Shown here: piece by piece, positions 1 through 64,000 of the stretch
How the letters are laid out: each line of letters starts with the position of its first letter
Position numbering within the stretch: position 1 is the stretch's first letter
DNA from: Psychromonas sp. Urea-02u-13
GTDB lineage: Bacteria > Pseudomonadota > Gammaproteobacteria > Enterobacterales > Psychromonadaceae
Length of the DNA: 64,000 bases
NCBI RefSeq assembly: GCF_002835995.1
Contig: NZ_PJBZ01000067.1
Location: forward strand, 62,001-126,000
Direction of reading: 5' to 3'
Position numbers and translations under genes: made by a program
The notes under the pieces: generated by a model
The model's database searches: none
What the model was told of the DNA's origin: nothing
The model's input: the letters and a program-made list of their open reading frames with translations, nothing else

Positions 1-356
1 CAGCAGGCTTTGCATCGAATGGTTTTGGTGCACACTCTCCAGATGGTTATGGACTAGTGGCTGCATTAACGACTGAAATTGTAATGACCTTTATGTTTTT
101 AATCATTATTTTAGGTGCTACGGATAAACGTGCTCCTGCAGGTTTTGCGCCTATCGCTATTGGTTTAGGCTTAACGCTTATTCACTTGATTAGTATTCCT
201 GTTACTAATACCTCAGTAAATCCTGCGCGTAGTACTGCTGTTGCAATATTCCAAGGTGACTGGGCTGTTTCTCAGCTGTGGTTATTTTGGGTTGCACCGA
301 TCGTAGGCGCGATATTAGCCGGATTGGTTTACAAATGGTTTGAAGCTGAAGAATAA
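1..356 (+). CDS. aqpZ: Aquaporin Z, C-terminal part (5' end outside window)
   Basis: This is the C-terminal part of a MIP-family water channel of the inner membrane. The reading frame is open from base 3, so the gene starts before the window; a GTG at 57 is internal. Visible hallmarks are the segment [17 protein letters not shown], a transmembrane helix, and the second NPA-type motif in [17 protein letters not shown], where the Arg is the selectivity-filter residue. The text is close to what I remember of E. coli AqpZ in the same region, and the end (VYKWFEAEE) is at the usual place. A strong hairpin terminator follows 16 bases later. The family assignment is firm; only the upstream half is unseen. 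Confidence 0.93.
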
Positions 357-371
357 ATGAAATTTTGACAC

Positions 372-403
372 AAAAAAACAGCGCTTTATGCGCTGTTTTT
401 TTT
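372..403. terminator. Bidirectional intrinsic terminator
   Basis: An A-run, a GC-rich stem (ACAGCGC / GCGCTGT) with a TTTAT-type loop and a run of eight T follow. The A- and T-runs on both sides allow it to end aqpZ from the left and the convergent outer-membrane protein gene from the right. Confidence 0.85.
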
Positions 404-425
404 ACGTTTAGATTCGTACTAGCTA

Positions 426-1064
426 TTAGAATTTATATTCTACACCGGCCATTAAGTCTGTTTGAACGTATACCTCGCCATCTAACTTAACAAGACACTC
501 ATTATCCCCACAGAACAGTGAACTGTCGTTTTTTAATACCGTACCGTATACACGTAAATCTGCTTTTAACGCCCATTGGTCGTTTAACTCATAGCGTACA
601 CCACCAGTAATGCTGCCTGATAAAGCGACATCATTATCGTATTGGTTATCATCAGGAACAAAGAAGGTTGCACCAATGCCTAAACCAATACTCGTTGAGA
701 AAGGTGTTTCATTAACGAAATTAACGCGACCACCAAAATGCAGGTAACTTATATAGATATCTGTTGATACATTTTTATCGCTGGGGTTTGAGCCTGACAT
801 GCTGAAGTCATGCTTTGAATTACTATAGAAGAGTTCACCTTCCGTATTACTTCCGTAATACCAAGAAAGTGCGAGTGCCTGTGCGAAGTTATTATCTATG
901 TCTGCTTTTTGTCCCGTTTCTGTATCTTTTAAATCGTCACTAAAACGTTCGCCTAAATAAGCACTAATAGCAATGAAATCATCAACAGGTACTGGTGTTG
1001 CAAAACTAGATAAGGGCAGTGTGGCAAGTGAAATTACGCTGATGACTTGTTTGATGTTTTTCAT
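426..1064 (-). CDS. Outer-membrane beta-barrel protein, function unknown
   Basis: This is a 212-residue protein with a typical Sec signal peptide (Lys near the N-terminus, hydrophobic core, cleavage likely after SSFA or a few residues on). The mature part alternates polar and hydrophobic residues and is rich in Tyr, Gly and Asn. It ends in GVEYKF, with the C-terminal Phe that BamA recognises. Two Cys lie close together near residue 184-189 (FCGDNEC) and could form a disulfide in a loop or strand. Size and C-terminus fit small eight-stranded barrels of the OmpA/OmpW/YfaZ size class, but I cannot assign a specific family. It is transcribed alone and converges on aqpZ. Confidence 0.7.
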   Translation of the reverse strand: MKNIKQVISVISLATLPLSSFATPVPVDDFIAISAYLGERFSDDLKDTETGQKADIDNNFAQALALSWYYGSNTEGELFYSNSKHDFSMSGSNPSDKNVSTDIYISYLHFGGRVNFVNETPFSTSIGLGIGATFFVPDDNQYDNDVALSGSITGGVRYELNDQWALKADLRVYGTVLKNDSSLFCGDNECLVKLDGEVYVQTDLMAGVEYKF

Positions 1065-1162
1065 TGATTAGTCCATTAATTAAGTTCAATTGCTTAGATC
1101 GTAACTGAAAAAATAACCAATGACGATCAATAAGCAATGAATATTAGAAGGACTTAACAAAT

Positions 1163-1672
1163 CTAGCGTTTATTACGACGTCGCCATTTTTTTGCAATAT
1201 TAAAGCGCCAGAAAACACGTAATAAAAAATAACCACAAGTAGCACTAATCACGCCTAATATAAAGCTACCTAGTAATAACGCGGGAGCAATAGTTTCAAA
1301 CATATTCGCCAGCCAATGAAAAGACAGCTCAAAATTAAATTCAACTAAAGGTTCATCTAAGATATAAGCGCCTAAACGATAAGCGCCATAAAAAAGTGGT
1401 GGCATAGTAATAGGGTTAGATAACCACACTAAGGCAACGGAAAGCGGTAAGTTTACACAAAAGATCATCGCTAATGCGGAGGCCAGTAACATTTGAAAGG
1501 GGATTGGCATCCACGCACAAAAAAATCCAACAGCCACTGCGCCGGCAGCACTTCGTCGGTTAAGGTGCCATAAGTTAGGGTTCTGAAGCGCCTGACCTAA
1601 ATGTTTTAGGTGTGGGTGATTTTTTAAGGTTTCTGGTTTTGGAGAGAAACGTTGAATAAATTTTTTAGGCAT
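1163..1672 (-). CDS. DUF2062 inner-membrane protein
   Basis: This 169-residue protein begins at the ATG whose first base is 1672 (MPKKFIQRF); a longer upstream frame would run into the divergent comEC gene and has no family support. After a basic N-terminal arm come the family signatures RRSAAGAVAVGFFCAWMPIPFQ and LSNPITMPPLFYGAYRLG, then two or more hydrophobic segments and a basic C-terminal tail (KKWRRRNKR). These are the conserved features of DUF2062 (PF09835). No biochemical role is established. DUF2062 genes often sit beside comEC/msbA in related marine gammaproteobacteria, as here. The start is 41 bases from the comEC start, so the two divergent genes share a very short promoter region. 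Confidence 0.85.
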   Translation of the reverse strand: MPKKFIQRFSPKPETLKNHPHLKHLGQALQNPNLWHLNRRSAAGAVAVGFFCAWMPIPFQMLLASALAMIFCVNLPLSVALVWLSNPITMPPLFYGAYRLGAYILDEPLVEFNFELSFHWLANMFETIAPALLLGSFILGVISATCGYFLLRVFWRFNIAKKWRRRNKR

Positions 1673-1712
1673 ATAATTAGGTGGCTCTTGTAAATTGCAA
1701 AAGGGTAAATGA

Positions 1713-4091
1713 ATGTGGATGATAACTTTCGAGAAACCTATGCGTATTGCTTTATTGCTATCAATTTTTGTTTTTAGTTCAACACTTTTCTGGTCACAGT
1801 TGTTGGAAAGTCCGTTGTTACTGATAGCCACCATTATAACACTGGTTTTACTATTAGTACCTCAACTACGTATTCTCGCCGTCATTCCTGTCACCGCGGT
1901 CTATTTTACTGTTTATGCGAATTTAACATTAACAGGTCAGCCATTTCCTTCAACACAAATAGTGAATAAAAATGCTTTACAGGCCGTTGTTGATGGCCAA
2001 GACCATACCATAGATGTACAAATTGTTTCATTAATTAGTGATAATAACCGTGGATATTTTAAGGCTAAATTAATTGCGCTTGATGCAGAACACTTAAATT
2101 ATACCCCGCTCCTCGAGATGCGCTGGTATAAGCCTGATATTAATTTACAAGCAGGGCAGATACAACGATTTAAGGTGCGCTTTAAACCCGTTTATGGGCG
2201 TGCAAACCCAGGCGGTTTTGACCGACAAAAGTGGGCTTATTCAGAACATGTGGCTTACCAAGCGACGATAAGAAAACACATAGAAGTAGTTAATGGCAAT
2301 CGTAATATACGTGCTCGATTTTATGAGGCGGTCAAACACAATACGGATAATCTAAATCACCAAGGTTTACTGTTGGCGCTCTCTTTTGCCGATAAATCTT
2401 TAATTTCTTTTGAGCAAAAACAGATCATTAGAAACCTGGGTATTTCACATCTGTTTGCTATCTCAGGCTTACATATTGGTTTGTTATTCTCTGCTGCGTA
2501 TCTGTTGTCACAATCTATTTATAAACGATTGTTAAGCCCTCGTTTACTGGGCTGGTGCTCATTACGTTTGATAAATGTGACTGCACTGATGGGGGCGTGG
2601 GGTTATGCTTATTTGGCGGGTTTTTCTCTCCCGACCCAACGCGCCTTCCTTATGTTGATGGTGGCGGTGATCGTTTTTTCCTTAAAACGAAAATGTTTTA
2701 AGGTGGATATTTTATTATTGGTATTATTTACAGTGCTTCTCTGGGATCCGTTAGCGGTATTAAGTGTCAGTTTATGGTTATCCTTTTTTGCGGTGGCGAT
2801 TATTTTGTTGTTACTTTGGATGTTCCCTTTTAATGCGCCTGACAAAACAGATAACCAAGCGCCACTGCTTAAAATAAAGGTTATCAAGTACATAAAACTA
2901 CTCTTTCTTTTACAGTTAGGGTTAACTTTTTTAATGTTACCCATTCAATTAGTGAGTTTTTCGGGAATAAGTTTAGGTTCAATAATAGTGAACCTCATTG
3001 CCGTGCCTCTTTTCTCGCTGATTATCATTCCATTAACTTTATCTGCATCATTATTAACACTGCTTTATAGTCCATTCGCCTTAATGATTTTTCAGCTTTG
3101 TGAAACGCTTATTTCGATGTTCTTTTATGTGACGGTATTTGCCAGTGAAAGTTACCAGCTTTACTCTGTAATCGACCAAAAGATAATGATCATCATTTTC
3201 GCCGTACTACTTGTCTTGTTTATTTCTCATTTCCAAGGCGCTGAACGACGAAAAATAAGTTACCTATTTAGCGTGTTTGTTATATGCCTAATCAGTCTAA
3301 AACCCTCCGTAAGTAATGAACACTGGTATGTTGACATCATAGATGTAGGGCAAGGTTTAGCAGTGTTGGTACGTAGTGGAAATGAAACATTACTTTATGA
3401 CACAGGCGCGCGTTATGCGTCTGGGTTTAACATGGTTGATAGTGAAATTTCGCCTTATTTACTTTCTCTTGGCATAAAAAAATTAGATCATTTGGTGATT
3501 AGCCACAGTGATAACGACCATGCTGGAGGCGCTGAACTTATCGCTTCAAAAGTTATTATAGAGAATCGCTGGGCAGGGGAGCCGTTAGACAGTCAATATA
3601 CTTTCAAACAATGTATTCGAGGTCAAAAATGGTTGTTGGGTGGTTTATCGATTGATGTGTTATCGCCGCAAGCAGTGACTGCAAATAATAATAATAACTC
3701 CTGTGTATTACGTATTAGCGACGGTAAACGTAGGTTATTGTTAACCGGGGACATTGGTAAAAAACAGGAAACCTTATTAGTGAAAGAAATCGCACATCAA
3801 CTCAGTAGTGATATTTTATTGGCGCCACACCACGGTAGTCGTTATTCATCCAGTGAGCCATTCATTCAAGCGGTTTCGCCGAGGTGGGTTGTCTTCAGCG
3901 CTGGATTTATGAATCATTGGGGATTTCCATCTGAGGAAGTGACCGCACGTTATCAAAAACAATCAGTTAAAACATTTAATAGTGGTTTAAGTGGCTTGAT
4001 CCGCTTTCAAATATCCGCGCAAGCTATTAAGATAAAAACATTTAGAGAAGATCTTGCCCCATATTGGTATCATCAAGCTTTTCTGCCTTAG
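1713..4091 (+). CDS. comEC: ComEC/Rec2-type DNA internalisation protein
   Basis: This 792-residue polytopic protein is the presumed inner-membrane channel for transformation DNA. The N-terminal part (about 1-210) holds hydrophobic segments and a DUF4131-like soluble domain. Residues about 220-510 form the Competence domain with ISHLFAISGLHIGLLFS and many membrane helices. The C-terminal part (about 540-790) is a metallo-beta-lactamase-like domain with ISHSDNDHAGG, LLTGDIG and APHHGSR. The start at 1713 has AAGGG seven bases upstream; an ATG at 1740 is an alternative that begins directly with the hydrophobic segment. Length is close to E. coli YcaI (about 750). It stands just upstream of msbA, as in E. 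coli. Confidence 0.93.
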   Translation: MWMITFEKPMRIALLLSIFVFSSTLFWSQLLESPLLLIATIITLVLLLVPQLRILAVIPVTAVYFTVYANLTLTGQPFPSTQIVNKNALQAVVDGQDHTIDVQIVSLISDNNRGYFKAKLIALDAEHLNYTPLLEMRWYKPDINLQAGQIQRFKVRFKPVYGRANPGGFDRQKWAYSEHVAYQATIRKHIEVVNGNRNIRARFYEAVKHNTDNLNHQGLLLALSFADKSLISFEQKQIIRNLGISHLFAISGLHIGLLFSAAYLLSQSIYKRLLSPRLLGWCSLRLINVTALMGAWGYAYLAGFSLPTQRAFLMLMVAVIVFSLKRKCFKVDILLLVLFTVLLWDPLAVLSVSLWLSFFAVAIILLLLWMFPFNAPDKTDNQAPLLKIKVIKYIKLLFLLQLGLTFLMLPIQLVSFSGISLGSIIVNLIAVPLFSLIIIPLTLSASLLTLLYSPFALMIFQLCETLISMFFYVTVFASESYQLYSVIDQKIMIIIFAVLLVLFISHFQGAERRKISYLFSVFVICLISLKPSVSNEHWYVDIIDVGQGLAVLVRSGNETLLYDTGARYASGFNMVDSEISPYLLSLGIKKLDHLVISHSDNDHAGGAELIASKVIIENRWAGEPLDSQYTFKQCIRGQKWLLGGLSIDVLSPQAVTANNNNNSCVLRISDGKRRLLLTGDIGKKQETLLVKEIAHQLSSDILLAPHHGSRYSSSEPFIQAVSPRWVVFSAGFMNHWGFPSEEVTARYQKQSVKTFNSGLSGLIRFQISAQAIKIKTFREDLAPYWYHQAFLP

Positions 4092-4159
4092 CAATATTAA
4101 TAGAAACATGAGTAGCAAGATGAATCGGCACCTTATTCAAACCTTAATTGGAAGTACAG

Positions 4160-5911
4160 ATGACAAATAACGAAAACGATGGCATACAAATTTTTAAACG
4201 CCTTATTGGTTACGTAACGGATTATAAACTGGCACTGTTTGTTGGCATCATTGGTATGATTGGTTATGCAGGCGTTGATATGTTACTTATCTGGTCACTG
4301 CAACCATTATTAGATAATGGCCTTACCGGACAAGACCCAAGCATTTTAAAAATGATGCCTTATTTTGTGGTGATTGTGATCGCATTTCGTGGGGTATTTG
4401 CCTTTTTAAGTTCTTATTGCATGGCATGGGTTGGTAATCATGTTGTTATGAAACTACAACGTCAATTGTTTGGTCAATTAATGGCACTGCCCATTAGCTT
4501 TTTTGATAAAACTAATACCGGCGATCTTATCTCCAAAATCACCTATGACGCGAGCCAAGTTTCTAATGCTGCCAGTAACGCATTAGTTAAAATATTCCGC
4601 GAAGGCGCATTGTTGATTGGGTTAGTGGCAATGATGTTTTATCAAAGCTGGCAGTTATCGTTAGTCTTTTTTGTTGTCGCGCCTTTTGTGGGTATTGCGA
4701 TTAGCATTGTTAGTAAGCGTTTTCGTAAAATTGGTAAAAATCTACAAAATGCAATGGGTCTAGTGACCACGTCGTCAGAGCAGATGTTAAAAGGCCATAA
4801 AGAAGTATTGATGTTTGGTGGCCAACACGTTGAAAACAAAAAGTTTGATAGTGTAAGTAATACCGTACGTACTCAAAATATGAAGATGGCCAGTGCTAAC
4901 GCGATAAGCGTGCCAATTATTCAAACGATAGCTTCATTTGCGCTGGCATTTGTCTTATTTCTTGCAACATTCCCTGAAATTATGGAAACCTTATCACCTG
5001 GTAAATTTGTGGTTATTATCAGTGCCATGATGGGCTTAATGAAGCCAATAAAAAATATTACTCAAGTTAACAATGAAATACAAAAAGGTATCGCAGCCAG
5101 TAAAAGCCTGTTTACCATGTTAGATAAAACCGTTGCTAAAGATGAAGGCACAGTCTCGGTTAAACGTGTTAAAGGTGATATTGAGCTTGATAACATTATA
5201 TTTACTTACCCAAGTGCTGATAAACCTGCTTTAAAGAATGTTAGTTTTAATCTTAAAGCCGGACAAACCTTTGCCCTTGTCGGGCGCTCAGGATCTGGTA
5301 AATCAACCATTGCTAACTTATTAACACGTTTTTACGATATTGATTCTGGCGCTATAAAAATTGATGGCGTTAATATTAATGATTACACATTAAGCTCATT
5401 ACGCGATCAGGTCGCGGTTGTTTCGCAAAACGTGCATCTCTTTAACGATACCATTGCGAACAATATTGCTTATGCTGCCACGGATAAATATAACCGAGAA
5501 GACATCATTAAAGCGGCTGAAACAGCCCATGCAATGGAGTTTATCAATGGCTTCCCTGAGGGGTTAGATACCATCATTGGTGAAAACGGTGCATTGCTTT
5601 CTGGTGGACAACGTCAGCGCTTAGCAATCGCCCGTGCATTATTACGTGACGCGCCAATACTCATTTTAGATGAAGCAACGTCCGCGTTAGACACTGAATC
5701 AGAGCGTCATATTCAAAGTGCACTTGATGAGTTACAAAAGAACCGTACCTCGATTGTGATTGCGCATCGCCTTTCAACGATTGAACATGCTGATAAAATA
5801 TTGGTGGTGGATGCAGGCGTGGTTGTTGAATCAGGGACACATGCTGAGTTATTAGAGAAAAAATCGATTTATCATACGTTAAGCAAGTTACAAGCCTCAG
5901 GTGATCTGTAA
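4160..5911 (+). CDS. msbA: Lipid A flippase, ABC transporter MsbA
   Basis: MsbA is an essential half-transporter that flips core-lipid A across the inner membrane. The chosen ATG (MTNNENDG) gives 583 residues, essentially the E. coli length, and has GGAAG five bases upstream; an in-frame TTG 12 bases earlier is less likely. Residues 1-310 form the six-helix ABC membrane domain. The nucleotide-binding domain shows Walker A GRSGSGKST, the signature LSGGQRQR, Walker B LILDEATSALD and the switch IAHRLST. The stop codon overlaps the lpxK start by one base, so msbA and lpxK should be translationally coupled. Confidence 0.97.
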   Translation: MTNNENDGIQIFKRLIGYVTDYKLALFVGIIGMIGYAGVDMLLIWSLQPLLDNGLTGQDPSILKMMPYFVVIVIAFRGVFAFLSSYCMAWVGNHVVMKLQRQLFGQLMALPISFFDKTNTGDLISKITYDASQVSNAASNALVKIFREGALLIGLVAMMFYQSWQLSLVFFVVAPFVGIAISIVSKRFRKIGKNLQNAMGLVTTSSEQMLKGHKEVLMFGGQHVENKKFDSVSNTVRTQNMKMASANAISVPIIQTIASFALAFVLFLATFPEIMETLSPGKFVVIISAMMGLMKPIKNITQVNNEIQKGIAASKSLFTMLDKTVAKDEGTVSVKRVKGDIELDNIIFTYPSADKPALKNVSFNLKAGQTFALVGRSGSGKSTIANLLTRFYDIDSGAIKIDGVNINDYTLSSLRDQVAVVSQNVHLFNDTIANNIAYAATDKYNREDIIKAAETAHAMEFINGFPEGLDTIIGENGALLSGGQRQRLAIARALLRDAPILILDEATSALDTESERHIQSALDELQKNRTSIVIAHRLSTIEHADKILVVDAGVVVESGTHAELLEKKSIYHTLSKLQASGDL

Positions 5912-6897
5912 TGAATTTTTGGTATCAACCGTTACGCTGGTGGGCTTGGTTATTCTACCCATTAGCTCAGTTACTTTTTGTCATCAGTACAATACGCCGA
6001 TTTTTTTTACAGCGAAGCATTCAAAAAAATGTGCAAAAAAACGCGTATAAAAAGAATGGCGTACGTTTGCCTGTGATCATTGTGGGTAATATTTCCGTGG
6101 GTGGCAATGGCAAAACGCCTTTTGCTATTTGGCTTTGTGAAATGCTCATTAAAGAGGGTTACAAACCCGGTATCGTTAGTCGAGGTTACGGTGGCAAAGG
6201 CGCGCTTTATCCTCTGTTATTAACTAATGAAACCGAGGGAAGTGAAGCAGGCGATGAACCTGTGATGCTGTTTAAGCGTTTGCAGATACCGATTGTTGTT
6301 GACCCGAAACGTGTCAGAGCCGCGCGCCATTTAAGCAAACATTGTGATGTTGATATTATTATCAGTGATGATGGCCTGCAGCACTATGCATTAGCCCGTG
6401 ATATTGAAATAGCAGTGGTTGATGGTAAACGTCGTTTTGGTAATCAAAGATTGATGCCAATGGGGCCTTTAAGAGAGCCATTGTCGCGTTTGAAAGAGGT
6501 TGATTTTATTATCAATAACGGCGAACAAGCGGATAATGAAATTACCATGTTATTACAACCGCAAGCTTGTAAAGCGGTTGATGGCAGAGCTGCACGTTTA
6601 CCTAAACTAAGTAAAGTAAATGCCTGCGCGGCCATCGGTTATCCGCAACGTTTTTTCAACAGCTTACAATCTCAGCATTACCAATTAGCTAAGCAGGTGC
6701 CATTTGCTGATCATCATGCATTTAAAGCCACTGACTTTGAGCAATTTGAAAGCCAGTTACCGTTATTAATGACTGAAAAAGATGCAGTGAAATGCCTTCA
6801 ATTTGCATTACCCAACTGGTGGTATTTACCGATTAATGCACAGTTGCCAGATACGTTTAAAAATGAATTATTACAAAAAATTAAGGAATTAAAATGA
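5911..6897 (+). CDS. lpxK: Tetraacyldisaccharide 4'-kinase LpxK
   Basis: LpxK phosphorylates the lipid A disaccharide precursor at the 4' position on the inner membrane. The 328-residue protein has an N-terminal membrane-associated helix ([16 protein letters not shown]) and a P-loop in the form [14 protein letters not shown]. It also has SRGYGGKG, the segment AGDEP and [15 protein letters not shown], all typical of LpxK. Length matches the E. coli enzyme (328). It lies between msbA and the ycaR-type gene with overlaps at both ends (1 base and 4 bases), which marks a tightly coupled operon. Identification is secure. Confidence 0.97.
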
Positions 6898-7076
6898 TCG
6901 ATGTAAAATTACTGGACATCATTGCTTGTCCAATCTGTAAAGGAAAGCTGGGCTTTAAAAAAGAAACCAATGAACTTATCTGTAAATTTGATCACCTTGC
7001 TTACCCTGTTGTTGACGGAATTCCTGCATTGTTAGCAGTGCGAGCACGCACAATAACGGCTGACGAGGAGATTTAA
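6894..7076 (+). CDS. ycaR: Trm112/YcaR family small protein (UPF0434)
   Basis: This 60-residue protein has the short-length Trm112-type pattern: [19 protein letters not shown] with a CPxC pair, a later Cys in ELICKFD, and the closing [11 protein letters not shown]. It equals E. coli YcaR in length and position between lpxK and kdsB. The molecular role in bacteria is not established; the family is a zinc-ribbon-like fold that elsewhere activates methyltransferases. Here only one canonical CxxC and one further Cys are present, so zinc binding is uncertain. The ATG overlaps the lpxK stop (ATGA), and kdsB starts two bases after its stop. Confidence 0.92.
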
Positions 7077-7078
7077 TC

Positions 7079-7846
7079 ATGTCGTTTATCGCTGTCATTC
7101 CAGCACGTTATCATTCGACGCGTTTACCCGCTAAACCATTAGCCGATATTTTAGGCAAAACAATGGTTGAGCGTGTTGCTTTGCAAGCGTTAAAAAGTGG
7201 TGCGTCACGTGTCATCGTTGCAACGGATGATCAACGCATTGCCGATGCACTGTTATCGGTCAGTAATATTGAAGTGTGCATGACATCAGCGGATCACGAA
7301 TCGGGCACTGACAGATTGGCAGAAGTCTGCGCGTTATATAAATTCGCCGATGATGAGATTATCGTTAATGTGCAGGGAGATGAGCCATTAATTCCACCTG
7401 CAGTCATATCTCAAGTTGCCATTAATCTTAAAAATAGCCAAGAAGCCAGTGTCGCTACCTTAAGTGCGCCGATTACTGAGTTTGATGATGTTTTTAATAT
7501 CAATGCGGTTAAAGTGGTGTGTGATAAAAATGGATTAGCATTGTATTTTAGCCGTGCCACTATTCCTTGGGATAGAGATAACTTCACTGAAGCGAATAAA
7601 AATACGCGTAAGGTTGAGCAAAGTAATTTACAACGTCATATCGGCATCTATGCTTATCGAGTTAGTTTCTTGAAACAATATGCGCAACTCTCCGTTTCTC
7701 CGCTTGAGTCTATTGAAAAGCTTGAGCAGTTACGTGTGTTATGGCATGGTTTTAAAATTCATGTTGAACAAGCAATAGAAGTACCGCCCGCTGGTATTGA
7801 TACGGCCGAAGATTTACAACGTGTGATTGCTTATTTAAAAAAATGA
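7079..7846 (+). CDS. kdsB: CMP-KDO synthetase (3-deoxy-manno-octulosonate cytidylyltransferase)
   Basis: KdsB activates KDO with CTP for transfer to lipid A in the cytoplasm. The 255-residue protein starts with [19 protein letters not shown], the nucleotide-binding loop of this family. It contains [27 protein letters not shown] and HIGIYAYR, all diagnostic. GAGGAG sits seven bases upstream of the ATG. It closes the lipid A/KDO operon; the next gene, a lipoprotein, begins 27 bases later and may be co-transcribed. Confidence 0.97.
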
Positions 7847-7873
7847 GATTAAAGATGAGATTAAAGGAACGTA

Positions 7874-8833
7874 ATGAAAATTAAACTGTTACTGATCGTC
7901 TGTTTCAGTCTGTTGCTTAGCGCCTGTGGTGATGAACGACAGGATCGCATCGATGGTAATCTTCAAAGCGCAGATTACTTGCTTAATAACTTAGGTGAGA
8001 GCCTAGACAACAATAACATTCGTAATGCAATGTTATTAAAAGAATATGCAAAGCTACTCAGCGAAAGCAAACCTGAATTCAAGCCTTTATTAACGCAACT
8101 TAGTCGCGATGCAACACGTGAAGGGCCGACTTACCAAGGGCTTGCACAACGTGTAAAAACGTTGCGTGAGCAACCTCAAGTATTAGGTGATATTGAAGCA
8201 CAGTTATTTGAAAGTGAAACGCTTATTGAAGCGTCTGATCCTACGTTATATAACGATGCACTTTCTGATCCGATCAATGTTATTGCGGATATGTCCGATG
8301 GACAATTAGCACGTGTTAATGCAATTAGTCAGCAACAAAGTTTACAGGCTAATGGTGCAGAAAATAACGGTGCAGGTAGTCAGTTAGTGGGTAATCCGGG
8401 TTACGGGCAGTGGCAAACTAACAATAGTGGCATGTCGTTTTGGCACTGGTACGGCATGTACTCAATGTTCTCTGCGATCACTAATCCTGTGCGTTATGAC
8501 AGATGGTCATCTCGTCGAGATTACAGCTATTACAATGATGTTGGTCGTAATCGTTACACGTCACCACAGCAGACAAAGTCCCAAAATGATTTAGCGACTA
8601 AAACCAAGAAACAATTTGGCAATAAAAGTGGCTTTAAAAGCCCTTATGCTAAATCAAAAACAGGGGCTAGTGCGATGTCAGGCTCAAGCCGGCAAGCACA
8701 GAAGTCGACTCCTTTTTCTGGGCGTTCGAGTTACTCCAAAGCCAAATCAAGTAGCAAGACAAAGTCTAAAGCTGCTAGTAGTTTCAGAAACAGTAAAACA
8801 ACTTCATCACGTGGCACACGTCGCGGAAAATAG
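7874..8833 (+). CDS. Lipoprotein with basic Ser/Lys-rich tail, polyamine-type locus
   Basis: This 319-residue protein has a lipoprotein signal peptide with lipobox LLSAC, Cys at residue 18. The middle region (about 25-150) looks helical and charged. After about residue 200 it becomes low in complexity, rich in Ser, Lys, Thr, Arg and Gly and strongly basic, ending RGTRRGK. I do not recognise the family. Its neighbours are a DUF350 protein 9 bases downstream and a spermidine-synthase-like protein, a pairing reminiscent of E. coli yjfM-yjfL-yjfC, in which YjfM is also a small secreted protein with a low-complexity tail. A role in envelope polyamine chemistry is therefore inference only. Confidence 0.65.
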   Translation: MKIKLLLIVCFSLLLSACGDERQDRIDGNLQSADYLLNNLGESLDNNNIRNAMLLKEYAKLLSESKPEFKPLLTQLSRDATREGPTYQGLAQRVKTLREQPQVLGDIEAQLFESETLIEASDPTLYNDALSDPINVIADMSDGQLARVNAISQQQSLQANGAENNGAGSQLVGNPGYGQWQTNNSGMSFWHWYGMYSMFSAITNPVRYDRWSSRRDYSYYNDVGRNRYTSPQQTKSQNDLATKTKKQFGNKSGFKSPYAKSKTGASAMSGSSRQAQKSTPFSGRSSYSKAKSSSKTKSKAASSFRNSKTTSSRGTRRGK

Positions 8834-8842
8834 GATTTAAAT

Positions 8843-9742
8843 ATGAATGAGTTAATCACAACATTAGCACAAAGCGGTGATATTGCTGTTTACCTGTTAA
8901 TCGACATGAGTATCGCGATTGCACTACTGGGTGGCATCCGTTTTACCATGGGTTTTATTGGTAATGTTGATACTAAAGATGAGTTATCGCAAAAAGATAA
9001 TTATGCGTATGGCGTAAGCATGGCGGGCGCGGTTGCTGCTATGGGTATCGCATTAAGTGGCGCCATTACAGGTGAAGTCGCAGGGTCTTATTCAATCGAA
9101 CTGCTGGGTATGTTTGCTTATGGTTTGACGGGGCTTATTTTGATTAAAGCGGGGCGTTTTATTCATGATAAATTTGCATTACCTGCGTTTAATAAACATG
9201 AGTTAATTTTAGATCGTAATTTATCTGTTGGTTTAGTTGATGCTGCTTCCGTGATTGCAACAGCCATTGTTGTACGTGCCGCCCTTATCTGGGTTGAAGG
9301 CTTAGATATTAATACTTTCATTGCTATTACGGCCGCTTGGATCGTTTCACAGGTGATGTTAGTGCTTATCACGCGTATTTTTGAGTGGCAATTCAGTCGT
9401 AATAACGGCACAACGTTTCAAGCAACGCTGGAATTAGGGCATATCGCTTTATCGATTCGTTATGCGGGTTACCTGATTTCAACAGCGATGTCAGTAACTG
9501 CAGCAAGTTACTTTATTATTTATGATGCAAGCAACCTATGGCTTGGTATTGGCCAGTGGGCCGTGATGAGCGTGATATTAATGGTGTGTTTAACGTTGCT
9601 GACTACTATCGCTAAGTTTATTGTCCTGTGGGGTATTAACCGCCGCGTTGAAGTAGAAGATCAAGAAAACATTGGTATTGCAACGATTGAACTAGCAATT
9701 TCATTTTCAATCGCGTTACTGTTGATGGCGTTAATGACTTAG
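8843..9742 (+). CDS. DUF350 (YjfL-like) membrane protein
   Basis: This 299-residue polytopic membrane protein has eight or so predicted hydrophobic segments that look like two repeated halves: one ends near RFIHDKF, and the second starts at GLVDAASVIATAIVVRAALIW. That internal duplication and segments such as YGVSMAGAVAAMGIALSGAI fit DUF350 (PF03994), represented by E. coli YjfL. Members are often next to polyamine-related or ATP-grasp genes. The start lies 9 bases after the lipoprotein stop, so the two are one transcript. A clear terminator follows, before the spermidine-synthase-like gene. Function is unknown. Confidence 0.8.
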   Translation: MNELITTLAQSGDIAVYLLIDMSIAIALLGGIRFTMGFIGNVDTKDELSQKDNYAYGVSMAGAVAAMGIALSGAITGEVAGSYSIELLGMFAYGLTGLILIKAGRFIHDKFALPAFNKHELILDRNLSVGLVDAASVIATAIVVRAALIWVEGLDINTFIAITAAWIVSQVMLVLITRIFEWQFSRNNGTTFQATLELGHIALSIRYAGYLISTAMSVTAASYFIIYDASNLWLGIGQWAVMSVILMVCLTLLTTIAKFIVLWGINRRVEVEDQENIGIATIELAISFSIALLLMALMT

Positions 9743-9768
9743 CGCTGTTTCGATTATTAAAAATTCCT

Positions 9769-9799
9769 AAAAGGCTATCATCGATAGCCTTTTCTTTTT
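9769..9799 (+). terminator. Intrinsic terminator after the DUF350 gene
   Basis: A stem GGCTATC / GATAGCC with a three-base loop is flanked by AAAA and by TTTTCTTTTT. It would limit read-through from the lipoprotein-DUF350 pair into the next gene. Confidence 0.8.
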
Positions 9800-9820
9800 G
9801 TATGAAAATAAGTGCTAACA

Positions 9821-11521
9821 ATGCCTCAAAATAAAAAATTAAAACTGCTCATTGATGACAGTTTGCTTATCTTAATCATGGCGACACTCGCGTGCTGTGG
9901 ACTTATCTACGAATACTTATTATCTCATTATTCCGCCCGTATTTTGGGCAGTGTAGAAACGGTTATCTACGCCATTATTGGTATTATGATTGTCTCAATG
10001 GGATTAGGTGCCTTTGCAGCCAAAAAAGTGAAAGACGCTTTCCAAGGTTTTGTTGTATTAGAGCTGGTGGTTGCTTTTATTGGTTGTAGCGCAACGCTGT
10101 TTATTGCTTCTATTATCGGTTTTAGCCAAACATTGCCTCAACTGATTGCCGATACCTACCAAATGCCCATGGACGCGTTACCGCGTGGTGGGATATTAGC
10201 GAAAATAAATTGGATAAGCCTGCAACTACCGTACATCTTTGCCTTTATCCTAGGTTTTTTGATTGGTATGGAAATCCCACTGATTGCACGTATTCGTGAA
10301 ACTATTTACGGCCATCACTTGGCCCATAATGCGGGTACTATTTACGGTGCAGATTATATTGGCGCGGGTGTCGGCGCTGCTATTTGGGTATTATTTATGC
10401 TCAAAATAGAGATAAGCCAAGCAGCAGCACTCACAGCAACGCTGAACTTAGTAGCTGGTTTTATCTTTTTAATGCGTTTTAAAAAGTATCTACACAATAT
10501 TAGGTGGTTATTATCAGGTCACGCTTTGCTCGCCTTATTGGTTGTTGCTGTTTTCCAATACGGTGGTATTTGGCAAAAGCAGATGCAAAATATGCTTTAT
10601 CTCGACAAAGTGGTTTATCAAACGCAAACACCTTATCAAAACTTAGTGTTTACCGAGCGACAATTGGGTGGTGGACTTGAGCCTATTTATAATTTTTATA
10701 TTAATGGGCGGTTACAGTTTTCTAGCTTAGATGAGCATATCTACCATGAATTTTTGGTTCATCCTGCTATGCAAGCGTCAAATCAGCACGATAATATTCT
10801 CATTATTGGCGGGGGAGATGGATTAGCATTACGTGAAGTGCTGAAATGGAATCCTAACGCGGTGACACTGGTTGATCTTGATCCTAACCTCGTTGAACTG
10901 TTTAAATCGCCTGAAGATGTTTTACCTGCTCATCTAGCGACTAAAATTAACAACTTAACCGCCGATAGCTTTGACGACCCACGTGTAACGGTGATTAATG
11001 ACGATGCCTTTATTGCCATCGATAAACTTTTGCAGAGTAAAGTCATTTTTGACACCATTATTATTGACCTACCAGATCCTAGTCATCCGGACTTAAACAA
11101 ACTTTACAGTGTTAATTTTTATTATCGCCTTAATAACCTGTTAAATACCGATGGTGTGATGGTGGTGCAATCTACTTCGCCTTTCCATGCTAAAAGTGCA
11201 TTTATCTCAATTGCAAAAACCGTTAAAAAAGCCAATTTTAAGCAAGTGGAGCAATATCATCAAAATGTGCCTTCTTTTGGTGAATGGGGTTGGACAATAG
11301 CGACTAAAACGGGGGCAAGTGTGAGCGAGCGTTTATCTCGTAACAACGCGATTGAGGTTGAGACTAGTTGGTTAAGTAGCGCGTTATTAGCGGGGTCATT
11401 TGTTTTTAATAAAGGCTTTTACGCAGATAAGGAAAAGGTGAAAATAAACTACTTAGGCTCTAATCAGTTATATCAATATCATCAAAATGCCTGGGAAAGA
11501 GAAACTGAGTTATCAGAGTAA
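9821..11521 (+). CDS. Membrane-anchored spermidine synthase-like protein
   Basis: This protein of 566 residues (start MPQNKK; an in-frame GTG at 9812 is an alternative) has two parts. Residues 1-240 carry seven or more hydrophobic helices with conserved-looking GAFAAKKVKDAFQ, GMEIPLIARIRE and YGADYIGAG. Residues about 250-560 form an aminopropyltransferase fold with QTPYQNL, the binding loop IIGGGDGLALREVLK, VTLVDLDPNLV, DDAF and the catalytic-region IIDLPDPSHPDL. Family knowledge: such fusions transfer aminopropyl groups or a related donor, but the substrate of the membrane form is not settled. No S-adenosylmethionine decarboxylase gene is in the window. Its link to the DUF350/lipoprotein pair is by proximity. 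Confidence 0.85.
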   Translation: MPQNKKLKLLIDDSLLILIMATLACCGLIYEYLLSHYSARILGSVETVIYAIIGIMIVSMGLGAFAAKKVKDAFQGFVVLELVVAFIGCSATLFIASIIGFSQTLPQLIADTYQMPMDALPRGGILAKINWISLQLPYIFAFILGFLIGMEIPLIARIRETIYGHHLAHNAGTIYGADYIGAGVGAAIWVLFMLKIEISQAAALTATLNLVAGFIFLMRFKKYLHNIRWLLSGHALLALLVVAVFQYGGIWQKQMQNMLYLDKVVYQTQTPYQNLVFTERQLGGGLEPIYNFYINGRLQFSSLDEHIYHEFLVHPAMQASNQHDNILIIGGGDGLALREVLKWNPNAVTLVDLDPNLVELFKSPEDVLPAHLATKINNLTADSFDDPRVTVINDDAFIAIDKLLQSKVIFDTIIIDLPDPSHPDLNKLYSVNFYYRLNNLLNTDGVMVVQSTSPFHAKSAFISIAKTVKKANFKQVEQYHQNVPSFGEWGWTIATKTGASVSERLSRNNAIEVETSWLSSALLAGSFVFNKGFYADKEKVKINYLGSNQLYQYHQNAWERETELSE

Positions 11522-11526
11522 AACGG

Positions 11527-11584
11527 GCTAAAGGCTGGAAAGCTAGAGGTTATAAGGCTGATAGCTGACAGCCGAAAGCTTATT
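11527..11584. repeat. Heptamer-phased intergenic repeat
   Basis: Units such as GGCTGAT, AGCTGAC, AGCCGAA and AGCTTAT follow each other in 7-bp steps right after the preceding stop codon. It is the only clear member of the heptamer family in the first 38 kb. Confidence 0.6.
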
Positions 11585-11589
11585 TAAAT

Positions 11590-11624
11590 CAGTAACACTC
11601 GATATTTTTGCCTGAGTGTTACTG
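11590..11624. terminator. Convergent stem-loop between two genes
   Basis: A perfect 11-bp stem CAGTAACACTC / GAGTGTTACTG with a 13-base loop lies between the convergent spermidine-synthase-like and bcp genes. The T-tracts are weak, so factor-independent termination is plausible but not certain. Confidence 0.6.
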
Positions 11625-11633
11625 CTTTATCAT

Positions 11634-12098
11634 TTAAGCTTGTAGATAAGCCATAACGACTTGATGGTGGTCTTTTGTTTTAAACTTGTCAAAAATATGT
11701 TCAACAACACCATTTTCATCAATTAAAAAACTGATACGGTGGATACCATCGTAAGTTTTCCCCATAAATTTTTTCTCTCCCCAGACGCCAAAACCATCAG
11801 CAACGGCATGGTCTTCATCGGATAACAAAGAAAAATTAAGCTCTTTTTTTAATACAAAGTTTGCTAATTTTTTAACCGGATCTGGGCTAATGCCATAAAC
11901 AACCGTATTAAACGACTCAAGCTCACTTTGGCTATCACGTAATCCACAAGCTTGGTTGATACAACCGGGTGTCATAGCACGTGGATAGAAGTAAACTAAG
12001 ACTTTTTTACCCGTTAAATCCGCTAGTGATACGCTGTTATCTTGATCATCTTGTAGCGTAAATAAGGGTGCTTTATCACCGGCAACTAATCTATTCAT
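11634..12098 (-). CDS. bcp: Thioredoxin-dependent thiol peroxidase Bcp
   Basis: This 154-residue peroxiredoxin of the BCP/PrxQ class reduces hydroperoxides in the cytoplasm. It has the active-site motif YFYPRAMTPGCINQACGLRD, with peroxidatic Cys in TPGC and a second Cys five residues on, and later the family block VWGEKKFMGKTYDGIHRISF. The start is the ATG at 12098 (MNRLVAGDKAP), which matches the family length; upstream frame extension would overlap the next gene. It starts 14 bases after the uspE stop, so uspE-bcp form a short operon transcribed leftward. Confidence 0.95.
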   Translation of the reverse strand: MNRLVAGDKAPLFTLQDDQDNSVSLADLTGKKVLVYFYPRAMTPGCINQACGLRDSQSELESFNTVVYGISPDPVKKLANFVLKKELNFSLLSDEDHAVADGFGVWGEKKFMGKTYDGIHRISFLIDENGVVEHIFDKFKTKDHHQVVMAYLQA

Positions 12099-12111
12099 TT
12101 TATAAATCTTC

Positions 12112-13047
12112 TTATAGGGTAATGGGGCTTTTAAAGCCAATGGGTTTTAATGCTAATAAATCACAATCTAATTGGTCAATAACTTGTTCTGCCGTATGTC
12201 CTAGCAGTGTTGCGCTGAAACCTGAGCGCCCAACAGTGCCTAAAATAACCAGTTGAGCATCTATCTCATTAGCAATTTTACTAATAACGTCTTCTGGCAA
12301 GCCTTGTTCAAGGTGAATTTGCTCTTGGCTAATATTATTTTTAAGGGCGTATTCTGTTAGTGCTTTTTGATGGAATTTTTTTAATCCATCTTCATAGTTG
12401 ATAGGGTCAAATTCAGGTAGCTCGAGCATAATGTTCATCGGTGGGCTTGGGTAAGCGTTGACCACATGGGTATTGGCATCAACGATGCTTGCCATTGCTT
12501 TTGCTTCATCAAGAATTTGTTGATTGAGTTGGTGATGCTCGCTGTCTTGCATACTTTTACAATCAATTGCACAAAGAATATTACCCTGTGCAGGCCACTG
12601 ATGATGTTTTACCAATAACAAAGGAACAGGGCATTTGCGCAATAAATTCCAGTCTGTTGGGGTAAATAAAATCGCACTTAATTTGGAATGTGGGTGTGTC
12701 GCTTTAACCACTAAATCATGATGATTGGTTAATACTTCAATAATAGCCGCCTGAAAAGGGCGACTGTGCCAAATAACACGACTATTGATATCAACACCTT
12801 GCTCTTGGTAAGGAACGGCTAATGCGTCTAACCAAGCTTGGTTTTCTTTGATCACAATACGCTGCATTGCTTTTCGTTCATCGCTTGAGCTTAATGAGGT
12901 CATTTCATAACTAAGATCATAGCAGCACAAAAACAGTGTGATGGTTGTACCCATCTGTTTTTTAGCAATGTCAGTAGCACGAGCAAGAGCGGGTTGAGAT
13001 TCTTGAGTTGGATCGATAAAAACTAAAATATTTTTATATTTAAGCAT
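12112..13047 (-). CDS. uspE: Tandem universal stress protein UspE
   Basis: This 311-residue cytoplasmic protein has two UspA domains: about 1-150 beginning YKNILVFIDPTQESQPAL, and about 160-305 ending LVILGTVGRSGFSATLLGHTAEQVID. The G-x2-G-x9-G(S/T)-like nucleotide pattern is recognisable in the second domain. The length equals E. coli UspE (about 316), and the next gene upstream is fnr, as in E. coli. The ATG at 13047 has GGAG seven bases upstream; the TTG six bases earlier is not needed. A palindromic mobile-type repeat separates it from fnr. Confidence 0.92.
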   Translation of the reverse strand: MLKYKNILVFIDPTQESQPALARATDIAKKQMGTTITLFLCCYDLSYEMTSLSSSDERKAMQRIVIKENQAWLDALAVPYQEQGVDINSRVIWHSRPFQAAIIEVLTNHHDLVVKATHPHSKLSAILFTPTDWNLLRKCPVPLLLVKHHQWPAQGNILCAIDCKSMQDSEHHQLNQQILDEAKAMASIVDANTHVVNAYPSPPMNIMLELPEFDPINYEDGLKKFHQKALTEYALKNNISQEQIHLEQGLPEDVISKIANEIDAQLVILGTVGRSGFSATLLGHTAEQVIDQLDCDLLALKPIGFKSPITL

Positions 13048-13076
13048 AATCAAGCTCCGTTATAAGAGAAGTATAT

Positions 13077-13416
13077 ATACCCATGCTACTTCAAGATGCA
13101 AAGTCAGCAAGGAAAATTGTGCCGAGATACAAGGCATAAAATTGAAGCCTAGTCATTATAAGTCGATATTTTATAACGACGTAGATGGGTGCAAGTTACC
13201 TTGCCCTACGGGGCGCAAGCTCGCTTATTATTCAACCATGGCAGCCCAGCGTTACAACAATCGAAAAGTGAATAACAATAATGGATTAAAGTCTTTTTTT
13301 AATCCTACCGTTAGAAGGTTTACGTAGTTAACCGTTCGATAGGTTACCTCATGTTGTGCCTTGCTCTGGTTATCGAGCTTGTGCCTGACAAAGCATCTTG
13401 AGGTAGCATGGGTATA
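13077..13416. repeat. Palindromic MITE-like element between uspE and fnr
   Basis: The ends are inverted copies of about 24 bases (TATACCCATGCTAC..., then ...GTAGCATGGGTATA), and the interior is largely palindromic with a conserved CTTGCCCTACGGGGCGC block. No transposase is encoded; a 61-residue frame inside is an artefact. The ends and interior resemble the elements near 24.9 and 25.3 kb, which supports one dispersed family. This element accounts for most of the 440-base gap between uspE and fnr. Confidence 0.8.
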
Positions 13417-13448
13417 CTTATAATTTAGATCAGAAGGGAAGAAATAGG

Positions 13449-13474
13449 TAGCCTTTTCAGAGTTGAAAAGGCTA
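13449..13474 (-). terminator. Stem-loop after fnr
   Basis: A perfect 11-bp stem TAGCCTTTTCA / TGAAAAGGCTA with a four-base loop lies 14 bases past the fnr stop. No long T-run follows on the minus strand, so its strength is uncertain. Confidence 0.55.
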
Positions 13475-13487
13475 ATTTGTTAACTAG

Positions 13488-14231
13488 TTAATCTTTTTTC
13501 TTTGCACCGGCTAGTTCAGCTAAGGTTTTTTCATTTAAGATGCTGATGTATTTACCTTTTACGGCAATCATTTCGCTTTTTTGGAAACGACCTAATAAGC
13601 GACTAATTGTTTCTACCGTTAGCCCTAAATAGTTACCGATATCACCGCGTGTCATTGATAAACGAAACTCTCTTGGCGAGAAACCGCGTTCAGCAAAACG
13701 TGTTGATAAATTATGAATAAATGACGCTAAGCGCTCTTCGGCATTTTTCTTAGAAAGCAGTAAGATCATATTTTGATCACCGACAATTTCAGAACTCATA
13801 AGACGTAAAATTTGCTGTCTTAATTTAGGCATGCTGATTGAAAGGTTATCAAGCGTATCGTATGGAATTTCACAGATCATCGCTGTTTCAAGCGCCTGTG
13901 CAAAGCTTGGGTGAGTCCCTGTGCTAATGCCATCAAAACCAACCAAATCGCCCGCAAGATGGAAAGCGGTGATTTGCTCATCACCCTGTTCGGTAATGGT
14001 ATAAGATTTAAGCGTGCCTGAACGAATTGCATATAAGCATTTCATCTCTTGGCCGGCTTTAAAAATTTCTTGTCCTTTTTGAATCGGTTTTTTACGATCG
14101 ATTATGCTGTCTAAACGTTCTAATTCCGTTTCGTTCAGAGAGTAAGGGATGCATAACTGGCTGATACTACAGTCTTGACAACTAATAGCACTACAACTTG
14201 ATTTAGCTCGACCTGTATTATTTTTTTCCAT
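13488..14231 (-). CDS. fnr: Oxygen-sensing transcription regulator FNR
   Basis: This 247-residue CRP/FNR-family regulator has the N-terminal cysteine set for an oxygen-labile 4Fe-4S cluster, [10 protein letters not shown] (Cys18, 21, 27), and the fourth ligand in AMICEIP (Cys120). The cyclic-nucleotide-like beta roll follows, then a helix-turn-helix [24 protein letters not shown], whose ExxSR recognition pattern is that of FNR. It is expected to switch respiration genes under low oxygen, including the neighbouring cbb3 operon. A symmetrical TTGAC-N4-GTCAA site lies 20 bases upstream of the start and may allow self-repression. Identification is secure. Confidence 0.96.
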
Positions 14232-14250
14232 AATTTTTCTATTTCCGATT

Positions 14251-14266
14251 CTTGACTTATGTCAAG
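14251..14266 (-). promoter_or_regulatory. Candidate FNR-type operator upstream of fnr
   Basis: The perfect palindrome CTTGACTTATGTCAAG resembles the FNR/CRP-class consensus TTGAT-N4-ATCAA with one changed base per half. It lies 20 bases before the fnr ATG, a position suited to autorepression. Confidence 0.5.
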
Positions 14267-14370
14267 TTTAACACTATTTGAATTGGCTTTGAACTAATAA
14301 GCAAAAGTTACTTCAAACAAGCGAATATTAAGCTAAAAAGTGTGTGCTAGGTTTGCTTGTAACCGTTTTG

Positions 14371-15063
14371 TTAACTGAGTTGTTGCACTGCAATATAAAA
14401 AGTATGTAATGCAAAAACGGACAGTAATAGCGCACTTGTATAACGAAAGTAATGATGATTTAACGTGAATTTTAATTGTTGTGAAAGAGAGCCAATGGTG
14501 AGCATTGCGGGTAATGTGCCTAGACCAAATCCAAGCATAATAAGCGCGCCATTTTCAGCGTTGCCACTACTTGCTGCCCAAGAAAGGGTGGAGTAAACCA
14601 ACCCACAGGGTAACCAGCCCCATAAAAATCCCAGAGGCAATGCCAGCGCAGGGTGCTTAAGCGGTAAAAAGTATTGTGCGATGGGTTTGATAAAACGCCA
14701 AAAAAATTGCCCTACTTTTTCTAAATGCACTAAACCAAACCATAAACGTGAAATATATAATGCCAGGCATAACATTAAAATAGCCGCGAAAACGCGCAAG
14801 TAGATAAGCGCTTCTTTACCACCAAAAAAAACGATCAGTGCACTACTACTGCCTGCAAAAATAGCACCAGCAAGTGAGTAACTACTTACTCTACCTATGT
14901 TGTAGAGGAAAAGGGAGCTAAATGCACTTATTTTATTTTTTGAGGTATGGCTAGAAAATGTGATTGCACTAGCAATACCCGAACACATACCTAAGCAATG
15001 ACCGGCGCCTAATAAACCAATTAATAGTGCTGCGATAAAATCATTTATCACTATTACGACCAT
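14371..15063 (-). CDS. DsbD_2/TauE-like membrane protein of the cbb3 cluster
   Basis: This 230-residue protein has six or so hydrophobic helices, a GAGHCLGMCSG motif in the first and LGFLWGWLPCGLVYS in the fourth. These Cys-containing helices are typical of PF13386 (DsbD_2; annotated as sulfite exporter TauE/SafE), whose members often follow ccoS. A role in copper or thiol handling for oxidase assembly is suspected for the family but not established. The start at 15063 overlaps ccoS by 23 bases; an in-frame GTG at 15051 is an alternative, and neither has a strong ribosome-binding site. It is the last gene of the leftward cco cluster. Confidence 0.82.
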   Translation of the reverse strand: MVVIVINDFIAALLIGLLGAGHCLGMCSGIASAITFSSHTSKNKISAFSSLFLYNIGRVSSYSLAGAIFAGSSSALIVFFGGKEALIYLRVFAAILMLCLALYISRLWFGLVHLEKVGQFFWRFIKPIAQYFLPLKHPALALPLGFLWGWLPCGLVYSTLSWAASSGNAENGALIMLGFGLGTLPAMLTIGSLSQQLKFTLNHHYFRYTSALLLSVFALHTFYIAVQQLS

Positions 15064-15253
15064 CTTTGTTATGCGTGTTTTTAGCGCTTTTAGGGGCTTG
15101 TGTGTGTTCTTCTAAATCTTCATCAAAGAGAATATTAATGCCTTCTCGGTCTAAGTCTTCATATTGGTCCGACTTAACAGCCCAAAAGAATACCCAGACA
15201 GCAATACCTACAAACAGCATAGCAATGGGAATTAACACGTAGATGATACTCAT
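15041..15253 (-). CDS. ccoS: cbb3 oxidase maturation protein CcoS
   Basis: This 70-residue protein has one N-terminal membrane helix (YVLIPIAMLFVGIAVWVFFWAV), then SDQYEDLDREGINILFDED, the hallmark of CcoS/FixS. CcoS is required in other bacteria to insert cofactors into the cbb3 oxidase. The tail is short, charged and variable. It starts 10 bases after the ccoI stop and overlaps the next gene. Size and place in ccoH-ccoI-ccoS order are standard. Confidence 0.93.
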   Translation of the reverse strand: MSIIYVLIPIAMLFVGIAVWVFFWAVKSDQYEDLDREGINILFDEDLEEHTQAPKSAKNTHNKDGRNSDK

Positions 15254-15263
15254 AAAAAATCCT

Positions 15264-17657
15264 CTATTTGAGCAAACGTAAAGAGTTACTAACTACAATT
15301 AACGAGCTAAATGACATGCCAAGTACCGCAATATAAGGTGGAACATGTCCAGTCACCGCAAGCGGTACAATAATCAGGTTATAACCAATTGCCCAGCCCA
15401 AATTTTCTTTAATAATGTGTGTCGTTTTTTGTGCCGTTTTACGTAACACGGCTATCTTGTTGAGGTCTTCCCCAAGTAAAATAACATCGGCACTATTTTT
15501 AGCCACGTCTGTGCCACTGGCCAGTGCAACGGAAACATGTGCGCCCGCTAATACTGGTGCATCATTAATGCCATCACCGACCATGAGCACTTGTTGTGTT
15601 TCTTGTAATATTTGCAAATGTGTAAGTTTGCCTTCAGGGGTCACCCCTTTGACCACATTACCAAGTTTCAATAATTGACCTACTTCTTCACTTTTAGCTG
15701 AAATGTCACCGGTTAAGAGTGTTGTTTGTATGTGATTATCCTGGCAATACTGACTTATTTTCTCGGCACTTTTACGCATCGTATCACCCAATTCAAAACT
15801 TGCAATCAGCGCATTAGCAAGCGTTAGGTAGATAACTAACTCTTTACTGTCTAGTGGCTTATCAATATTACAAAACTGTGCATGGCCTAGTTTGAGTGCT
15901 TTTCCTTGATAGCTTGCTTGTAGGCCTTTACCGGGTAAATTAATAACATCACTGAGTATGACTGAGGATTTTTGCTGTTTATTAAAGGCCAATGAAATAG
16001 GGTGCTCTGACACCTTTTCGAGTTGTGATGCTAAATCAATACATTGTTGCTTTGAATAGTCGCCGTAAACTGTACTATTTAATAATACAAAGTCACCATG
16101 GGTCAGCGTACCGGTTTTATCAAACACCATATGATTAATTTTATTGAGTGTTTCTAATACGTGGTGCTGCTTAATTAAAATACCTTGTTTATTCAGGTTG
16201 GCGGTCGCGCAGGTGAGTGCAGTGGGTGTTGCAAGTGAAAGCGCACAGGGGCAGGTTGCGACTAAAACAGACAGTGTTATCCAAAATGCTTGTGCTGGAT
16301 CGATTAAACTCCAGCCAATATAAGTACACAGTGCAACGATAAGCAATGCACCAACAAAGTATCGGGAAACCAGATCTGCTACCACTTCAATATGTGGTTT
16401 ATTTTGCTGTGCGGTGTCTTGAAGGTGGATAATATCGGCAATTAAACTGTCTTTTGCCAGTTTTTCAACTTGGATTGTGAGTGGGCTGGTTATATTAACC
16501 GTACCTGCAAAAACGGGGCTATTTTCACCCTTATGAACCGGTAGATGTTCACCGGTCAGCATCGACTCTTCAATATTACTAATACCGGTTAAAATAATGC
16601 CATCGATAGGGATTGTCTCGCCTGCTTTTACAAGGATGATTTGTCCGATGCTAAGCGTTTTTGCGGGTATAAGTGATTCAGTATTTTTTTCAATTAACGT
16701 TGCCATGGAAGGTAACAAACGTAATAAGTTACTACTTGTTTCCGAAGCTTTACGACGTGCACGCAACTCTAATAATCGGCCTAATAATAATAGGAAAGTA
16801 AACATTGAAATGGCTTCAAAATAAACCTCACCGGTATCCATGATAGTGGCGTAAGCGGAAGCAATATAAGCGCCTAACAGCGCGATTGAAACGGGGATAT
16901 CCATGCCTAAGGTACGATTGCGAATATTACGCCACGCATTGACATAAAAAGGTTGCGCGCTATAAAGTAAAACAGGCGTGGCGAGTAAGAAACTAACCCA
17001 ACGGAAATAGTGGATAAACTCTTCTTCCATACCAGAAAAAAGATCAGAATAAAGTGCAATGGCAAACATCATGACTTGCATGGTTGCAATGCCGGCAAGG
17101 CCTAAACGACGTAGGTATGATTTTGCCTGACGTGTGTATAACGCTTCTTGTTGATTTATTTGGAATGGGTAGGCTTTGTAACCTACTTTTTGAATGTCGG
17201 TGAGGATTTCACTGAGCTTGAGTTTATCTTTGTACCAACGAATGACAACACGGTGAAGGGTGGTATTCACATTAATAAAGTGTAAACCCGGTAACTGGCG
17301 AAGTTGTTTTTCTATTAACCAAGCACAGGCGGCACAAGTGATGCCTTCAACGGTCAGTGTAATTTCACTGAGATCCGCGTCTTGCTTAATAAACTCTTCT
17401 TGAATTTGTTCAATATCGTAATGCAGTAATTGTGACAACTGCTCAGGAACCAGTGTGTTCCCTTTTTCGGCATTCTCACTACGATGATCGTAATAGGAGG
17501 TTAAACCACTATCAACGATGGTTTGTGCAACAGCTTCGCAGCCGGGGCAACACATCTGCTGGTTTTCGCCTTTAATATTGACACTAAAGGCTGAACCACT
17601 GGGATTAGGCTCTCCACAGTGGAAGCAAAGCGCAACGTTGGTGGTTTGATTGATCAT
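15264..17657 (-). CDS. ccoI: Copper-exporting P1B-type ATPase for cbb3 assembly (CcoI/FixI)
   Basis: This 797-residue heavy-metal ATPase loads copper toward cbb3 oxidase. The N-terminus has extra Cys motifs (CFHCGEP, CCPGCEA) typical of FixI/CcoI, followed by a heavy-metal domain GITCAACAWLIEKQL. Membrane helices carry the ion motif TCPCALSLATP. Soluble domains show the phosphorylation site DKTGTLT and the hinge GDGINDAP. The TGE actuator motif is present as MLTGEHLP. Its start overlaps the ccoH stop by one base. All key residues are intact. Confidence 0.95.
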   Translation of the reverse strand: MINQTTNVALCFHCGEPNPSGSAFSVNIKGENQQMCCPGCEAVAQTIVDSGLTSYYDHRSENAEKGNTLVPEQLSQLLHYDIEQIQEEFIKQDADLSEITLTVEGITCAACAWLIEKQLRQLPGLHFINVNTTLHRVVIRWYKDKLKLSEILTDIQKVGYKAYPFQINQQEALYTRQAKSYLRRLGLAGIATMQVMMFAIALYSDLFSGMEEEFIHYFRWVSFLLATPVLLYSAQPFYVNAWRNIRNRTLGMDIPVSIALLGAYIASAYATIMDTGEVYFEAISMFTFLLLLGRLLELRARRKASETSSNLLRLLPSMATLIEKNTESLIPAKTLSIGQIILVKAGETIPIDGIILTGISNIEESMLTGEHLPVHKGENSPVFAGTVNITSPLTIQVEKLAKDSLIADIIHLQDTAQQNKPHIEVVADLVSRYFVGALLIVALCTYIGWSLIDPAQAFWITLSVLVATCPCALSLATPTALTCATANLNKQGILIKQHHVLETLNKINHMVFDKTGTLTHGDFVLLNSTVYGDYSKQQCIDLASQLEKVSEHPISLAFNKQQKSSVILSDVINLPGKGLQASYQGKALKLGHAQFCNIDKPLDSKELVIYLTLANALIASFELGDTMRKSAEKISQYCQDNHIQTTLLTGDISAKSEEVGQLLKLGNVVKGVTPEGKLTHLQILQETQQVLMVGDGINDAPVLAGAHVSVALASGTDVAKNSADVILLGEDLNKIAVLRKTAQKTTHIIKENLGWAIGYNLIIVPLAVTGHVPPYIAVLGMSFSSLIVVSNSLRLLK

Positions 17658-18130
17658 TATAGATTGATAGTTTTACTAGGTAATATAACCGTTTTCTGTA
17701 AACGCCAGCTTTTATCAAAAGGCTCGATACGTAACTTCCACTTTCCATTTAAGTCTTTATCGGTTTCAAAATTGTAGTTACCACTTGCATCGGCGGTTAA
17801 CATGACTGAGATATCACGCTTTGCCAGTGTTGAGTGATAAAGAGAAAATGAGATTGAGCTTTTGTCTTTTAAACCTTTTAAGCTAATAAATAAAACATTA
17901 TCTGTTTGTTGAATCTTAGCGCTAATATTAAGCTCTTTTGCTTTGTTGATCAGAGCAAAATCATGGTTGATCGCTTTGCCTTTTGTATAATAATCGTCAA
18001 CAACCATGTCAGGTTTATTATCCATTGCGGTAATAAGCAAATTGACAGAGCCAACAACGGCAACCATTGGCAAACCGATTAAAAACCAAGGCCAAAACTG
18101 TTTAAACCAACTTTTTTTATTATCTGTCAT
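17657..18130 (-). CDS. ccoH: cbb3 assembly protein CcoH (FixH family)
   Basis: This 157-residue protein has a single N-terminal membrane helix (FWPWFLIGLPMVAVVGSVNLLI), then PDMVVDDYYTKGKAINHD, a segment typical of FixH/CcoH, and a periplasmic beta domain. It supports stable assembly of cbb3 oxidase in other species. It lies between ccoP and ccoI, overlapping ccoI by one base. A terminator-like hairpin separates it from ccoP, suggesting partly separate control of structural and assembly genes. Confidence 0.9.
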   Translation of the reverse strand: MTDNKKSWFKQFWPWFLIGLPMVAVVGSVNLLITAMDNKPDMVVDDYYTKGKAINHDFALINKAKELNISAKIQQTDNVLFISLKGLKDKSSISFSLYHSTLAKRDISVMLTADASGNYNFETDKDLNGKWKLRIEPFDKSWRLQKTVILPSKTINL

Positions 18131-18193
18131 GCTTACCCTAAATAGGTAGAGGAATAGGAGTGTGAATTTATCATTTTGAATTAGTTTTTTCCA

Positions 18194-18222
18194 TAAAAAA
18201 AGCCTCGATAACGAGGCTTTAT
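18194..18222 (-). terminator. Intrinsic terminator after ccoP-side genes
   Basis: On the minus strand the order is stem AAGCCTCG, TTAT loop, CGAGGCTT and then a run of T. It lies just after ccoP and before ccoH, so ccoNOQP transcripts can end here while some read through. Confidence 0.8.
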
Positions 18223-18244
18223 ATGTCTTTCATGGGTAAGGGGT

Positions 18245-19207
18245 TTATTTCTCTAAAGAAAGAGAATAAACAAACGCCGCGATAAGATGTACTTTATCTT
18301 CACCTAATATTTTCGACCAAGCTGGCATAACACCGCTACGTCCGTTAGCAATACTGTCTTCAACTGCTTTACGTGAACCGCCGTATAACCAAACTTTATC
18401 CGTTAGGTTTGGTGCGCCCATTGCAGGGATACCTTTACCTTCAGGACCATGACAAGCAGCACACAGAGCAAATTTCTCGCCACCGGCTTGTGCTTCAATC
18501 GCATTAACACGACGACCACTGAGTTTAAGTACGTAGCTTGCTACTTCCTTAACGGCTTGATCGCCACCTAGAATATCTTTCCAAGCTGGCATCACGCCGT
18601 TACGGCCATGCATAATCGTTGTTTTAATGGTTTCTGCATCTCCGCCGTATAGCCAATCATTATCAGCTAAGTTAGGGAAACCTTTACTACCACGGGCATC
18701 AGAGCCATGACATTGTGCACAGTTTTGTAGGAACAAACGTTGTCCTACTTTCACTGCTTCTTTGTCTTTAGCGATCAGTGTTAAATCTTTGTAAGCACCA
18801 GACTCGTTATAAGCAAGATCTTTGAATACTGCACCATATTTCTCATCGGCTGCATTCATTTCACGTTGGTACTGTGATTGTGATGTTTTGGCTGCTTCAG
18901 CTGACTCTTCTGGGTTCATCACACTTTGCTCTGAACTTGTCCAGTTCAACAAACCATTATAGTTTGCGGTATACGTTGGAAACGCAATACTGTAAATCAT
19001 TGCAATAACAATCGTAAACCAAAACAAACCTACCCACCATTTAGGTAATGGGTTGTTTAGCTCTTGAATACCATCAAAAGTATGCGGCATTGGTTCGCCT
19101 TCCGGCACACCAGTAGTATTTTTAGAAGTCATTCTCAGAAGGACTGCACAACCAATAACAACCGTTAGCGTAATGACTGAGATCCATATAGTCCAAAATA
19201 GGCTCAT
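18245..19207 (-). CDS. ccoP: cbb3 oxidase diheme subunit CcoP
   Basis: This 320-residue membrane-anchored cytochrome c has hydrophobic segments near residues 5-25 and 60-80. Its periplasmic part carries two heme c sites, CAQCHGSDARG and CAACHGPEGKG, each followed later by a Met-containing GVMPAW ligand region. It feeds electrons to CcoO and CcoN. Its ATG overlaps the ccoQ stop by one base. Length and paired domains are normal for the subunit. Confidence 0.96.
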   Translation of the reverse strand: MSLFWTIWISVITLTVVIGCAVLLRMTSKNTTGVPEGEPMPHTFDGIQELNNPLPKWWVGLFWFTIVIAMIYSIAFPTYTANYNGLLNWTSSEQSVMNPEESAEAAKTSQSQYQREMNAADEKYGAVFKDLAYNESGAYKDLTLIAKDKEAVKVGQRLFLQNCAQCHGSDARGSKGFPNLADNDWLYGGDAETIKTTIMHGRNGVMPAWKDILGGDQAVKEVASYVLKLSGRRVNAIEAQAGGEKFALCAACHGPEGKGIPAMGAPNLTDKVWLYGGSRKAVEDSIANGRSGVMPAWSKILGEDKVHLIAAFVYSLSLEK

Positions 19208-19395
19208 TATTTTTTCTCTCCTGACTGTTTGTTCACATCGCTATCATTTTCTGCTAAGTCTTGATCATCAAAAATTGAATTAGCCATGTTATCAAACGAT
19301 TTTTTTTGTTTTTTACTGTATGCCCAAAAAATCAAAGCAACGAAGATAATAATTAAGAACAGAGTATATAGTCCGTTAAACGTTGCAAAATCCAT
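19207..19395 (-). CDS. ccoQ: cbb3 oxidase small subunit CcoQ
   Basis: This 62-residue protein has one membrane helix (FNGLYTLFLIIIFVALIFWAYS), a basic stretch KKQKKSF and an acidic tail FDDQDLAEND. This is the standard CcoQ/FixQ form, which stabilises the oxidase complex. It lies between ccoO and ccoP, with a 50-base gap upstream and a one-base overlap downstream. Confidence 0.92.
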   Translation of the reverse strand: MDFATFNGLYTLFLIIIFVALIFWAYSKKQKKSFDNMANSIFDDQDLAENDSDVNKQSGEKK

Positions 19396-19445
19396 AAAGC
19401 CTCCAGTAGCTTTAATGCCTAGTTAACTAGGCATTATGATCTTTT

Positions 19446-20048
19446 TTATTGAAATGCGTGACCAAGAGACTGCAGGTATGCAATCAGTGCTTGCATCTCT
19501 GTTTTCCCTTCAACGGCAGCTTTAGCGCCAGCAATATCTTCATCTGTGTAAGGTACACCGAAGTTATTACGGAAAATTTCTAGCTTACGTTGTGTATCTT
19601 CACCGGTCAGCACATTGTCCATTAACCATGGAAAACCAGGCATATTAGATTGTGGCACAACATCACGAGGGTTAATTAAATGAACCTCATGCCATGCATC
19701 TGAGTAACGTTGACCAACACGTGCTAAATCTGGACCTGTACGTTTAGAGCCCCATAAGAATGGATGTTCCCAAACACCTTCACCAGCAACACTGTAGTGA
19801 CCGTAACGTTCAGTTTCCGCACGGAAAGGACGAATCATTTGACTATGACAAGTATGACAGCCTTCTTTAATGTAGATGTCACGACCTTCCATTTCTAATG
19901 CAGTGTAAGGACGTAATGTGTCTACGGGCTCAGTTGTCTCTTTTTGGAATAAAAGAGGCGTTATCTGTGCCAAACCACCGAAGCTAATTGCAACGATGAT
20001 TAAGATAGCTAATAAACCTGCATTCTTTTCTATAAATTCATGTTTCAT
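19446..20048 (-). CDS. ccoO: cbb3 oxidase monoheme subunit CcoO
   Basis: This 200-residue membrane-anchored cytochrome c has an N-terminal helix ([21 protein letters not shown]) and a single heme site in [18 protein letters not shown]-type context. [11 protein letters not shown]-like text appears as [14 protein letters not shown], and the Met ligand is probably in SNMPGFPWL. It passes electrons from CcoP to CcoN. It begins three bases after the ccoN stop. Family match and length are normal. Confidence 0.96.
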
Positions 20049-20051
20049 AGT

Positions 20052-21485
20052 TTATTCCCCAAGTTCTTGAGGTTGGATTGAGCCTTTTTCAGCTGTAATC
20101 GTTTTGTATGTATTATATGCCATGATCAACATACCCGATAAGAACACTAATCCACCGAAGAAACGGATTGTGTAGAATGGGTAAGATTTCTCTAATGACT
20201 CAACAAATGTATAAGTTAATGTGCCGTCGGCATTTACCGCTCTCCACATCAGCCCTTGCATAACACCTGAGATCCACATTGCGACAATATATAAAACCGT
20301 ACCAATCGTTGCCATCCAGAAGTGAAGGTTAATAAGCGCAACGCTGTACATACCTTTCTGACCATAGAGACGTGGAATTAAGTGGTAAACAGCACCAATG
20401 GTAACCATTGCAACCCAACCTAGCGCACCAGAATGAACGTGACCAACAGTCCAATCAGTGTAATGCGAAAGTGCGTTAACTGTTTTAATTGCCATCATCG
20501 GTCCTTCAAAGGTAGACATACCGTAGAAAGAAAGTGAAACAACTAAGAAACGTAGGATAGGATCCGTACGTAGTTTATGCCAAGCACCAGAAAGTGTCAT
20601 GATACCGTTAATCATGCCACCCCAAGACGGAGCGAATAGAATCAGTGACATAACCATACCTAACGATTGAGCCCAATCAGGTAATGCTGTGTAATGAAGG
20701 TGATGAGGACCAGCCCAGATGTATACCGCAATCAGTGCCCAAAAATGGATGATTGATAAACGGTAAGAGTAAACAGGACGGTTTGCTTGTTTCGGTACAA
20801 AGTAATACATCATACCTAGGAAACCCGCTGTTAGTAGGAAACCAACGGCGTTATGTCCGTACCACCACTGTACCATCGCATCAACTGCGCCAGCATAGAT
20901 AGAGTATGATTTCATTGAACCTAGCGAGACAGGGATTGCCATGCTATTTACAATGTGCAAAACCGCAACGGTTAAAATAAATGCACCAAAGAACCAGTTT
21001 GCCACATAGATATGTGATGTTTTACGTATCGTGAGTGTGCCAAAAAAGACAATAGCGTAAACGACCCAAACTGCTGTAATAAGCAGATCAATTGGCCATT
21101 CTAGCTCAGCGTATTCTTTTGAAGTTGTGTAACCTAGAGGCAGTGTAATCACTGCAGAAAGGATAACTAATTGCCAGCCCCAAAATACGATAGAAGCAAG
21201 CGGCCCGCCAAACAATCTTGTTTGACAAGTACGTTGCACAACGTAAAAAGAGGTTGCCATTAATGCAGATGTACCAAATGCAAAAATTACTGCGTTAGTA
21301 TGCAGTGGGCGTAAACGGCTGTAAGTTAACCAAGGAGTATCAAAGTTTAAAGCTGGCCAAACAAGTTGAGCTGCGATTAGCACTCCAACTGCCATGCCAA
21401 TAATACCCCATAATATGGTGGTAAGTGTAAACTGACGAACAACTTTCATGTTGTAGTCAGGTTGAATTGTCGTTGCGGTTGTCAT
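20052..21485 (-). CDS. ccoN: cbb3 oxidase catalytic subunit CcoN
   Basis: This 477-residue heme-copper oxidase subunit I reduces oxygen and pumps protons. The start chosen is the ATG at 21485 ([12 protein letters not shown]), which gives the usual length and has GGA upstream; a longer frame exists but is unlikely. Histidine ligands are visible in [37 protein letters not shown] and [11 protein letters not shown]. About twelve membrane helices are present. It is the first gene of the leftward ccoNOQP operon and is divergent from an unknown gene at 21744. Low-oxygen control by FNR is expected, but I did not find a convincing FNR box. Confidence 0.96.
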
Positions 21486-21743
21486 TAGTGAGATTCCATG
21501 CATGTATTTATAATGTACGTCAAAATACGCATGCGACTTCAAAATATTTTATATTTCAAAGTAGTATGTGTATCCAGAGCAATATAAGTAATAAAATAAA
21601 AACTATTTTAAAGACAGCTTCATTTGTGCGGGAGTGTACGCGATAATATAAATGATGAATAGATTTGCGTTGATAATTTGTTAATAAAATCTTCTTTTAT
21701 GTTAATAAATGCGCGGTAACCACTATTTTTACAAGGATTAGAA

Positions 21744-22220
21744 ATGTTAACCAAAAGTCGAGTTGTACAATTATTATTCATGCTGGCTGTTTTGCTTTTT
21801 TTGTTTTTCTGGAGAACGTTTGATAGTGAGCAGAGTGAACCTGCTGTAATCGAACAAAACGTTTTGGCGCAAATTAGTTTAGGTCGTTGTGATTACACGG
21901 ATTCATGTGAGTTTATTACCGAGCAGGGGACCTTTTTGCTGGCTATCAAAAATGCGCCGATTCAAGCAGAAGAGTGGATTGATTTTGAACTGACTACGCC
22001 ACTTGAAAATAGTGAAATAACCAAGGCTCAAATTGTCGGTAAAACCATGTTTATGGGCAGGATTCCGGTACGCTTTAAAAAGTCAGCAGAAAAGACCTTT
22101 AGTGCAAAGGGTATTGTCGGGGCTTGTACGACGGATCAAATGTTATGGGAATTACAAATAACAGTGCTTAATGGCGATAAAAGTGAATTGTTAACCTTTG
22201 ATTTTATGGTTAACAAATAA
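21744..22220 (+). CDS. Hypothetical membrane-anchored periplasmic protein divergent from ccoN
   Basis: This 158-residue protein has an N-terminal signal anchor (VVQLLFMLAVLLFLFFW), after which the rest should lie in the periplasm. Three Cys are present: two in GRCDYTDSCEF and one in IVGACTTDQM. The remainder is predicted as beta-rich with charged loops. AGGATTAG lies just upstream of the ATG. I do not recognise the family. Its divergent position beside ccoN suggests but does not show a link to the oxidase. The paired Cys could bind metal or form a disulfide. Confidence 0.7.
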   Translation: MLTKSRVVQLLFMLAVLLFLFFWRTFDSEQSEPAVIEQNVLAQISLGRCDYTDSCEFITEQGTFLLAIKNAPIQAEEWIDFELTTPLENSEITKAQIVGKTMFMGRIPVRFKKSAEKTFSAKGIVGACTTDQMLWELQITVLNGDKSELLTFDFMVNK

Positions 22221-22266
22221 ATGGCAAGAAATAAATGGTCAAGAAGTAAATGTAATAGACGTGTTA

Positions 22267-22295
22267 TGCAGGTTAGCATTGAGTGTTAACCTGCA
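22267..22295. terminator. Stem-loop between convergent genes
   Basis: A perfect 9-bp stem TGCAGGTTA / TAACCTGCA with an 11-base loop separates the 21744 gene from the convergent doxX-like gene. The run of seven A on its right would read as T before, not after, the hairpin on the minus strand, so termination is only plausible. Confidence 0.45.
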
Positions 22296-22311
22296 CTAAT
22301 AAAAAAAGTTT

Positions 22312-22755
22312 TTATGAAAAGAAGCGTTTTTTCAATAGATGATCAACCGAGAACAATCCAGCGCCCCAAACAACATTAATTAGAATCATTAATCCCCATA
22401 ACTGATGGTCATAAAATCCGCCATCCCACAATACCGGGTAAGAGACAACTGCCATAATATTAAAGATAAACAATACGGCTGCCATCGGACGTGTTAACAA
22501 ACCTAATATCATTACAATAGGTAAAATTATTTCAGCTGCTGTACCTAGGTAAGCCGCTAACTCCCAAGGGATAATGGGTACTTGGTATTCCTCTTCAAAA
22601 AGATATAACGTGCTATCCCAGGTGGTTATTTTTAGATAACCCGATTTCAAGAAAACACTGGCAACCCAAAGGCGAGTGAATAGCAGTAATACTGGCGTAA
22701 AATAGCACAGCATTTTATCGACAGCAGATTGGTAGAGGCTCAGTAAGTTATTCAT
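22312..22755 (-). CDS. DoxX-family membrane protein of the bufferin cluster
   Basis: This 147-residue protein has four predicted membrane helices, with the DoxX-type segments LLFTRLWVASVFLKSGYLKI, LAAYLGTAAEIILPIVMILGL and RPMAAVLFIFNIMAVVSYP. DoxX proteins act in membrane redox reactions in several contexts; here the partner is unknown. It starts 9 bases after the DUF2063 gene, so it is the last gene of the four-gene unit. In family knowledge a DoxX gene is frequent in DUF2282-DUF692-DUF2063 clusters. Its part in bufferin maturation or export is not settled. Confidence 0.88.
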   Translation of the reverse strand: MNNLLSLYQSAVDKMLCYFTPVLLLFTRLWVASVFLKSGYLKITTWDSTLYLFEEEYQVPIIPWELAAYLGTAAEIILPIVMILGLLTRPMAAVLFIFNIMAVVSYPVLWDGGFYDHQLWGLMILINVVWGAGLFSVDHLLKKRFFS

Positions 22756-22764
22756 AAATTATCC

Positions 22765-23520
22765 TTAATTATTTTCTTCGTTAATGGTGAATCCATTGAG
22801 TAATGATTTTTCTAATAGTGTGGGTAACTGGTGGTGCAATTCAGGAGGAGTCACTTGACCTAAGTTTTTTCCTGCTATTAGTTGCTGTAAAAGCAAAAAG
22901 GCATCTTTTTCTAAAGGGATCAGTTCAATGCGAAAATCAGGCTGTTTTTTTAATGCGAGATAACAGGCCTTATTAAGATCCGTTTCAACCACTGCATCGT
23001 TAACCAACATATGGTAAAGCGGATAAATATCTTGTTCGCTACTAAATAGGTTGACCTCAATAGGCACTATAAATTGTAAGCTGTTAAAGGCATCTTCGGG
23101 TATTAATGACAGCGCAGAAAGGTCAAGTGTCTGTTTACTCATTTGACTGTTACTGGTTTGTTCTAATAACCACTCAAATTTTGCCATTTCAGCAATATAA
23201 GGCATCTCATCTAATTGCGTTAAGGTATTTAAAAATGCATTAAAGCCATCACCATAGGTCATTATGTTATTTTCAGTCGGAGGATGTTTTATTATAAATT
23301 CTCGGCTGACCGCATTAAAAAACGCTTCCCCAACTAATGCGTAGGTATGTTTGTAAGTGATTGCTAACGCTTCGGTTGTGCCCATAATAAAGCTGTTACG
23401 GTAAACTTGCAGGCGCTGTAGGGACGTTACTGATTGCGTCTCTGTTATTTGCTCGGTGATTTTTTCATGGCGATAAAAAAGAGCGTCCGCGAATTGCGCT
23501 TGTAATTGTTGTAATTTCAT
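22765..23520 (-). CDS. bufC: DUF2063 partner protein of the MNIO enzyme (BufC-like)
   Basis: This 251-residue soluble protein begins with QLQAQFADALFYRHEKITEQ and continues RLQVYRNSFIMGTTEALAITYKHTYALVGEAFF, which is the N-terminal DUF2063 (PF09836) DNA-binding-like fold; the C-terminal half is more variable. Family knowledge: DUF2063 proteins partner DUF692/MNIO enzymes and probably help present the precursor peptide. The ATG overlaps the stop of the DUF692 gene by four bases, indicating translational coupling. The combination with the upstream enzyme and precursor makes the call firm even though the protein itself has no catalytic motif I can name. Confidence 0.9.
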   Translation of the reverse strand: MKLQQLQAQFADALFYRHEKITEQITETQSVTSLQRLQVYRNSFIMGTTEALAITYKHTYALVGEAFFNAVSREFIIKHPPTENNIMTYGDGFNAFLNTLTQLDEMPYIAEMAKFEWLLEQTSNSQMSKQTLDLSALSLIPEDAFNSLQFIVPIEVNLFSSEQDIYPLYHMLVNDAVVETDLNKACYLALKKQPDFRIELIPLEKDAFLLLQQLIAGKNLGQVTPPELHHQLPTLLEKSLLNGFTINEENN

Positions 23521-24353
23521 TTCAGCGCCTCCCTGATATTGGTTGCTTTACCCGCTTCTTTCATCAGTGTTGCTAGGCAAGGTATTTCAAGATCCCATTC
23601 AATCAGCGTGACCGCATCGGTTTTACTCTCATGTATAAATTGCTGGTAAATGTCCCAGACAGCTTGTTTTACAAAAGTGCTATGCGTATCAATTAAGAGT
23701 GTGCTGTTTTCTATTTTTTGCTCAGTAAAACCCGCTAAATGAATCTCTTGCACTGCTTGATGATCGATAACCGCTAAATATTGCTCAACTGAAAAATCTT
23801 GATTGGTCGCACTGACATAAATATTATTAAGGTCGAGTAATAAACCACAGCCTGTTTGCTTACTTATTTCATTGATAAACTCAGGCTCGCTCATTTCCAT
23901 CTCTTTATATTCTAAATAAGAAGAAGGGTTCTCAACTAAAATTTGTCGTTGTAGGAAATCTTGCACTTGATTAATGTTATTAATAAAACAACGTAAAGCC
24001 TCTTTTGTATAAGGGACGGGTAATAAGTCATTAAAAAAGTTACCTTGCAATGAACACCAGCTTAAATGGTCAGACACTAATGCGGGTTGAAACCGGTCAA
24101 TTAATGTTTTTAACTTTTTAAGATGCTGTTTATTGATTTTCTCGTGGCCTCCAAGTGATAAACCAATGCCGTGAAAGCTCATCGGATAATGCGGGGCTAT
24201 TTGCTCAAGAAAATAATGGTTTTTACTATGTTCATTAAAATAGTTTTCACTGTGTATTTCTAAAAATCCAATATCAGGTCGAGTATCTATGACGGCTTGG
24301 TAATGAGGGCTGCGTAATCCAACACCCACTGCTTCCTTATTAATTTTTTTCAC
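23517..24353 (-). CDS. bufB: Multinuclear iron oxidative enzyme (MNIO, DUF692) BufB-like
   Basis: This 278-residue TIM-barrel enzyme has the DUF692 (PF05114) hallmark segments GVGLRSPHYQAVI, FLEIHSENYF, SFHGIGLSLGG, VSDHLSW, ILVENPSSYL, GLLLDLNNIYVSATN, EIHLAGF, DTHS and LIEWD. These hold the His, Glu and Asp residues that bind two or three iron ions in MbnB and related enzymes. Such enzymes convert Cys of a peptide to oxazolone- or thiooxazole-type groups. The start is a GTG with AAGGG seven bases upstream. It follows the precursor gene by 65 bases and overlaps the DUF2063 gene by four. No MbnC-type gene is present, which argues against methanobactin. Confidence 0.93.
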   Translation of the reverse strand: MKKINKEAVGVGLRSPHYQAVIDTRPDIGFLEIHSENYFNEHSKNHYFLEQIAPHYPMSFHGIGLSLGGHEKINKQHLKKLKTLIDRFQPALVSDHLSWCSLQGNFFNDLLPVPYTKEALRCFINNINQVQDFLQRQILVENPSSYLEYKEMEMSEPEFINEISKQTGCGLLLDLNNIYVSATNQDFSVEQYLAVIDHQAVQEIHLAGFTEQKIENSTLLIDTHSTFVKQAVWDIYQQFIHESKTDAVTLIEWDLEIPCLATLMKEAGKATNIREALK

Positions 24354-24390
24354 TGTACGCCCTTTAATAACCAGAACTCAGGTTAAGTAG

Positions 24391-24416
24391 AATGGGGGCT
24401 TATTACAGCCCCCATT
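24391..24416 (-). promoter_or_regulatory. Intercistronic hairpin between bufA and bufB
   Basis: The strong palindrome AATGGGGGCT / AGCCCCCATT with a six-base loop lies directly after the bufA stop. On the minus strand no T-run follows it, so it looks more like an mRNA-stabilising or attenuating hairpin than a full terminator. Confidence 0.6.
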
Positions 24417-24418
24417 TT

Positions 24419-24682
24419 TTATGATTCTTTAGGCTCTAAGCTACCGCCTGAAATCTTGCCACATAAACCTTTTGGTACGGCAATAAATGCATCACCTTGA
24501 TTATCAACTTTAGAAGTACCAGCGCATGAACTTGTTTTTGTTGCACAATCATTTTGTCCTGCTGCTGCAATGCCATAACATTTCTCTTTACTTGCAGCCA
24601 TTGCTGGCGCTGAAATAAGTGAACTACCGACTGCAATAAGTGTCGATACCGTTGCTGCTAATGCTAAGTTAGATTTTTTCAT
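24419..24682 (-). CDS. bufA: Bufferin-type precursor peptide (DUF2282)
   Basis: This 87-residue secreted precursor has a clear Sec signal peptide ([16 protein letters not shown]..., cleavage after APAMA at residue 29). The mature peptide has four Cys at 35, 46, 53 and 74 in [20 protein letters not shown] and GLCGKISGG. This layout is that of DUF2282 (PF10048) bufferins, RiPPs modified on Cys by a DUF692 enzyme and exported, reported to relieve copper stress. AGGAA lies seven bases upstream of the ATG. It is the first gene of the leftward unit. Which Cys are modified here is unknown. Confidence 0.92.
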
Positions 24683-24712
24683 TAGATATTCCTTTAAAGT
24701 GAGTTAAATAAT

Positions 24713-24737
24713 ATGAACGATAGTTATTAGCGTTCAT
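24713..24737 (-). promoter_or_regulatory. 7-11-7 inverted repeat upstream of bufA
   Basis: ATGAACG and CGTTCAT form perfect inverted arms around an 11-base spacer, ending 31 bases before the bufA ATG. It could be an operator or a hairpin in the leader. The right arm overlaps the edge of a palindromic-element remnant. Confidence 0.45.
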
Positions 24738-24815
24738 GGACAACCTTCAGTAAGTTACTAAGTAAGCATATTCTAGGCAGTAAGTTGAAGATTTAACAGG
24801 TTAAACCTAAACTTA
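24731..24815. repeat. Remnant (left half) of the palindromic element
   Basis: The order TTCAG.AAGT, TAGGCAG.AAGTTGAAG and TAACaGGTT matches the left half of the element at 24945, with many substitutions. No right half follows, so it looks like a decayed copy lying in the bufA upstream region. Confidence 0.55.
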
Positions 24816-24944
24816 TAGATGTTGAGCATGCTTATTTTTTCACTTGTTTTGTAATATTTACATTCTTTTTTTTGTCACCAAGAGAAGCAATGTTTTGATG
24901 ACCGCTGAGCTACAGACGGATTAAACGTCTTGATAAGCCTCGTT

Positions 24945-25212
24945 TATACCCGTCACCATTCAAGTTGCAAAGTTCAGCAAGTGATGAGGTGAACAGGTTT
25001 TAGGCAGGAAGTTGAAGGTCTAACTAGTTCAATCAATACTTCCTAACAACGAAGGTGTTTGCCTCATCGCTTGCCCTACGGGTCGCTAGCTCGGAAACCA
25101 ATTCTGCGTTGCAACATTTGATAAGGGCTAGCCATTGTCATCATGTTGCGTCTTGCCTTGGTACCCGAGCTAGCGACTGAACAAAGCACCTTGATTGGTA
25201 ACGGGTATATAT
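24945..25212. repeat. Palindromic MITE-like element, copy A
   Basis: Terminal inverted repeats are TATACCCGTCACCATTCAAG on the left and CTTGATTGGTAACGGGTATA on the right. The interior has AGTTGAAGGTCTAACT, CTTGCCCTACGGGTCGC and GAGCTAGCGACTGAAC blocks. It encodes nothing credible and closely resembles the copy starting at 25292. Confidence 0.8.
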
Positions 25213-25291
25213 ACATTGTTGTAATAATCAATTATATATACCGTGGTAACGCATAAAAAATTTCACATAAATTTAAATATTTATTAACATT

Positions 25292-25545
25292 TACACTCGT
25301 TGTCATTCAATAGACAAAATTCAGCACGCGCTGAGGTATACAGATTCTAGGTTAGAAGTTGAAGGTCTAACTGGTTCAATCGAAGCTTATTAACAACGAA
25401 TATGTTTACCTCTCCGTTTACTCTGCGGGTTGCTAGCTTGTAAACCTATTCGGCGTTACAACCTTTGAGAGGGGCTGGTCTCGGTATAGTTCCACAAGAA
25501 GCGAGCTAATGACTGAATAAAGCATGTTGATTGGTAGCGGGTATT
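25292..25545. repeat. Palindromic MITE-like element, copy B
   Basis: It shares AGTTGAAGGTCTAACTGGTT, the GTTTACCTC/GCGGGTTGCTAGC blocks and the right end TTGATTGGTAGCGGGTAT with copy A, about 80 bases away; the left end is more diverged. It ends 40 bases before the ECF sigma start codon and may therefore contribute to that promoter. Confidence 0.75.
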
Positions 25546-25584
25546 ATTAAATTCAATCGATTAGGTTATAGGAAATACAAATTA

Positions 25585-26151
25585 ATGAATTTATTTTCCA
25601 GCAAACGAAATAAAAGCGCTGATTCATCTGTCCTTATAGATATGAACAGAAAACAAAAACGCTATGAGGCATTAGTAAATGTCTTCAGTGCAGACTTATA
25701 CCGTTATGCGTATTGGATCTGCCATGACCCAGATATTGCTCAAGACTTAGTGCAGGAAACGTGCTTGCGCGCTTGGAAAAGCTTGGACAGTCTACTGGAT
25801 GACAAATCAGCTAAAGGTTGGTTGTTTACTATATTGAGGCGTGAAAATGCACGTCGCTTTGAGCGTAAACAGCATCCCTTGGTTGATATTGACGATCACG
25901 ACATTGCCGGTAATGCCGATCTGACTCAGGAAATGGACAGTGAACTCTTATTAAGAAAAATTGCGACATTAGCTGATGAGTATAAAGAACCGCTTTTATT
26001 ACAACTTATTGCTGGTTTCACGGCAGAAGAGATTGCTGAACAATTGTCACTTAATAAAAATACAGTCTTAACACGTCTGTTTAGAGCAAAGAATCAATTA
26101 AAGTCATCATTAACCACTGTAACTAAAGAAAGTGAGGCGTCCCATGGATGA
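25585..26151 (+). CDS. ECF-type RNA polymerase sigma factor
   Basis: This 188-residue sigma-70 family protein starts at the ATG at 25585 (MNLFSSKRNK) with AGGAAA about ten bases upstream; a longer frame begins inside the adjacent repeat and is rejected. Region 2 shows ADLYRYAYWICHDPDIAQDLVQETCLRAWKSL-type features, and region 4 has LLQLIAGFTAEEIAEQLSLNKNTVLTRLFRAKNQL. There is no region 1.1 or 3, as expected for the ECF class. The stop overlaps the next gene by eight bases, the usual sigma/anti-sigma arrangement. The signal and target promoters are unknown; the divergent bufferin unit is a candidate target. Confidence 0.92.
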   Translation: MNLFSSKRNKSADSSVLIDMNRKQKRYEALVNVFSADLYRYAYWICHDPDIAQDLVQETCLRAWKSLDSLLDDKSAKGWLFTILRRENARRFERKQHPLVDIDDHDIAGNADLTQEMDSELLLRKIATLADEYKEPLLLQLIAGFTAEEIAEQLSLNKNTVLTRLFRAKNQLKSSLTTVTKESEASHG

Positions 26152-26857
26152 TATTTTATTTCGTCATACCGCAACCGCAACACCCAACGAGAAAGACGAC
26201 GCTTTTTTACAGCGCCTAGCAGATTCCGAGAAAGACAAAGCATTTGTTAAAAAAGCCAAAGAGTTTGATGCTAGTTTACAAAAAATGCTGAAAGTGGATT
26301 TGCCCGAGGGGTTAACGGATAAAATTTTACTAGAGCAAAGTTTTGTTGTTGAGAACGAACGTATTAAAAATGGCCGTTGGCACATTGCGATTGCCGCCTC
26401 TATTGCGTTTATTATTGGTATCAGCTTGCCACTACTTAATAATGTTAGTCATTCACCTTTAGATATTGGTGAAGTGGCGATGCAACATGTGCAGGCAGAG
26501 TATTATTTTACGGCCAAATCTAATGAACGCGCTGATTTAAAAATGGTTAATGCAAAATTGGCACGTTATGGCGCACAAGCCCATGGTGATTTAGGTGATG
26601 TTACCTATGTAAACTATTGTAATTTTGAAGGAACGCCAGCATTGCATATGGTAATGCAGGGAGAAAAAGGACAAATAACCGTTTTTGTTGTACCGGGTGA
26701 AGCTGAATTTATTGAAACAGATAAATTTAATAATCAGCATTTGAAAGGCGTAACCGAAAAAATGGGCAATGCTAATGTGGTTATTGTCGGTGAACGAGAT
26801 GAATCATTACAAACCATTCGTGATGCGATGCAAAACAATATTCAGTGGGATATCTAA
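26144..26857 (+). CDS. DUF3379-type membrane protein, probable anti-sigma factor
   Basis: This 237-residue protein (start MDDILFRHT at 26144, GAGG upstream) has a cytoplasmic N-terminal part of about 80 residues, one membrane helix (WHIAIAASIAFIIGISLPLL) and a periplasmic C-terminal domain of about 135 residues with a single Cys (NYCNFEG). The topology and the eight-base overlap with the sigma gene are those of anti-sigma factors. The sequence style fits DUF3379, known beside ECF sigma genes in Vibrio and Shewanella relatives. The N-terminus lacks a zinc HxxxCxxC motif, so it is not of the ZAS type. Confidence 0.82.
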   Translation: MDDILFRHTATATPNEKDDAFLQRLADSEKDKAFVKKAKEFDASLQKMLKVDLPEGLTDKILLEQSFVVENERIKNGRWHIAIAASIAFIIGISLPLLNNVSHSPLDIGEVAMQHVQAEYYFTAKSNERADLKMVNAKLARYGAQAHGDLGDVTYVNYCNFEGTPALHMVMQGEKGQITVFVVPGEAEFIETDKFNNQHLKGVTEKMGNANVVIVGERDESLQTIRDAMQNNIQWDI

Positions 26858-26895
26858 AGTCGCTGTATAAACAAACAAATAAAGCGGGTTTTGTG

Positions 26896-26928
26896 ACTGG
26901 TTGCTTGAATTGTCAGCAACCAGTTTTT
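26896..26928 (+). terminator. Intrinsic terminator after the anti-sigma gene
   Basis: The stem CTGGTTGCT / AGCAACCAG with an 11-base loop is followed by seven T. It separates the sigma operon from the tRNA promoter immediately downstream. Confidence 0.85.
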
Positions 26929-26944
26929 TTATATACCTTTTTTG

Positions 26945-26973
26945 TTGACAGGAACATACGCAAAAAATATACT
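26945..26973 (+). promoter_or_regulatory. Consensus sigma-70 promoter of the tRNA-Asn array
   Basis: TTGACA and TATACT are separated by exactly 17 bases and followed by a GC-rich GCGCTCG discriminator, the pattern of stable-RNA promoters under stringent control. The first intact tRNA starts about 165 bases downstream of the predicted start. Confidence 0.85.
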
Positions 26974-27094
26974 GCGCTCGTCTTCAAAGCACTGCTAAGC
27001 AATTAGCAATGTAGAATTATTCTTTAACGCAGTTAGTTAGCGATAAAGAACACTGTTAAATTATTACAACAGATTTACAGTGAAGAAAATGCAA

Positions 27095-27140
27095 TTCCTC
27101 TTTAGCCAAATCGGCTGGTAGAGCAGTTGCGAAATGTTAC
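27095..27140 (+). pseudogene. tRNA-Asn 5'-part remnant 1
   Basis: TCCTCTTTAGC and GGTAGAGCA of tRNA-Asn are kept, but the D-loop region is altered and the sequence leaves the tRNA pattern afterwards (GTTGCGAAATG). An intact tRNA-Asn begins four bases later. Confidence 0.55.
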
Positions 27141-27143
27141 AAT

Positions 27144-27219
27144 TCCTCTTTAGCTCAGTTGGTAGAGCAACGGACTGTTAATCCGTGTGTCAATGGTTCA
27201 AGTCCATTAAGAGGAGCCA
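27144..27219 (+). tRNA. tRNA-Asn(GTT), copy 1
   Basis: A 76-base tRNA with acceptor arms TCCTCTT / AAGAGGA, D-arm AGCTCAGTTGGTAGAGC, anticodon loop CTGTTAA with anticodon GTT, T-loop GTTCAAG and encoded CCA. All five copies in the array are identical. Confidence 0.97.
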
Positions 27220-27276
27220 AATTAAGTTGGTTTTGATTTTTCGAAACTAACGAGTCTCCGGACTTAAAATGTAAAT

Positions 27277-27321
27277 TGTTCTTTAGCCAAATTGGCTGGT
27301 AGAGCAATTGCGAAAATGTAC
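27277..27321 (+). pseudogene. tRNA-Asn 5'-part remnant 2
   Basis: It repeats remnant 1 with changes (CTTTAGCCAAATTGGC, GGTAGAGCA, ATTGCGAAAATG). It again sits directly before an intact tRNA-Asn copy, so the remnant and tRNA may have been duplicated together. Confidence 0.5.
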
Positions 27322-27324
27322 AAT

Positions 27325-27400
27325 TCCTCTTTAGCTCAGTTGGTAGAGCAACGGACTGTTAATCCGTGTGTCAATGGTTCAAGTCCATTAAGAGGAGCCA
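27325..27400 (+). tRNA. tRNA-Asn(GTT), copy 2
   Basis: Identical to copy 1 over 76 bases, including anticodon GTT and encoded CCA. Only 29 bases separate it from copy 3. Confidence 0.97.
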
Positions 27401-27429
27401 CTTTTATAGTTTTGAGTTTCAAAACTAAT

Positions 27430-27505
27430 TCCTCTTTAGCTCAGTTGGTAGAGCAACGGACTGTTAATCCGTGTGTCAATGGTTCAAGTCCATTAAGAGG
27501 AGCCA
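27430..27505 (+). tRNA. tRNA-Asn(GTT), copy 3
   Basis: Identical 76-base tRNA-Asn with encoded CCA. A 58-base spacer containing CGAGTCCTAGGACTTAAAACG follows. Confidence 0.97.
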
Positions 27506-27563
27506 CATTAAGTTAGTTTTGATTAGTCGAGATTAACGAGTCCTAGGACTTAAAACGTACAAT

Positions 27564-27639
27564 TCCTCTTTAGCTCAGTTGGTAGAGCAACGGACTGTTA
27601 ATCCGTGTGTCAATGGTTCAAGTCCATTAAGAGGAGCCA
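27564..27639 (+). tRNA. tRNA-Asn(GTT), copy 4
   Basis: Identical 76-base tRNA-Asn. The spacer after it nearly equals the one before it, so copies 3-5 form a 134-base tandem repeat. Confidence 0.97.
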
Positions 27640-27697
27640 CATTAAGTTAGTTTTGATTAGTCGAAATTAACGAGTCCTAGGACTTAAAACGTACAAT

Positions 27698-27773
27698 TCC
27701 TCTTTAGCTCAGTTGGTAGAGCAACGGACTGTTAATCCGTGTGTCAATGGTTCAAGTCCATTAAGAGGAGCCA
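27698..27773 (+). tRNA. tRNA-Asn(GTT), copy 5
   Basis: Last copy of the array, identical in sequence. A terminator follows within ten bases. Confidence 0.97.
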
Positions 27774-27778
27774 CATAA

Positions 27779-27812
27779 GAAAAACCGTACTCTTTGAGTA
27801 CGGTTTTTTTTT
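27779..27812 (+). terminator. Intrinsic terminator of the tRNA array
   Basis: The stem AAAACCGTACTC / GAGTACGGTTTT with a short TTT loop is followed by T-rich sequence, directly after the last tRNA. Confidence 0.88.
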
Positions 27813-27870
27813 GCGTTAAATTTATGCATTACCACGCAGAGCGTGGGAACGAGATGCAAAAATAATATTC

Positions 27871-27941
27871 ACCACGAAGCCGCTGCGCTACACAGAGAGC
27901 ACGAAGAAAACATTAATAAAGGTTTAGGTTTTGCTTTACCC
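27871..27941. repeat. CACGAAG-type palindromic repeat
   Basis: It begins ACCACGAAGCCGCTGCGC and continues with GAGCACGAAG and AACATTAATAAAGG blocks that recur at 38.2-38.7, 50.2 and 55.3 kb. It fills part of the 370-base gap before amtB; I saw no gene or clear promoter in the rest. Confidence 0.65.
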
Positions 27942-28142
27942 TTTCATTTTCTTCTTGCTTAATCTTTTATAAGGTCTTTATATCTCAAATACCTACTCCT
28001 TAATTGATAGCTAAGCGCATTGTAACGTTTCATTACAAAGTTTATTTCTTATATTGCCAACTCCGCCATTGTTAATGGGGCTACTGTTACGTTAACATCT
28101 TGCTAAATTTACCCGTATGACGTTAATAAAATAGAGGCAAGA

Positions 28143-29360
28143 ATGGAATCAATTCAAAATCATGTAACCGCGCTAGTGAGTAGTGCAGATACATTGTTTA
28201 TACTTTTAGGGGCAATAATGGTTTTTGCCATGCATGCCGGTTTTGCTTTCTTAGAGGTCGGTACTGTACGTCATAAGAACCAAGTAAATGCATTAGTTAA
28301 AATTATGTCTGACTTTGGTGTGTCGGCGCTGGTTTATTTTTTCTTTGGTTACTGGTTGGCTTACGGCGTTACTTTTTTTGATAGTGCAGCGGTGCTTGCA
28401 GAAAATAACGGTTATGAGTTAGTTAAGTTTTTCTTTTTGATGACTTTTGCTGCTGCCATTCCTGCCATTATTTCTGGTGGTGTTGCAGAGCGTGCTAGGT
28501 TTAACCCGATGTTAATTGCAGCTGCTTTATGTGTCGGTTTAGTTTACCCGTTCTTTGAAGGGCTAATCTGGAATGGTAATTATGGCTTTCAAGCATGGTT
28601 AGAAAGTAACTTTGGTGCTGTTTTTCATGACTTTGCCGGTTCAATCGTCGTACATGCAGTTGGTGGTTGGATTGCGTTTGCTGCCATTATTGTCTTAGGT
28701 AGTCGAAAAGGCCGTTACCGCGGTGGTAAAGTGGTTGCGTTTGCACCTTCAAATATCCCATTACTTGCGCTGGGCGCATGGATCTTATCGATTGGTTGGT
28801 TTGGCTTTAATGTTATGTCAGCGCAGGCGATAGAAGGCATTAGCGGATTGGTTGCGATGAACTCTTTAATGGCTATGGTTGGTGGCATTATCAGTTCATT
28901 GGTTATTGGTAAAAAAGATCCTGGTTTCATTCATAATGGTCCATTAGCGGGCTTAGTTGCAGTATGTGCAGGATCTGATGTTATGCATCCAATGGGAGCG
29001 CTTGCTACTGGTTTAGTGGCTGGTGGTTTGTTTGTTTGGTTGTTTATCTACGTACAAAATAAATTCTCACAGTTTGATGATGTATTAGGTGTGTGGCCTT
29101 TACATGGCGTTTGTGGTTTATGGGGTGGTATTGCGGTAGGTATCTTTGGCCTTGAACGTTTTGGTGGACTAGGCGGTGTTAGCTTTATGAGCCAATTGAT
29201 TGGTTCAATCGCCGGTATTACTGTGGCGCTAATCGGTGGTTTCATCATCTATAACGGTGTGAATTATTTTATGCCTATTCGCCTTAGTGAAGAAGATGAA
29301 TTCAATGGTGCGGATGTCGCAATTCATAAGATTGGTGCAACTAACTTAACGAACAAATAA
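28143..29360 (+). CDS. amtB: Ammonium transporter, Amt family
   Basis: This 405-residue inner-membrane protein has about eleven helices. It contains the signature FAGSIVVHAVGG with the first pore His, GAWILSIGWFGFN and PLHGVCGLWGG with the second pore His. It imports ammonium/ammonia when nitrogen is scarce. There is no cleavable signal as in E. coli AmtB, and no glnK gene is next to it, unlike the usual glnK-amtB pair. AGAGGCAAG lies just upstream of the ATG. A hairpin terminator follows, so the gene stands alone. Confidence 0.95.
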   Translation: MESIQNHVTALVSSADTLFILLGAIMVFAMHAGFAFLEVGTVRHKNQVNALVKIMSDFGVSALVYFFFGYWLAYGVTFFDSAAVLAENNGYELVKFFFLMTFAAAIPAIISGGVAERARFNPMLIAAALCVGLVYPFFEGLIWNGNYGFQAWLESNFGAVFHDFAGSIVVHAVGGWIAFAAIIVLGSRKGRYRGGKVVAFAPSNIPLLALGAWILSIGWFGFNVMSAQAIEGISGLVAMNSLMAMVGGIISSLVIGKKDPGFIHNGPLAGLVAVCAGSDVMHPMGALATGLVAGGLFVWLFIYVQNKFSQFDDVLGVWPLHGVCGLWGGIAVGIFGLERFGGLGGVSFMSQLIGSIAGITVALIGGFIIYNGVNYFMPIRLSEEDEFNGADVAIHKIGATNLTNK

Positions 29361-29415
29361 GAAAGTCGATAATACTTGAAATACTCATCGTGTATCTTTA
29401 AGTTTATTGGGTTTT

Positions 29416-29453
29416 AAAAAGAGCGTTAAACGAAAGTTTAGCGCTCTTTTTTT
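29416..29453 (+). terminator. Intrinsic terminator after amtB
   Basis: The stem AAAGAGCGTTAAAC / GTTTAGCGCTCTTT (one G-T pair) with a GAAA loop is followed by seven T. Confidence 0.88.
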
Positions 29454-29609
29454 ATGCGATCTATTTACCAAAAATAGAATAAAAAAGCATCTAAATAGCA
29501 AATAAACCTGTTATAAAAGAAAATCTGATATATAGCAGTATTTATCATAAAAATCCTGCTATAAAGCGTCTGTTAGAAACTCCCATTTAAATTACCTGAG
29601 GTTAATACT

Positions 29610-30236
29610 ATGAAAGTTATTGAAGTCAAACATCCACTAATCCAACACAAAATTGGTTTGATGAGAAAAGCGGACATAAGCACTAAACATTTTCGTGAAT
29701 TAGCACGTGAAGTTGCAAGTTTATTAACCTATGAAGCAACAAAAGATTTGGCTGTTGAAACCGTTACGATTGATGGTTGGGATGGCAAGGTCGATATTGA
29801 ACAGATTCAAGGTAAGAAAGCGACGGTAGTGCCTATTTTACGTGCGGGTCTGGGTATGATGGATGGCGTGCTTGAACATATGCCAAGTGCAAAAATCAGT
29901 GTTGTTGGTATCTATCGTGATGAAGAAACACTAGAGCCAGTACCTTACTTTCAGAAACTAGTGAGCCAAATTGACCAACGCTTAGTATTAGTGGTTGATC
30001 CGATGTTAGCAACGGGTGGTTCAATGATTTCAACGCTGGATCTTGTTAAAGAAAAAGGGGCAACCAACATTAAAGTACTTATTTTAGTGGCTGCACCTGA
30101 AGGTTTAAAAGCGCTAGAGGAAGCACATCCAGATATTGAAGTTTACACCGCCTCTATTGACTCTCATCTTAATGAGAAAGGTTACATCGTGCCTGGATTA
30201 GGTGATGCTGGTGATAAGATATTTGGAACAAAATAA
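29610..30236 (+). CDS. upp: Uracil phosphoribosyltransferase
   Basis: This 208-residue cytoplasmic enzyme makes UMP from uracil and PRPP. It starts [20 protein letters not shown] and contains [13 protein letters not shown], the PRPP loop [12 protein letters not shown] and the C-terminal [17 protein letters not shown], all typical. TGAGG precedes the ATG. The stop overlaps the uraA start by one base, so uptake and salvage of uracil are coupled as in E. coli. Confidence 0.97.
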
Positions 30237-31525
30237 TGACAACCAAGGAAACTAACGCAGACTTAATCGTTAATGTTGATCAGCCCGTTGAAGACATTAC
30301 TGCCAATTTAAATACCGCACAGCAGATACTTGCTGGTGGGCAAATGTTATTTGTCGCGTTTGGTGCGTTAGTCTTAATGCCGTTAATTACGGGGCTTGAT
30401 GCAAACGTCGCGCTATTTACTGCCGGCCTAGGTACTTTGTTATTTCACTTAGTAACAAAAGGACAAGTGCCGATATTTTTGGCTTCGTCTTTTGCCTTTG
30501 TCGCGCCAATTGCTTACGGCATTCAAACTTGGGGTATTCCAAGTACGATGTCTGGTTTATTTGTCGCTGGTGTTGTTTATATGCTGATGGCTTATGCGGT
30601 GAAATTAAAAGGTGTTAATTTTATTCACCGTTTATTACCACCAGTGGTTGTTGGTCCAGTGATCATGGTGATTGGTTTAGGCTTAGCACCGATGGCTGTG
30701 AATATGGCTATTGGTAAAGCGGGTGATGGTTCAATGATTTTTATTGAGCAAGACACTGCGTTAATTATCTCGCTAAGCGCGTTATTAACAACACTGTTAG
30801 TGTCTACTATGGCAAAGGGGGTGTTTAAGTTAGTGCCTATTTTTTCAGGGGTAATGGTTGGTTATACGCTATCATTTCTTTTTGGTGTTATCGATTTTTC
30901 GCCTATTGCAAATGCGCCTTGGTTAAGTATGCCAAACTTTGTTGCACCTGAATGGAACTGGCACGCGATTTTATTCATGATCCCCGTTGCGATTGCGCCT
31001 GCTGTTGAGCACGTTGGCGATATTTTGGCGATCAGTAATGTAACCGGTAAAGACTTTCTTAAAAAACCGGGATTACACCGCACATTGTTTGGTGATGGTT
31101 TAGCAACGAGCGCATCCTCATTGCTCGGTGGTCCACCTAATACCACGTACAGCGAAGTAACGGGGGCAGTCATGCTTACTCGTAACTTTAACCCTAAAAT
31201 TATGATGTGGGCTGCTGTCATTGCTATCTGTCTCGCTTTTGTGGGCAAGTTTGGCGCAATATTACAAACAATTCCAGTTGCGGTGATGGGCGGTATCATG
31301 ATTTTACTGTTTGGTACCATTGCATCGGTCGGTTTGAATACATTAATTCGTCATCAAGTTGATTTGTCTGATGCACGTAACCTTTGTATTGTCTCTGTGA
31401 CCTTAATATTTGGTATCGGTGGTATGGCCTTCGGTTTTGGTGCTTTTAGTTTACAGGGCGTGAGCTTATGTGGATTAGTGGCCATTGCCTTGAACCTATT
31501 ATTACCTAAAGTTAAGTCATTGTAG
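30236..31525 (+). CDS. uraA: Uracil permease UraA
   Basis: This 429-residue NCS2-family transporter of the inner membrane has about 14 membrane segments. It carries GTLLFHLVTKGQVPIFLASSFAFVAPI-type text near residue 80, IAPAVEHVGDILAI with the conserved Glu of the uracil site, and GDGLATSASSLLGGPPNTTYSEVTGA. These are the UraA hallmarks. It follows upp with a one-base overlap. The N-terminus has about 30 extra polar residues before the first helix. Confidence 0.95.
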   Translation: MTTKETNADLIVNVDQPVEDITANLNTAQQILAGGQMLFVAFGALVLMPLITGLDANVALFTAGLGTLLFHLVTKGQVPIFLASSFAFVAPIAYGIQTWGIPSTMSGLFVAGVVYMLMAYAVKLKGVNFIHRLLPPVVVGPVIMVIGLGLAPMAVNMAIGKAGDGSMIFIEQDTALIISLSALLTTLLVSTMAKGVFKLVPIFSGVMVGYTLSFLFGVIDFSPIANAPWLSMPNFVAPEWNWHAILFMIPVAIAPAVEHVGDILAISNVTGKDFLKKPGLHRTLFGDGLATSASSLLGGPPNTTYSEVTGAVMLTRNFNPKIMMWAAVIAICLAFVGKFGAILQTIPVAVMGGIMILLFGTIASVGLNTLIRHQVDLSDARNLCIVSVTLIFGIGGMAFGFGAFSLQGVSLCGLVAIALNLLLPKVKSL

Positions 31526-31540
31526 TGGCATAGCTTTATT

Positions 31541-31565
31541 AAGTGTCAGCATAAAGCTGGCACTT
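31541..31565 (+). terminator. Stem-loop after uraA
   Basis: AAGTGTCAGC and GCTGGCACTT pair around an ATAAA loop 15 bases after the stop. No T-run follows, so it is a weak or Rho-assisted terminator. Confidence 0.5.
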
Positions 31566-32370
31566 ATCATTCGGGTAATGAAAATAGACTTGGCTTCAGC
31601 TGAACTTTTTATAAATACTCTCTAAAACACCTCTTAGTATTCCCTACCAATCAACAAAAAACATCATTCACAAAGCGTAATTTAATAAAACAATTAACGT
31701 TATTGTAAGAAATAAAGCCGTTAAAAGTTAATCTATTATGAAGTTGAATTGTGTCCAAAAATTAATAGCATTCAGCGTACCCATAATAAAGTTGGCAGTC
31801 GTGGCTAGCAATGATTTACTAAATTAATACAGACATCATGCAGTGCGTAATAAAAACTTTTGTCTTTTTATAGTACGGTGTATTAAAGATTTATAATTAA
31901 TAACGTTAGATTTATTACAATTTCAATTATTTTACAAGCTATCGCAATTTATGCATTGGTTTAAACAACCTTTCAGCATCGAAATATCCATTTGTGTTAT
32001 TGGGGGTTGTTAGAAACACCTAACTTCATTAGATTCATTTCATAACAATATTTATTCATTTCAGTATTTCTTTATCTTCTGCCTTAGGCTATTTTTATCT
32101 TTGTTAATATTTCTGAGTGACAAGCAGTGCTGTGAAGGGGAGATTTAACCTTTTGTTGCAGAGAAGTGTGCTAACGTAATGTGTTCTTTCCCCAAGTAAA
32201 TTTCGATCGGTCAATTCAGAACATTAAATCAATGACCATTAAATTAATAGTCATTGGTATTAGTCGCATTCTCAGAAAATTGTAGCAAAGAGGTGTATCA
32301 GTCGATTTTGTGGGGATGTGTGGGATTGATGGATAAGTGGTGTTGTAAATTTTTTAAATTCAAGCTGTTA
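31566..32370. other. 800-base gap without a recognisable gene
   Basis: AT-rich sequence with scattered stops in all frames. The only structure I see is a near-perfect palindrome at 32231-32255 (AATGAC, ATTAA, TTAAT, GTCATT arms around one base with one mismatch). I see no RNA gene or coding remnant. Confidence 0.5.
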
Positions 32371-32407
32371 CTATAAAATGGCTATTAATAAAATAGCCAT
32401 TTTATAG
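32371..32407. terminator. Perfect palindromic terminator after the TetR-like gene
   Basis: CTATAAAATGGCTATT and AATAGCCATTTTATAG form a perfect 16-bp stem with a five-base loop. The T- and A-rich ends suit termination in either direction. Confidence 0.7.
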
Positions 32408-32447
32408 TTCCAATATTGACTAAGTCATTATATTGGAGCGAGTCATA

Positions 32448-32921
32448 TTATAAAGACTGTTTTCTTATGCCGGCGATATGCAACAAAGTTCTACCTAATA
32501 ATAATTCAATCGCTAGATAACCTTCATCTCCCCATAACGCATAAATCTTCTCAACAAGTGTACTAACACCTTTTATTGAAAGCGCATGTGCGTTGGCATT
32601 CATATTACCAGTAAGCATAGAAACGATATTCAGGAATTTAGCTTCTTCTAGTGACTCTGTCCACGAGGTAACAAAGCTATCTAGGCTTTCAAAGTTAAGA
32701 TAACTCATAAACACAGGGAGTACTTTTCCTTGAATTGCAGCAATAAAGTCGATGTCATGGGGATAATAGCCTTGGATCGTGCTGCGTGTGTTTACACCGG
32801 CTTGGTCTGCAATATATTGATAAGACACTTTATGCCATTCGCCAGTCATTAAGGCGTTAAAAATAATATTATCAAAGCGTGTTTTGTTTTCTTCTCGCTG
32901 TTTAGCAGAAATCCTAGCCAT
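32448..32921 (-). CDS. TetR-like transcription regulator
   Basis: This 157-residue protein has an N-terminal helix-turn-helix region typical of TetR proteins in layout: RFDNIIFNALMTGEWHKVSYQYIADQAGVNTRSTIQGYYP, where the last part is the recognition helix and the YYP/YYPHD replaces the usual YYYF. The C-terminal ligand domain is short (about 100 residues against 130-150). AGGAAAG lies just upstream of the ATG. The ligand is unknown. It is separated by 460 bases from the next gene, so its target cannot be read from context. Confidence 0.75.
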   Translation of the reverse strand: MARISAKQREENKTRFDNIIFNALMTGEWHKVSYQYIADQAGVNTRSTIQGYYPHDIDFIAAIQGKVLPVFMSYLNFESLDSFVTSWTESLEEAKFLNIVSMLTGNMNANAHALSIKGVSTLVEKIYALWGDEGYLAIELLLGRTLLHIAGIRKQSL

Positions 32922-33381
32922 TTTTCTTTCCTTTTTAAATACAGGGTACTAATTTTAGCATAAATTGTGATTGGATATACTAAATCTTACCCCTATAAAT
33001 TCATTTTTAAATCTAAGTGTTTTGCAATCTTGGATAATGGGGCGATTAAGTGTGAGCACATTATTATAGGTGGTCGTATATTGCAATTTTTTACGTACAT
33101 ATTAGTGTAAAAAACTGAACGCTAAAATGGCTTTGCTCTTCAACAATTGGCATTGATTATTTTGACACTTAAGTTATTTACCTAACAAGGTTTTATCGCG
33201 TGTCGTGAGCGTGTTAGCCATTGTTAGCCATTGTTAGCCATTTTTAGCCGATAAACTAATTTTCAAGATGAAGCGATGTATTTATGAGAACGGATGGAAT
33301 AGATAAAACGCGTATTAACTAAAGTGATAACGATGGGCTAATGTTCTTATTCATTAAATAATAAGAATTAAATCGTGAGGA
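32922..33381. other. 460-base gap with a decamer tandem repeat
   Basis: No gene is recognisable. At 33211-33250 a ten-base unit (GTGTTAGCCA, TTGTTAGCCA twice, TTTTTAGCCG) is repeated four times. The remainder is AT-rich and featureless to me. Confidence 0.5.
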
Positions 33382-33639
33382 TTAAATCTGTCGGTGGCTT
33401 TCGTATCTCTTCACTTCATCGATTGTGGCGTTTTGCTCTTTGATTGACAACGGGTAGACATTACAACTGATTCTTTTGGCACAAGATCTCAGGCAAAGAT
33501 CAGAAACTTGCTGTTTGGAGTGTGCTGTCAAACAGCGTATTTCAGCTGCGCAGATCAGACCACTTTCAAATAAAATTGCTAGTTTTTCAAGGCTTACCTC
33601 AAGTTGCACTAATTTTTTTTCCTCTGTTTTATGATCCAT
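33382..33639 (-). CDS. Small Cys-rich protein under a Fur-type box
   Basis: This 85-residue cytoplasmic-looking protein has five Cys at 30, 36, 49, 53 and 59 (LICAAEIRC, LCLRSCAKRISC). The spacing C-x5-C-x12-C-x3-C-x5-C would suit a metal or Fe-S site, though I cannot name the family. The ribosome-binding site AAGGAGGA is excellent, which supports a real gene. A symmetrical Fur-type box lies 44 bases upstream and is shared with the divergent RND operon. Iron repression and a role in iron homeostasis are inference. Confidence 0.75.
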   Translation of the reverse strand: MDHKTEEKKLVQLEVSLEKLAILFESGLICAAEIRCLTAHSKQQVSDLCLRSCAKRISCNVYPLSIKEQNATIDEVKRYESHRQI

Positions 33640-33682
33640 GATCTCCTCCTTATAGGGTTATTGCACTTCCCTTAACTCTAAT

Positions 33683-33697
33683 TGATAATTATTATCA
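33683..33697. promoter_or_regulatory. Fur-type operator (7-1-7)
   Basis: TGATAAT-T-ATTATCA is a perfect 7-1-7 Fur box. It lies between the divergent small Cys-rich gene and the RND adaptor gene and could repress both in iron-replete cells. Confidence 0.8.
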
Positions 33698-33789
33698 TTT
33701 CAAGTTTGTTTTTTATATTTATTATTTTGTTACACTAGCAATGTCGCCTTTTTATACACTCATTTCATATTTTCATTCAGGGTAATTCA

Positions 33790-34980
33790 ATGAATAAAAA
33801 ACAGTTTCTTTTACCTCTTGTTATTTTATTAATTAGTGCGGGTGCTTATTGGGGCGCATTACAACTTAAAAAGCCGCCTGTTGAAAAAGAGGTTGTGGAT
33901 AATACGCCTTTAGTGACCGTGCAAGTGATAGAAGCTTCTTCGATTGATTTCGCTGTAGGCTCTTATGGTGTGGTAAAAAGCCAATTTGAAACGGACCTTG
34001 TTGCCCAGGTGAGTGGTGAAATTCGCTATTTATCGAAGAAGTTTGTGCGTGGCGGGTTTGTAAAAAAAGGTGAGATACTGGCCAAAATTGATGCTAATGA
34101 TTATCAGGCTGCTTTAATTGATGCGCAAGCAAACATCGCATCAGCAGAAGCCGCTTTAGTACTTGAAATAGCCAATGCTAATGTGGCTAAAGAGCAGTGG
34201 CGAAAAATAAAAGGTTCAAAGCCGACATCATTGAGTCTGCGCGAGCCACAAGTTGCACAGGAAAAAGCGCGTTTATTATCTAGCCAAGCAGGGCTAAAGC
34301 GTGCCAAACGAAATGTAGAACGTACTATTATACGCGCGCCCTATGATGCCCTTATCCATACGCGTTTAATTTCTTTAGGCTCTTATGCAAGCATTGGCAC
34401 AGCGCTAGGACAAGTATTGAGCACGGATATTGCTGAATTACGTTTACCGGTTGCCGATAGCGAAATGCAATATTTAATGAATAGTGGAGATAACGCAAAA
34501 GTGATCCTTGATGCCACTATCTCTGGTGTAAAACAAACATGGTCTGGTGTTGTAGTGAGAAATGAAGGTGTTATTGATGCACGTAGCCATATGAACTATT
34601 TGGTGGTGCAAGTAAAAGACCCTTACCAATTAAGAAGTAAAGATGCTGAAAAGTTACGTTTTGGCACCTATGTAACAGCACGTATTAGCGGTAAAAAAAT
34701 AGACAATGTGAGTGTTATTAACCAACATTTAATTACCAATAGCCAAGTCGCGATTGTTAATAAGCAAGGTTTATTACATTTTCAAGCGATTAATATTGCA
34801 CGTGTTTTAGATGGTAAAGCCTATGTTAACAAAGGGTTAAGTGATGGTATGCAAGTGATCACTTCTGCACTCGATTACCCAATTGAAGGCATGCCTTTAT
34901 TGATTAAAGAAAAAACGATCGAACATACCGCTTTAAACATGAGCGCTACTGAACTATCCGTTCACCAGGCGGATAAATAA
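33790..34980 (+). CDS. RND efflux periplasmic adaptor subunit (HlyD/MFP family)
   Basis: This 396-residue protein has an N-terminal membrane anchor (FLLPLVILLISAGAYWGAL) without a lipobox. A biotinyl-lipoyl-like domain follows (LVAQVSGEIRYLSKKFVRGGFVKKGEILAKID), then a short alpha-hairpin (about 100-165), the second lipoyl half (TIIRAPYDALIHTRLISLGSYASIGTALGQV) and beta-barrel and proximal domains. It links the RND pump 2 bases downstream to an outer-membrane channel; no TolC-type gene is nearby. A Fur-type box about 95 bases upstream suggests iron control. The substrate is unknown; siderophore or metal-stress efflux is possible. Confidence 0.9.
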   Translation: MNKKQFLLPLVILLISAGAYWGALQLKKPPVEKEVVDNTPLVTVQVIEASSIDFAVGSYGVVKSQFETDLVAQVSGEIRYLSKKFVRGGFVKKGEILAKIDANDYQAALIDAQANIASAEAALVLEIANANVAKEQWRKIKGSKPTSLSLREPQVAQEKARLLSSQAGLKRAKRNVERTIIRAPYDALIHTRLISLGSYASIGTALGQVLSTDIAELRLPVADSEMQYLMNSGDNAKVILDATISGVKQTWSGVVVRNEGVIDARSHMNYLVVQVKDPYQLRSKDAEKLRFGTYVTARISGKKIDNVSVINQHLITNSQVAIVNKQGLLHFQAINIARVLDGKAYVNKGLSDGMQVITSALDYPIEGMPLLIKEKTIEHTALNMSATELSVHQADK

Positions 34981-34981
34981 C

Positions 34982-37900
34982 ATGTCTGAAAAAAAATTAA
35001 ATGACAGCTTAGCAAATAGCTCAGACATTACTTCAAATGATACGTTAGATATAAACAAAGGCGTGATTTCTTGGTTTGCACGTAACTCTGTGGCGGCCAA
35101 TCTACTGATGATTATCATCATAGTGGGTGGGTTGTTAACCGCTAATACCATTCGTAAACAGTTTTTTCCGCAAGTCGATATTAACTGGATAGAGCTAAGT
35201 GCTGTTTATTCGGGCGCTGCGCCTAAAGAGGTGGAAGAGGGCATCACCATCAAAATAGAGGAGGCGTTAGAAAGCGTTCAAGGCCTTAGACGTGTGATAA
35301 CCCGCTCTAAGCAAAATATGATGTCTGCGCATATTCGTGTTGAGGATGATTATGATCCTAACTTAGTATTAGAAGAGATTAAAAACGAGATTGATTCTAT
35401 TGCTAGTTTTCCCGACGGCATGGAAAATATCAACGTTGAACGTGTGAAATTACGTCAAGAGGTGATGTATATGAGTCTTTATGGCGATCTCAATGCACGC
35501 CAACTCAAGGATCTTGGTAATACCATTCACGATGAAATTAAAGCGTTACCGGGCGTTAATATCACCGAGTTTTATGGCGGTTTAAATTACGAAATTGCCG
35601 TTGAAGTGAGTAAAGATAAACTGCGTAAATATGGATTAACCTTTAACGAGGTGGCAACCGCTATTCGTGGCTTCTCTCAAAATATGTCTGCTGGGCAAAT
35701 CCGCGCTGAAAATGGTTTTATTAATTTACGTGTACAAAATCAAGCTTATATTGGCAGTGAGTTTGAAGTCTTACCGTTACTAACGATGGAAGATGGTAGC
35801 AAGTTATTATTAAGTGATATTGCCGATATTAAAGATACCTTTGAGCAAGGTATTCAATATTCCAAGTTTAATGGCAAAAACTCAGTGACCTTTTTCATTG
35901 GTGCTGCTAATAACCAAAGCATCACAGATGTTGCCGCTGCCGTGCATAAATATGTTGATAATAAGCAAAGTCTATTACCTGACGGCATTAATTTAGAAAC
36001 CTGGGTTGATATGACCTATTACTTGCAAGGTCGATTAGACTTAATGCTCGATAGTATGAAAAGTGGCGCGCTGTTAGTCTTTGTATTATTAGCGCTATTT
36101 TTACGTGTCCGTTTGGCATTTTGGGTAATGATGGGCTTGCCTATCTGTTTTCTGGGCACCTTATTACTGATGCCCAGTGCGATGATTGATGTCACCATCA
36201 ATGTGATCAGCCTGTTTGCCTTTATTTTAGTGTTAGGCATAGTGGTTGATGATGCCATCGTGATGGGGGAGAGTGCTCATGACGAATGTGAAAAAAAAGG
36301 ACAACATATTGATAATGTTATCCGTGGTGTTAAGCGGGTAGCGATGCCGGCAACCTTTGGTGTATTAACCACGATTGCTGCTTTTTTGCCGATAACATTG
36401 GATGACGGCCCCAGTTCTGCTTTTGGTAAGGCAATTGGTTTTGTGGTGATCCTCTGTTTGATTTTTTCATTGATCGAATCGAAACTGATTTTACCTGCCC
36501 ATTTAGCCTCAATGAAAGCACGAAAAATTGTTAAACCCGGATCTAAAAACCCCCTTGATTGGTTACGTAATATCGTTAACTTTCTGCAAAGAAAAGTAGA
36601 TATAAGTTTACAGTATTGCATTCATCGTCTTTATCTACCGACACTGCAAAAAGCGCTGCGTTATCGTTATACGGTAATTGCCCTGTTTATTGCTTTATTA
36701 GTGTTATGCGCGGGCTTATATCAAAGTGGCTTAGTGCGTTATATTGGTCAGCCTAAAATTCCCCAAGACTTCCCCCGCGTCACTATTGAAATGACACTTA
36801 ACTCATCGGAAAAAGCAACATTAAGCGCAGCCCTTGCGGTGGAAGAAACGATTCAAAAGATAGAGTTACAACTACTCAATGAATATGGCCAAAATATGGT
36901 CTCCGATAGCCAAGTACAATTGCTCGGACGCTCTAAAGCTGAAGTGATGCTTAAACTCGTTGATCCTGAATTAAGACCGATTGATACTTTCGAATTAGCC
37001 GCTTTATGGCGCCAAGCCTTCCCTAAAATAGCGGGTATTAAAGAACTGAAAGTGCAAGATAACCTCTTTGGTAATGGCCGTGATGATGGCGATGTGAGTT
37101 TCAGATTACAAGGAAGAGACTCACAGCAGTTATTAGCAGTTTCTAATAAGCTGGTGGATAAATTAAATAGCTTGCAAGGGGTGGCTGATGTTGCCAATAG
37201 TCATGAATCAAGTACCCGTGAGGTGCAATTCACTTTAAAACCATTGGCTTATAGTCTTGGGTTAACACTTAAAGACATTGCGACGCAAGTCGGACATAGT
37301 TTTTATGGTTTAGAGGTGCAACGATTATTACGTAACGGCGAAGAGATTAAAGTCATGCTCCGTTACCCAGAGGTGCAACGTAACTCGATTAGCTTGGTGG
37401 CTAATACTTTAATTCGATTAGCCGATGGTGTCGAAGTCCCGCTTTCTGAGGTCGCTGATATTATCGTGACAGAGGGGTTAAATAAAATCCGCCGTGAAAA
37501 TGGACGTCGAACAATCACTGTTTGGGCTGCTGTTGATGCAGATAAAGTTGAGCCCTTTAAATTAGCTAAAGATATTCGTGATAATTATTTACCTGAGCTA
37601 TTAAAAGATTACCCGCAGGTGCAGATGAAACTCTCGGGTAAAATCCAAGAAGAGATGGACAGTGCTAATACGCAGTTACGTAATTTTGTATTAGCGTTAT
37701 TAATTATTTATAGCTTGTTGGCTATTCCGCTGAAATCTTACGCGCAACCTTTGATGATCATGGCCATCATTCCTTTTGGTATTGTGGGATCGGTAATTGG
37801 CCATATGGTCTTTGATTTAGACCTCAGCATGCTGTCTGTTTTTGGCATTATTGCAGCAGCGGGCGTGGTAGTAAATGATTCACTAGTGATGGTTGATTAC

Positions 37901-38209
37901 ATTAATGTGGCACGGCGACGTGGCGTGAAAATGAAAGAAGCGGTCATGCAAGCGGGTAAGCGTCGTTTTAGAGCGATATTCCTCACCTCATTGACCACCT
38001 TTGTGGGTTTGATGCCTATTATGACGGAAACCAGCATGCAAGCGCAGATGGTGATTCCAATGGCGGTATCGTTGGCTTTTGGTGTTTTATTTGCCACTAT
38101 CGTGACGCTGTTATTAATCCCTTGTTTATACATCATGATTGAAGATGTTAAAGCCTTACCCGCTAAAATATGGAAGGGCAAAGACTCTGAAGGGATTGAA
38201 GTGTCATAA
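34982..38209 (+). CDS. RND-family efflux pump, inner-membrane subunit (TM10 Lys absent)
   Basis: This 1075-residue pump has 12 membrane helices and two large periplasmic loops. An N-terminal extension of about 37 residues precedes the first helix. The TM4 motif [14 protein letters not shown] keeps both Asp used for proton relay. In TM10, where AcrB has Lys940 in a SAKNAIL-type motif, this protein has GVVVNDSLVMVDYIN and no Lys. It thus belongs to a distinct HAE-like branch rather than to AcrB proper. The ATG is two bases after the adaptor stop, and the pair is likely Fur-controlled. Confidence 0.92.
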   Translation: MSEKKLNDSLANSSDITSNDTLDINKGVISWFARNSVAANLLMIIIIVGGLLTANTIRKQFFPQVDINWIELSAVYSGAAPKEVEEGITIKIEEALESVQGLRRVITRSKQNMMSAHIRVEDDYDPNLVLEEIKNEIDSIASFPDGMENINVERVKLRQEVMYMSLYGDLNARQLKDLGNTIHDEIKALPGVNITEFYGGLNYEIAVEVSKDKLRKYGLTFNEVATAIRGFSQNMSAGQIRAENGFINLRVQNQAYIGSEFEVLPLLTMEDGSKLLLSDIADIKDTFEQGIQYSKFNGKNSVTFFIGAANNQSITDVAAAVHKYVDNKQSLLPDGINLETWVDMTYYLQGRLDLMLDSMKSGALLVFVLLALFLRVRLAFWVMMGLPICFLGTLLLMPSAMIDVTINVISLFAFILVLGIVVDDAIVMGESAHDECEKKGQHIDNVIRGVKRVAMPATFGVLTTIAAFLPITLDDGPSSAFGKAIGFVVILCLIFSLIESKLILPAHLASMKARKIVKPGSKNPLDWLRNIVNFLQRKVDISLQYCIHRLYLPTLQKALRYRYTVIALFIALLVLCAGLYQSGLVRYIGQPKIPQDFPRVTIEMTLNSSEKATLSAALAVEETIQKIELQLLNEYGQNMVSDSQVQLLGRSKAEVMLKLVDPELRPIDTFELAALWRQAFPKIAGIKELKVQDNLFGNGRDDGDVSFRLQGRDSQQLLAVSNKLVDKLNSLQGVADVANSHESSTREVQFTLKPLAYSLGLTLKDIATQVGHSFYGLEVQRLLRNGEEIKVMLRYPEVQRNSISLVANTLIRLADGVEVPLSEVADIIVTEGLNKIRRENGRRTITVWAAVDADKVEPFKLAKDIRDNYLPELLKDYPQVQMKLSGKIQEEMDSANTQLRNFVLALLIIYSLLAIPLKSYAQPLMIMAIIPFGIVGSVIGHMVFDLDLSMLSVFGIIAAAGVVVNDSLVMVDYINVARRRGVKMKEAVMQAGKRRFRAIFLTSLTTFVGLMPIMTETSMQAQMVIPMAVSLAFGVLFATIVTLLLIPCLYIMIEDVKALPAKIWKGKDSEGIEVS

Positions 38210-38215
38210 ACAATT

Positions 38216-38290
38216 TACCACGAAGACACGAAGGTAAAGCAAACCTTTATTCATGTTTTCTGCGTGCCCTCTGTGTCGCACTGCTGCAAT
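38216..38290. repeat. CACGAAG-type palindromic repeat
   Basis: ACCACGAAGACACGAAGGTAA is followed by CCTTTATTCATGTTTTC and TGCGTGCCCTCTGTG. It is the first of four copies packed into 38.2-38.75 kb. Confidence 0.65.
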
Positions 38291-38296
38291 AAAGAA

Positions 38297-38345
38297 GTTG
38301 TTAGTTGTTAGTTGTTAGTTGTTAGTTGTTAGTTGTTAGTTGTTA
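38297..38345. repeat. Perfect seven-copy heptamer array (GTTGTTA)
   Basis: GTTGTTA is repeated exactly seven times head to tail, then runs into AGCTGTC/GGCTGTC heptamers. A second perfect seven-copy array with a different unit occurs at 45160. Confidence 0.95.
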
Positions 38346-38429
38346 GTTTTTAGCTGTCGGCTGTCAGCAAGTACCAAATCTAAATCTAAATCAAGGTCAA
38401 AAGCGATTAACCCCCCTTGAAAAACGCCG

Positions 38430-38745
38430 ACCACGAAGAACGCGAAGGTAAAGCAAAAACTAACAACCAATATTTCTGATGTTTTCTTCGTGGTGATGAT
38501 TTTTTGCTCGTTAAGGTCAAAAGCAATTAACCACGAAGGCACGAAGAACGCGAAGGAAAGACCAACCTAAACCTTTGTTAATGTTTTCTTCGTGTCCTCT
38601 GTGTAGCGTAGCGACTTCGTGGTAATGATTTTTTGCTTGTTAAGATCAAAAGCGATTAACCACGAAGGCAAAGTAAAACCCAACCTTTATTGATGTCTTC
38701 TTCGTGCACTCTGTGTAGCGAAGCGGCTTCGTGGTGATGATTTTT
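38430..38745. repeat. Three adjacent CACGAAG-type palindromic repeats
   Basis: Copies begin near 38430, 38530 and 38659 with ACCACGAAG or GACCACGAAG and end with CTTCGTGGTGATGA or CTTCGTGGTAATGA. Shared AAAGCGATTAACCACGAAGG and GATTTTTTGCT flanks show tandem duplication. They occupy the gap between the RND pump and ydiJ; I saw no gene there. Confidence 0.75.
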
Positions 38746-38929
38746 TAGTTGTTTTCAGCTTAGTGCTGTCGCTTGATGGTCATGGTTTTTTGTTCTCTTC
38801 AAGTGACTAAAATGTAACCTTATCTTAGCTGATAAAGCTCTTTGAGGTGTCCTGCCTAAATGTGCTATTATACGCGCCTATTTTACTCAGCTACTTTGAA
38901 TAGCAATTAATGGATTAGGTGCGTGCTGT

Positions 38930-41900
38930 ATGATTCCCAATTTAAGCCACAACGAAAATATCAAGCAAGACTACTTTGCCTTTTTAAGCGCACTACTTAA
39001 CACCGACTACCAAGGTGAAATAGCAAAAAGCTATGCGAGCCGTTTAGCGTTAGCGACCGATAACAGTGTTTACCAATGGTTACCACAGGCGGTTATCTTC
39101 CCTAAATCGACGCAAGATATTGTGGAAATTTGTCAACTAGCACAATCTTCTGAGTTTGCTGATATTCGTTTTTCACCACGTGGTGGTGGCACTGGCACGA
39201 ATGGCCAATCATTAACTGATGGCATTATTTTAGACCTCTCTAAATTTATGAATCAAATCCTAGAGCTTAATGTGAGTGAAGGCTGGGTACGTGTTCAAAC
39301 GGGTGTGGTCAAAGACCAATTAAACGCTTATCTGAAACCCCATGGTTTATTTTTTTCGCCGGAGCTTTCTACCAGTAACCGTGCAACGATTGGTGGCATG
39401 GTAAGCAACGATGCATCGGGTCAAGGCTCATTAGCTTATGGAAAAACCAGTGATCATGTTTTAGCGCTTAAATCGGTGTTAATTAACGGTGAAGTCTTAG
39501 ACAGTGCCCCGATTAATGGTGAAGCATTAGTTAAAGAAAGCGAACGTGAAGATGCTATCGGTGCAGTTTACCGACAAGTAATTGCAACCAGCGAGTCTAA
39601 ACAGGCACAAATTGAAGCGGGTTTTCCAAAATTAAACCGTTTCTTAACCGGTTACGATTTAAAACATGTATACGATGCTAAAACCGGCACTGTCGATTTA
39701 TCACGACTTTTATGTGGCTCTGAAGGTTCACTGGCGTTTATTACTGAAGCCAAATTAAATGTTCAAAAAATCCCAACTTACCGTACCTTATTTAATGTTA
39801 AGTATGACAGCTTCCAATCCGCACTTAAAAATGCGCCATTTTTAGTTAACGCTAACGCGCTTTCTGTTGAAACCGTCGACTCTACTGTGTTGAATTTAGC
39901 CAAAGAAGATATCGTTTGGCACAGTGTTAGTGCACTCATTACCGATGTGCCTAATAAAGTCATGGATGGTATTAACATTGTTGAATTTGTTGAAGAAGAT
40001 GCAACTATTCAAGATGAAAAAGTAGCCGTATTAACAGCGGAACTGGACCGTTTAATCGCCGCTAAAGAAGCCGGTGTTATTGGTTATCAGATTTGCGATC
40101 AGCTTTCAGATATTAATAAAATATATGGCATGCGTAAAAAAGCGGTGGGTTTATTAGGTAAAACAAAAAGTAAGTCTAAACCTATCGCCTTTGCTGAAGA
40201 TACTTGTGTACCGCCAGAAAACTTAGCAGACTACATTATTGAGTTTCGTCAGTTGCTCGATGATAAAGGGCTTCATTACGGCATGTTTGGTCACGTTGAT
40301 GCAGGTGTTTTACACGTTCGCCCTGCACTTGATTTATGTGACCCATCACAAGAAGTATTGATGCGTGAGATATCAGATAAAGTGGTGGCATTAACGGCTA
40401 AATATAAAGGTTTAATGTGGGGAGAGCATGGTAAAGGTTTCCGCAGTGAATATGGCCCTGCGTTTTTTGGTGATGAACTGTTTACTGAATTACGTAAAAT
40501 TAAAACGGCTTTTGATCCTCAAAATCGTGTTAATCCAGGTAAAATTTGTACACCATTAGATTCAACTGAACAGTTAGTGAGTGTTGATGCGGTAAAACGT
40601 GGCACCTTTGACCGACAAATCCCGGTGCAAGTACGTGAAAGTTTCACCCAAGCCTTAGATTGTAACGGTAATGGTTTATGTTTCAATTATGATACTAAAT
40701 CACCTATGTGTCCGTCGGTAAAAGTGACCAGTGATCGTGTTCATTCACCGAAAGGCCGCGCAGGTTTAATGCGTGAGTGGTTGCGTCAATTAGCTAATAA
40801 CGATATTGATGTGCTGCAATTAGAGAATGACCTCTATGCAGGAAAAAATGCGAGTATCTTTACTAAGTTTAAAAATAGCTTAGCAAAAAACAAAGGCGAG
40901 TATGACTTCTCACATGAAGTGATGGATGCAATGCAGGGCTGTTTAGCTTGTAAAGCGTGTTCAAGCCAATGTCCGATTCAGGTTGATGTGCCGACTTTCC
41001 GTTCGCGTTTTATCTTCCTTTATCACGGTCGTTATTTACGCCCATTAAAAGATTATTTTGTTGCTTACGTTGAACAATATGCACCCTTGATGGGTAAGAT
41101 GCCGCGCTTTTTTAACTTCTTTATGAAGATGAAAATAACGGCGTCATTGACTGAAAAGTTTGTGGGTATGGTTGATATTCCCTTGCTTTCAGCGCCGACG
41201 CTTAAATCTGCGCTTAAAAAGAAAACCATTAACGAGTTTGATTTAGAAAAATTACAAGCGTTAACACCTATTGAGCGCGAAGGTTATGTATTAATTGTAC
41301 AAGACCCTTTCACTACTTATTATGATGCGGATGTGGTGCGTGATTTAATGTTAACGATTAAGAAACTAGGTTATAAACCGGTATTATTACCCTTTAAACC
41401 TAATGGTAAACCACAGCATATTAAAGGTTTCCTTGAAAAATTTTCTAAAACAACTAAAGACTCAGGCCAATTTTTAAATGAAATGAGTGAACTGAATATT
41501 CCAATGGTGGGGACAGACCCGGCAATGGTGCTTTGTTACCGTGATGAATATAAACAAGCGTTAGGTGAGCAACGTGGTCAGTTTAATGTGCAACTATTCC
41601 AAGAATGGTTATTACCACGCTTGAAAGGTAATGCAAAAGCGTTAACCGATAAACAGTTTTATCTGTTTGGGCACTGTACTGAGAAAACGGCTGAACCGAC
41701 TTCTGCAGGTGATTGGACTAGAATCTTTAATCACTTTGGTAGCCAGTTTAGTGATGTTGCGGTTGGCTGTTGCGGTATGGCAGGGACATTTGGTCACGAT
41801 GCAGGTAAAGTGGAGCAATCAAAAGCGATTTACAGCTTGAGTTGGGAAGCGGAAATTGCAAAACGTGATCGCAGTGAATGTTTAGCGACAGGCTATTCAT

Positions 41901-41974
41901 GTCGTAGCCAAGTGAAACGCATTGAAGGTGAAGTATTGAAACATCCAGTGCAAGCGTTGTTAGCGATTTTATAA
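38930..41974 (+). CDS. ydiJ: FAD/4Fe-4S-dependent 2-hydroxyacid dehydrogenase (YdiJ family)
   Basis: This 1014-residue enzyme matches E. coli YdiJ (about 1018) in length and layout. Residues about 40-290 form a PCMH-type FAD domain with FSPRGGGTGTNGQSLTDG and GGMVSNDASGQGSLAYG. The C-terminal FAD-oxidase domain contains FGHVDAGVLHVRP and GEHGKGFRSEYG, whose histidines are typical of the family. An iron-sulfur domain has CLACKACSSQCPIQVDVP, and a CCG-type domain ends the protein with VGCCGMAG. The likely substrate is D-2-hydroxyglutarate or D-lactate, with electrons passed to the membrane chain. The next gene is menI/ydiI, as in E. coli. Confidence 0.93.
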   Translation: MIPNLSHNENIKQDYFAFLSALLNTDYQGEIAKSYASRLALATDNSVYQWLPQAVIFPKSTQDIVEICQLAQSSEFADIRFSPRGGGTGTNGQSLTDGIILDLSKFMNQILELNVSEGWVRVQTGVVKDQLNAYLKPHGLFFSPELSTSNRATIGGMVSNDASGQGSLAYGKTSDHVLALKSVLINGEVLDSAPINGEALVKESEREDAIGAVYRQVIATSESKQAQIEAGFPKLNRFLTGYDLKHVYDAKTGTVDLSRLLCGSEGSLAFITEAKLNVQKIPTYRTLFNVKYDSFQSALKNAPFLVNANALSVETVDSTVLNLAKEDIVWHSVSALITDVPNKVMDGINIVEFVEEDATIQDEKVAVLTAELDRLIAAKEAGVIGYQICDQLSDINKIYGMRKKAVGLLGKTKSKSKPIAFAEDTCVPPENLADYIIEFRQLLDDKGLHYGMFGHVDAGVLHVRPALDLCDPSQEVLMREISDKVVALTAKYKGLMWGEHGKGFRSEYGPAFFGDELFTELRKIKTAFDPQNRVNPGKICTPLDSTEQLVSVDAVKRGTFDRQIPVQVRESFTQALDCNGNGLCFNYDTKSPMCPSVKVTSDRVHSPKGRAGLMREWLRQLANNDIDVLQLENDLYAGKNASIFTKFKNSLAKNKGEYDFSHEVMDAMQGCLACKACSSQCPIQVDVPTFRSRFIFLYHGRYLRPLKDYFVAYVEQYAPLMGKMPRFFNFFMKMKITASLTEKFVGMVDIPLLSAPTLKSALKKKTINEFDLEKLQALTPIEREGYVLIVQDPFTTYYDADVVRDLMLTIKKLGYKPVLLPFKPNGKPQHIKGFLEKFSKTTKDSGQFLNEMSELNIPMVGTDPAMVLCYRDEYKQALGEQRGQFNVQLFQEWLLPRLKGNAKALTDKQFYLFGHCTEKTAEPTSAGDWTRIFNHFGSQFSDVAVGCCGMAGTFGHDAGKVEQSKAIYSLSWEAEIAKRDRSECLATGYSCRSQVKRIEGEVLKHPVQALLAIL

Positions 41975-42043
41975 GCTTCTAGCTGCGGGCCACGAGCTTC
42001 GAAGTTCGTAACTCGAAGCTATTAGCTCGAATCTCGAAGCCGT
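41974..42043. repeat. Ten in-phase degenerate heptamers
   Basis: Ten 7-bp steps follow the stop codon of ydiJ: AGCTTCT, AGCTGCG, GGCCACG, AGCTTCG, AAGTTCG, TAACTCG, AAGCTAT, TAGCTCG, AATCTCG, AAGCCGT. The first base overlaps the stop codon. The array ends 20 bases before the next ATG. Confidence 0.75.
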
Positions 42044-42062
42044 TACAAAGGATTAAATATCG

Positions 42063-42488
42063 ATGTCTATTTGGAAAAAAGACAGTTCATTAATACGCCT
42101 GAATAAGATAAGCGACAATACAATCATCGCTTTATTAGGTATTGAATATACCCAAATTGGCGATGACTTTATAAAGGCGACAATGCCGGTTGATAGCCGT
42201 ACTCATCAGCCTCATGGTTTATTACATGGTGGGGCTTCAGTCGTATTGGCAGAAACATTAGGCAGTGTCGCAGGTAACCTTGCGGTGTCAGCGGATAAAG
42301 TGTGTGTTGGCCTTGAGGTCAATGCAAATCATCTACGCAGTGTAAAAACAGGCGTAGTCACTGGCATAGCAAAAGCAATTCGATTAGGTCGTACCGTACA
42401 GGTATGGCAGATAGAAATACACAATGAAAAAGAGCAATTGGTCTGTACGTCGCGTTTGACGCTGGCTGTAATTGATCGCCCTAAATAA
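42063..42488 (+). CDS. menI: Hotdog-fold thioesterase, 1,4-dihydroxy-2-naphthoyl-CoA hydrolase type
   Basis: This 141-residue protein has a single hotdog domain with IGDDFIKATMPVDSRTHQPHGLLHGGASVVLAETLGSVAG, where HGGASVxLAE is the active-site loop with a catalytic Glu. GLEVNANHLRS and the strand RTVQVWQIEI also fit E. coli YdiI/MenI. It hydrolyses DHNA-CoA in menaquinone synthesis, and related family members accept other aryl/acyl-CoA thioesters. It follows ydiJ, as in E. coli. The CvfB-like gene starts 13 bases later. Confidence 0.9.
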   Translation: MSIWKKDSSLIRLNKISDNTIIALLGIEYTQIGDDFIKATMPVDSRTHQPHGLLHGGASVVLAETLGSVAGNLAVSADKVCVGLEVNANHLRSVKTGVVTGIAKAIRLGRTVQVWQIEIHNEKEQLVCTSRLTLAVIDRPK

Positions 42489-42500
42489 CAGAGAAATAAT

Positions 42501-43334
42501 ATGATTAAAATTGGTACTTATAACGAACTTAAAATCGTAAAACGCGTAGAGTTTGGTTTATACCTTGATGGCGCAGACGAAGGTGAAATTTTATTACCAC
42601 GTCGTTACACAACCGATGATATGCAAGTCGGTGACAATGTTAATGTATTTTTATACTTTGACTCAGAAGACCGTTTGATTGCAACAACACAACGTGCAAA
42701 AGCTGAAGTTAATAAATTCTCTTCACTTAAAGTGATTGATACCAACCGTGCCGGTGCTTTCCTTGATTGGGGATTGCCAAAAGATTTATTAGTACCGTTT
42801 AATCAGCAAAAAATACCGATGAAAGAAGGTTACGGTTACGTTGTTTATATTTACCAAGATGATATTAGCGAGCGCTTAGTTGCCTCTTCAAAGCTAGATC
42901 GCTTTTTAGATAACGAACCGGCTGATTACTCTGTGGGTGACAAGGTTGATATTTTAATTGCCGATAAAACAGATTTAGGTTTTAAAGCGATTATTAACGA
43001 TAAACACTGGGGCGTACTCTTTGAAACCGAAGTATTTGGTGATATGGGTATTGGTAAACAGTGTAAAGGTTACATAAAGCAGATTCGTGAGGATGGTAAA
43101 TTAGATGTTGGTTTAACTAAAGTCGGTTATGCAAAAGTGGATGCGTTAGCTGAACGTATTTTACAAAGCTTAAAACAGAATCAAGGTTTCTTACCGCTAC
43201 ATGATAAAAGTAAACCTGAGCAAATTGCAAAAATTCTAAAAATGAGTAAAGCAAACTTTAAAAAATCAATTGGTCAATTATACCGCAAACATTTAATCAC
43301 CATTGAAAATGACGGTATTCGTATCAACGAATAG
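42501..43334 (+). CDS. S1-like RNA-binding protein, CvfB/YitL family
   Basis: This 277-residue cytoplasmic protein has three consecutive S1-like OB domains and a C-terminal winged helix. Visible blocks are LKIVKRVEFGLYLDGADEGEILLPRR, GAFLDWGLPKDLLVPFNQQ, GFKAIINDKHWGVLFETEVF and DGKLDVGLTKVGYAKVD. The last section (HDKSKPEQIAKILKMSKANFKKSIGQLYR) is the DNA/RNA-binding winged helix. The family affects virulence gene expression in Staphylococcus (CvfB), but its RNA target is unknown here. AGAGAAATA precedes the ATG. Confidence 0.88.
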   Translation: MIKIGTYNELKIVKRVEFGLYLDGADEGEILLPRRYTTDDMQVGDNVNVFLYFDSEDRLIATTQRAKAEVNKFSSLKVIDTNRAGAFLDWGLPKDLLVPFNQQKIPMKEGYGYVVYIYQDDISERLVASSKLDRFLDNEPADYSVGDKVDILIADKTDLGFKAIINDKHWGVLFETEVFGDMGIGKQCKGYIKQIREDGKLDVGLTKVGYAKVDALAERILQSLKQNQGFLPLHDKSKPEQIAKILKMSKANFKKSIGQLYRKHLITIENDGIRINE

Positions 43335-43444
43335 TCTATTTTTTATAAAAGTGAATGCATTTATTGTTTTATTATAAGCAACAAAATGTTAAATTAGCCT
43401 GCAATAAATACATCAAAAATAAAACTTTATACAGTAGGGACACC

Positions 43445-44275
43445 ATGATAAAAAAATGTTTATTTCCAGCTGCAGGTTACGGAACTCGTTTCCTGCCAGC
43501 AACTAAGTCTATGCCTAAAGAAATGATGCCTATCGTTAACAAACCACTGATCGAATTTGGTGTTGACGAAGCATTAGAAGCAGGTATGACAGGGATGTGT
43601 ATTGTTACTGGACGTGGTAAACACTCGTTGATGGATCACTTCGATTTAAACTATGAGCTAGAGCATCAAATCAGCGGTACAGCGAAAGAAGAAAAACTAA
43701 ACGATATTCGTTCTATCATGGAAAATGCAAAATTTACTTTTATTCGCCAACGCGAAATGAAAGGTCTAGGGCATGCAATTTTAACCGGTAAAGAGCTGAT
43801 TGGTGATGAACCTTTTGCTGTTATTTTAGCCGATGATATGTGTGTTAAAGATGGCGTTGAAGACGGCGTGCTTAAGCAAATGGTTGCACTTTACAAACAG
43901 TTCCGCTGTTCGATTGTTGCAGTTGAAGAAGTACCTGACGAAGAAACGCATAAATACGGTGTTATTAAAGGCGAGATGATCAAAGACGACATCTACCGCG
44001 TTGATGACATGGTTGAAAAACCAGAGCCGGGTACTGCACCAAGTAATATGGCAATCATCGGTCGTTATATCTTAACGCCTGATATCTTTGATATTTTAAA
44101 AGAGACTCCTCCTGGTAAAGGCGGCGAAATCCAAATTACTGATGCATTATTACAGCAAGCAAAAACAGGCTGTGTATTAGCGTATAAATTTAAAGGTAAA
44201 CGTTTTGATTGCGGTAGTGTACCGGGTTACATCGAAGCAACTAACTTTGTATACGATAATATCTATAAAGAGTAA
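43445..44275 (+). CDS. galU: UTP-glucose-1-phosphate uridylyltransferase
   Basis: This 276-residue nucleotidyltransferase makes UDP-glucose. The start is the ATG at 43445 (MIKKCLFPAAGYGTRFLPATKSMPKEMM) with AGGGA seven bases upstream; an earlier frame start is not supported. VNKPLIEFGVDEALEAG, GKGGEIQITDALLQQA and FDCGSVPGYIEA complete the GalU pattern. It is shorter than E. coli GalU (302) and closer to the Pseudomonas length. The gene has its own terminator. Confidence 0.95.
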   Translation: MIKKCLFPAAGYGTRFLPATKSMPKEMMPIVNKPLIEFGVDEALEAGMTGMCIVTGRGKHSLMDHFDLNYELEHQISGTAKEEKLNDIRSIMENAKFTFIRQREMKGLGHAILTGKELIGDEPFAVILADDMCVKDGVEDGVLKQMVALYKQFRCSIVAVEEVPDEETHKYGVIKGEMIKDDIYRVDDMVEKPEPGTAPSNMAIIGRYILTPDIFDILKETPPGKGGEIQITDALLQQAKTGCVLAYKFKGKRFDCGSVPGYIEATNFVYDNIYKE

Positions 44276-44324
44276 CGGATAAAGACTCGGGGTCTTATCC
44301 AAAGCCTTTATAAAGCGTTATCAA

Positions 44325-44356
44325 TAAAAAATCCCAACGAGTTTGGGATTTTTTAT
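44325..44356. terminator. Bidirectional terminator after galU
   Basis: AAAAAATCCCAA and TTTGGGATTTTTT pair around a short CGAG loop. It can end galU and the convergent membrane-protein gene. Confidence 0.88.
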
Positions 44357-44383
44357 GCCTGATGAATTACTTGAAGAGCAGTA

Positions 44384-44680
44384 TTAAATGAAAGCTGCTG
44401 TTACCATTAATAAAACGGCGACAACCCCAAAGACACCACCGAGCTTAAGTCCGAAGCGCTTATCACCATTAATACTGCGCTGGTAATCTTCAAATGAGCT
44501 TATATTTCCCCAAGACATTGCTAATACACAGCCTAACAATAAAGCCACATAACCATAAGAGAATATATAGTCACTTGACGCATCAGTGCCTGAATAATAG
44601 CTACCAAACATAAAATGTAAATAAGCGATGCCCAGTAACGTACTGAATAACCCTGTGGTTGCTAAAATGTATTTTGTCAT
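44384..44680 (-). CDS. Small hypothetical membrane protein
   Basis: This 98-residue protein has three predicted membrane helices: ILATTGLFSTLLGIAYL, FSYGYVALLLGCVLAMSW and LGGVFGVVAVLLMVTAAFI. A short polar loop with YQRSINGDKRFG precedes the last. No known motif was recognised. It converges with galU on a shared terminator. It is likely real given its uninterrupted hydrophobic pattern and unique place, but function is unknown. Confidence 0.6.
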   Translation of the reverse strand: MTKYILATTGLFSTLLGIAYLHFMFGSYYSGTDASSDYIFSYGYVALLLGCVLAMSWGNISSFEDYQRSINGDKRFGLKLGGVFGVVAVLLMVTAAFI

Positions 44681-44812
44681 GTGTTGAGCCTCTTAATAAT
44701 GTAGAGGCATATTCTAACAGAGATCATCCTTGGAGAGCGGTAATTCCTAGCGTGATCACATTCATTTATCCTAGGTAATCAAGTTCATAAGGCACATCGT
44801 TTTTGGCTTATA

Positions 44813-45064
44813 TTACTCCAGTAGGTTTGCTTCATCATTATTACGTTTAACTCGCTCTTCTATTTCTGATTTAACTAATTCACGTAGTTCATAGAGATCT
44901 TCAAGCACTATCTCTTTAATATGAATAGAGCCAAATATGCGTTTTTCAATCAAATCTTCTTCAGCGCATTTAGCGTGTGCAATTCCCCGTCTAGCGAGTG
45001 AAATAGGTTTGCCTAATTTATCATCTTTATTGAGTACTTCTTGTTTACAGAACATACAGCGCAT
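44813..45064 (-). CDS. Small zinc-ribbon-like protein
   Basis: This 83-residue protein has an N-terminal CMFCKQEV pair and a later AHAKC, giving C-x2-C and H-x2-C halves about 25 residues apart, a probable zinc site. It continues with RIFGSIHIKEI and a helical acidic C-terminus. The sequence suggests a conserved gammaproteobacterial small protein, but I cannot name it. The ATG has AGAGAGTAATTGCT upstream, with AGAG as a weak ribosome site. Confidence 0.65.
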   Translation of the reverse strand: MRCMFCKQEVLNKDDKLGKPISLARRGIAHAKCAEEDLIEKRIFGSIHIKEIVLEDLYELRELVKSEIEERVKRNNDEANLLE

Positions 45065-45113
45065 AGCAATTACTCTCTTTATGAATCAATAAAAAAAGTG
45101 TAGCCCTGAAAAT

Positions 45114-45152
45114 AAAAAGGCGCTTGTTAATAAATTAACAAGCGCCTTTTTT
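45114..45152. terminator. Strong terminator between metG and a small gene
   Basis: AAAAAGGCGCTTGTTAA and TTAACAAGCGCCTTTTTT form a 17-bp stem with a TAAA loop. It ends metG transcripts, which run leftward through the heptamer array first. Confidence 0.9.
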
Positions 45153-45159
45153 AGTGATC

Positions 45160-45208
45160 AGCTTCTAGCTTCTAGCTTCTAGCTTCTAGCTTCTAGCTTC
45201 TAGCTTCT
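45160..45208. repeat. Perfect seven-copy heptamer array (AGCTTCT)
   Basis: AGCTTCT is repeated exactly seven times, followed in phase by AGCGACT, AATGACT, GTTAACT and AACAGCT. The array lies between metG and its terminator, so it is in the metG 3' untranslated region. Confidence 0.95.
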
Positions 45209-45246
45209 AGCGACTAATGACTGTTAACTAACAGCTTTCTTTTCCC

Positions 45247-47307
45247 TTACATGATACGTTGGCCTGGTTTTGCGCCATCATCTGGGTTTAAGATGTGAAT
45301 CTCTTTACCGCCAGGTCCTGCTGCTAATACCATACCTTCCGACAAACCAAACTTCATTTGACGTGCTGCAAGGTTAGCGACCATTACCGTTAACTTACCT
45401 TCCAAGTCTTCTGGGTTATAAGCTGATTTGATACCAGCAAAAACAGTACGTGTTTCGCCACCGATATCGAGTGTCAATTTAAGTAGTTTGTTTGCTTTTG
45501 GAACATGCTCTGCTTTTACGATAAGCGCAACACGTAAATCTGTTTTAGCAAAGGTATCAAAGTCGATTTCAGGTGCCAGAGGCTCTTTATCAAGCTCTGA
45601 CTTTGAATCTTCAAGTTCAGCTGCAATTACAGCGGCTTTGGCTGCTTTATCCGCTTCAATGCTGTCTTTTGAGCTTTCTACCATTGCTTCCACTTTTTTA
45701 GTGTCGATACGTTGGAACAACGCTTTGAATTTATTGATTTTATGGCCTGATAACGGCGCTTTAATCACTTCCCAGTCTAACGTTTCAGCTAAAAATTCTT
45801 CACTGCGTGCTGTTAGTTTTGGCATGATTGGTTTTAAGTAAGTCATTAAAACGCGGAACAGGTTAATACCCATTGAGCAGATCTCTTGAACTTCTAACTC
45901 TTTACCTTCAACTTTTGCTAATGCCCAAGGCGCTTTATCATCGATATATTTGTTAGCAAGGTCGGCAAGTGTCATGATTTCACGAATCGCACGTGCAAAT
46001 TCACGTTTTTCAAATTGCTCAGCAATAGAGTCGCCTGCTTCGATAAACTGTTGGTAAAGCTCAGGCTCTGCAACTGTGATTGATAATTCACCGTCATATT
46101 TTTTAGCAATGAAACCAGCAGTACGAGACGCTAAGTTAACCAGTTTATTAACCACATCGGTATTAACACGCTGCGTGAAGTCTTCAAGGTTAAGATCTAA
46201 ATCAGAAACGCGTGAAGTTAGTTTAGCAGCGTAATAATAACGTAAACATTCTGGGTCTAAGTTCTCTAGGTAAGTACTTGCTTTGATGAACGTGCCTTTT
46301 GATTTAGACATTTTCTCACCGTTCACGTTTACATAACCATGAACATGCACACCCGTTGGTTTACGGAAACCCGCACCTTCTAAGATTGCAGGCCAAAATA
46401 AACCGTGAAAGTTGATAATGTCTTTACCAATGAAGTGATGAAGCTCAGCTGTACTGTCTGCTTTCCAGTATTCATCAAAATTTAAACCTTCAGTACGATC
46501 ACAAAGATTTTTAAAGCTACCCATGTAACCAATTGGCGCATCCATCCATACATAGAAGAATTTACCTGGCGCATCTGGGATTTCAAAACCAAAGTAGGGT
46601 GCATCACGGGTGATATCCCATGCTTTCAAACCACTTTCAAACCATTCACTTAATTTATTAGCAACTTCACTTTGTAATGGACCAGATTTAGTCCATTCCA
46701 CTAACATCTCTTGAAACTGTGCAGCATCAAAGAAGAGGTTTTCAGTATCTTTCATCACAGGCGTTGCATCAGAAACAACTGATTTAGGATTAATCATGTC
46801 GATAGGGCTATATGTTGCACCACAGGCATCACAGTTATCGCCGTATTGGTCTTCTGCTTTACATTTAGGGCAAGTGCCTTTTACAAAGCGGTCCGCTAAA
46901 AACATCTCTTTTTCAGGATCATATAGGCGAGAAACCACTTTTTTAGTGATGTAGCCTTTATCGCGTAATGCTAAATAGACTTGTGAAGAAAGAGCTTTGT
47001 TCTCTTCTGAATGTGTTGAATGGTAATTATCAAAACTGATATCAAAACCTTCAAAATCTTTTTCATGATCGGATTGAACACCTGCAATTAGTTCTTCTGG
47101 TGTAATACCCATTTCTTGAGCTTTAAGCATAATCGCGGTGCCGTGTGCATCATCTGCACAAACAAAATGGACATTGTTACCACGTAAACGTTGAAAACGT
47201 ACCCAAATATCTGCTTGTACATGCTCTAGCATGTGCCCTAAATGAATCGGGCCGTTTGCGTAAGGCAGGGCACAGGTAACAAGGATTTTACGATCTTGGT
47301 TTGCCAT
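45247..47307 (-). CDS. metG: Methionyl-tRNA synthetase
   Basis: This 686-residue class I synthetase charges tRNA-Met. The start is the ATG at 47307 ([12 protein letters not shown]) with AGGAA upstream. HLGH is in [11 protein letters not shown], the KMSKS loop is [10 protein letters not shown], and a zinc knuckle has [18 protein letters not shown]. The C-terminal tRNA-binding domain is present with [19 protein letters not shown]. An Ala/Glu/Lys-rich linker (about residues 535-575) joins it. mrp is divergent, as in E. coli. Confidence 0.97.
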
Positions 47308-47456
47308 TTTATGGTTATTCCTATTTATCAGTAATTTGTTTTTTAAGGGCGTAATTCTACCCAATTCATCAACTAAAGCCCACTCTTAAATTAGGGGTGA
47401 AAAATGGTTTGTTTTTGTTAAACTGATCTTCTGCTATTTCTCCCTTTAGGATTGTT

Positions 47457-48542
47457 ATGTTATTTAAAAGAACCAGTCAGTTGGACAAAATTATTAGCTT
47501 GCTTAGTGAGTCTGATAACAAGCAATTACTTAAAAAATTACAGCAGGAACAGCGTATTGATTTTGATGAAGACGCATGTTCTTTAACCCTTAATCTGCCT
47601 TTTTATGCTCCTCAGTGGTTAAGTAAATTACAACAAACTAATGCGACTAAAATACAAAAAATGTTAGGCAAACCACTCAACTGGCAAGTAAACAATGATG
47701 TTATTGCATTACAAAGTAGCAGTAATAAAACTGCCCTTAATCAAATCAAAAACATTATTGTGGTGGCATCCGGTAAAGGCGGTGTTGGTAAATCTACGGT
47801 GAGTGTAAACCTGGCATTAGCATTGGCTAAAAATGGCGCTAAAGTCGGCATGTTAGATGCTGATATTTACGGTCCTTCTATTCCCACATTACTGGGTGCT
47901 AAGAATGAAAAACCAAGCAGTGCAGATGGGAAATTAATGTTACCGATTGAAGCACATGGCATCGTCTGTAATAGCATTGGTTTTTTAGTCGCCGAAGAAG
48001 ATGCGATGATTTGGCGTGGGCCAATGGCCAGTAAAGCCTTGCAACAAGTCTTAAATGAAACTGCTTGGCCTGAATTGGATTATTTAATCGTGGATATGCC
48101 GCCTGGGACAGGGGATATTCAACTGACTATGTCACAACATGTACCCGTTAGTAGTGCGGTTATTGTGACAACTCCTCAAGATGTTGCGCTGATTGATGCC
48201 AAAAAAGGGGTCACTATGTTCAATAAAGTTGAAACACATATTTCGGGCATTGTTGAAAATATGAGTTTGTTTACTTGTTCTAACTGTGGTCATGAAGAAG
48301 CTATTTTTGGAACAGGAGGCGGTGAAAAATTAGCGGCACAGTTTAAATTACCTTTTCTGGGCAGATTGCCATTACATATTGATTATCGTCAAGACAGCGA
48401 CGAAGGCAATCCTACAGTGAGCAAAGGAGAGAAGGCAACGTTAATCAACCCTTATCTTGCCTTGGCGGAAACGTTAGCGATTAATCTCTATCGCGACTTA
48501 CAACCAGCAAGCCAACAAATCAATATAACCGAAGTTAAATAA
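47457..48542 (+). CDS. mrp: Mrp/ApbC-type P-loop ATPase, Fe-S carrier
   Basis: This 361-residue cytosolic ATPase carries Fe-S clusters to targets. After a short N-terminal domain (about 1-95), the deviant Walker A VVASGKGGVGKSTVSVNLA appears, then LDADIYGPSIPTLLG and a conserved PPGTGDIQLTMSQ block. The CxxC in LFTCSNCGHEE binds the bridging cluster. Length is close to the E. coli protein (369). It is divergent from metG across a short promoter region, the standard arrangement. Confidence 0.94.
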   Translation: MLFKRTSQLDKIISLLSESDNKQLLKKLQQEQRIDFDEDACSLTLNLPFYAPQWLSKLQQTNATKIQKMLGKPLNWQVNNDVIALQSSSNKTALNQIKNIIVVASGKGGVGKSTVSVNLALALAKNGAKVGMLDADIYGPSIPTLLGAKNEKPSSADGKLMLPIEAHGIVCNSIGFLVAEEDAMIWRGPMASKALQQVLNETAWPELDYLIVDMPPGTGDIQLTMSQHVPVSSAVIVTTPQDVALIDAKKGVTMFNKVETHISGIVENMSLFTCSNCGHEEAIFGTGGGEKLAAQFKLPFLGRLPLHIDYRQDSDEGNPTVSKGEKATLINPYLALAETLAINLYRDLQPASQQINITEVK

Positions 48543-48543
48543 C

Positions 48544-48650
48544 AGCTTTCAGCTTTCAGTAAATTCAGTCTTTCTTAATCTTCGGATAGGAAACAAGGTG
48601 TTTCTGATAGCTGATAGCTGATAGCTGACAGCTAATAACTGACGGCTTCT
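48544..48650. repeat. Heptamer-phased repeat tract
   Basis: After AGCTTTC twice, a second block at 48602-48650 runs in strict 7-bp phase (AGCTGAT twice, AGCTGAC, AGCTAAT, AACTGAC, GGCTTCT). It separates mrp from the DUF2164 gene. Confidence 0.75.
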
Positions 48651-48674
48651 TCTTTTACTTAAAGAGTATATATA

Positions 48675-48926
48675 ATGGCAACTATCAAGTTTTCAAGAGA
48701 TCAAAAAACAAGAATCGTGAGTGATATTCAACGCTATTTTGATAAAGAGTTAGATCAAGAGATCGGCGATTTTGATGCGGAGTTTTTGCTAGACTTCTTC
48801 AGCGAAAAAGTCGGTGGTGTTTATTACAATCAGGGGCTTAACGATGCTCGGCGCCTATTAGATGACAAGCTGGACACGATCACTGAGTCATTTTATGAGC
48901 TTGAGAAGGTCACTGACTTTGATTAG
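48675..48926 (+). CDS. DUF2164 family protein
   Basis: This 83-residue protein has the DUF2164 (PF09932) pattern: IQRYFDKELDQEIGDFDAEFLLDFFSEKVGGVYYNQGLNDARRLLDDKLD. It is rich in acidic residues and probably all helical. No function is established; it is widespread in Proteobacteria and Firmicutes. The ATG lies 24 bases after a heptamer repeat tract, with AAAGAGTAT as a weak ribosome site. Confidence 0.88.
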   Translation: MATIKFSRDQKTRIVSDIQRYFDKELDQEIGDFDAEFLLDFFSEKVGGVYYNQGLNDARRLLDDKLDTITESFYELEKVTDFD

Positions 48927-49001
48927 TTATTTAGTTGGTTGATCTTTTATTAATATTACTTGTAGAATAAGCCATTACCTTGTTAATTGACGAATTTTAT
49001 A

Positions 49002-50132
49002 ATGAAACACCTTGATTTAAAGACACTTACCGAAAATTTGGAACGTACTTTTATTGTTGCCACTGGGCTGGGCTTTCTGATTATCTTTTTCATTAAGATA
49101 AGTTTTTTAGATTCTATTTCTATTTTTGTTTATATAAGTTGGGCATTACTGTGCATCTTACTTTATGCACTTTCTAGGCATTTGAAGCTTAAAGAAAATG
49201 ATGGTTTTGACTTTTACAAGGTAGCGGAGCCTATTGGTCGACAGGAGCGACGTAAAAAGCAAAATATAGAAGAGCGTGTCGCCATTCATATTGGGGAAGA
49301 GGGTCTTGACCCGATGATTCTTTTCAATGAGGAAAAGACAGGGGTTGCTTGTATATTAACCTTGACCGCGCTTAAACCGACTCATAAAATTTCGCGTTAT
49401 TTGACAGAATTGGCTATTCAGGCAGAACAACAAGGTCAGCCCATTGCCGGGCAAACATTGTTTACTATGAGTTTCGAACAACAGTCAGGTTATTTTCGGT
49501 TAACGGAGGACGGGACAAATACTCTAGTAGAGTTTGCTTTTCCTGAGAGTCAGGGGCCTTTATATGATCAAGTCTCTCAGGTGATTTATCTGCTACTTGA
49601 GGCGAATCCGCTGGTTATGGTGACTAAAACTGATGTGACTAATTTTCAAGCGATGCAAAAGTTTTACCGTTACGTACAACGTCTAAACGATTCGAATAAC
49701 CGTTGTGTTGAATATATTTCTTATTGCCAAGGCACATTAAAAATCTGTAATTCTTCTTATGTGGAATTATATGACTGCACATTACAAAGCACACTCACCT
49801 CATGGATCAATCAAGATGGTTTAATTCGCACTGACAACGTGGATGCTGAGCTATCAAATGACAACGTGTTACATTTGATGGATATCGAGTTGCCTTATCC
49901 TGAATGCCGTTTGGTCAATATAGAAATTGTAAAAGTCGCCAACCCTATGATAGCGGTTAAGCTTTATTTAACATTAACAGAGCTGAAAGAAGGGCAACTA
50001 ACGGATAATATCAGCGGTTTAACGTTATTGATGAAAGACAGCAGTATTGCGATTAAACGCGATGAACAGTTCGATGACGAGCTTATTTCAGTCGCAGAGT
50101 ATTTTGAGCAAAAAAGTTATCCAAAGTTTTAA
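49002..50132 (+). CDS. Hypothetical protein with two N-terminal membrane helices
   Basis: This 376-residue protein (start MKHLDLKTLTEN at 49002; a TTG 15 bases earlier is an alternative) has two hydrophobic helices at about 20-40 and 43-62 (FIVATGLGFLIIFFIKI and FVYISWALLCILLYAL). A large cytoplasmic domain of about 300 residues follows, of mixed alpha/beta appearance, with several Cys (EYISYCQGTLKICNSS, LYDC). No family is recognised. It is flanked by repeat tracts and stands alone. Confidence 0.65.
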   Translation: MKHLDLKTLTENLERTFIVATGLGFLIIFFIKISFLDSISIFVYISWALLCILLYALSRHLKLKENDGFDFYKVAEPIGRQERRKKQNIEERVAIHIGEEGLDPMILFNEEKTGVACILTLTALKPTHKISRYLTELAIQAEQQGQPIAGQTLFTMSFEQQSGYFRLTEDGTNTLVEFAFPESQGPLYDQVSQVIYLLLEANPLVMVTKTDVTNFQAMQKFYRYVQRLNDSNNRCVEYISYCQGTLKICNSSYVELYDCTLQSTLTSWINQDGLIRTDNVDAELSNDNVLHLMDIELPYPECRLVNIEIVKVANPMIAVKLYLTLTELKEGQLTDNISGLTLLMKDSSIAIKRDEQFDDELISVAEYFEQKSYPKF

Positions 50133-50139
50133 GTGAAGA

Positions 50140-50174
50140 AGCTATCAGCCTTTAGCTGTTAGCTTTCAGTAAGG
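50140..50174. repeat. Heptamer-phased repeat tract
   Basis: AGCTATC, AGCCTTT, AGCTGTT, AGCTTTC and AGTAAGG follow in 7-bp steps, then run into a CACGAAG-type repeat. Confidence 0.7.
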
Positions 50175-50199
50175 TCAAAACATAAAGTCAAAAGCAATT

Positions 50200-50295
50200 A
50201 ACCACGAAGGCACGAAGAACACGAAGGTAAGACCCACATAAACCTTTATTCATATTTCCTTCGTGTCCTCTGTGTCGCACAGCTGCTTCGTGGTG
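50200..50295. repeat. CACGAAG-type palindromic repeat
   Basis: It starts ACCACGAAGGCACGAAG and ends GCTGCTTCGTGGTGAG, with a middle AACCTTTATTCATATTTCC block. The ends are inverted copies (ACCACGAAG / CTTCGTGGT). Confidence 0.75.
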
Positions 50296-50329
50296 AGCTT
50301 TCTTATCAGTCGAACAAAAAAATGTGAAT

Positions 50330-50366
50330 AAAAAGCCCAAGCAAATAAAATCTGCTTGGGCTTTTT
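50330..50366. terminator. Bidirectional terminator
   Basis: AAAAAGCCCAAGCA and TGCTTGGGCTTTTT pair around a nine-base loop between the convergent 49002 gene and the RND pump. Confidence 0.9.
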
Positions 50367-50400
50367 CGTTTTATGTATTAGCTTTCAGCCTTCCTGCTTT

Positions 50401-53400
50401 CTAGCTTTGGCTCTCGTCATCCAATAAAATAGGTTTCTCGTTGGGTGCTTTTGCTGCTTCGCGCATTTTTTGCATCATGGCATAGAAAATAGGTACTAGT
50501 ACCGTTGCTAAGATGACTGAAGCAATCATGCCTCCTAATACCGCATAACCTAGCGATTTACGACTTTCAGCACCTGCGCCTGTGGCAAGCACCAAGGGAA
50601 TAACACCTAATACAAATGAAAGACCGGTCATTAGTACGGCGCGAAAACGTAATCTTCCCGCTTCAACAGCTGCTTCAAGTGTTGGTTTTCCACCTTCACG
50701 TAACTCTTTGGCAAACTCCACGATTAAAATCGCACTTTTACTGGCCAATCCAATTAACAGTACCAGTCCAATTTGAGCATATAGATTAAGCTCAACACCC
50801 ATAATATTAAGGTAAATAAAGGCGCCAAACATCGCTAACGGTACCGATAGCATCACCGCGAGTGGAATTGTCCAACTTTCATATTGTGCGACTAAGAACA
50901 AGTAAGTAAACAGGAACGCCAGTGCAAAAATGAAAGGCGCTAAGTTACCCGCTTGTAGTTCTTGAAAGGTTTGTCCTGTCCATTCATAGCTGTAACCCGA
51001 TGGCAACGTGTTTACCGCGCGCTCTACGGCAGCAATCGCCTCACCGGTACTGTAACCTGGCGCAGGGAAAATATTAATATCCGTTGAGCTAAACAGGTTA
51101 TATTGTTTAACTGATTCAGGGCCAAGAATAGGCGTGATTTCCACTAAGGTACTTAGCGGCACCATTTCATTATTCTTAGTGCGCACATAGAAACTGTTAA
51201 TGTCTTTTTCGCTATTCCTAAACTCATTATCAGCTTGAACCATCACGTTAAACACTTTACCAAAACGGTTAAAGTCATTGACGTAATAACCGCCTAATTG
51301 TGTTTGTAAGGTATTAAAAATAACCGACAACTCAATGCCTAAATCTTTGGCTTTTTGACGGTTAATATCCACATACATTTGTGGCACATTAGAGCGGAAG
51401 TTACTAAATGAGAACGCCACTTCAGGTAAGCTATTAAGAGAAAGAATAAACGATCCCATCACTTGTGAAAGCTGTTCAGGGCTTCGACCTTGGCTATCTT
51501 GTAATACAAAAGAGAGACCACTGGTCGAGCCAAGTCCTGGAATTGAGGGTAGGGCAAAGGCCATCACTTTTGCACTCGGCATGGTATTAAACTTAGCTTG
51601 TAAGCGTGCAATGATTTGCATCTGATGCATGCTTTTTTCGCTACGTTCGTCCCAGTTATCAAGTGTGATAATCAATAAACCACCGTTTGAAGCGACGGAG
51701 CCGGTCATAATACTAAAACCACTCACGTGAATAACGTCGGCAACACCGGGCTCATTACGGGCCATCGTCACCAGCTCATCCATCACTTTTTCAGTACGGT
51801 TTAATGATGCGCCATCGGGTAACTGAATATCTACCATGAATGATTTTTTATCTTCAAGCGGAATAAAACCAGAAGGTGTATTACCGGCAAGCATTAATAA
51901 CGCGCCCATCAAAATCGCAAAACCAATGCCCACTAATAATAAGCGACGGACTAATAAACTCACTAGCGCGGTATAACGCTCAGTTAACTTGTTAAAAAAC
52001 TTATTAAACTGAAAATGAAACCCTTTAGTGTGTTTTTTAGGTTTACGTAAAACGGTTGCAGCTAATGCAGGGCTTAATGTCAGCGCATTCACAGAGGAGA
52101 TAAGTACAGCAATACAGATGGTAATAGAGAATTGTGCGTACATTTGACCGGTTATGCCGGGCATGACGGCTGTGGGTGCAAATACCGCTAATAATACTAA
52201 GGTGGTCGCAATAATAGGACCTGTTACCTCTTTCATCGCTTTTTCAGTGGCTTCAACAGGGGTTAACCCTTCATCTTCCATCAAACGAGTTACATTTTCG
52301 ATCACCACAATCGCATCATCCACCACGATACCGATGGCGAGCACCAGTGCAAATAGTGAGATAGTATTAATGCTCATGCCAATCGCGAGCATAAAGGCAA
52401 AGGTACCAATCAGCGAGACGGGTATTGCAATAGCAGGGATCAGGGTTGAACGTACATCTTGTAAGAAAAGGTAAACGATGAAGATAACCAGCACAATAGC
52501 AACTAACAAGGTTTCAATTACCTCGCCAATCGATGCACTCACTGATTCTGTGGTGTCGTAAGCCACGACACTTTCTATATCGGTTGGGTAGTTTTGAGAT
52601 AACTTTTTAAGGTCTTCTTTAATGGCCTTAGCGACATCAAGCGCGTTTGCACCGGGTGACTGGTAGACTGCAATAATAGCGGAGGGTTTTTGGTTAAATT
52701 TACCCTCTGCATCATAACTGCTTGAACCTAATTCTAAACGTGCAACGGCATTCAAATACACTTTAGAGCCATCAGGATTTGCTCGGATCATTATTTCAGA
52801 AAATTCTTCTGTGGTTTGAAAACGACCTTTAGTTTGTAGGGTATATTGGAAACGTTGATCTTTTGATGAAGGTGATGCACCAACACGACCCGCCGCTACT
52901 TGAATGTTTTGCTCACGTATTGAGGCAATAACATCTTCTGTGGTGACATTGAGGTTGGCCATTTTATTAGGATCAAGCCAGATACGCATTGCGTAATCCA
53001 TTGCACCAATAATTTGCACATCTGAAACACCCGTTTGACGTGCGAGTGAATCTTTAATGTTGATGTTGGCATAATTACTTAAAAATAGAGAATCAAAGGT
53101 TTCATTGGGTGAGTTTAAATTCACCACTAAAAGCATATTTGGCGATTTCTTATTAACTGAAACGCCTGACTGTTGCACTTCTGCTGGTAATTTAGACATG
53201 ACCTTAGTGACACGATTTTGCACATTAACCTGTGCCATATCGGCATCGGTGCCTACTGCAAAGGTAATGCTTAACGAATAACTACCATCATTTGCACTAC
53301 TTGAAGACATATATAACATATCTTCTACGCCGTTAACCGATGACTCAATCGCTTGAGCAACGGTGGATTTTACAGTTTCAGCGTTGGCACCTCGATAGCT

Positions 53401-53544
53401 GGTGGTCACACTCACCTGTGGTGGCGCAATTTCTGGAAACTCTGCGACGGATAACATCGGAATCGATAATAGGCCGGCGAGTGTTAATACAATTGAGATA
53501 ACAAAAGCGAACTTGGGGCGATGAATAAAGAATTTACTGATCAT
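50401..53544 (-). CDS. AcrB/HAE1-type RND multidrug efflux pump
   Basis: This 1047-residue pump has the AcrB layout. It starts [19 protein letters not shown] and has [23 protein letters not shown] in the first loop. TM4 holds [18 protein letters not shown] with both relay Asp, and TM10 holds [22 protein letters not shown] with the Lys. All three relay residues are therefore intact, unlike the pump at 34982. It follows its adaptor by nine bases; no outer-membrane channel gene is adjacent, so it probably uses a shared TolC. The drug spectrum cannot be told from sequence. Confidence 0.94.
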
Positions 53545-53553
53545 AGTGCTAAC

Positions 53554-54708
53554 CTACTTTTTAGTTTGCGAAGTAAAAGGTGTTTCAGTTTGCTCTGTTG
53601 TATCAACCACAATACCCACGCGTACTTTTTGTAAACCTTCAACGACTATTTTTTCTCCAATCTCTAATCCTTTTAATACTTCCCAGCGTACATCGTAACG
53701 GCTGCCTAATGTCACCATGCGTTTTTCAATTTTACTTTCACTATTAACCACTAAAACAAAACGCCCTTGCTGCTCTTCTTGTACTGAAGATTGTGAAATC
53801 AGGATGACACTATCTTCATCGGGTAGTGAGATTGATAAACTTGTATATTGCCCTGGTAATAACAACGCATCAGGGTTATCAAAAATCGCTCTAATGGCTA
53901 ATGTACCTGTGCTTTGGTCGATGCGGTTATCAACAAAGTCAATTTTACCAATGTGCTCATAGTTAAGCGTTTCACTTAAAGCGATGGTAACAGTTAGATC
54001 ATCTGTTCCGATTTGCGCGCCATTGCTAAACGCGTTACGTGATTTACTTAAGGTTTTTTCTGCCACTTGAAAGTTAGCCCAGATAGGGTCAAGTTGTACT
54101 AAGGTCGCAAGCTCTAGGTTATTAGCCGTGATTAAATCACCGGTGCTGACTGCGGAGCGGCTTATTCTGCCTGAGATAGGCGCCATAATTTTAGTGTATG
54201 AAAGGTCAAGTAATGCGGTTTCAAGCGCTGCTTGTTTAATAGCAACATCGGCTTCGGTTTGATTCATGCTTGCCGTTAACTCATCAATATCCATTTCAGA
54301 CATCGCACCCGTTTTACTCAGTTTTTTACCACGTTGCCAGCGATTAGTGGCAATTTTCAAGGCAGATTGAGCATGTTTTAAAGACGCTTTTTGTTGGTTA
54401 ACCGTTGTTTGGTAAGGAGAAGCATCAATTTCAAATAACAAGGTTCCTTTTTCTACGTCATCGCCACCGGTGAAGTGACGTTTTAGTAAAACACCTTCAA
54501 CCTGAGAACGTATGGACACATCTTCAGTTGCTTCTGTACGTCCAATGAAACTAATTTGTGGGCGAATTTGTGTTTCTTTAATGGTTTCAATGACAACGTG
54601 AGGGGTTGGTGACGCTTTTTTTACTACATTCGTATCATTACAAGCAGTAAGAGAAAGCAATAATAGAGGGATAATCACGCATGTACGTCGTATAGAAAAT
54701 ATGTTCAT
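53554..54708 (-). CDS. RND efflux periplasmic adaptor, lipoprotein type (AcrA-like)
   Basis: This 384-residue adaptor has a signal peptide with lipobox LSLTAC, so it is anchored to the inner membrane by lipid like AcrA. It has the lipoyl halves DVSIRSQVEGVLLKRHFTGGDDVEKGTLLFEID and KIMAPISGRISRSAVSTGDLI, an alpha-hairpin (about 95-170) and C-terminal beta domains. It lies upstream of and co-transcribed with the AcrB-type pump. No regulator gene is adjacent. The start has AGGCTTCC just upstream. Confidence 0.93.
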   Translation of the reverse strand: MNIFSIRRTCVIIPLLLLSLTACNDTNVVKKASPTPHVVIETIKETQIRPQISFIGRTEATEDVSIRSQVEGVLLKRHFTGGDDVEKGTLLFEIDASPYQTTVNQQKASLKHAQSALKIATNRWQRGKKLSKTGAMSEMDIDELTASMNQTEADVAIKQAALETALLDLSYTKIMAPISGRISRSAVSTGDLITANNLELATLVQLDPIWANFQVAEKTLSKSRNAFSNGAQIGTDDLTVTIALSETLNYEHIGKIDFVDNRIDQSTGTLAIRAIFDNPDALLLPGQYTSLSISLPDEDSVILISQSSVQEEQQGRFVLVVNSESKIEKRMVTLGSRYDVRWEVLKGLEIGEKIVVEGLQKVRVGIVVDTTEQTETPFTSQTKK

Positions 54709-54907
54709 TGGAAGCCTTTTTGCAAAAATTTGTCTGTTAGGTTACATCTTATTAAACAAGTTCAATGAATGCGAATGATTAATGCTTTTCTTTATGTTGT
54801 TGTGATGATAGAGGCGAGCCATTAGCTGTCAGCCCCAGTTTAACAATAAACTGAAAAGTGTTTAGCGTTATGAAGATAAAGCGAGCTTAGGTTTTGAATT
54901 TACTGAT

Positions 54908-54942
54908 GACTGACAGCTAACCGCTGAAAGCTTTGATAACTG
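54908..54942. repeat. Heptamer-phased repeat tract
   Basis: AGCTAAC, CGCTGAA, AGCTTTG and ATAACTG follow in 7-bp steps directly before the truncated tRNA-Ala copy. The rest of the 54709-55027 gap shows no gene. Confidence 0.65.
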
Positions 54943-54972
54943 TATTTGAATGGTGGAGCTATGCGGGATCGA
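54943..54972 (-). pseudogene. Truncated 3' end of a tRNA-Ala copy
   Basis: The 30 bases are identical to those at 55020-55049, covering the last part of tRNA-Ala including CCA and some downstream sequence. The match then stops abruptly. It looks like the remainder of a second tandem tRNA-Ala. Confidence 0.75.
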
Positions 54973-55027
54973 GCTGAATTATCTACTTCAGTGTGAAAAT
55001 AATGATATTTAGTTTTAAATATTTGAA

Positions 55028-55103
55028 TGGTGGAGCTATGCGGGATCGAACCGCAGACCTCTTCACTGCCAGCGAAGCGCTCTCCCAGCTGAGCTATAGC
55101 CCC
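55028..55103 (-). tRNA. tRNA-Ala(GGC)
   Basis: The minus strand gives a 76-base tRNA beginning GGGGCTATAGCTCAGCTGGG, with anticodon loop CTGGCAG (anticodon GGC), T-arm GCGGTTCGATCCCGC and encoded CCA. The acceptor arms pair throughout. The anticodon stem closes with a G-T pair. Confidence 0.96.
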
Positions 55104-55156
55104 ATATCATGGGTATTAATGGAAATACTGGAGGTAGTATATAAATACCAAAGCAA

Positions 55157-55185
55157 AGTATATTCACCTCAGTATTTATTGTCAA
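55157..55185 (-). promoter_or_regulatory. Consensus sigma-70 promoter of tRNA-Ala
   Basis: On the minus strand TTGACA and TATACT are 17 bases apart, the same perfect spacing as the tRNA-Asn promoter. The tRNA 5' end is about 50 bases downstream. Confidence 0.85.
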
Positions 55186-55291
55186 TTCAAAGTGTTAGTG
55201 ATTTTTAACCGAATGCAAAAAACACATAAAAGTCCAAACAAACAAATCACCGCCTTCGTGGTAAAAAGCTTTTGACTTTATGTTTTGACCT

Positions 55292-55476
55292 TACTGAAAG
55301 CTGACCGCTAATTACTGACAGCTGACAAAAATCACCACGAAGCCGCTGCGCTACACAGAGAACACGAAGAAAACATTAATAAAGGTTTGCTTTACCTTCG
55401 TGCCTTCGTGGTTAAACGCTTTTGACTTTAGGTTTTGACCTTACTGAAAGCTAACAGCTAAAAACTGATAGCTTCT
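55292..55476. repeat. Composite: heptamer tracts around a CACGAAG-type repeat
   Basis: Heptamers lie at 55292-55326 and 55442-55476, flanking a palindromic repeat at about 55334-55425 (ACCACGAAGCCGCTGCGC to CCTTCGTGGTTAAACGC). The right tract ends at the gltX stop codon. Identical TTTTGACCTTACTGAAAGCT text on both sides suggests a duplicated unit. Confidence 0.75.
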
Positions 55477-55477
55477 T

Positions 55478-56902
55478 TTATTGGTTCGCTTCACGTGCCG
55501 CAATAAACTCAAGTGCACGAGAAATACGTGGGATGCTGCGTTCTTTACCAATTAAACGTAATGTCACGTCTAATGATGGAGATTGGCCTGCACCCGTAAT
55601 AGCAACACGTAATGGCATACCGACTTTACCCATACCCACTTCAAGTTCATCAGCAGTGTCTTGGATGATTTGTTGTAGTGTTTCATCAGTCCAGTCTTCA
55701 CATGCTTGCAGTTTAGTTTGCACTAAAACTAAGGCTTCTTTAGCCACTGGGCGAAGATGCTTTTTCGCTGCATTTGCATCAAAAGCTTCATATTCTTCAT
55801 AGAAGTAACGGCTTGAGCTTGCTAGCTCAACTAATGTTTTCACTTTTTCAGAAAGTGCTGTAATCACTTCTGTTAATGCAGGGCCATTAGTCATATCAAT
55901 CTTTTGCTCATCCATATGCCACTGTAAGTAACCAGCAACGTATTCAGGCTCAGATGTTTTGATGTAATGGTTGTTTAACCACAATAGTTTGTCAGTGTTA
56001 AAGGCAGAAGCAGATTTACTCACGTTCGTTAAGCTAAATAGCTCAATCATCTCTTCTTCTGAAAAGATCTCTTGATCGCCATTTGACCAACCTAAACGTA
56101 CTAAGTAGTTATTTAATGCGTTTGGTAAAAAACCTTCATCGCGGTATTGCATAACAGAAACAGCACCGTGGCGTTTCGATAACTTAGCGCCGTCGTCACC
56201 TAAGATCATTGCACAATGTGCGAATGTTGGAACAGGTGCGCCTAATGCGTTATAGATGTTGATTTGACGAGGCGTATTATTGATATGATCTTCACCACGT
56301 ACTACGTGTGTAATGCCCATATCCCAGTCATCAACCACAACACAGAAGTTGTATGTTGGTGCGCCATCTGTACGGCGAATGATCAGATCATCTAACTGGC
56401 TATTGGCAATTTCAATGTCGCCACGAATGTCATCTTTAAAAACAACCGTGCCTTCTTTAGGATTACGGAAACGAATAACACAAGGCTCACCGTCAGTTGC
56501 TGCTTCATTAACTGCAACAATTTTAGGATGGTTTGCATCGTAACGTGCCATCTCTTTATTCGCTTCTTGCTCTGCGCGAATTTCATCAAGCAAATCTTTT
56601 GGCGCGTAACATTTATAAGCTTTATCTTCAGCTAACAGTTTTTCAACCATTTCGTTGTAACGATCAAAACGTTTTGTTTGGTAATAAGGACCTTCATCCC
56701 AATCAAGACCTAACCAACTCATGCCCTCTAAAATGGCATCAACCGCTTCTTGAGTCGAACGTTCAACATCAGTATCTTCAATACGTAATACAAATTGTCC
56801 GCCTTGGCTTTTTGCATATAACCAAGAGTAAAGTGCAGTACGTGCACCACCAACGTGTAAAAAGCCTGTTGGGCTTGGGGCAAAACGAGTCTTAACAGTC
56901 AT
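55478..56902 (-). CDS. gltX: Glutamyl-tRNA synthetase
   Basis: This 474-residue class I synthetase charges tRNA-Glu. The start is the ATG at 56902 ([19 protein letters not shown]), and a 25-residue upstream extension is rejected. HVGG replaces HIGH, and the KMSKS loop is [22 protein letters not shown] and DDGAKLSKR are typical. Length matches E. coli GltX (471). AGGAA lies upstream of the ATG. It is a monocistronic gene ending in repeat sequence. Confidence 0.97.
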
Positions 56903-57351
56903 TTGGAAGTTCCTATAGATAAGCAGTTGGAAAATAAAAATGCATTTTAACCAATACCCATACCAATACCAATGCATTACATTAATTATTTGTGTTTATT
57001 ATTAGGCGCCATTTATATTTGGGTAATTTAATACGTGTCATTACCCACGTAATCACCATTCTTTGATAACGCCGATTTAGCGACTTGAGCTGTTGGTATG
57101 CTTGTGTATCCTTGATCGCAAAATATTACATTACAGGGTGTATCGTATTGCGGTTTTCATCTAAAGTGTTGATTTTAAACTAAACTGTCATTTCCCCTTA
57201 TAACTTTTTACTTGCTAATTAGCCTGCGTAATCACAAATACTTCTATGTTATAGCATTCTAACCTCAATAAAGGGGCGTCACCTTATTAACTAATTTACG
57301 TGACTAAGGCATAATTATTATCAACTACATCATGTATAGCGAAGGAAAGTT
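56903..57351. other. 450-base divergent promoter region of gltX and cysD
   Basis: No gene is recognisable. A short ACCAATACC-type repeat lies at 56951-56973. The rest should hold the gltX promoter and the cysD promoter with CysB sites, which I cannot place with confidence because their consensus is loose. Confidence 0.45.
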
Positions 57352-58260
57352 ATGAACAAAAATAGATTAACTCATCTAAAAGCCTTGGAGGCTGAGTCAA
57401 TACAAATTATGCGCGAAGTTGCTGCAGAATTTGATAATCCAGTAATGCTTTATTCAGTGGGCAAAGACTCTTCAGTGCTTTTGCATTTAGCACGTAAAGC
57501 ATTCTACCCAGGTAAAATTCCTTTTCCGTTGATGCATGTTGATACTAACTGGAAGTTCAAAGAGATGATTGAGTTCCGCGATAAAGTAGCGGAAAAATAT
57601 GACTTTGAATTACTTGTTCATAAAAATCCTGAAGGTATCGCAATGGGCATGGGACCGTTTACACACGGCTCAGCAAAACATACTGATGTAATGAAAACAC
57701 AAGGCCTAAAACAAGCCTTAGACAAGCATGGTTTTGATGCTGCATTTGGTGGCGCTCGTCGTGATGAAGAGAAATCACGCGCTAAAGAACGTGTTTATTC
57801 ATTCCGTGATAAGAAGCACCGTTGGGATCCTAAAAACCAACGTCCTGAGCTTTGGAATATCTACAATTCAAAAGTAGATCGTGGTGAAAGTATTCGTGTA
57901 TTTCCACTGTCTAACTGGACTGAACTTGATATCTGGCAGTACATCTACCAAGAAGATATCGAAATGGTGCCACTGTATTTTGCAGAAGAGCGTCCGGTTG
58001 TTGAGCGTGATGGTTCTTTAATCATGGTTGATGATGAACGTATGCCACTTGAAGAAGGTGAAGTACCACAAATGAAAAGTGTACGTTTCCGTACATTAGG
58101 TTGTTACCCACTAACGGGTGCAATTGAATCAACAGCAAAAACATTGCCTGAGATTATTCAAGAAATGTTATTAACGACGACATCTGAACGTCAAGGCCGC
58201 GTAATCGATAACGATTCTGCTGGCTCGATGGAAAAGAAAAAGATGGAAGGTTATTTCTAA
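57352..58260 (+). CDS. cysD: Sulfate adenylyltransferase subunit 2
   Basis: This 302-residue ATP-sulfurylase small subunit activates sulfate to APS with CysN. It has the PP-loop [20 protein letters not shown], then [27 protein letters not shown] and [15 protein letters not shown], all conserved. GAAGGAAAG precedes the ATG. It starts the sulfate-assimilation block, but an unrelated four-helix-bundle ORF lies between it and cysN. Confidence 0.97.
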
Positions 58261-58277
58261 GCGGAGCTTAGGAAAGA

Positions 58278-58312
58278 AGCTATCAGCTTTCGGCTATCAG
58301 CTATCAGTACTG
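58278..58312. repeat. Heptamer-phased repeat tract
   Basis: AGCTATC, AGCTTTC, GGCTATC, AGCTATC and AGTACTG follow in strict 7-bp phase between cysD and the four-helix-bundle ORF. Confidence 0.75.
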
Positions 58313-58331
58313 CAGCTTATCGAGAACTCTT

Positions 58332-58679
58332 ATGAATTTTGAAAAGTTAGAAGTATGGAAAAGGTCTGCACGTTTATCTGCAGAGTTGTATAAAGCAACT
58401 GCAGATTTACGGGATTATGGTTTTAGAGACCAGCTGACTCGCTCTGGTTTATCAGTGCCGAGTAATATTGCGGAAGGTATGACACGAACTAGTACTAAAG
58501 AAAAAATACGTTTTTTGGATATTGCTCGCTCATCGTTAGCGGAAGCAAGAACGCAAATCTATATCGGTATTGATATTGGTTACTTACCCTCGATTGAAGG
58601 TAAGGCTTGGTTAGAAGAAACGCATCATATTTCAATGATGCTGACAGGTTTAATCAAAACAATAGCGGTTAACGAATAG
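58332..58679 (+). CDS. Four-helix bundle protein (23S rRNA intervening-sequence protein family)
   Basis: This 115-residue protein starts MNFEKLEVWKRSARLSAELY and has YGFRDQLTRSGLSVPSNIAEGM, the clearest signature of the S23/IVP family (TIGR02436). Members are encoded in 23S rRNA inserts of some bacteria and also occur as free genes with no known function. Here it lies between cysD and cysN with heptamer repeats on each side, which suggests a recent insertion in the operon. It is co-oriented and uninterrupted, so it may be expressed with cysDN. Confidence 0.92.
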   Translation: MNFEKLEVWKRSARLSAELYKATADLRDYGFRDQLTRSGLSVPSNIAEGMTRTSTKEKIRFLDIARSSLAEARTQIYIGIDIGYLPSIEGKAWLEETHHISMMLTGLIKTIAVNE

Positions 58680-58683
58680 TTTT

Positions 58684-58718
58684 TTCTGACAGCCGACAGC
58701 TAATAGCTGAAGGCTAAC
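58684..58718. repeat. Heptamer-phased repeat tract
   Basis: TTCTGAC, AGCCGAC, AGCTAAT, AGCTGAA and GGCTAAC follow in phase between the four-helix-bundle ORF and cysN. Confidence 0.72.
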
Positions 58719-58736
58719 TGTTTAAAGGAATTTAAA

Positions 58737-60149
58737 ATGTCGAACGAACAAAGTTTATTAGCGACGGATATCGAAGGATACCTACGCGCACACGAAAACA
58801 AAGATATGATGCGTTTTATCACTTGTGGTAGCGTAGACGATGGTAAATCAACACTGATTGGCCGCCTGTTATACGATAGCAAAATGATTTTTGAAGATCA
58901 CATGGCAGCTATCGAGAAAGACTCAAAGAAATTCAATACAACAGATAACTCATTTGATTTAGCGTTATTAGTTGATGGTCTGCAATCTGAACGTGAGCAG
59001 GGTATTACGATTGATGTTGCTTACCGTTACTTTGCTACTGAAAAACGTAAGTTTATCATTGCCGATACACCTGGGCATGAGCAATATACACGTAACATGG
59101 CAACCGGTGCTTCTACTTGTGACTTAGCGATTATTTTGATTGATGCGCGTCACGGTGTTCAAGTGCAAACTCGTCGCCACTCTTACATTTGTTCTCTGTT
59201 AGGTATTAAGCACGTTGTTATCGCTGTGAATAAAATGGATGCGGTTGATTACGACCAAGACGTTTACAAAAAAATTAAAGCGGATTACCGTGAATTTGCA
59301 AAACAGCTAAACATTGCTGATGTTCGTTTTGTGCCAATCTCAGCATTAAAAGGCGACAACGTAGTAAACCAAAGTGAAAACATGCCTTGGTACCCAGGCT
59401 CTCCGTTAATGCGTTTGTTAGATACCGTGCAAATCAATAATGATACTAACGAGCAGTTTCGTTTAGGCGTGCAATACGTAAATCGTCCTAACTTAAATTT
59501 CCGTGGTTTTGCAGGTACGATTGCATCGGGTGAGATTCGCGTTGGTGATACGATTGAAGCATTACCGTCTGGTAAGCAAAGTAAAGTAAAAGAGATTGTT
59601 ACCTTTGATGGCAATATCGAATCTGCATTTGAAGGCATGGCAATTACGCTAACGCTTGAAGATGAAATCGATATCAGCCGTGGCGATATGATTGTTCGTC
59701 CACATGAAAAACCAGAATCAAGCAAAAACTTTGTTGCTGATGTGGTTTGGATGGATGAAAAAGCATTACATGTTGACCGTGAATACATCGTTAAAGTCGG
59801 TACTAACTCGACAGTCGGTTCTGTGGTTGCTATCAACTCTAAAACTGATGTAAATACGATGGAGCAAACTGCAGCAAGCCAACTTGATTTGAATGAGATT
59901 GGTAACTGTAACTTTGAAGTTGCTGAAGAAGTGCAGTTCGATGCTTACAATGAAAACCGTGCAACCGGTGCATTCATTGTTATTGACCGATTAACTAATG
60001 CAACAGTAGGCGCGGGTATGATTCGTGGTTCTATTGAAGCTGTTAAAAAAGAACAAGAGCATGCTTACAGCGCGTTCGAAGTTGAATTTAACACATTAGT
60101 TCGCAAGCATTTCCCGCACTGGGAAGCAAAAGATATCCTTAAAGGATAA
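58737..60149 (+). CDS. cysN: Sulfate adenylyltransferase subunit 1 (GTPase)
   Basis: This 470-residue GTPase subunit drives APS formation with CysD. The G1 loop is [16 protein letters not shown], with [12 protein letters not shown] for G3 and NKMDAVDY for G4. Elongation-factor-like beta domains follow. No fused CysC kinase domain is present, in line with the separate cysC gene downstream. TAAAGGAA precedes the ATG. The length is normal (E. coli 475). Confidence 0.97.
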
Positions 60150-60158
60150 TTGCTAAAA

Positions 60159-60214
60159 AGCTATCAGCTGTCGGCTTCAAGCTGTCAGCTGACGGCTGTT
60201 AGCTGATGGCTTAT
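60159..60214. repeat. Eight in-phase heptamers reaching the next start codon
   Basis: AGCTATC, AGCTGTC, GGCTTCA, AGCTGTC, AGCTGAC, GGCTGTT, AGCTGAT, GGCTTAT. The tract stops two bases before the next ATG, so the repeat itself occupies the ribosome-binding region, which has no clear Shine-Dalgarno sequence. Confidence 0.8.
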
Positions 60215-60216
60215 TT

Positions 60217-61944
60217 ATGACTCTTCAATCTTATTTTGTACTTGCTGTTTTCCTCTCTACCATTGTCGGTTTAATCAAATTTCAACAGCGCCCAAGCCTG
60301 GTATTTGGTATTGCGTTATTGGTTTTGTTTGCCACGCAAATGGTCTCTACTGAGCAAGTAATTAAAAGCATCTCCAATCAAGGTTTACTCACATTAATCA
60401 TATTAATGTTATGTTCAATTGCGTTAGAAAAAACACGCTTATTACGCCTTGTTGCTATGAAGGTGATCAAACCCAGTTATAAAAGTACTTGGACCCGTTT
60501 ATTTGGTTTTACCGTACTTTCTTCTGCGCTGCTGAATAACACGGCGGTTGTCTCAACGATGTTAGCGCCGATACGTAATAATCCGCATCATCCTGCGAGT
60601 AAGCTATTAATCCCACTCTCCTACGCGGCTATTTTAGGCGGCACGTTAACCCTAGTGGGCACATCTACGAATTTAATCGTCAACAGTTTAGTGTTAGATG
60701 CTAATTTACCCTCTCTGGGTTTTTTTGACTTTACCTTGGTCGGCCTGTGTTTAGTGGTTGTCTGCGGCATTACACTATGCTTATTTAGCCATTTATTACC
60801 CAGTCGTGATATGGATTACGTAACCGCAGAATCCTATTTTATTGAAACAAAAATTAGTCCAGAATCGAGTTTAGTGGGCAAAACCGTTGAGCAGAATGGT
60901 TTACGCCATCTGCAATCACTGTTTCTCGTTGAAATTATGCGTGGTGACTGTTTGTTACGCGCAGTGGCGCCAACAGAAGTCATACAAGCAAACGATAAGC
61001 TTATCTTTAGTGGCGATATTTCAAAAGTGAGCCAGCTATACCTATTTGATGGACTGTCTATTTTTGCCGAAAGCAGTGGTTTGTCGATGGATAACTTACG
61101 TGAAGTGGTTGTGCGTCCTGAAAGTGTATTAACCGGAAAAACCCTTAAGTCCGTCGGTTTTCGTTCATTGTTTGATGCGGCGGTTGTCGCAGTTAAACGA
61201 GACGGTGAAAAAGTATCCGGTAAAATTGGTCGATTAAAAATACAGCCTGGTGATTTTTTAGTATTAGCGGTGGGTGAAGATTTTAAATCGCGCCGTAATA
61301 TTCGTAAAAACTTTATTCTGCTGTCTGACGTCGAATTAGATTCGCGTTTATCGGGTAAAAAAGAATGGATAGCCGTATTAGGGTTCTTAGCTGCTATTGT
61401 GCTGGCGGCCGTTGGATTGATTCCACTGTTTAAATCGGTGGTGTTATTGCTTGGTGTCTTGCTACTAACTGGTTGTTTTAGCCCTAATGAATTATTACGC
61501 CGTTTTCCTATCGACATTTGGATCATTATCTCTTCTGCAATAGGCCTTTCATATGCGTTGCAAAATAGCGGTGTTATTGATTCCTTTAATTTATTGATCA
61601 GTGAAAACAGTGATGCATTTAGCCCGTTATTCGCGTTAATTGCGGTTTATATTGTCACTTGGTTACTCACTGAATTAGTGACTAATAACGCAGCTGCCGC
61701 GTTAGTGTTTCCTATCGCTTATGGATTAGCGACTAGCCTTGATGCAAACCCCACTGCGTTTATTATGGCGGTTGCTTTTGGCGCGAGCGCAAGTTTCATT
61801 AGCCCTTATGGATACCAAACTAATTTAATGGTGTTTAATGCAGGGCAATATAAGTTAAATGATTTTATTAAAATTGGTGTTCCTGTCAGTATTGCTTATA
61901 GCCTTACCGCAGTGACCATGATTATCGTTGTTTTTGGATTATAA
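60217..61944 (+). CDS. SLC13-type permease with TrkA_C domains, probable sulfate transporter
   Basis: This 575-residue membrane protein has about eleven helices in two halves, with NNTAVVSTMLAPI and SYAAILGGTLTLVGTSTNLIVNS in the first and VTNNAAAALVFPIAYG and GASASFISPYGYQTNLMV in the second. These are the ion-transporter (DASS/SLC13) signatures. Between them (about 200-370) lie two TrkA_C-like regulatory domains. Its position between cysN and cysC points to sulfate uptake, and similar genes are found in cys operons of marine bacteria. The substrate is inferred from context. The ribosome site is unclear because of a repeat tract. Confidence 0.85.
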   Translation: MTLQSYFVLAVFLSTIVGLIKFQQRPSLVFGIALLVLFATQMVSTEQVIKSISNQGLLTLIILMLCSIALEKTRLLRLVAMKVIKPSYKSTWTRLFGFTVLSSALLNNTAVVSTMLAPIRNNPHHPASKLLIPLSYAAILGGTLTLVGTSTNLIVNSLVLDANLPSLGFFDFTLVGLCLVVVCGITLCLFSHLLPSRDMDYVTAESYFIETKISPESSLVGKTVEQNGLRHLQSLFLVEIMRGDCLLRAVAPTEVIQANDKLIFSGDISKVSQLYLFDGLSIFAESSGLSMDNLREVVVRPESVLTGKTLKSVGFRSLFDAAVVAVKRDGEKVSGKIGRLKIQPGDFLVLAVGEDFKSRRNIRKNFILLSDVELDSRLSGKKEWIAVLGFLAAIVLAAVGLIPLFKSVVLLLGVLLLTGCFSPNELLRRFPIDIWIIISSAIGLSYALQNSGVIDSFNLLISENSDAFSPLFALIAVYIVTWLLTELVTNNAAAALVFPIAYGLATSLDANPTAFIMAVAFGASASFISPYGYQTNLMVFNAGQYKLNDFIKIGVPVSIAYSLTAVTMIIVVFGL

Positions 61945-61953
61945 GAATAAAGA

Positions 61954-62098
61954 AGCTGTCAGCGGTTAGCTTTCAGCTGTCAGAATACGGTTCCTGCGCA
62001 GTAGTTTTGAATGAATGTTTTAACTGAAAGCTGATGGCTGATAGCCGACAGCTATTATATTTTAACTGAAAGCTAATGGCCGATAGCCGATAGCTATA
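61954..62098. repeat. Two heptamer-phased repeat tracts before cysC
   Basis: One tract at 61954-61988 (AGCTGTC, AGCGGTT, AGCTTTC, AGCTGTC) and one at 62022-62098 (AGCTGAT, GGCTGAT, AGCCGAC, AGCTATT; AGCTAAT, GGCCGAT, AGCCGAT, AGCTATA). The second holds two related sub-blocks, each opening with AACTGAA. Confidence 0.78.
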
Positions 62099-62111
62099 TT
62101 AAGAGAATATT

Positions 62112-62744
62112 ATGACTACTCCTTACGTAGAAAAAGAAGTTGATGGTGATAAATCATCAGATGTTGTTTGGCATCAAGCCAGTGTGTCACATGATGACCA
62201 TGTTAAATTAAATGGCCATAAACCAGCGGTACTTTGGTTTACGGGATTAAGTGGCTCAGGTAAATCAACGGTCGCTAATGCCGTTGATCTGATGTTGCAT
62301 CAACTTAATGCTAAAACCTATGTGTTAGATGGTGATAATGTGCGTCACGGATTAAATGGTGATCTAGGATTTTCTGATGTCGACAGAGTTGAAAACATTC
62401 GCCGTATTGGTGAAGTGTCTAAGTTATTTGTTGATGCCGGTTTGTTAGTGTCTACGGCATTTATCTCTCCTTTTATTGCTGATCGTGAAATGGTACGAGA
62501 ACAATTACAAGCAGGGCAGTTTGTTGAAGTGTTTGTTGATACACCAATAGAGGTGTGTGAGTCTCGTGACCCTAAAGGTTTATACAAAAAAGCACGAGCT
62601 GGTGAAATCAAAAACTTTACCGGTATTGATTCTGCTTATGAACTACCTGTTAACCCAGAAGTGCACGTTGAAACGGCTAATAAATCAATTGAAGCCTGTG
62701 CTGCACAAGTGGTTAGCTATCTGCAAGCGAATGGTTACCTTTAA
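62112..62744 (+). CDS. cysC: Adenylylsulfate kinase
   Basis: This 210-residue kinase turns APS into PAPS. It has the P-loop [60 protein letters not shown] and the C-terminal [21 protein letters not shown]. All are typical of CysC, at normal length. It ends the sulfate-assimilation series. AGAGAATATT precedes the ATG. Genes for PAPS and sulfite reduction (cysH, cysIJ) are not in the window. Confidence 0.97.
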
Positions 62745-62753
62745 AGATAAAGA

Positions 62754-62788
62754 AGCTGTCAGTTATTAGCTTTCAGCTGTCAGCAAAG
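62754..62788. repeat. Heptamer-phased repeat tract
   Basis: AGCTGTC, AGTTATT, AGCTTTC, AGCTGTC and AGCAAAG follow in phase after cysC. A related tract with AGCTGTT/AGTTATT text occurs near 62891. Confidence 0.72.
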
Positions 62789-62805
62789 TCAAAACCTATA
62801 AACCT

Positions 62806-63182
62806 CAGTGATTCCCGCAGTGTTTTAGCGGGAATCACTGAGTGTTAAACGGCAAGGCAACAAATCAGCTCCTCGATAAAAGGCAAAATAAGCTGTTAGT
62901 TATTCACTTTCAGCTGTCAGTAAAGTCAAAATCTATAAACCTCCGTCATTCCCGCAGTGTTTTAGCGGGAATCCCAGTGTTAGTTTCGGTGTTTTATTTA
63001 TAAACAAGCCTCCAACATATATACCCGTCATTCCCGAGTTTTTTTGTCGGGAATCTCAGGGTGTTAAACGGCAAGGCATAAATCAGATCCTCGATAAAAG
63101 CCTTCGAGGATGACGGCTATTGTGTCCGTGATGAAGAAGGTGGTGTCCGTCATTCCCGTATTGTTTTAGCGGAAATCTCAGT
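62806..63182. repeat. Four ATTCCCGC...GCGGGAAT palindromes
   Basis: Units lie near 62806-62840 (perfect 13-bp stem), 62945-62973, 63022-63057 and 63147-63182, most preceded by CGTCATTCCCG. They share TGTTTTAGCGGGAATC text and GTTAAACGGCAAGGCA in two cases. They fill the 465-base gap before the DHH gene; no coding sequence is visible. Confidence 0.8.
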
Positions 63183-63209
63183 ATAGCTAAACTTAGAATT
63201 AAGGTTTTT

Positions 63210-64000
63210 ATGAATTACGATGTTTTTAATGGTGATGCAGATGGCATCATCGCACTGTTACAGTTACGTCTTGCAAACCCTCTCGAAAGCCAATTAGTCA
63301 CGGGTGTTAAACGTGATATTAAGTTACTGCAAAATATCGATGTTAATGCGGGTGATACTTTGACTGTTTTAGATATCTCAATGGAAAAAAATATTGATGG
63401 CTTAAATAGTGCGTTAGAGAAGGGCGCTTCTGTTTTTTATGCCGATCATCATCGTTGTGGTGAAATTCCTGAGCATGAAAAGCTTGATGCGAATATCGAT
63501 TTAGATGCCAATACCTGTACCGGGTTAATCATTGATAAGCTACTAGACGGAAAATTTCATGCGTGGGCAATTACGGCTGCTTATGGTGATAACTTAATTG
63601 CTAAAGCGGATGATCTTTGTCTACAGGCTGGTTATTCAGTAGAGCAAGCTGAGCAGTTGAAAGAGTTAGGCACACTGATTAATTATAATGGCTACGGGGC
63701 AACGGTTGCAGATCTTCATTTTGATCCTGCTACATTATATCAAGCCTTATTAGCTTATCCTTCACCCTTTGACTTGCTTAAGGATTTGAATTCTCCCTTT
63801 TATAAGTTACAAAAAGCTTATGGAGAAGATATAGCGAAAGCGTTGGCGGTGCCCTCCACACATCAAAGTGCATTATTATCAATATTCGAATTACCCGATG
63901 AAACATGGTCACGTCGCATTAGTGGTGTTTATGGAAACCTATTAGCAAATCAAAATCCTGACTCAGCACATGCGGTATTAACTAAAAATAAAGATGAGAG
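63210..64000 (+). CDS. DHH-family phosphoesterase-like protein (3' end outside window)
   Basis: The frame is open from the ATG at 63210 to the window edge (263 codons). It starts MNYDVFNGDADGIIALLQLRLAN, with the GDADG motif, and has LTVLDISMEKN and the DHH motif in SVFYADHHRCGEIPEHE. A later IDLDANTCTGLIIDKLL fits the same fold. These are features of DHH phosphoesterases such as RecJ-like or nanoRNase-like enzymes, but the subfamily cannot be fixed because the C-terminus is missing. AAGG lies upstream of the ATG. Confidence 0.85.
   Translation, partial: MNYDVFNGDADGIIALLQLRLANPLESQLVTGVKRDIKLLQNIDVNAGDTLTVLDISMEKNIDGLNSALEKGASVFYADHHRCGEIPEHEKLDANIDLDANTCTGLIIDKLLDGKFHAWAITAAYGDNLIAKADDLCLQAGYSVEQAEQLKELGTLINYNGYGATVADLHFDPATLYQALLAYPSPFDLLKDLNSPFYKLQKAYGEDIAKALAVPSTHQSALLSIFELPDETWSRRISGVYGNLLANQNPDSAHAVLTKNKDE

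Follow-up and report, generated by a model that had tools for sequence, protein, structure and literature searches.

A type-1 bufferin operon in Psychromonas sp. Urea-02u-13 and a candidate ECF sigma/DUF3379 regulator beside it

The results of our analysis of gene content, family membership, conserved residues, folds, gene order and synteny establish that the four genes lying at 24682-22312 on the minus strand of the window (the whole 64,000-nucleotide stretch of Psychromonas sp. Urea-02u-13 DNA studied here) form an ordinary Buf1 bufferin cluster, with a peptide and enzymes of known kind. They very probably constitute a type-1 Buf1 (DUF2282) operon making an enzyme-modified peptide. As to its control, we give an even chance to the proposal, drawn from the sequence, that a divergent pair of genes encoding an ECF sigma factor and a DUF3379 protein switches on the operon via a TGAAATTT-N14-CGGT promoter. 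The sequence-only reading of this DNA had called a bufferin-type RiPP cluster, a call well supported by Pfam and NCBIfam matches, by the metal-site residues of BufB and by the folds of BufB and BufC; the hairpin between bufA and bufB, the upstream motif, the repeat element and the divergent gene pair described below are additional to it. The features of the cluster itself are as follows.

24419..24682, minus strand: bufA, Buf1 (DUF2282) precursor, 87 aa (PF10048, E=1.6e-24, 86 bits against a cut-off of 22)
24596-24682, minus strand: signal peptide of BufA, approximately residues 1-29, read from the sequence
24389..24418, minus strand: terminator-like hairpin between bufA and bufB, 12-pair stem, folding z=-2.7
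23517..24353, minus strand: bufB, MNIO maturase, 278 aa, GTG start (PF05114, E=1e-101)
22765..23520, minus strand: bufC, PME type 1 partner with DUF2063 and an RRE-type C-terminal domain, 251 aa (PF09836, E=1.1e-20)
22312..22755, minus strand: doxX, DoxX-family membrane protein, 147 aa (PF07681, E=8e-17)

All four open reading frames were recovered in searches with PF10048, PF05114, PF09836 and DoxX (PF07681), each exceeding its Pfam cut-off with a match strength far beyond chance; the matches to PF10048 and PF05114 are strong, so that the outcome on which the sequence-only reading was to be given up, neither family being matched, did not occur. The overlap of four bases that it had noted between bufB and bufC (23517..24353 and 22765..23520, both on the minus strand) is likewise present. 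The doxX gene is the fourth core gene of bufferin operons, and the order bufA-bufB-bufC-doxX is that by which bufferins are defined (PMC12452194).

The precursor has the DUF2282 domain with four conserved cysteines, at positions 35, 46, 53 and 74 as first reported, and these are invariant in the alignment of Psychromonas precursors. Its N-terminus, read by eye, carries KK, a hydrophobic stretch and a Sec-type cleavage site (APAMA|A), consistent with the signal peptide claimed earlier, and the mature part presents in order KEKCYG, NDCA, SCAG and the final cysteine at 74. BufA is 81-97% identical to its Psychromonas relatives sharing the locus. Searches of BufA against the PDB with phmmer returned nothing useful. 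The suggestion that an EKCYG motif in place of EGKCG repeats might signify other modified residues or another product is not borne out, for EKCYG is the usual context of the first cysteine in the Buf1 family. The precursor of the genome's second cluster has it too, as have all remaining Psychromonas precursors that were read except one (DKCYG in G016), and EKCYG therefore cannot be taken as the sign of a different product. EGKCG repeats characterize a separate precursor group, of the oxazolin/fontiphorin type (PMC13097082, PMC12452194), and thiooxazoles have been reported for both EGKCG-type and Buf1 precursors (PMC13097082).

BufB is an MNIO of the BufB class adjoining the precursor gene, scoring 368 bits against the NCBIfam model MNIO_BufB (NF050167), whose curated cut-off is 310, and lying below the NCBIfam cut-offs of the HvfB, MbnB, ApyH and ChrH models. 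The conserved blocks expected of a DUF692-type enzyme are all in place: the metal-site residues H60, H95, E140, D173, N176, H204, D221, H223, E251 and D253 are invariant in 32 aligned sequences. The AlphaFold2 model of BufB (pLDDT 92.9) finds its best PDB match in 3bww (TM 0.81/0.88), followed by TglH and MbnB. MNIOs of the EGKCG type are set apart by a second Arg and by a Phe that follows the catalytic Asp, and conservation at these EGKCG-linked sites is lost in MNIOs of the DUF2282 type (PMC13097082). In the alignment BufB has Arg-Ser15 and Leu254 where the H. somni enzyme (3bww) has two Arg and Phe, which agrees, at the level of these residues, with that loss. Two irregular forms of the gene were seen elsewhere, namely a bufB interrupted by stop codons in a relative that still possesses bufA, bufC and doxX (G022; L034 7174-8006), and an apparent fusion of bufB and bufC in a single frame of 550 residues in Vibrio ruber (L131 4280-5929).

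BufC was identified as the DUF2063 partner by its PF09836 match and, since phmmer against the PDB yielded nothing useful, was settled by its fold: the model (pLDDT 91.9) matches TglI (8hci/8hi7) and NGO1945 (3dee), both of which are solved MNIO partner proteins. The hairpin separating bufA from bufB probably sets the ratio of precursor to enzyme. Comparable hairpins, differing in sequence, occur at the same place in most of 13 clusters, a recurrence compatible with incomplete termination, or with processing, to the advantage of the precursor. Variations in gene content were also observed around these genes; a CAP-superfamily gene (PF00188, tested for the L039 copy) stands between bufB and bufC in two Psychromonas (L039 6195-6923, L043 5153-5878), and a tandem pair of bufA genes precedes a single bufB in two other loci (L036 and L037, of G023 and G009).

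Membership in other MNIO systems was considered and rejected. For oxazolin/HvfABC, the scores fall short of the cut-offs for HvfB (226 against 360 bits), HvfC (42 against 142, scored by the partner) and HvfX (42 against 80, scored by DoxX), and EGKCG repeats are absent; for methanobactin, MbnB reaches 76 bits against 325 and the partner is a DUF2063 protein, not MbnC. The cluster has in common with the EGKCG-type captophorins oxazolin and fontiphorin (HvfABC, FonABC; PMC13097082) an MNIO with a PME1 partner, a Sec-exported cysteine peptide and thiooxazole, predicted here, but differs from them in that their precursors are of the repeat type and their MNIOs have other specificity residues.

By analogy with studied relatives, from which modification, export and copper binding are all taken over, the pathway may be pictured as follows. 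BufA would be synthesized with its Sec signal peptide and handed by BufC, through its DUF2063 and RRE fold, to the multi-iron oxygenase BufB, which would most likely convert the central Cys46 and Cys53 to thiooxazoles; Cys35 and Cys74 would be joined in a disulphide, as in Buf1 peptides, in which the two central cysteines are modified and the first and last are disulphide-bonded (PMC12452194, legend of Fig. 3). The exported peptide would then sequester excess copper in the periplasm, with DoxX as a presumed accessory membrane protein, and the hairpin 3' of bufA would probably yield more precursor mRNA than enzyme mRNA. A product unlike known bufferins, with other residues modified or other chemistry, could be imagined given that several reactions are catalysed among MNIO enzymes (PMC12452194) and that the modification is here a prediction; we regard it as very improbable, considering the typical surroundings of the first cysteine, the BufB score above the equivalog cut-off and the installation of thiooxazole by all PME1-dependent MNIOs studied so far (PMC13097082).

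Genes for DUF2282 and MNIO proteins are found in 19 of 24 Psychromonas genomes, and the source genome has two Buf1 clusters. The second (G000:C262; L005 4238-7520) shares with that of the window the order bufA-B-C-doxX and the same four cysteines, but is preceded by YHS-domain and thioredoxin genes, has an MNIO only 37% and a partner only 20% identical to those of the window, and lacks the upstream motif; clusters of this YHS-Trx-buf form also occur in Colwellia, Glaciecola and further marine genomes. Among the 14 Psychromonas clusters of the window type, 12 adjoin ccoNO and nine adjoin the divergent ECF/DUF3379 pair, several of the rest being truncated by contig ends. The remaining cbb3 oxidase genes follow in the window, together with one for a FixI/CcoI-like P-type ATPase (names assigned from sequence). 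Between doxX and ccoN lies a protein of 158 residues (21744-22220), kept there in Psychromonas and giving no Pfam or NCBIfam match. Further away, five tRNA-Asn genes (gtt) in tandem (27144-27773) account for a repeated ORF at 27292-27516.

The region upstream of bufA contains the following features.

approximately 24943..25211, no strand assigned: interspersed repeat element of 269 bp separating bufA from the motif; 59 stretches of the genome match it
25235..25265, minus strand: promoter-like motif TGAAATTTTTTATGCGTTACCACGGTATATA with an ECF-type -35/-10 arrangement, directed at bufA
25531..26151, plus strand: ECF sigma factor gene divergent from bufA (Sigma70_r2/r4_2, PRK12517 subfamily)
26132..26857, plus strand: gene for a DUF3379 protein, overlapping the sigma gene (PF11859, E=5e-72)

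The motif, with consensus TGAAATTT-N14-CGGTWTNTA, was the sole block to emerge from the alignment of bufA upstream regions. Its internal spacing is constant in 13 Psychromonas clusters, in 11 of which it lies about 100 bp upstream of bufA, and conservation is concentrated in its two parts: among 12 Psychromonas sequences identity is 97% over the -35-like part and 85% over the -10-like part, as against 41% and 35% for the upstream and downstream flanks. A scan for sigma-70 promoters gave fewer sites than in shuffled sequences and was set aside. The motif occurs once in the source genome, also when searched in a shorter form, and the strict pattern was matched nine times in 198 genomes of the order (against two matches for the reversed control pattern); eight of the nine fall within Psychromonas, always at the bufA or the ECF locus, and the ninth, from a member of another family (G109), is placed just upstream of the DUF2282 gene there. 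At three further loci (L065, L066 and L067, of G009, G016 and G023) the motif is kept beside the ECF gene with no bufA after it, and a short conserved stretch is found some 300 bases further; together they could be either what is left of a lost operon or a sign of a small RNA.

The ECF gene is listed with a TTG start, the ATG at 25585 being more likely, as in relatives. From the overlap of the two genes and one hydrophobic stretch read in its sequence, the DUF3379 protein is a putative membrane anti-sigma factor. A Pfam search of this gene gave no NrsF match, and thus the arrangement of a sigma factor with NrsF that accompanies some Buf1 clusters, without being obligatory, is not that found here. 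Our literature search retrieved no paper naming DUF3379 and no description of an ECF/DUF3379-type regulator for bufferins. VC2302 and SO_1986 are possible relatives; the papers reached through them concern rpoE2-chrR, which we judged to be a different pair.

It is an evenly balanced question whether ECF/DUF3379 governs type-1 bufferins in several marine gammaproteobacterial families through a TGAAAT-N16-CGGT promoter. The motif is confined almost wholly to genomes possessing the pair. A weight matrix trained on Psychromonas only and applied to the bufA upstream regions of other clusters found the motif in 12 of 63 from genomes with DUF3379 (10 of the 12 in a single family, f10), in none of 14 from genomes without it, and never on the reverse strand; inspection by eye revealed variants of it in three more families (f16, f21 and f25), unchanged in distance but altered in the -10 part. 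None of the 20 genomes reached via named loci, of which 19 lie outside the genus and one is the record of G019, contains the motif, and 19 of them are without DUF3379. Over all clusters Fisher's test gave p=0.0004, a value to be read as support rather than proof, since its Psychromonas part is circular, having been found via the motif, and the genomes, being related, do not count as independent. Counting against regulation, many genomes with DUF3379 have a bufA without the motif, YHS-type clusters included.

The pair could instead be a mere genomic neighbour, with the motif recognized by a different sigma factor or activator, an alternative to which we assign a somewhat less than even probability. 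It would account for the persistence of the pair beside ccoNO in some Psychromonas that have no buf genes, and it draws on two further observations: the pair was not found beside bufA outside Psychromonas, and the motif, sought upstream of the ECF gene as a sign of autoregulation, was not found there. For the same two reasons, what ties the pair to the operon is their adjacency in Psychromonas and a wider co-occurrence. What speaks against a mere neighbour is that the motif is present in several families and yet, P. hadalis apart, in no examined cluster from genomes without DUF3379; even within Psychromonas, G019 lacks both. In P. hadalis (G004) the motif is present and DUF3379 was not found, but its contig breaks off some 60 bp upstream, and the absence may reflect an assembly gap. 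Another rival concerns this strain in particular, where the motif stands 583 bp from the ATG of bufA; of 12 relatives, 11 have it at 97-115 bp and P. hadalis at 188 bp. The inserted repeat, of which a diverged copy is seen at 25290-25476, has pushed the motif away from bufA and may have altered or weakened control; the cluster might then be intact yet silent or mis-regulated, an outcome made conceivable by this distance, by the abundance of the repeat family across the genome and by the broken bufB of the relative G022. We nevertheless consider it unlikely, given that the four reading frames are intact, that active-site residues are retained and that a longer leader is compatible with expression.

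Regulation by the divergent pair would have its closest parallel in Caulobacter, where the Buf1 operon adjoins sigF and an anti-sigma gene and is served by a GTAACC-N16-CGAA promoter (PMC3511200). The C. vibrioides genes CC3254-CC3257, with sigF/CC3252 (PMC3511200, PMC12452194), follow the same DUF2282-MNIO-DUF2063-DoxX order, and in both systems ECF sigma and anti-sigma genes adjoin the operon and a promoter of the -35/N16/-10 type lies upstream of bufA. The differences are that the Caulobacter anti-sigma factor is NrsF (DUF1109), whereas that proposed here is the putative DUF3379 protein, and that the promoter, GTAACC-N16-CGAA in Caulobacter, reads TGAAAT-N16-CGGT in the window.

With this cluster a Psychromonas member joins the Buf1 family, which already counts thousands. 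The useful part of the finding is the regulatory lead, which names a specific promoter, proposes a sigma factor for it and brings in DUF3379, a family of unknown function, all three being open to direct test. If correct, it would add to the sigF/NrsF system of Caulobacter another, independent way of placing bufferin operons under a sigma factor, would give the DUF3379 family a role in sensing copper or stress, and would account for the switching-on of many bufferins of marine gammaproteobacteria.
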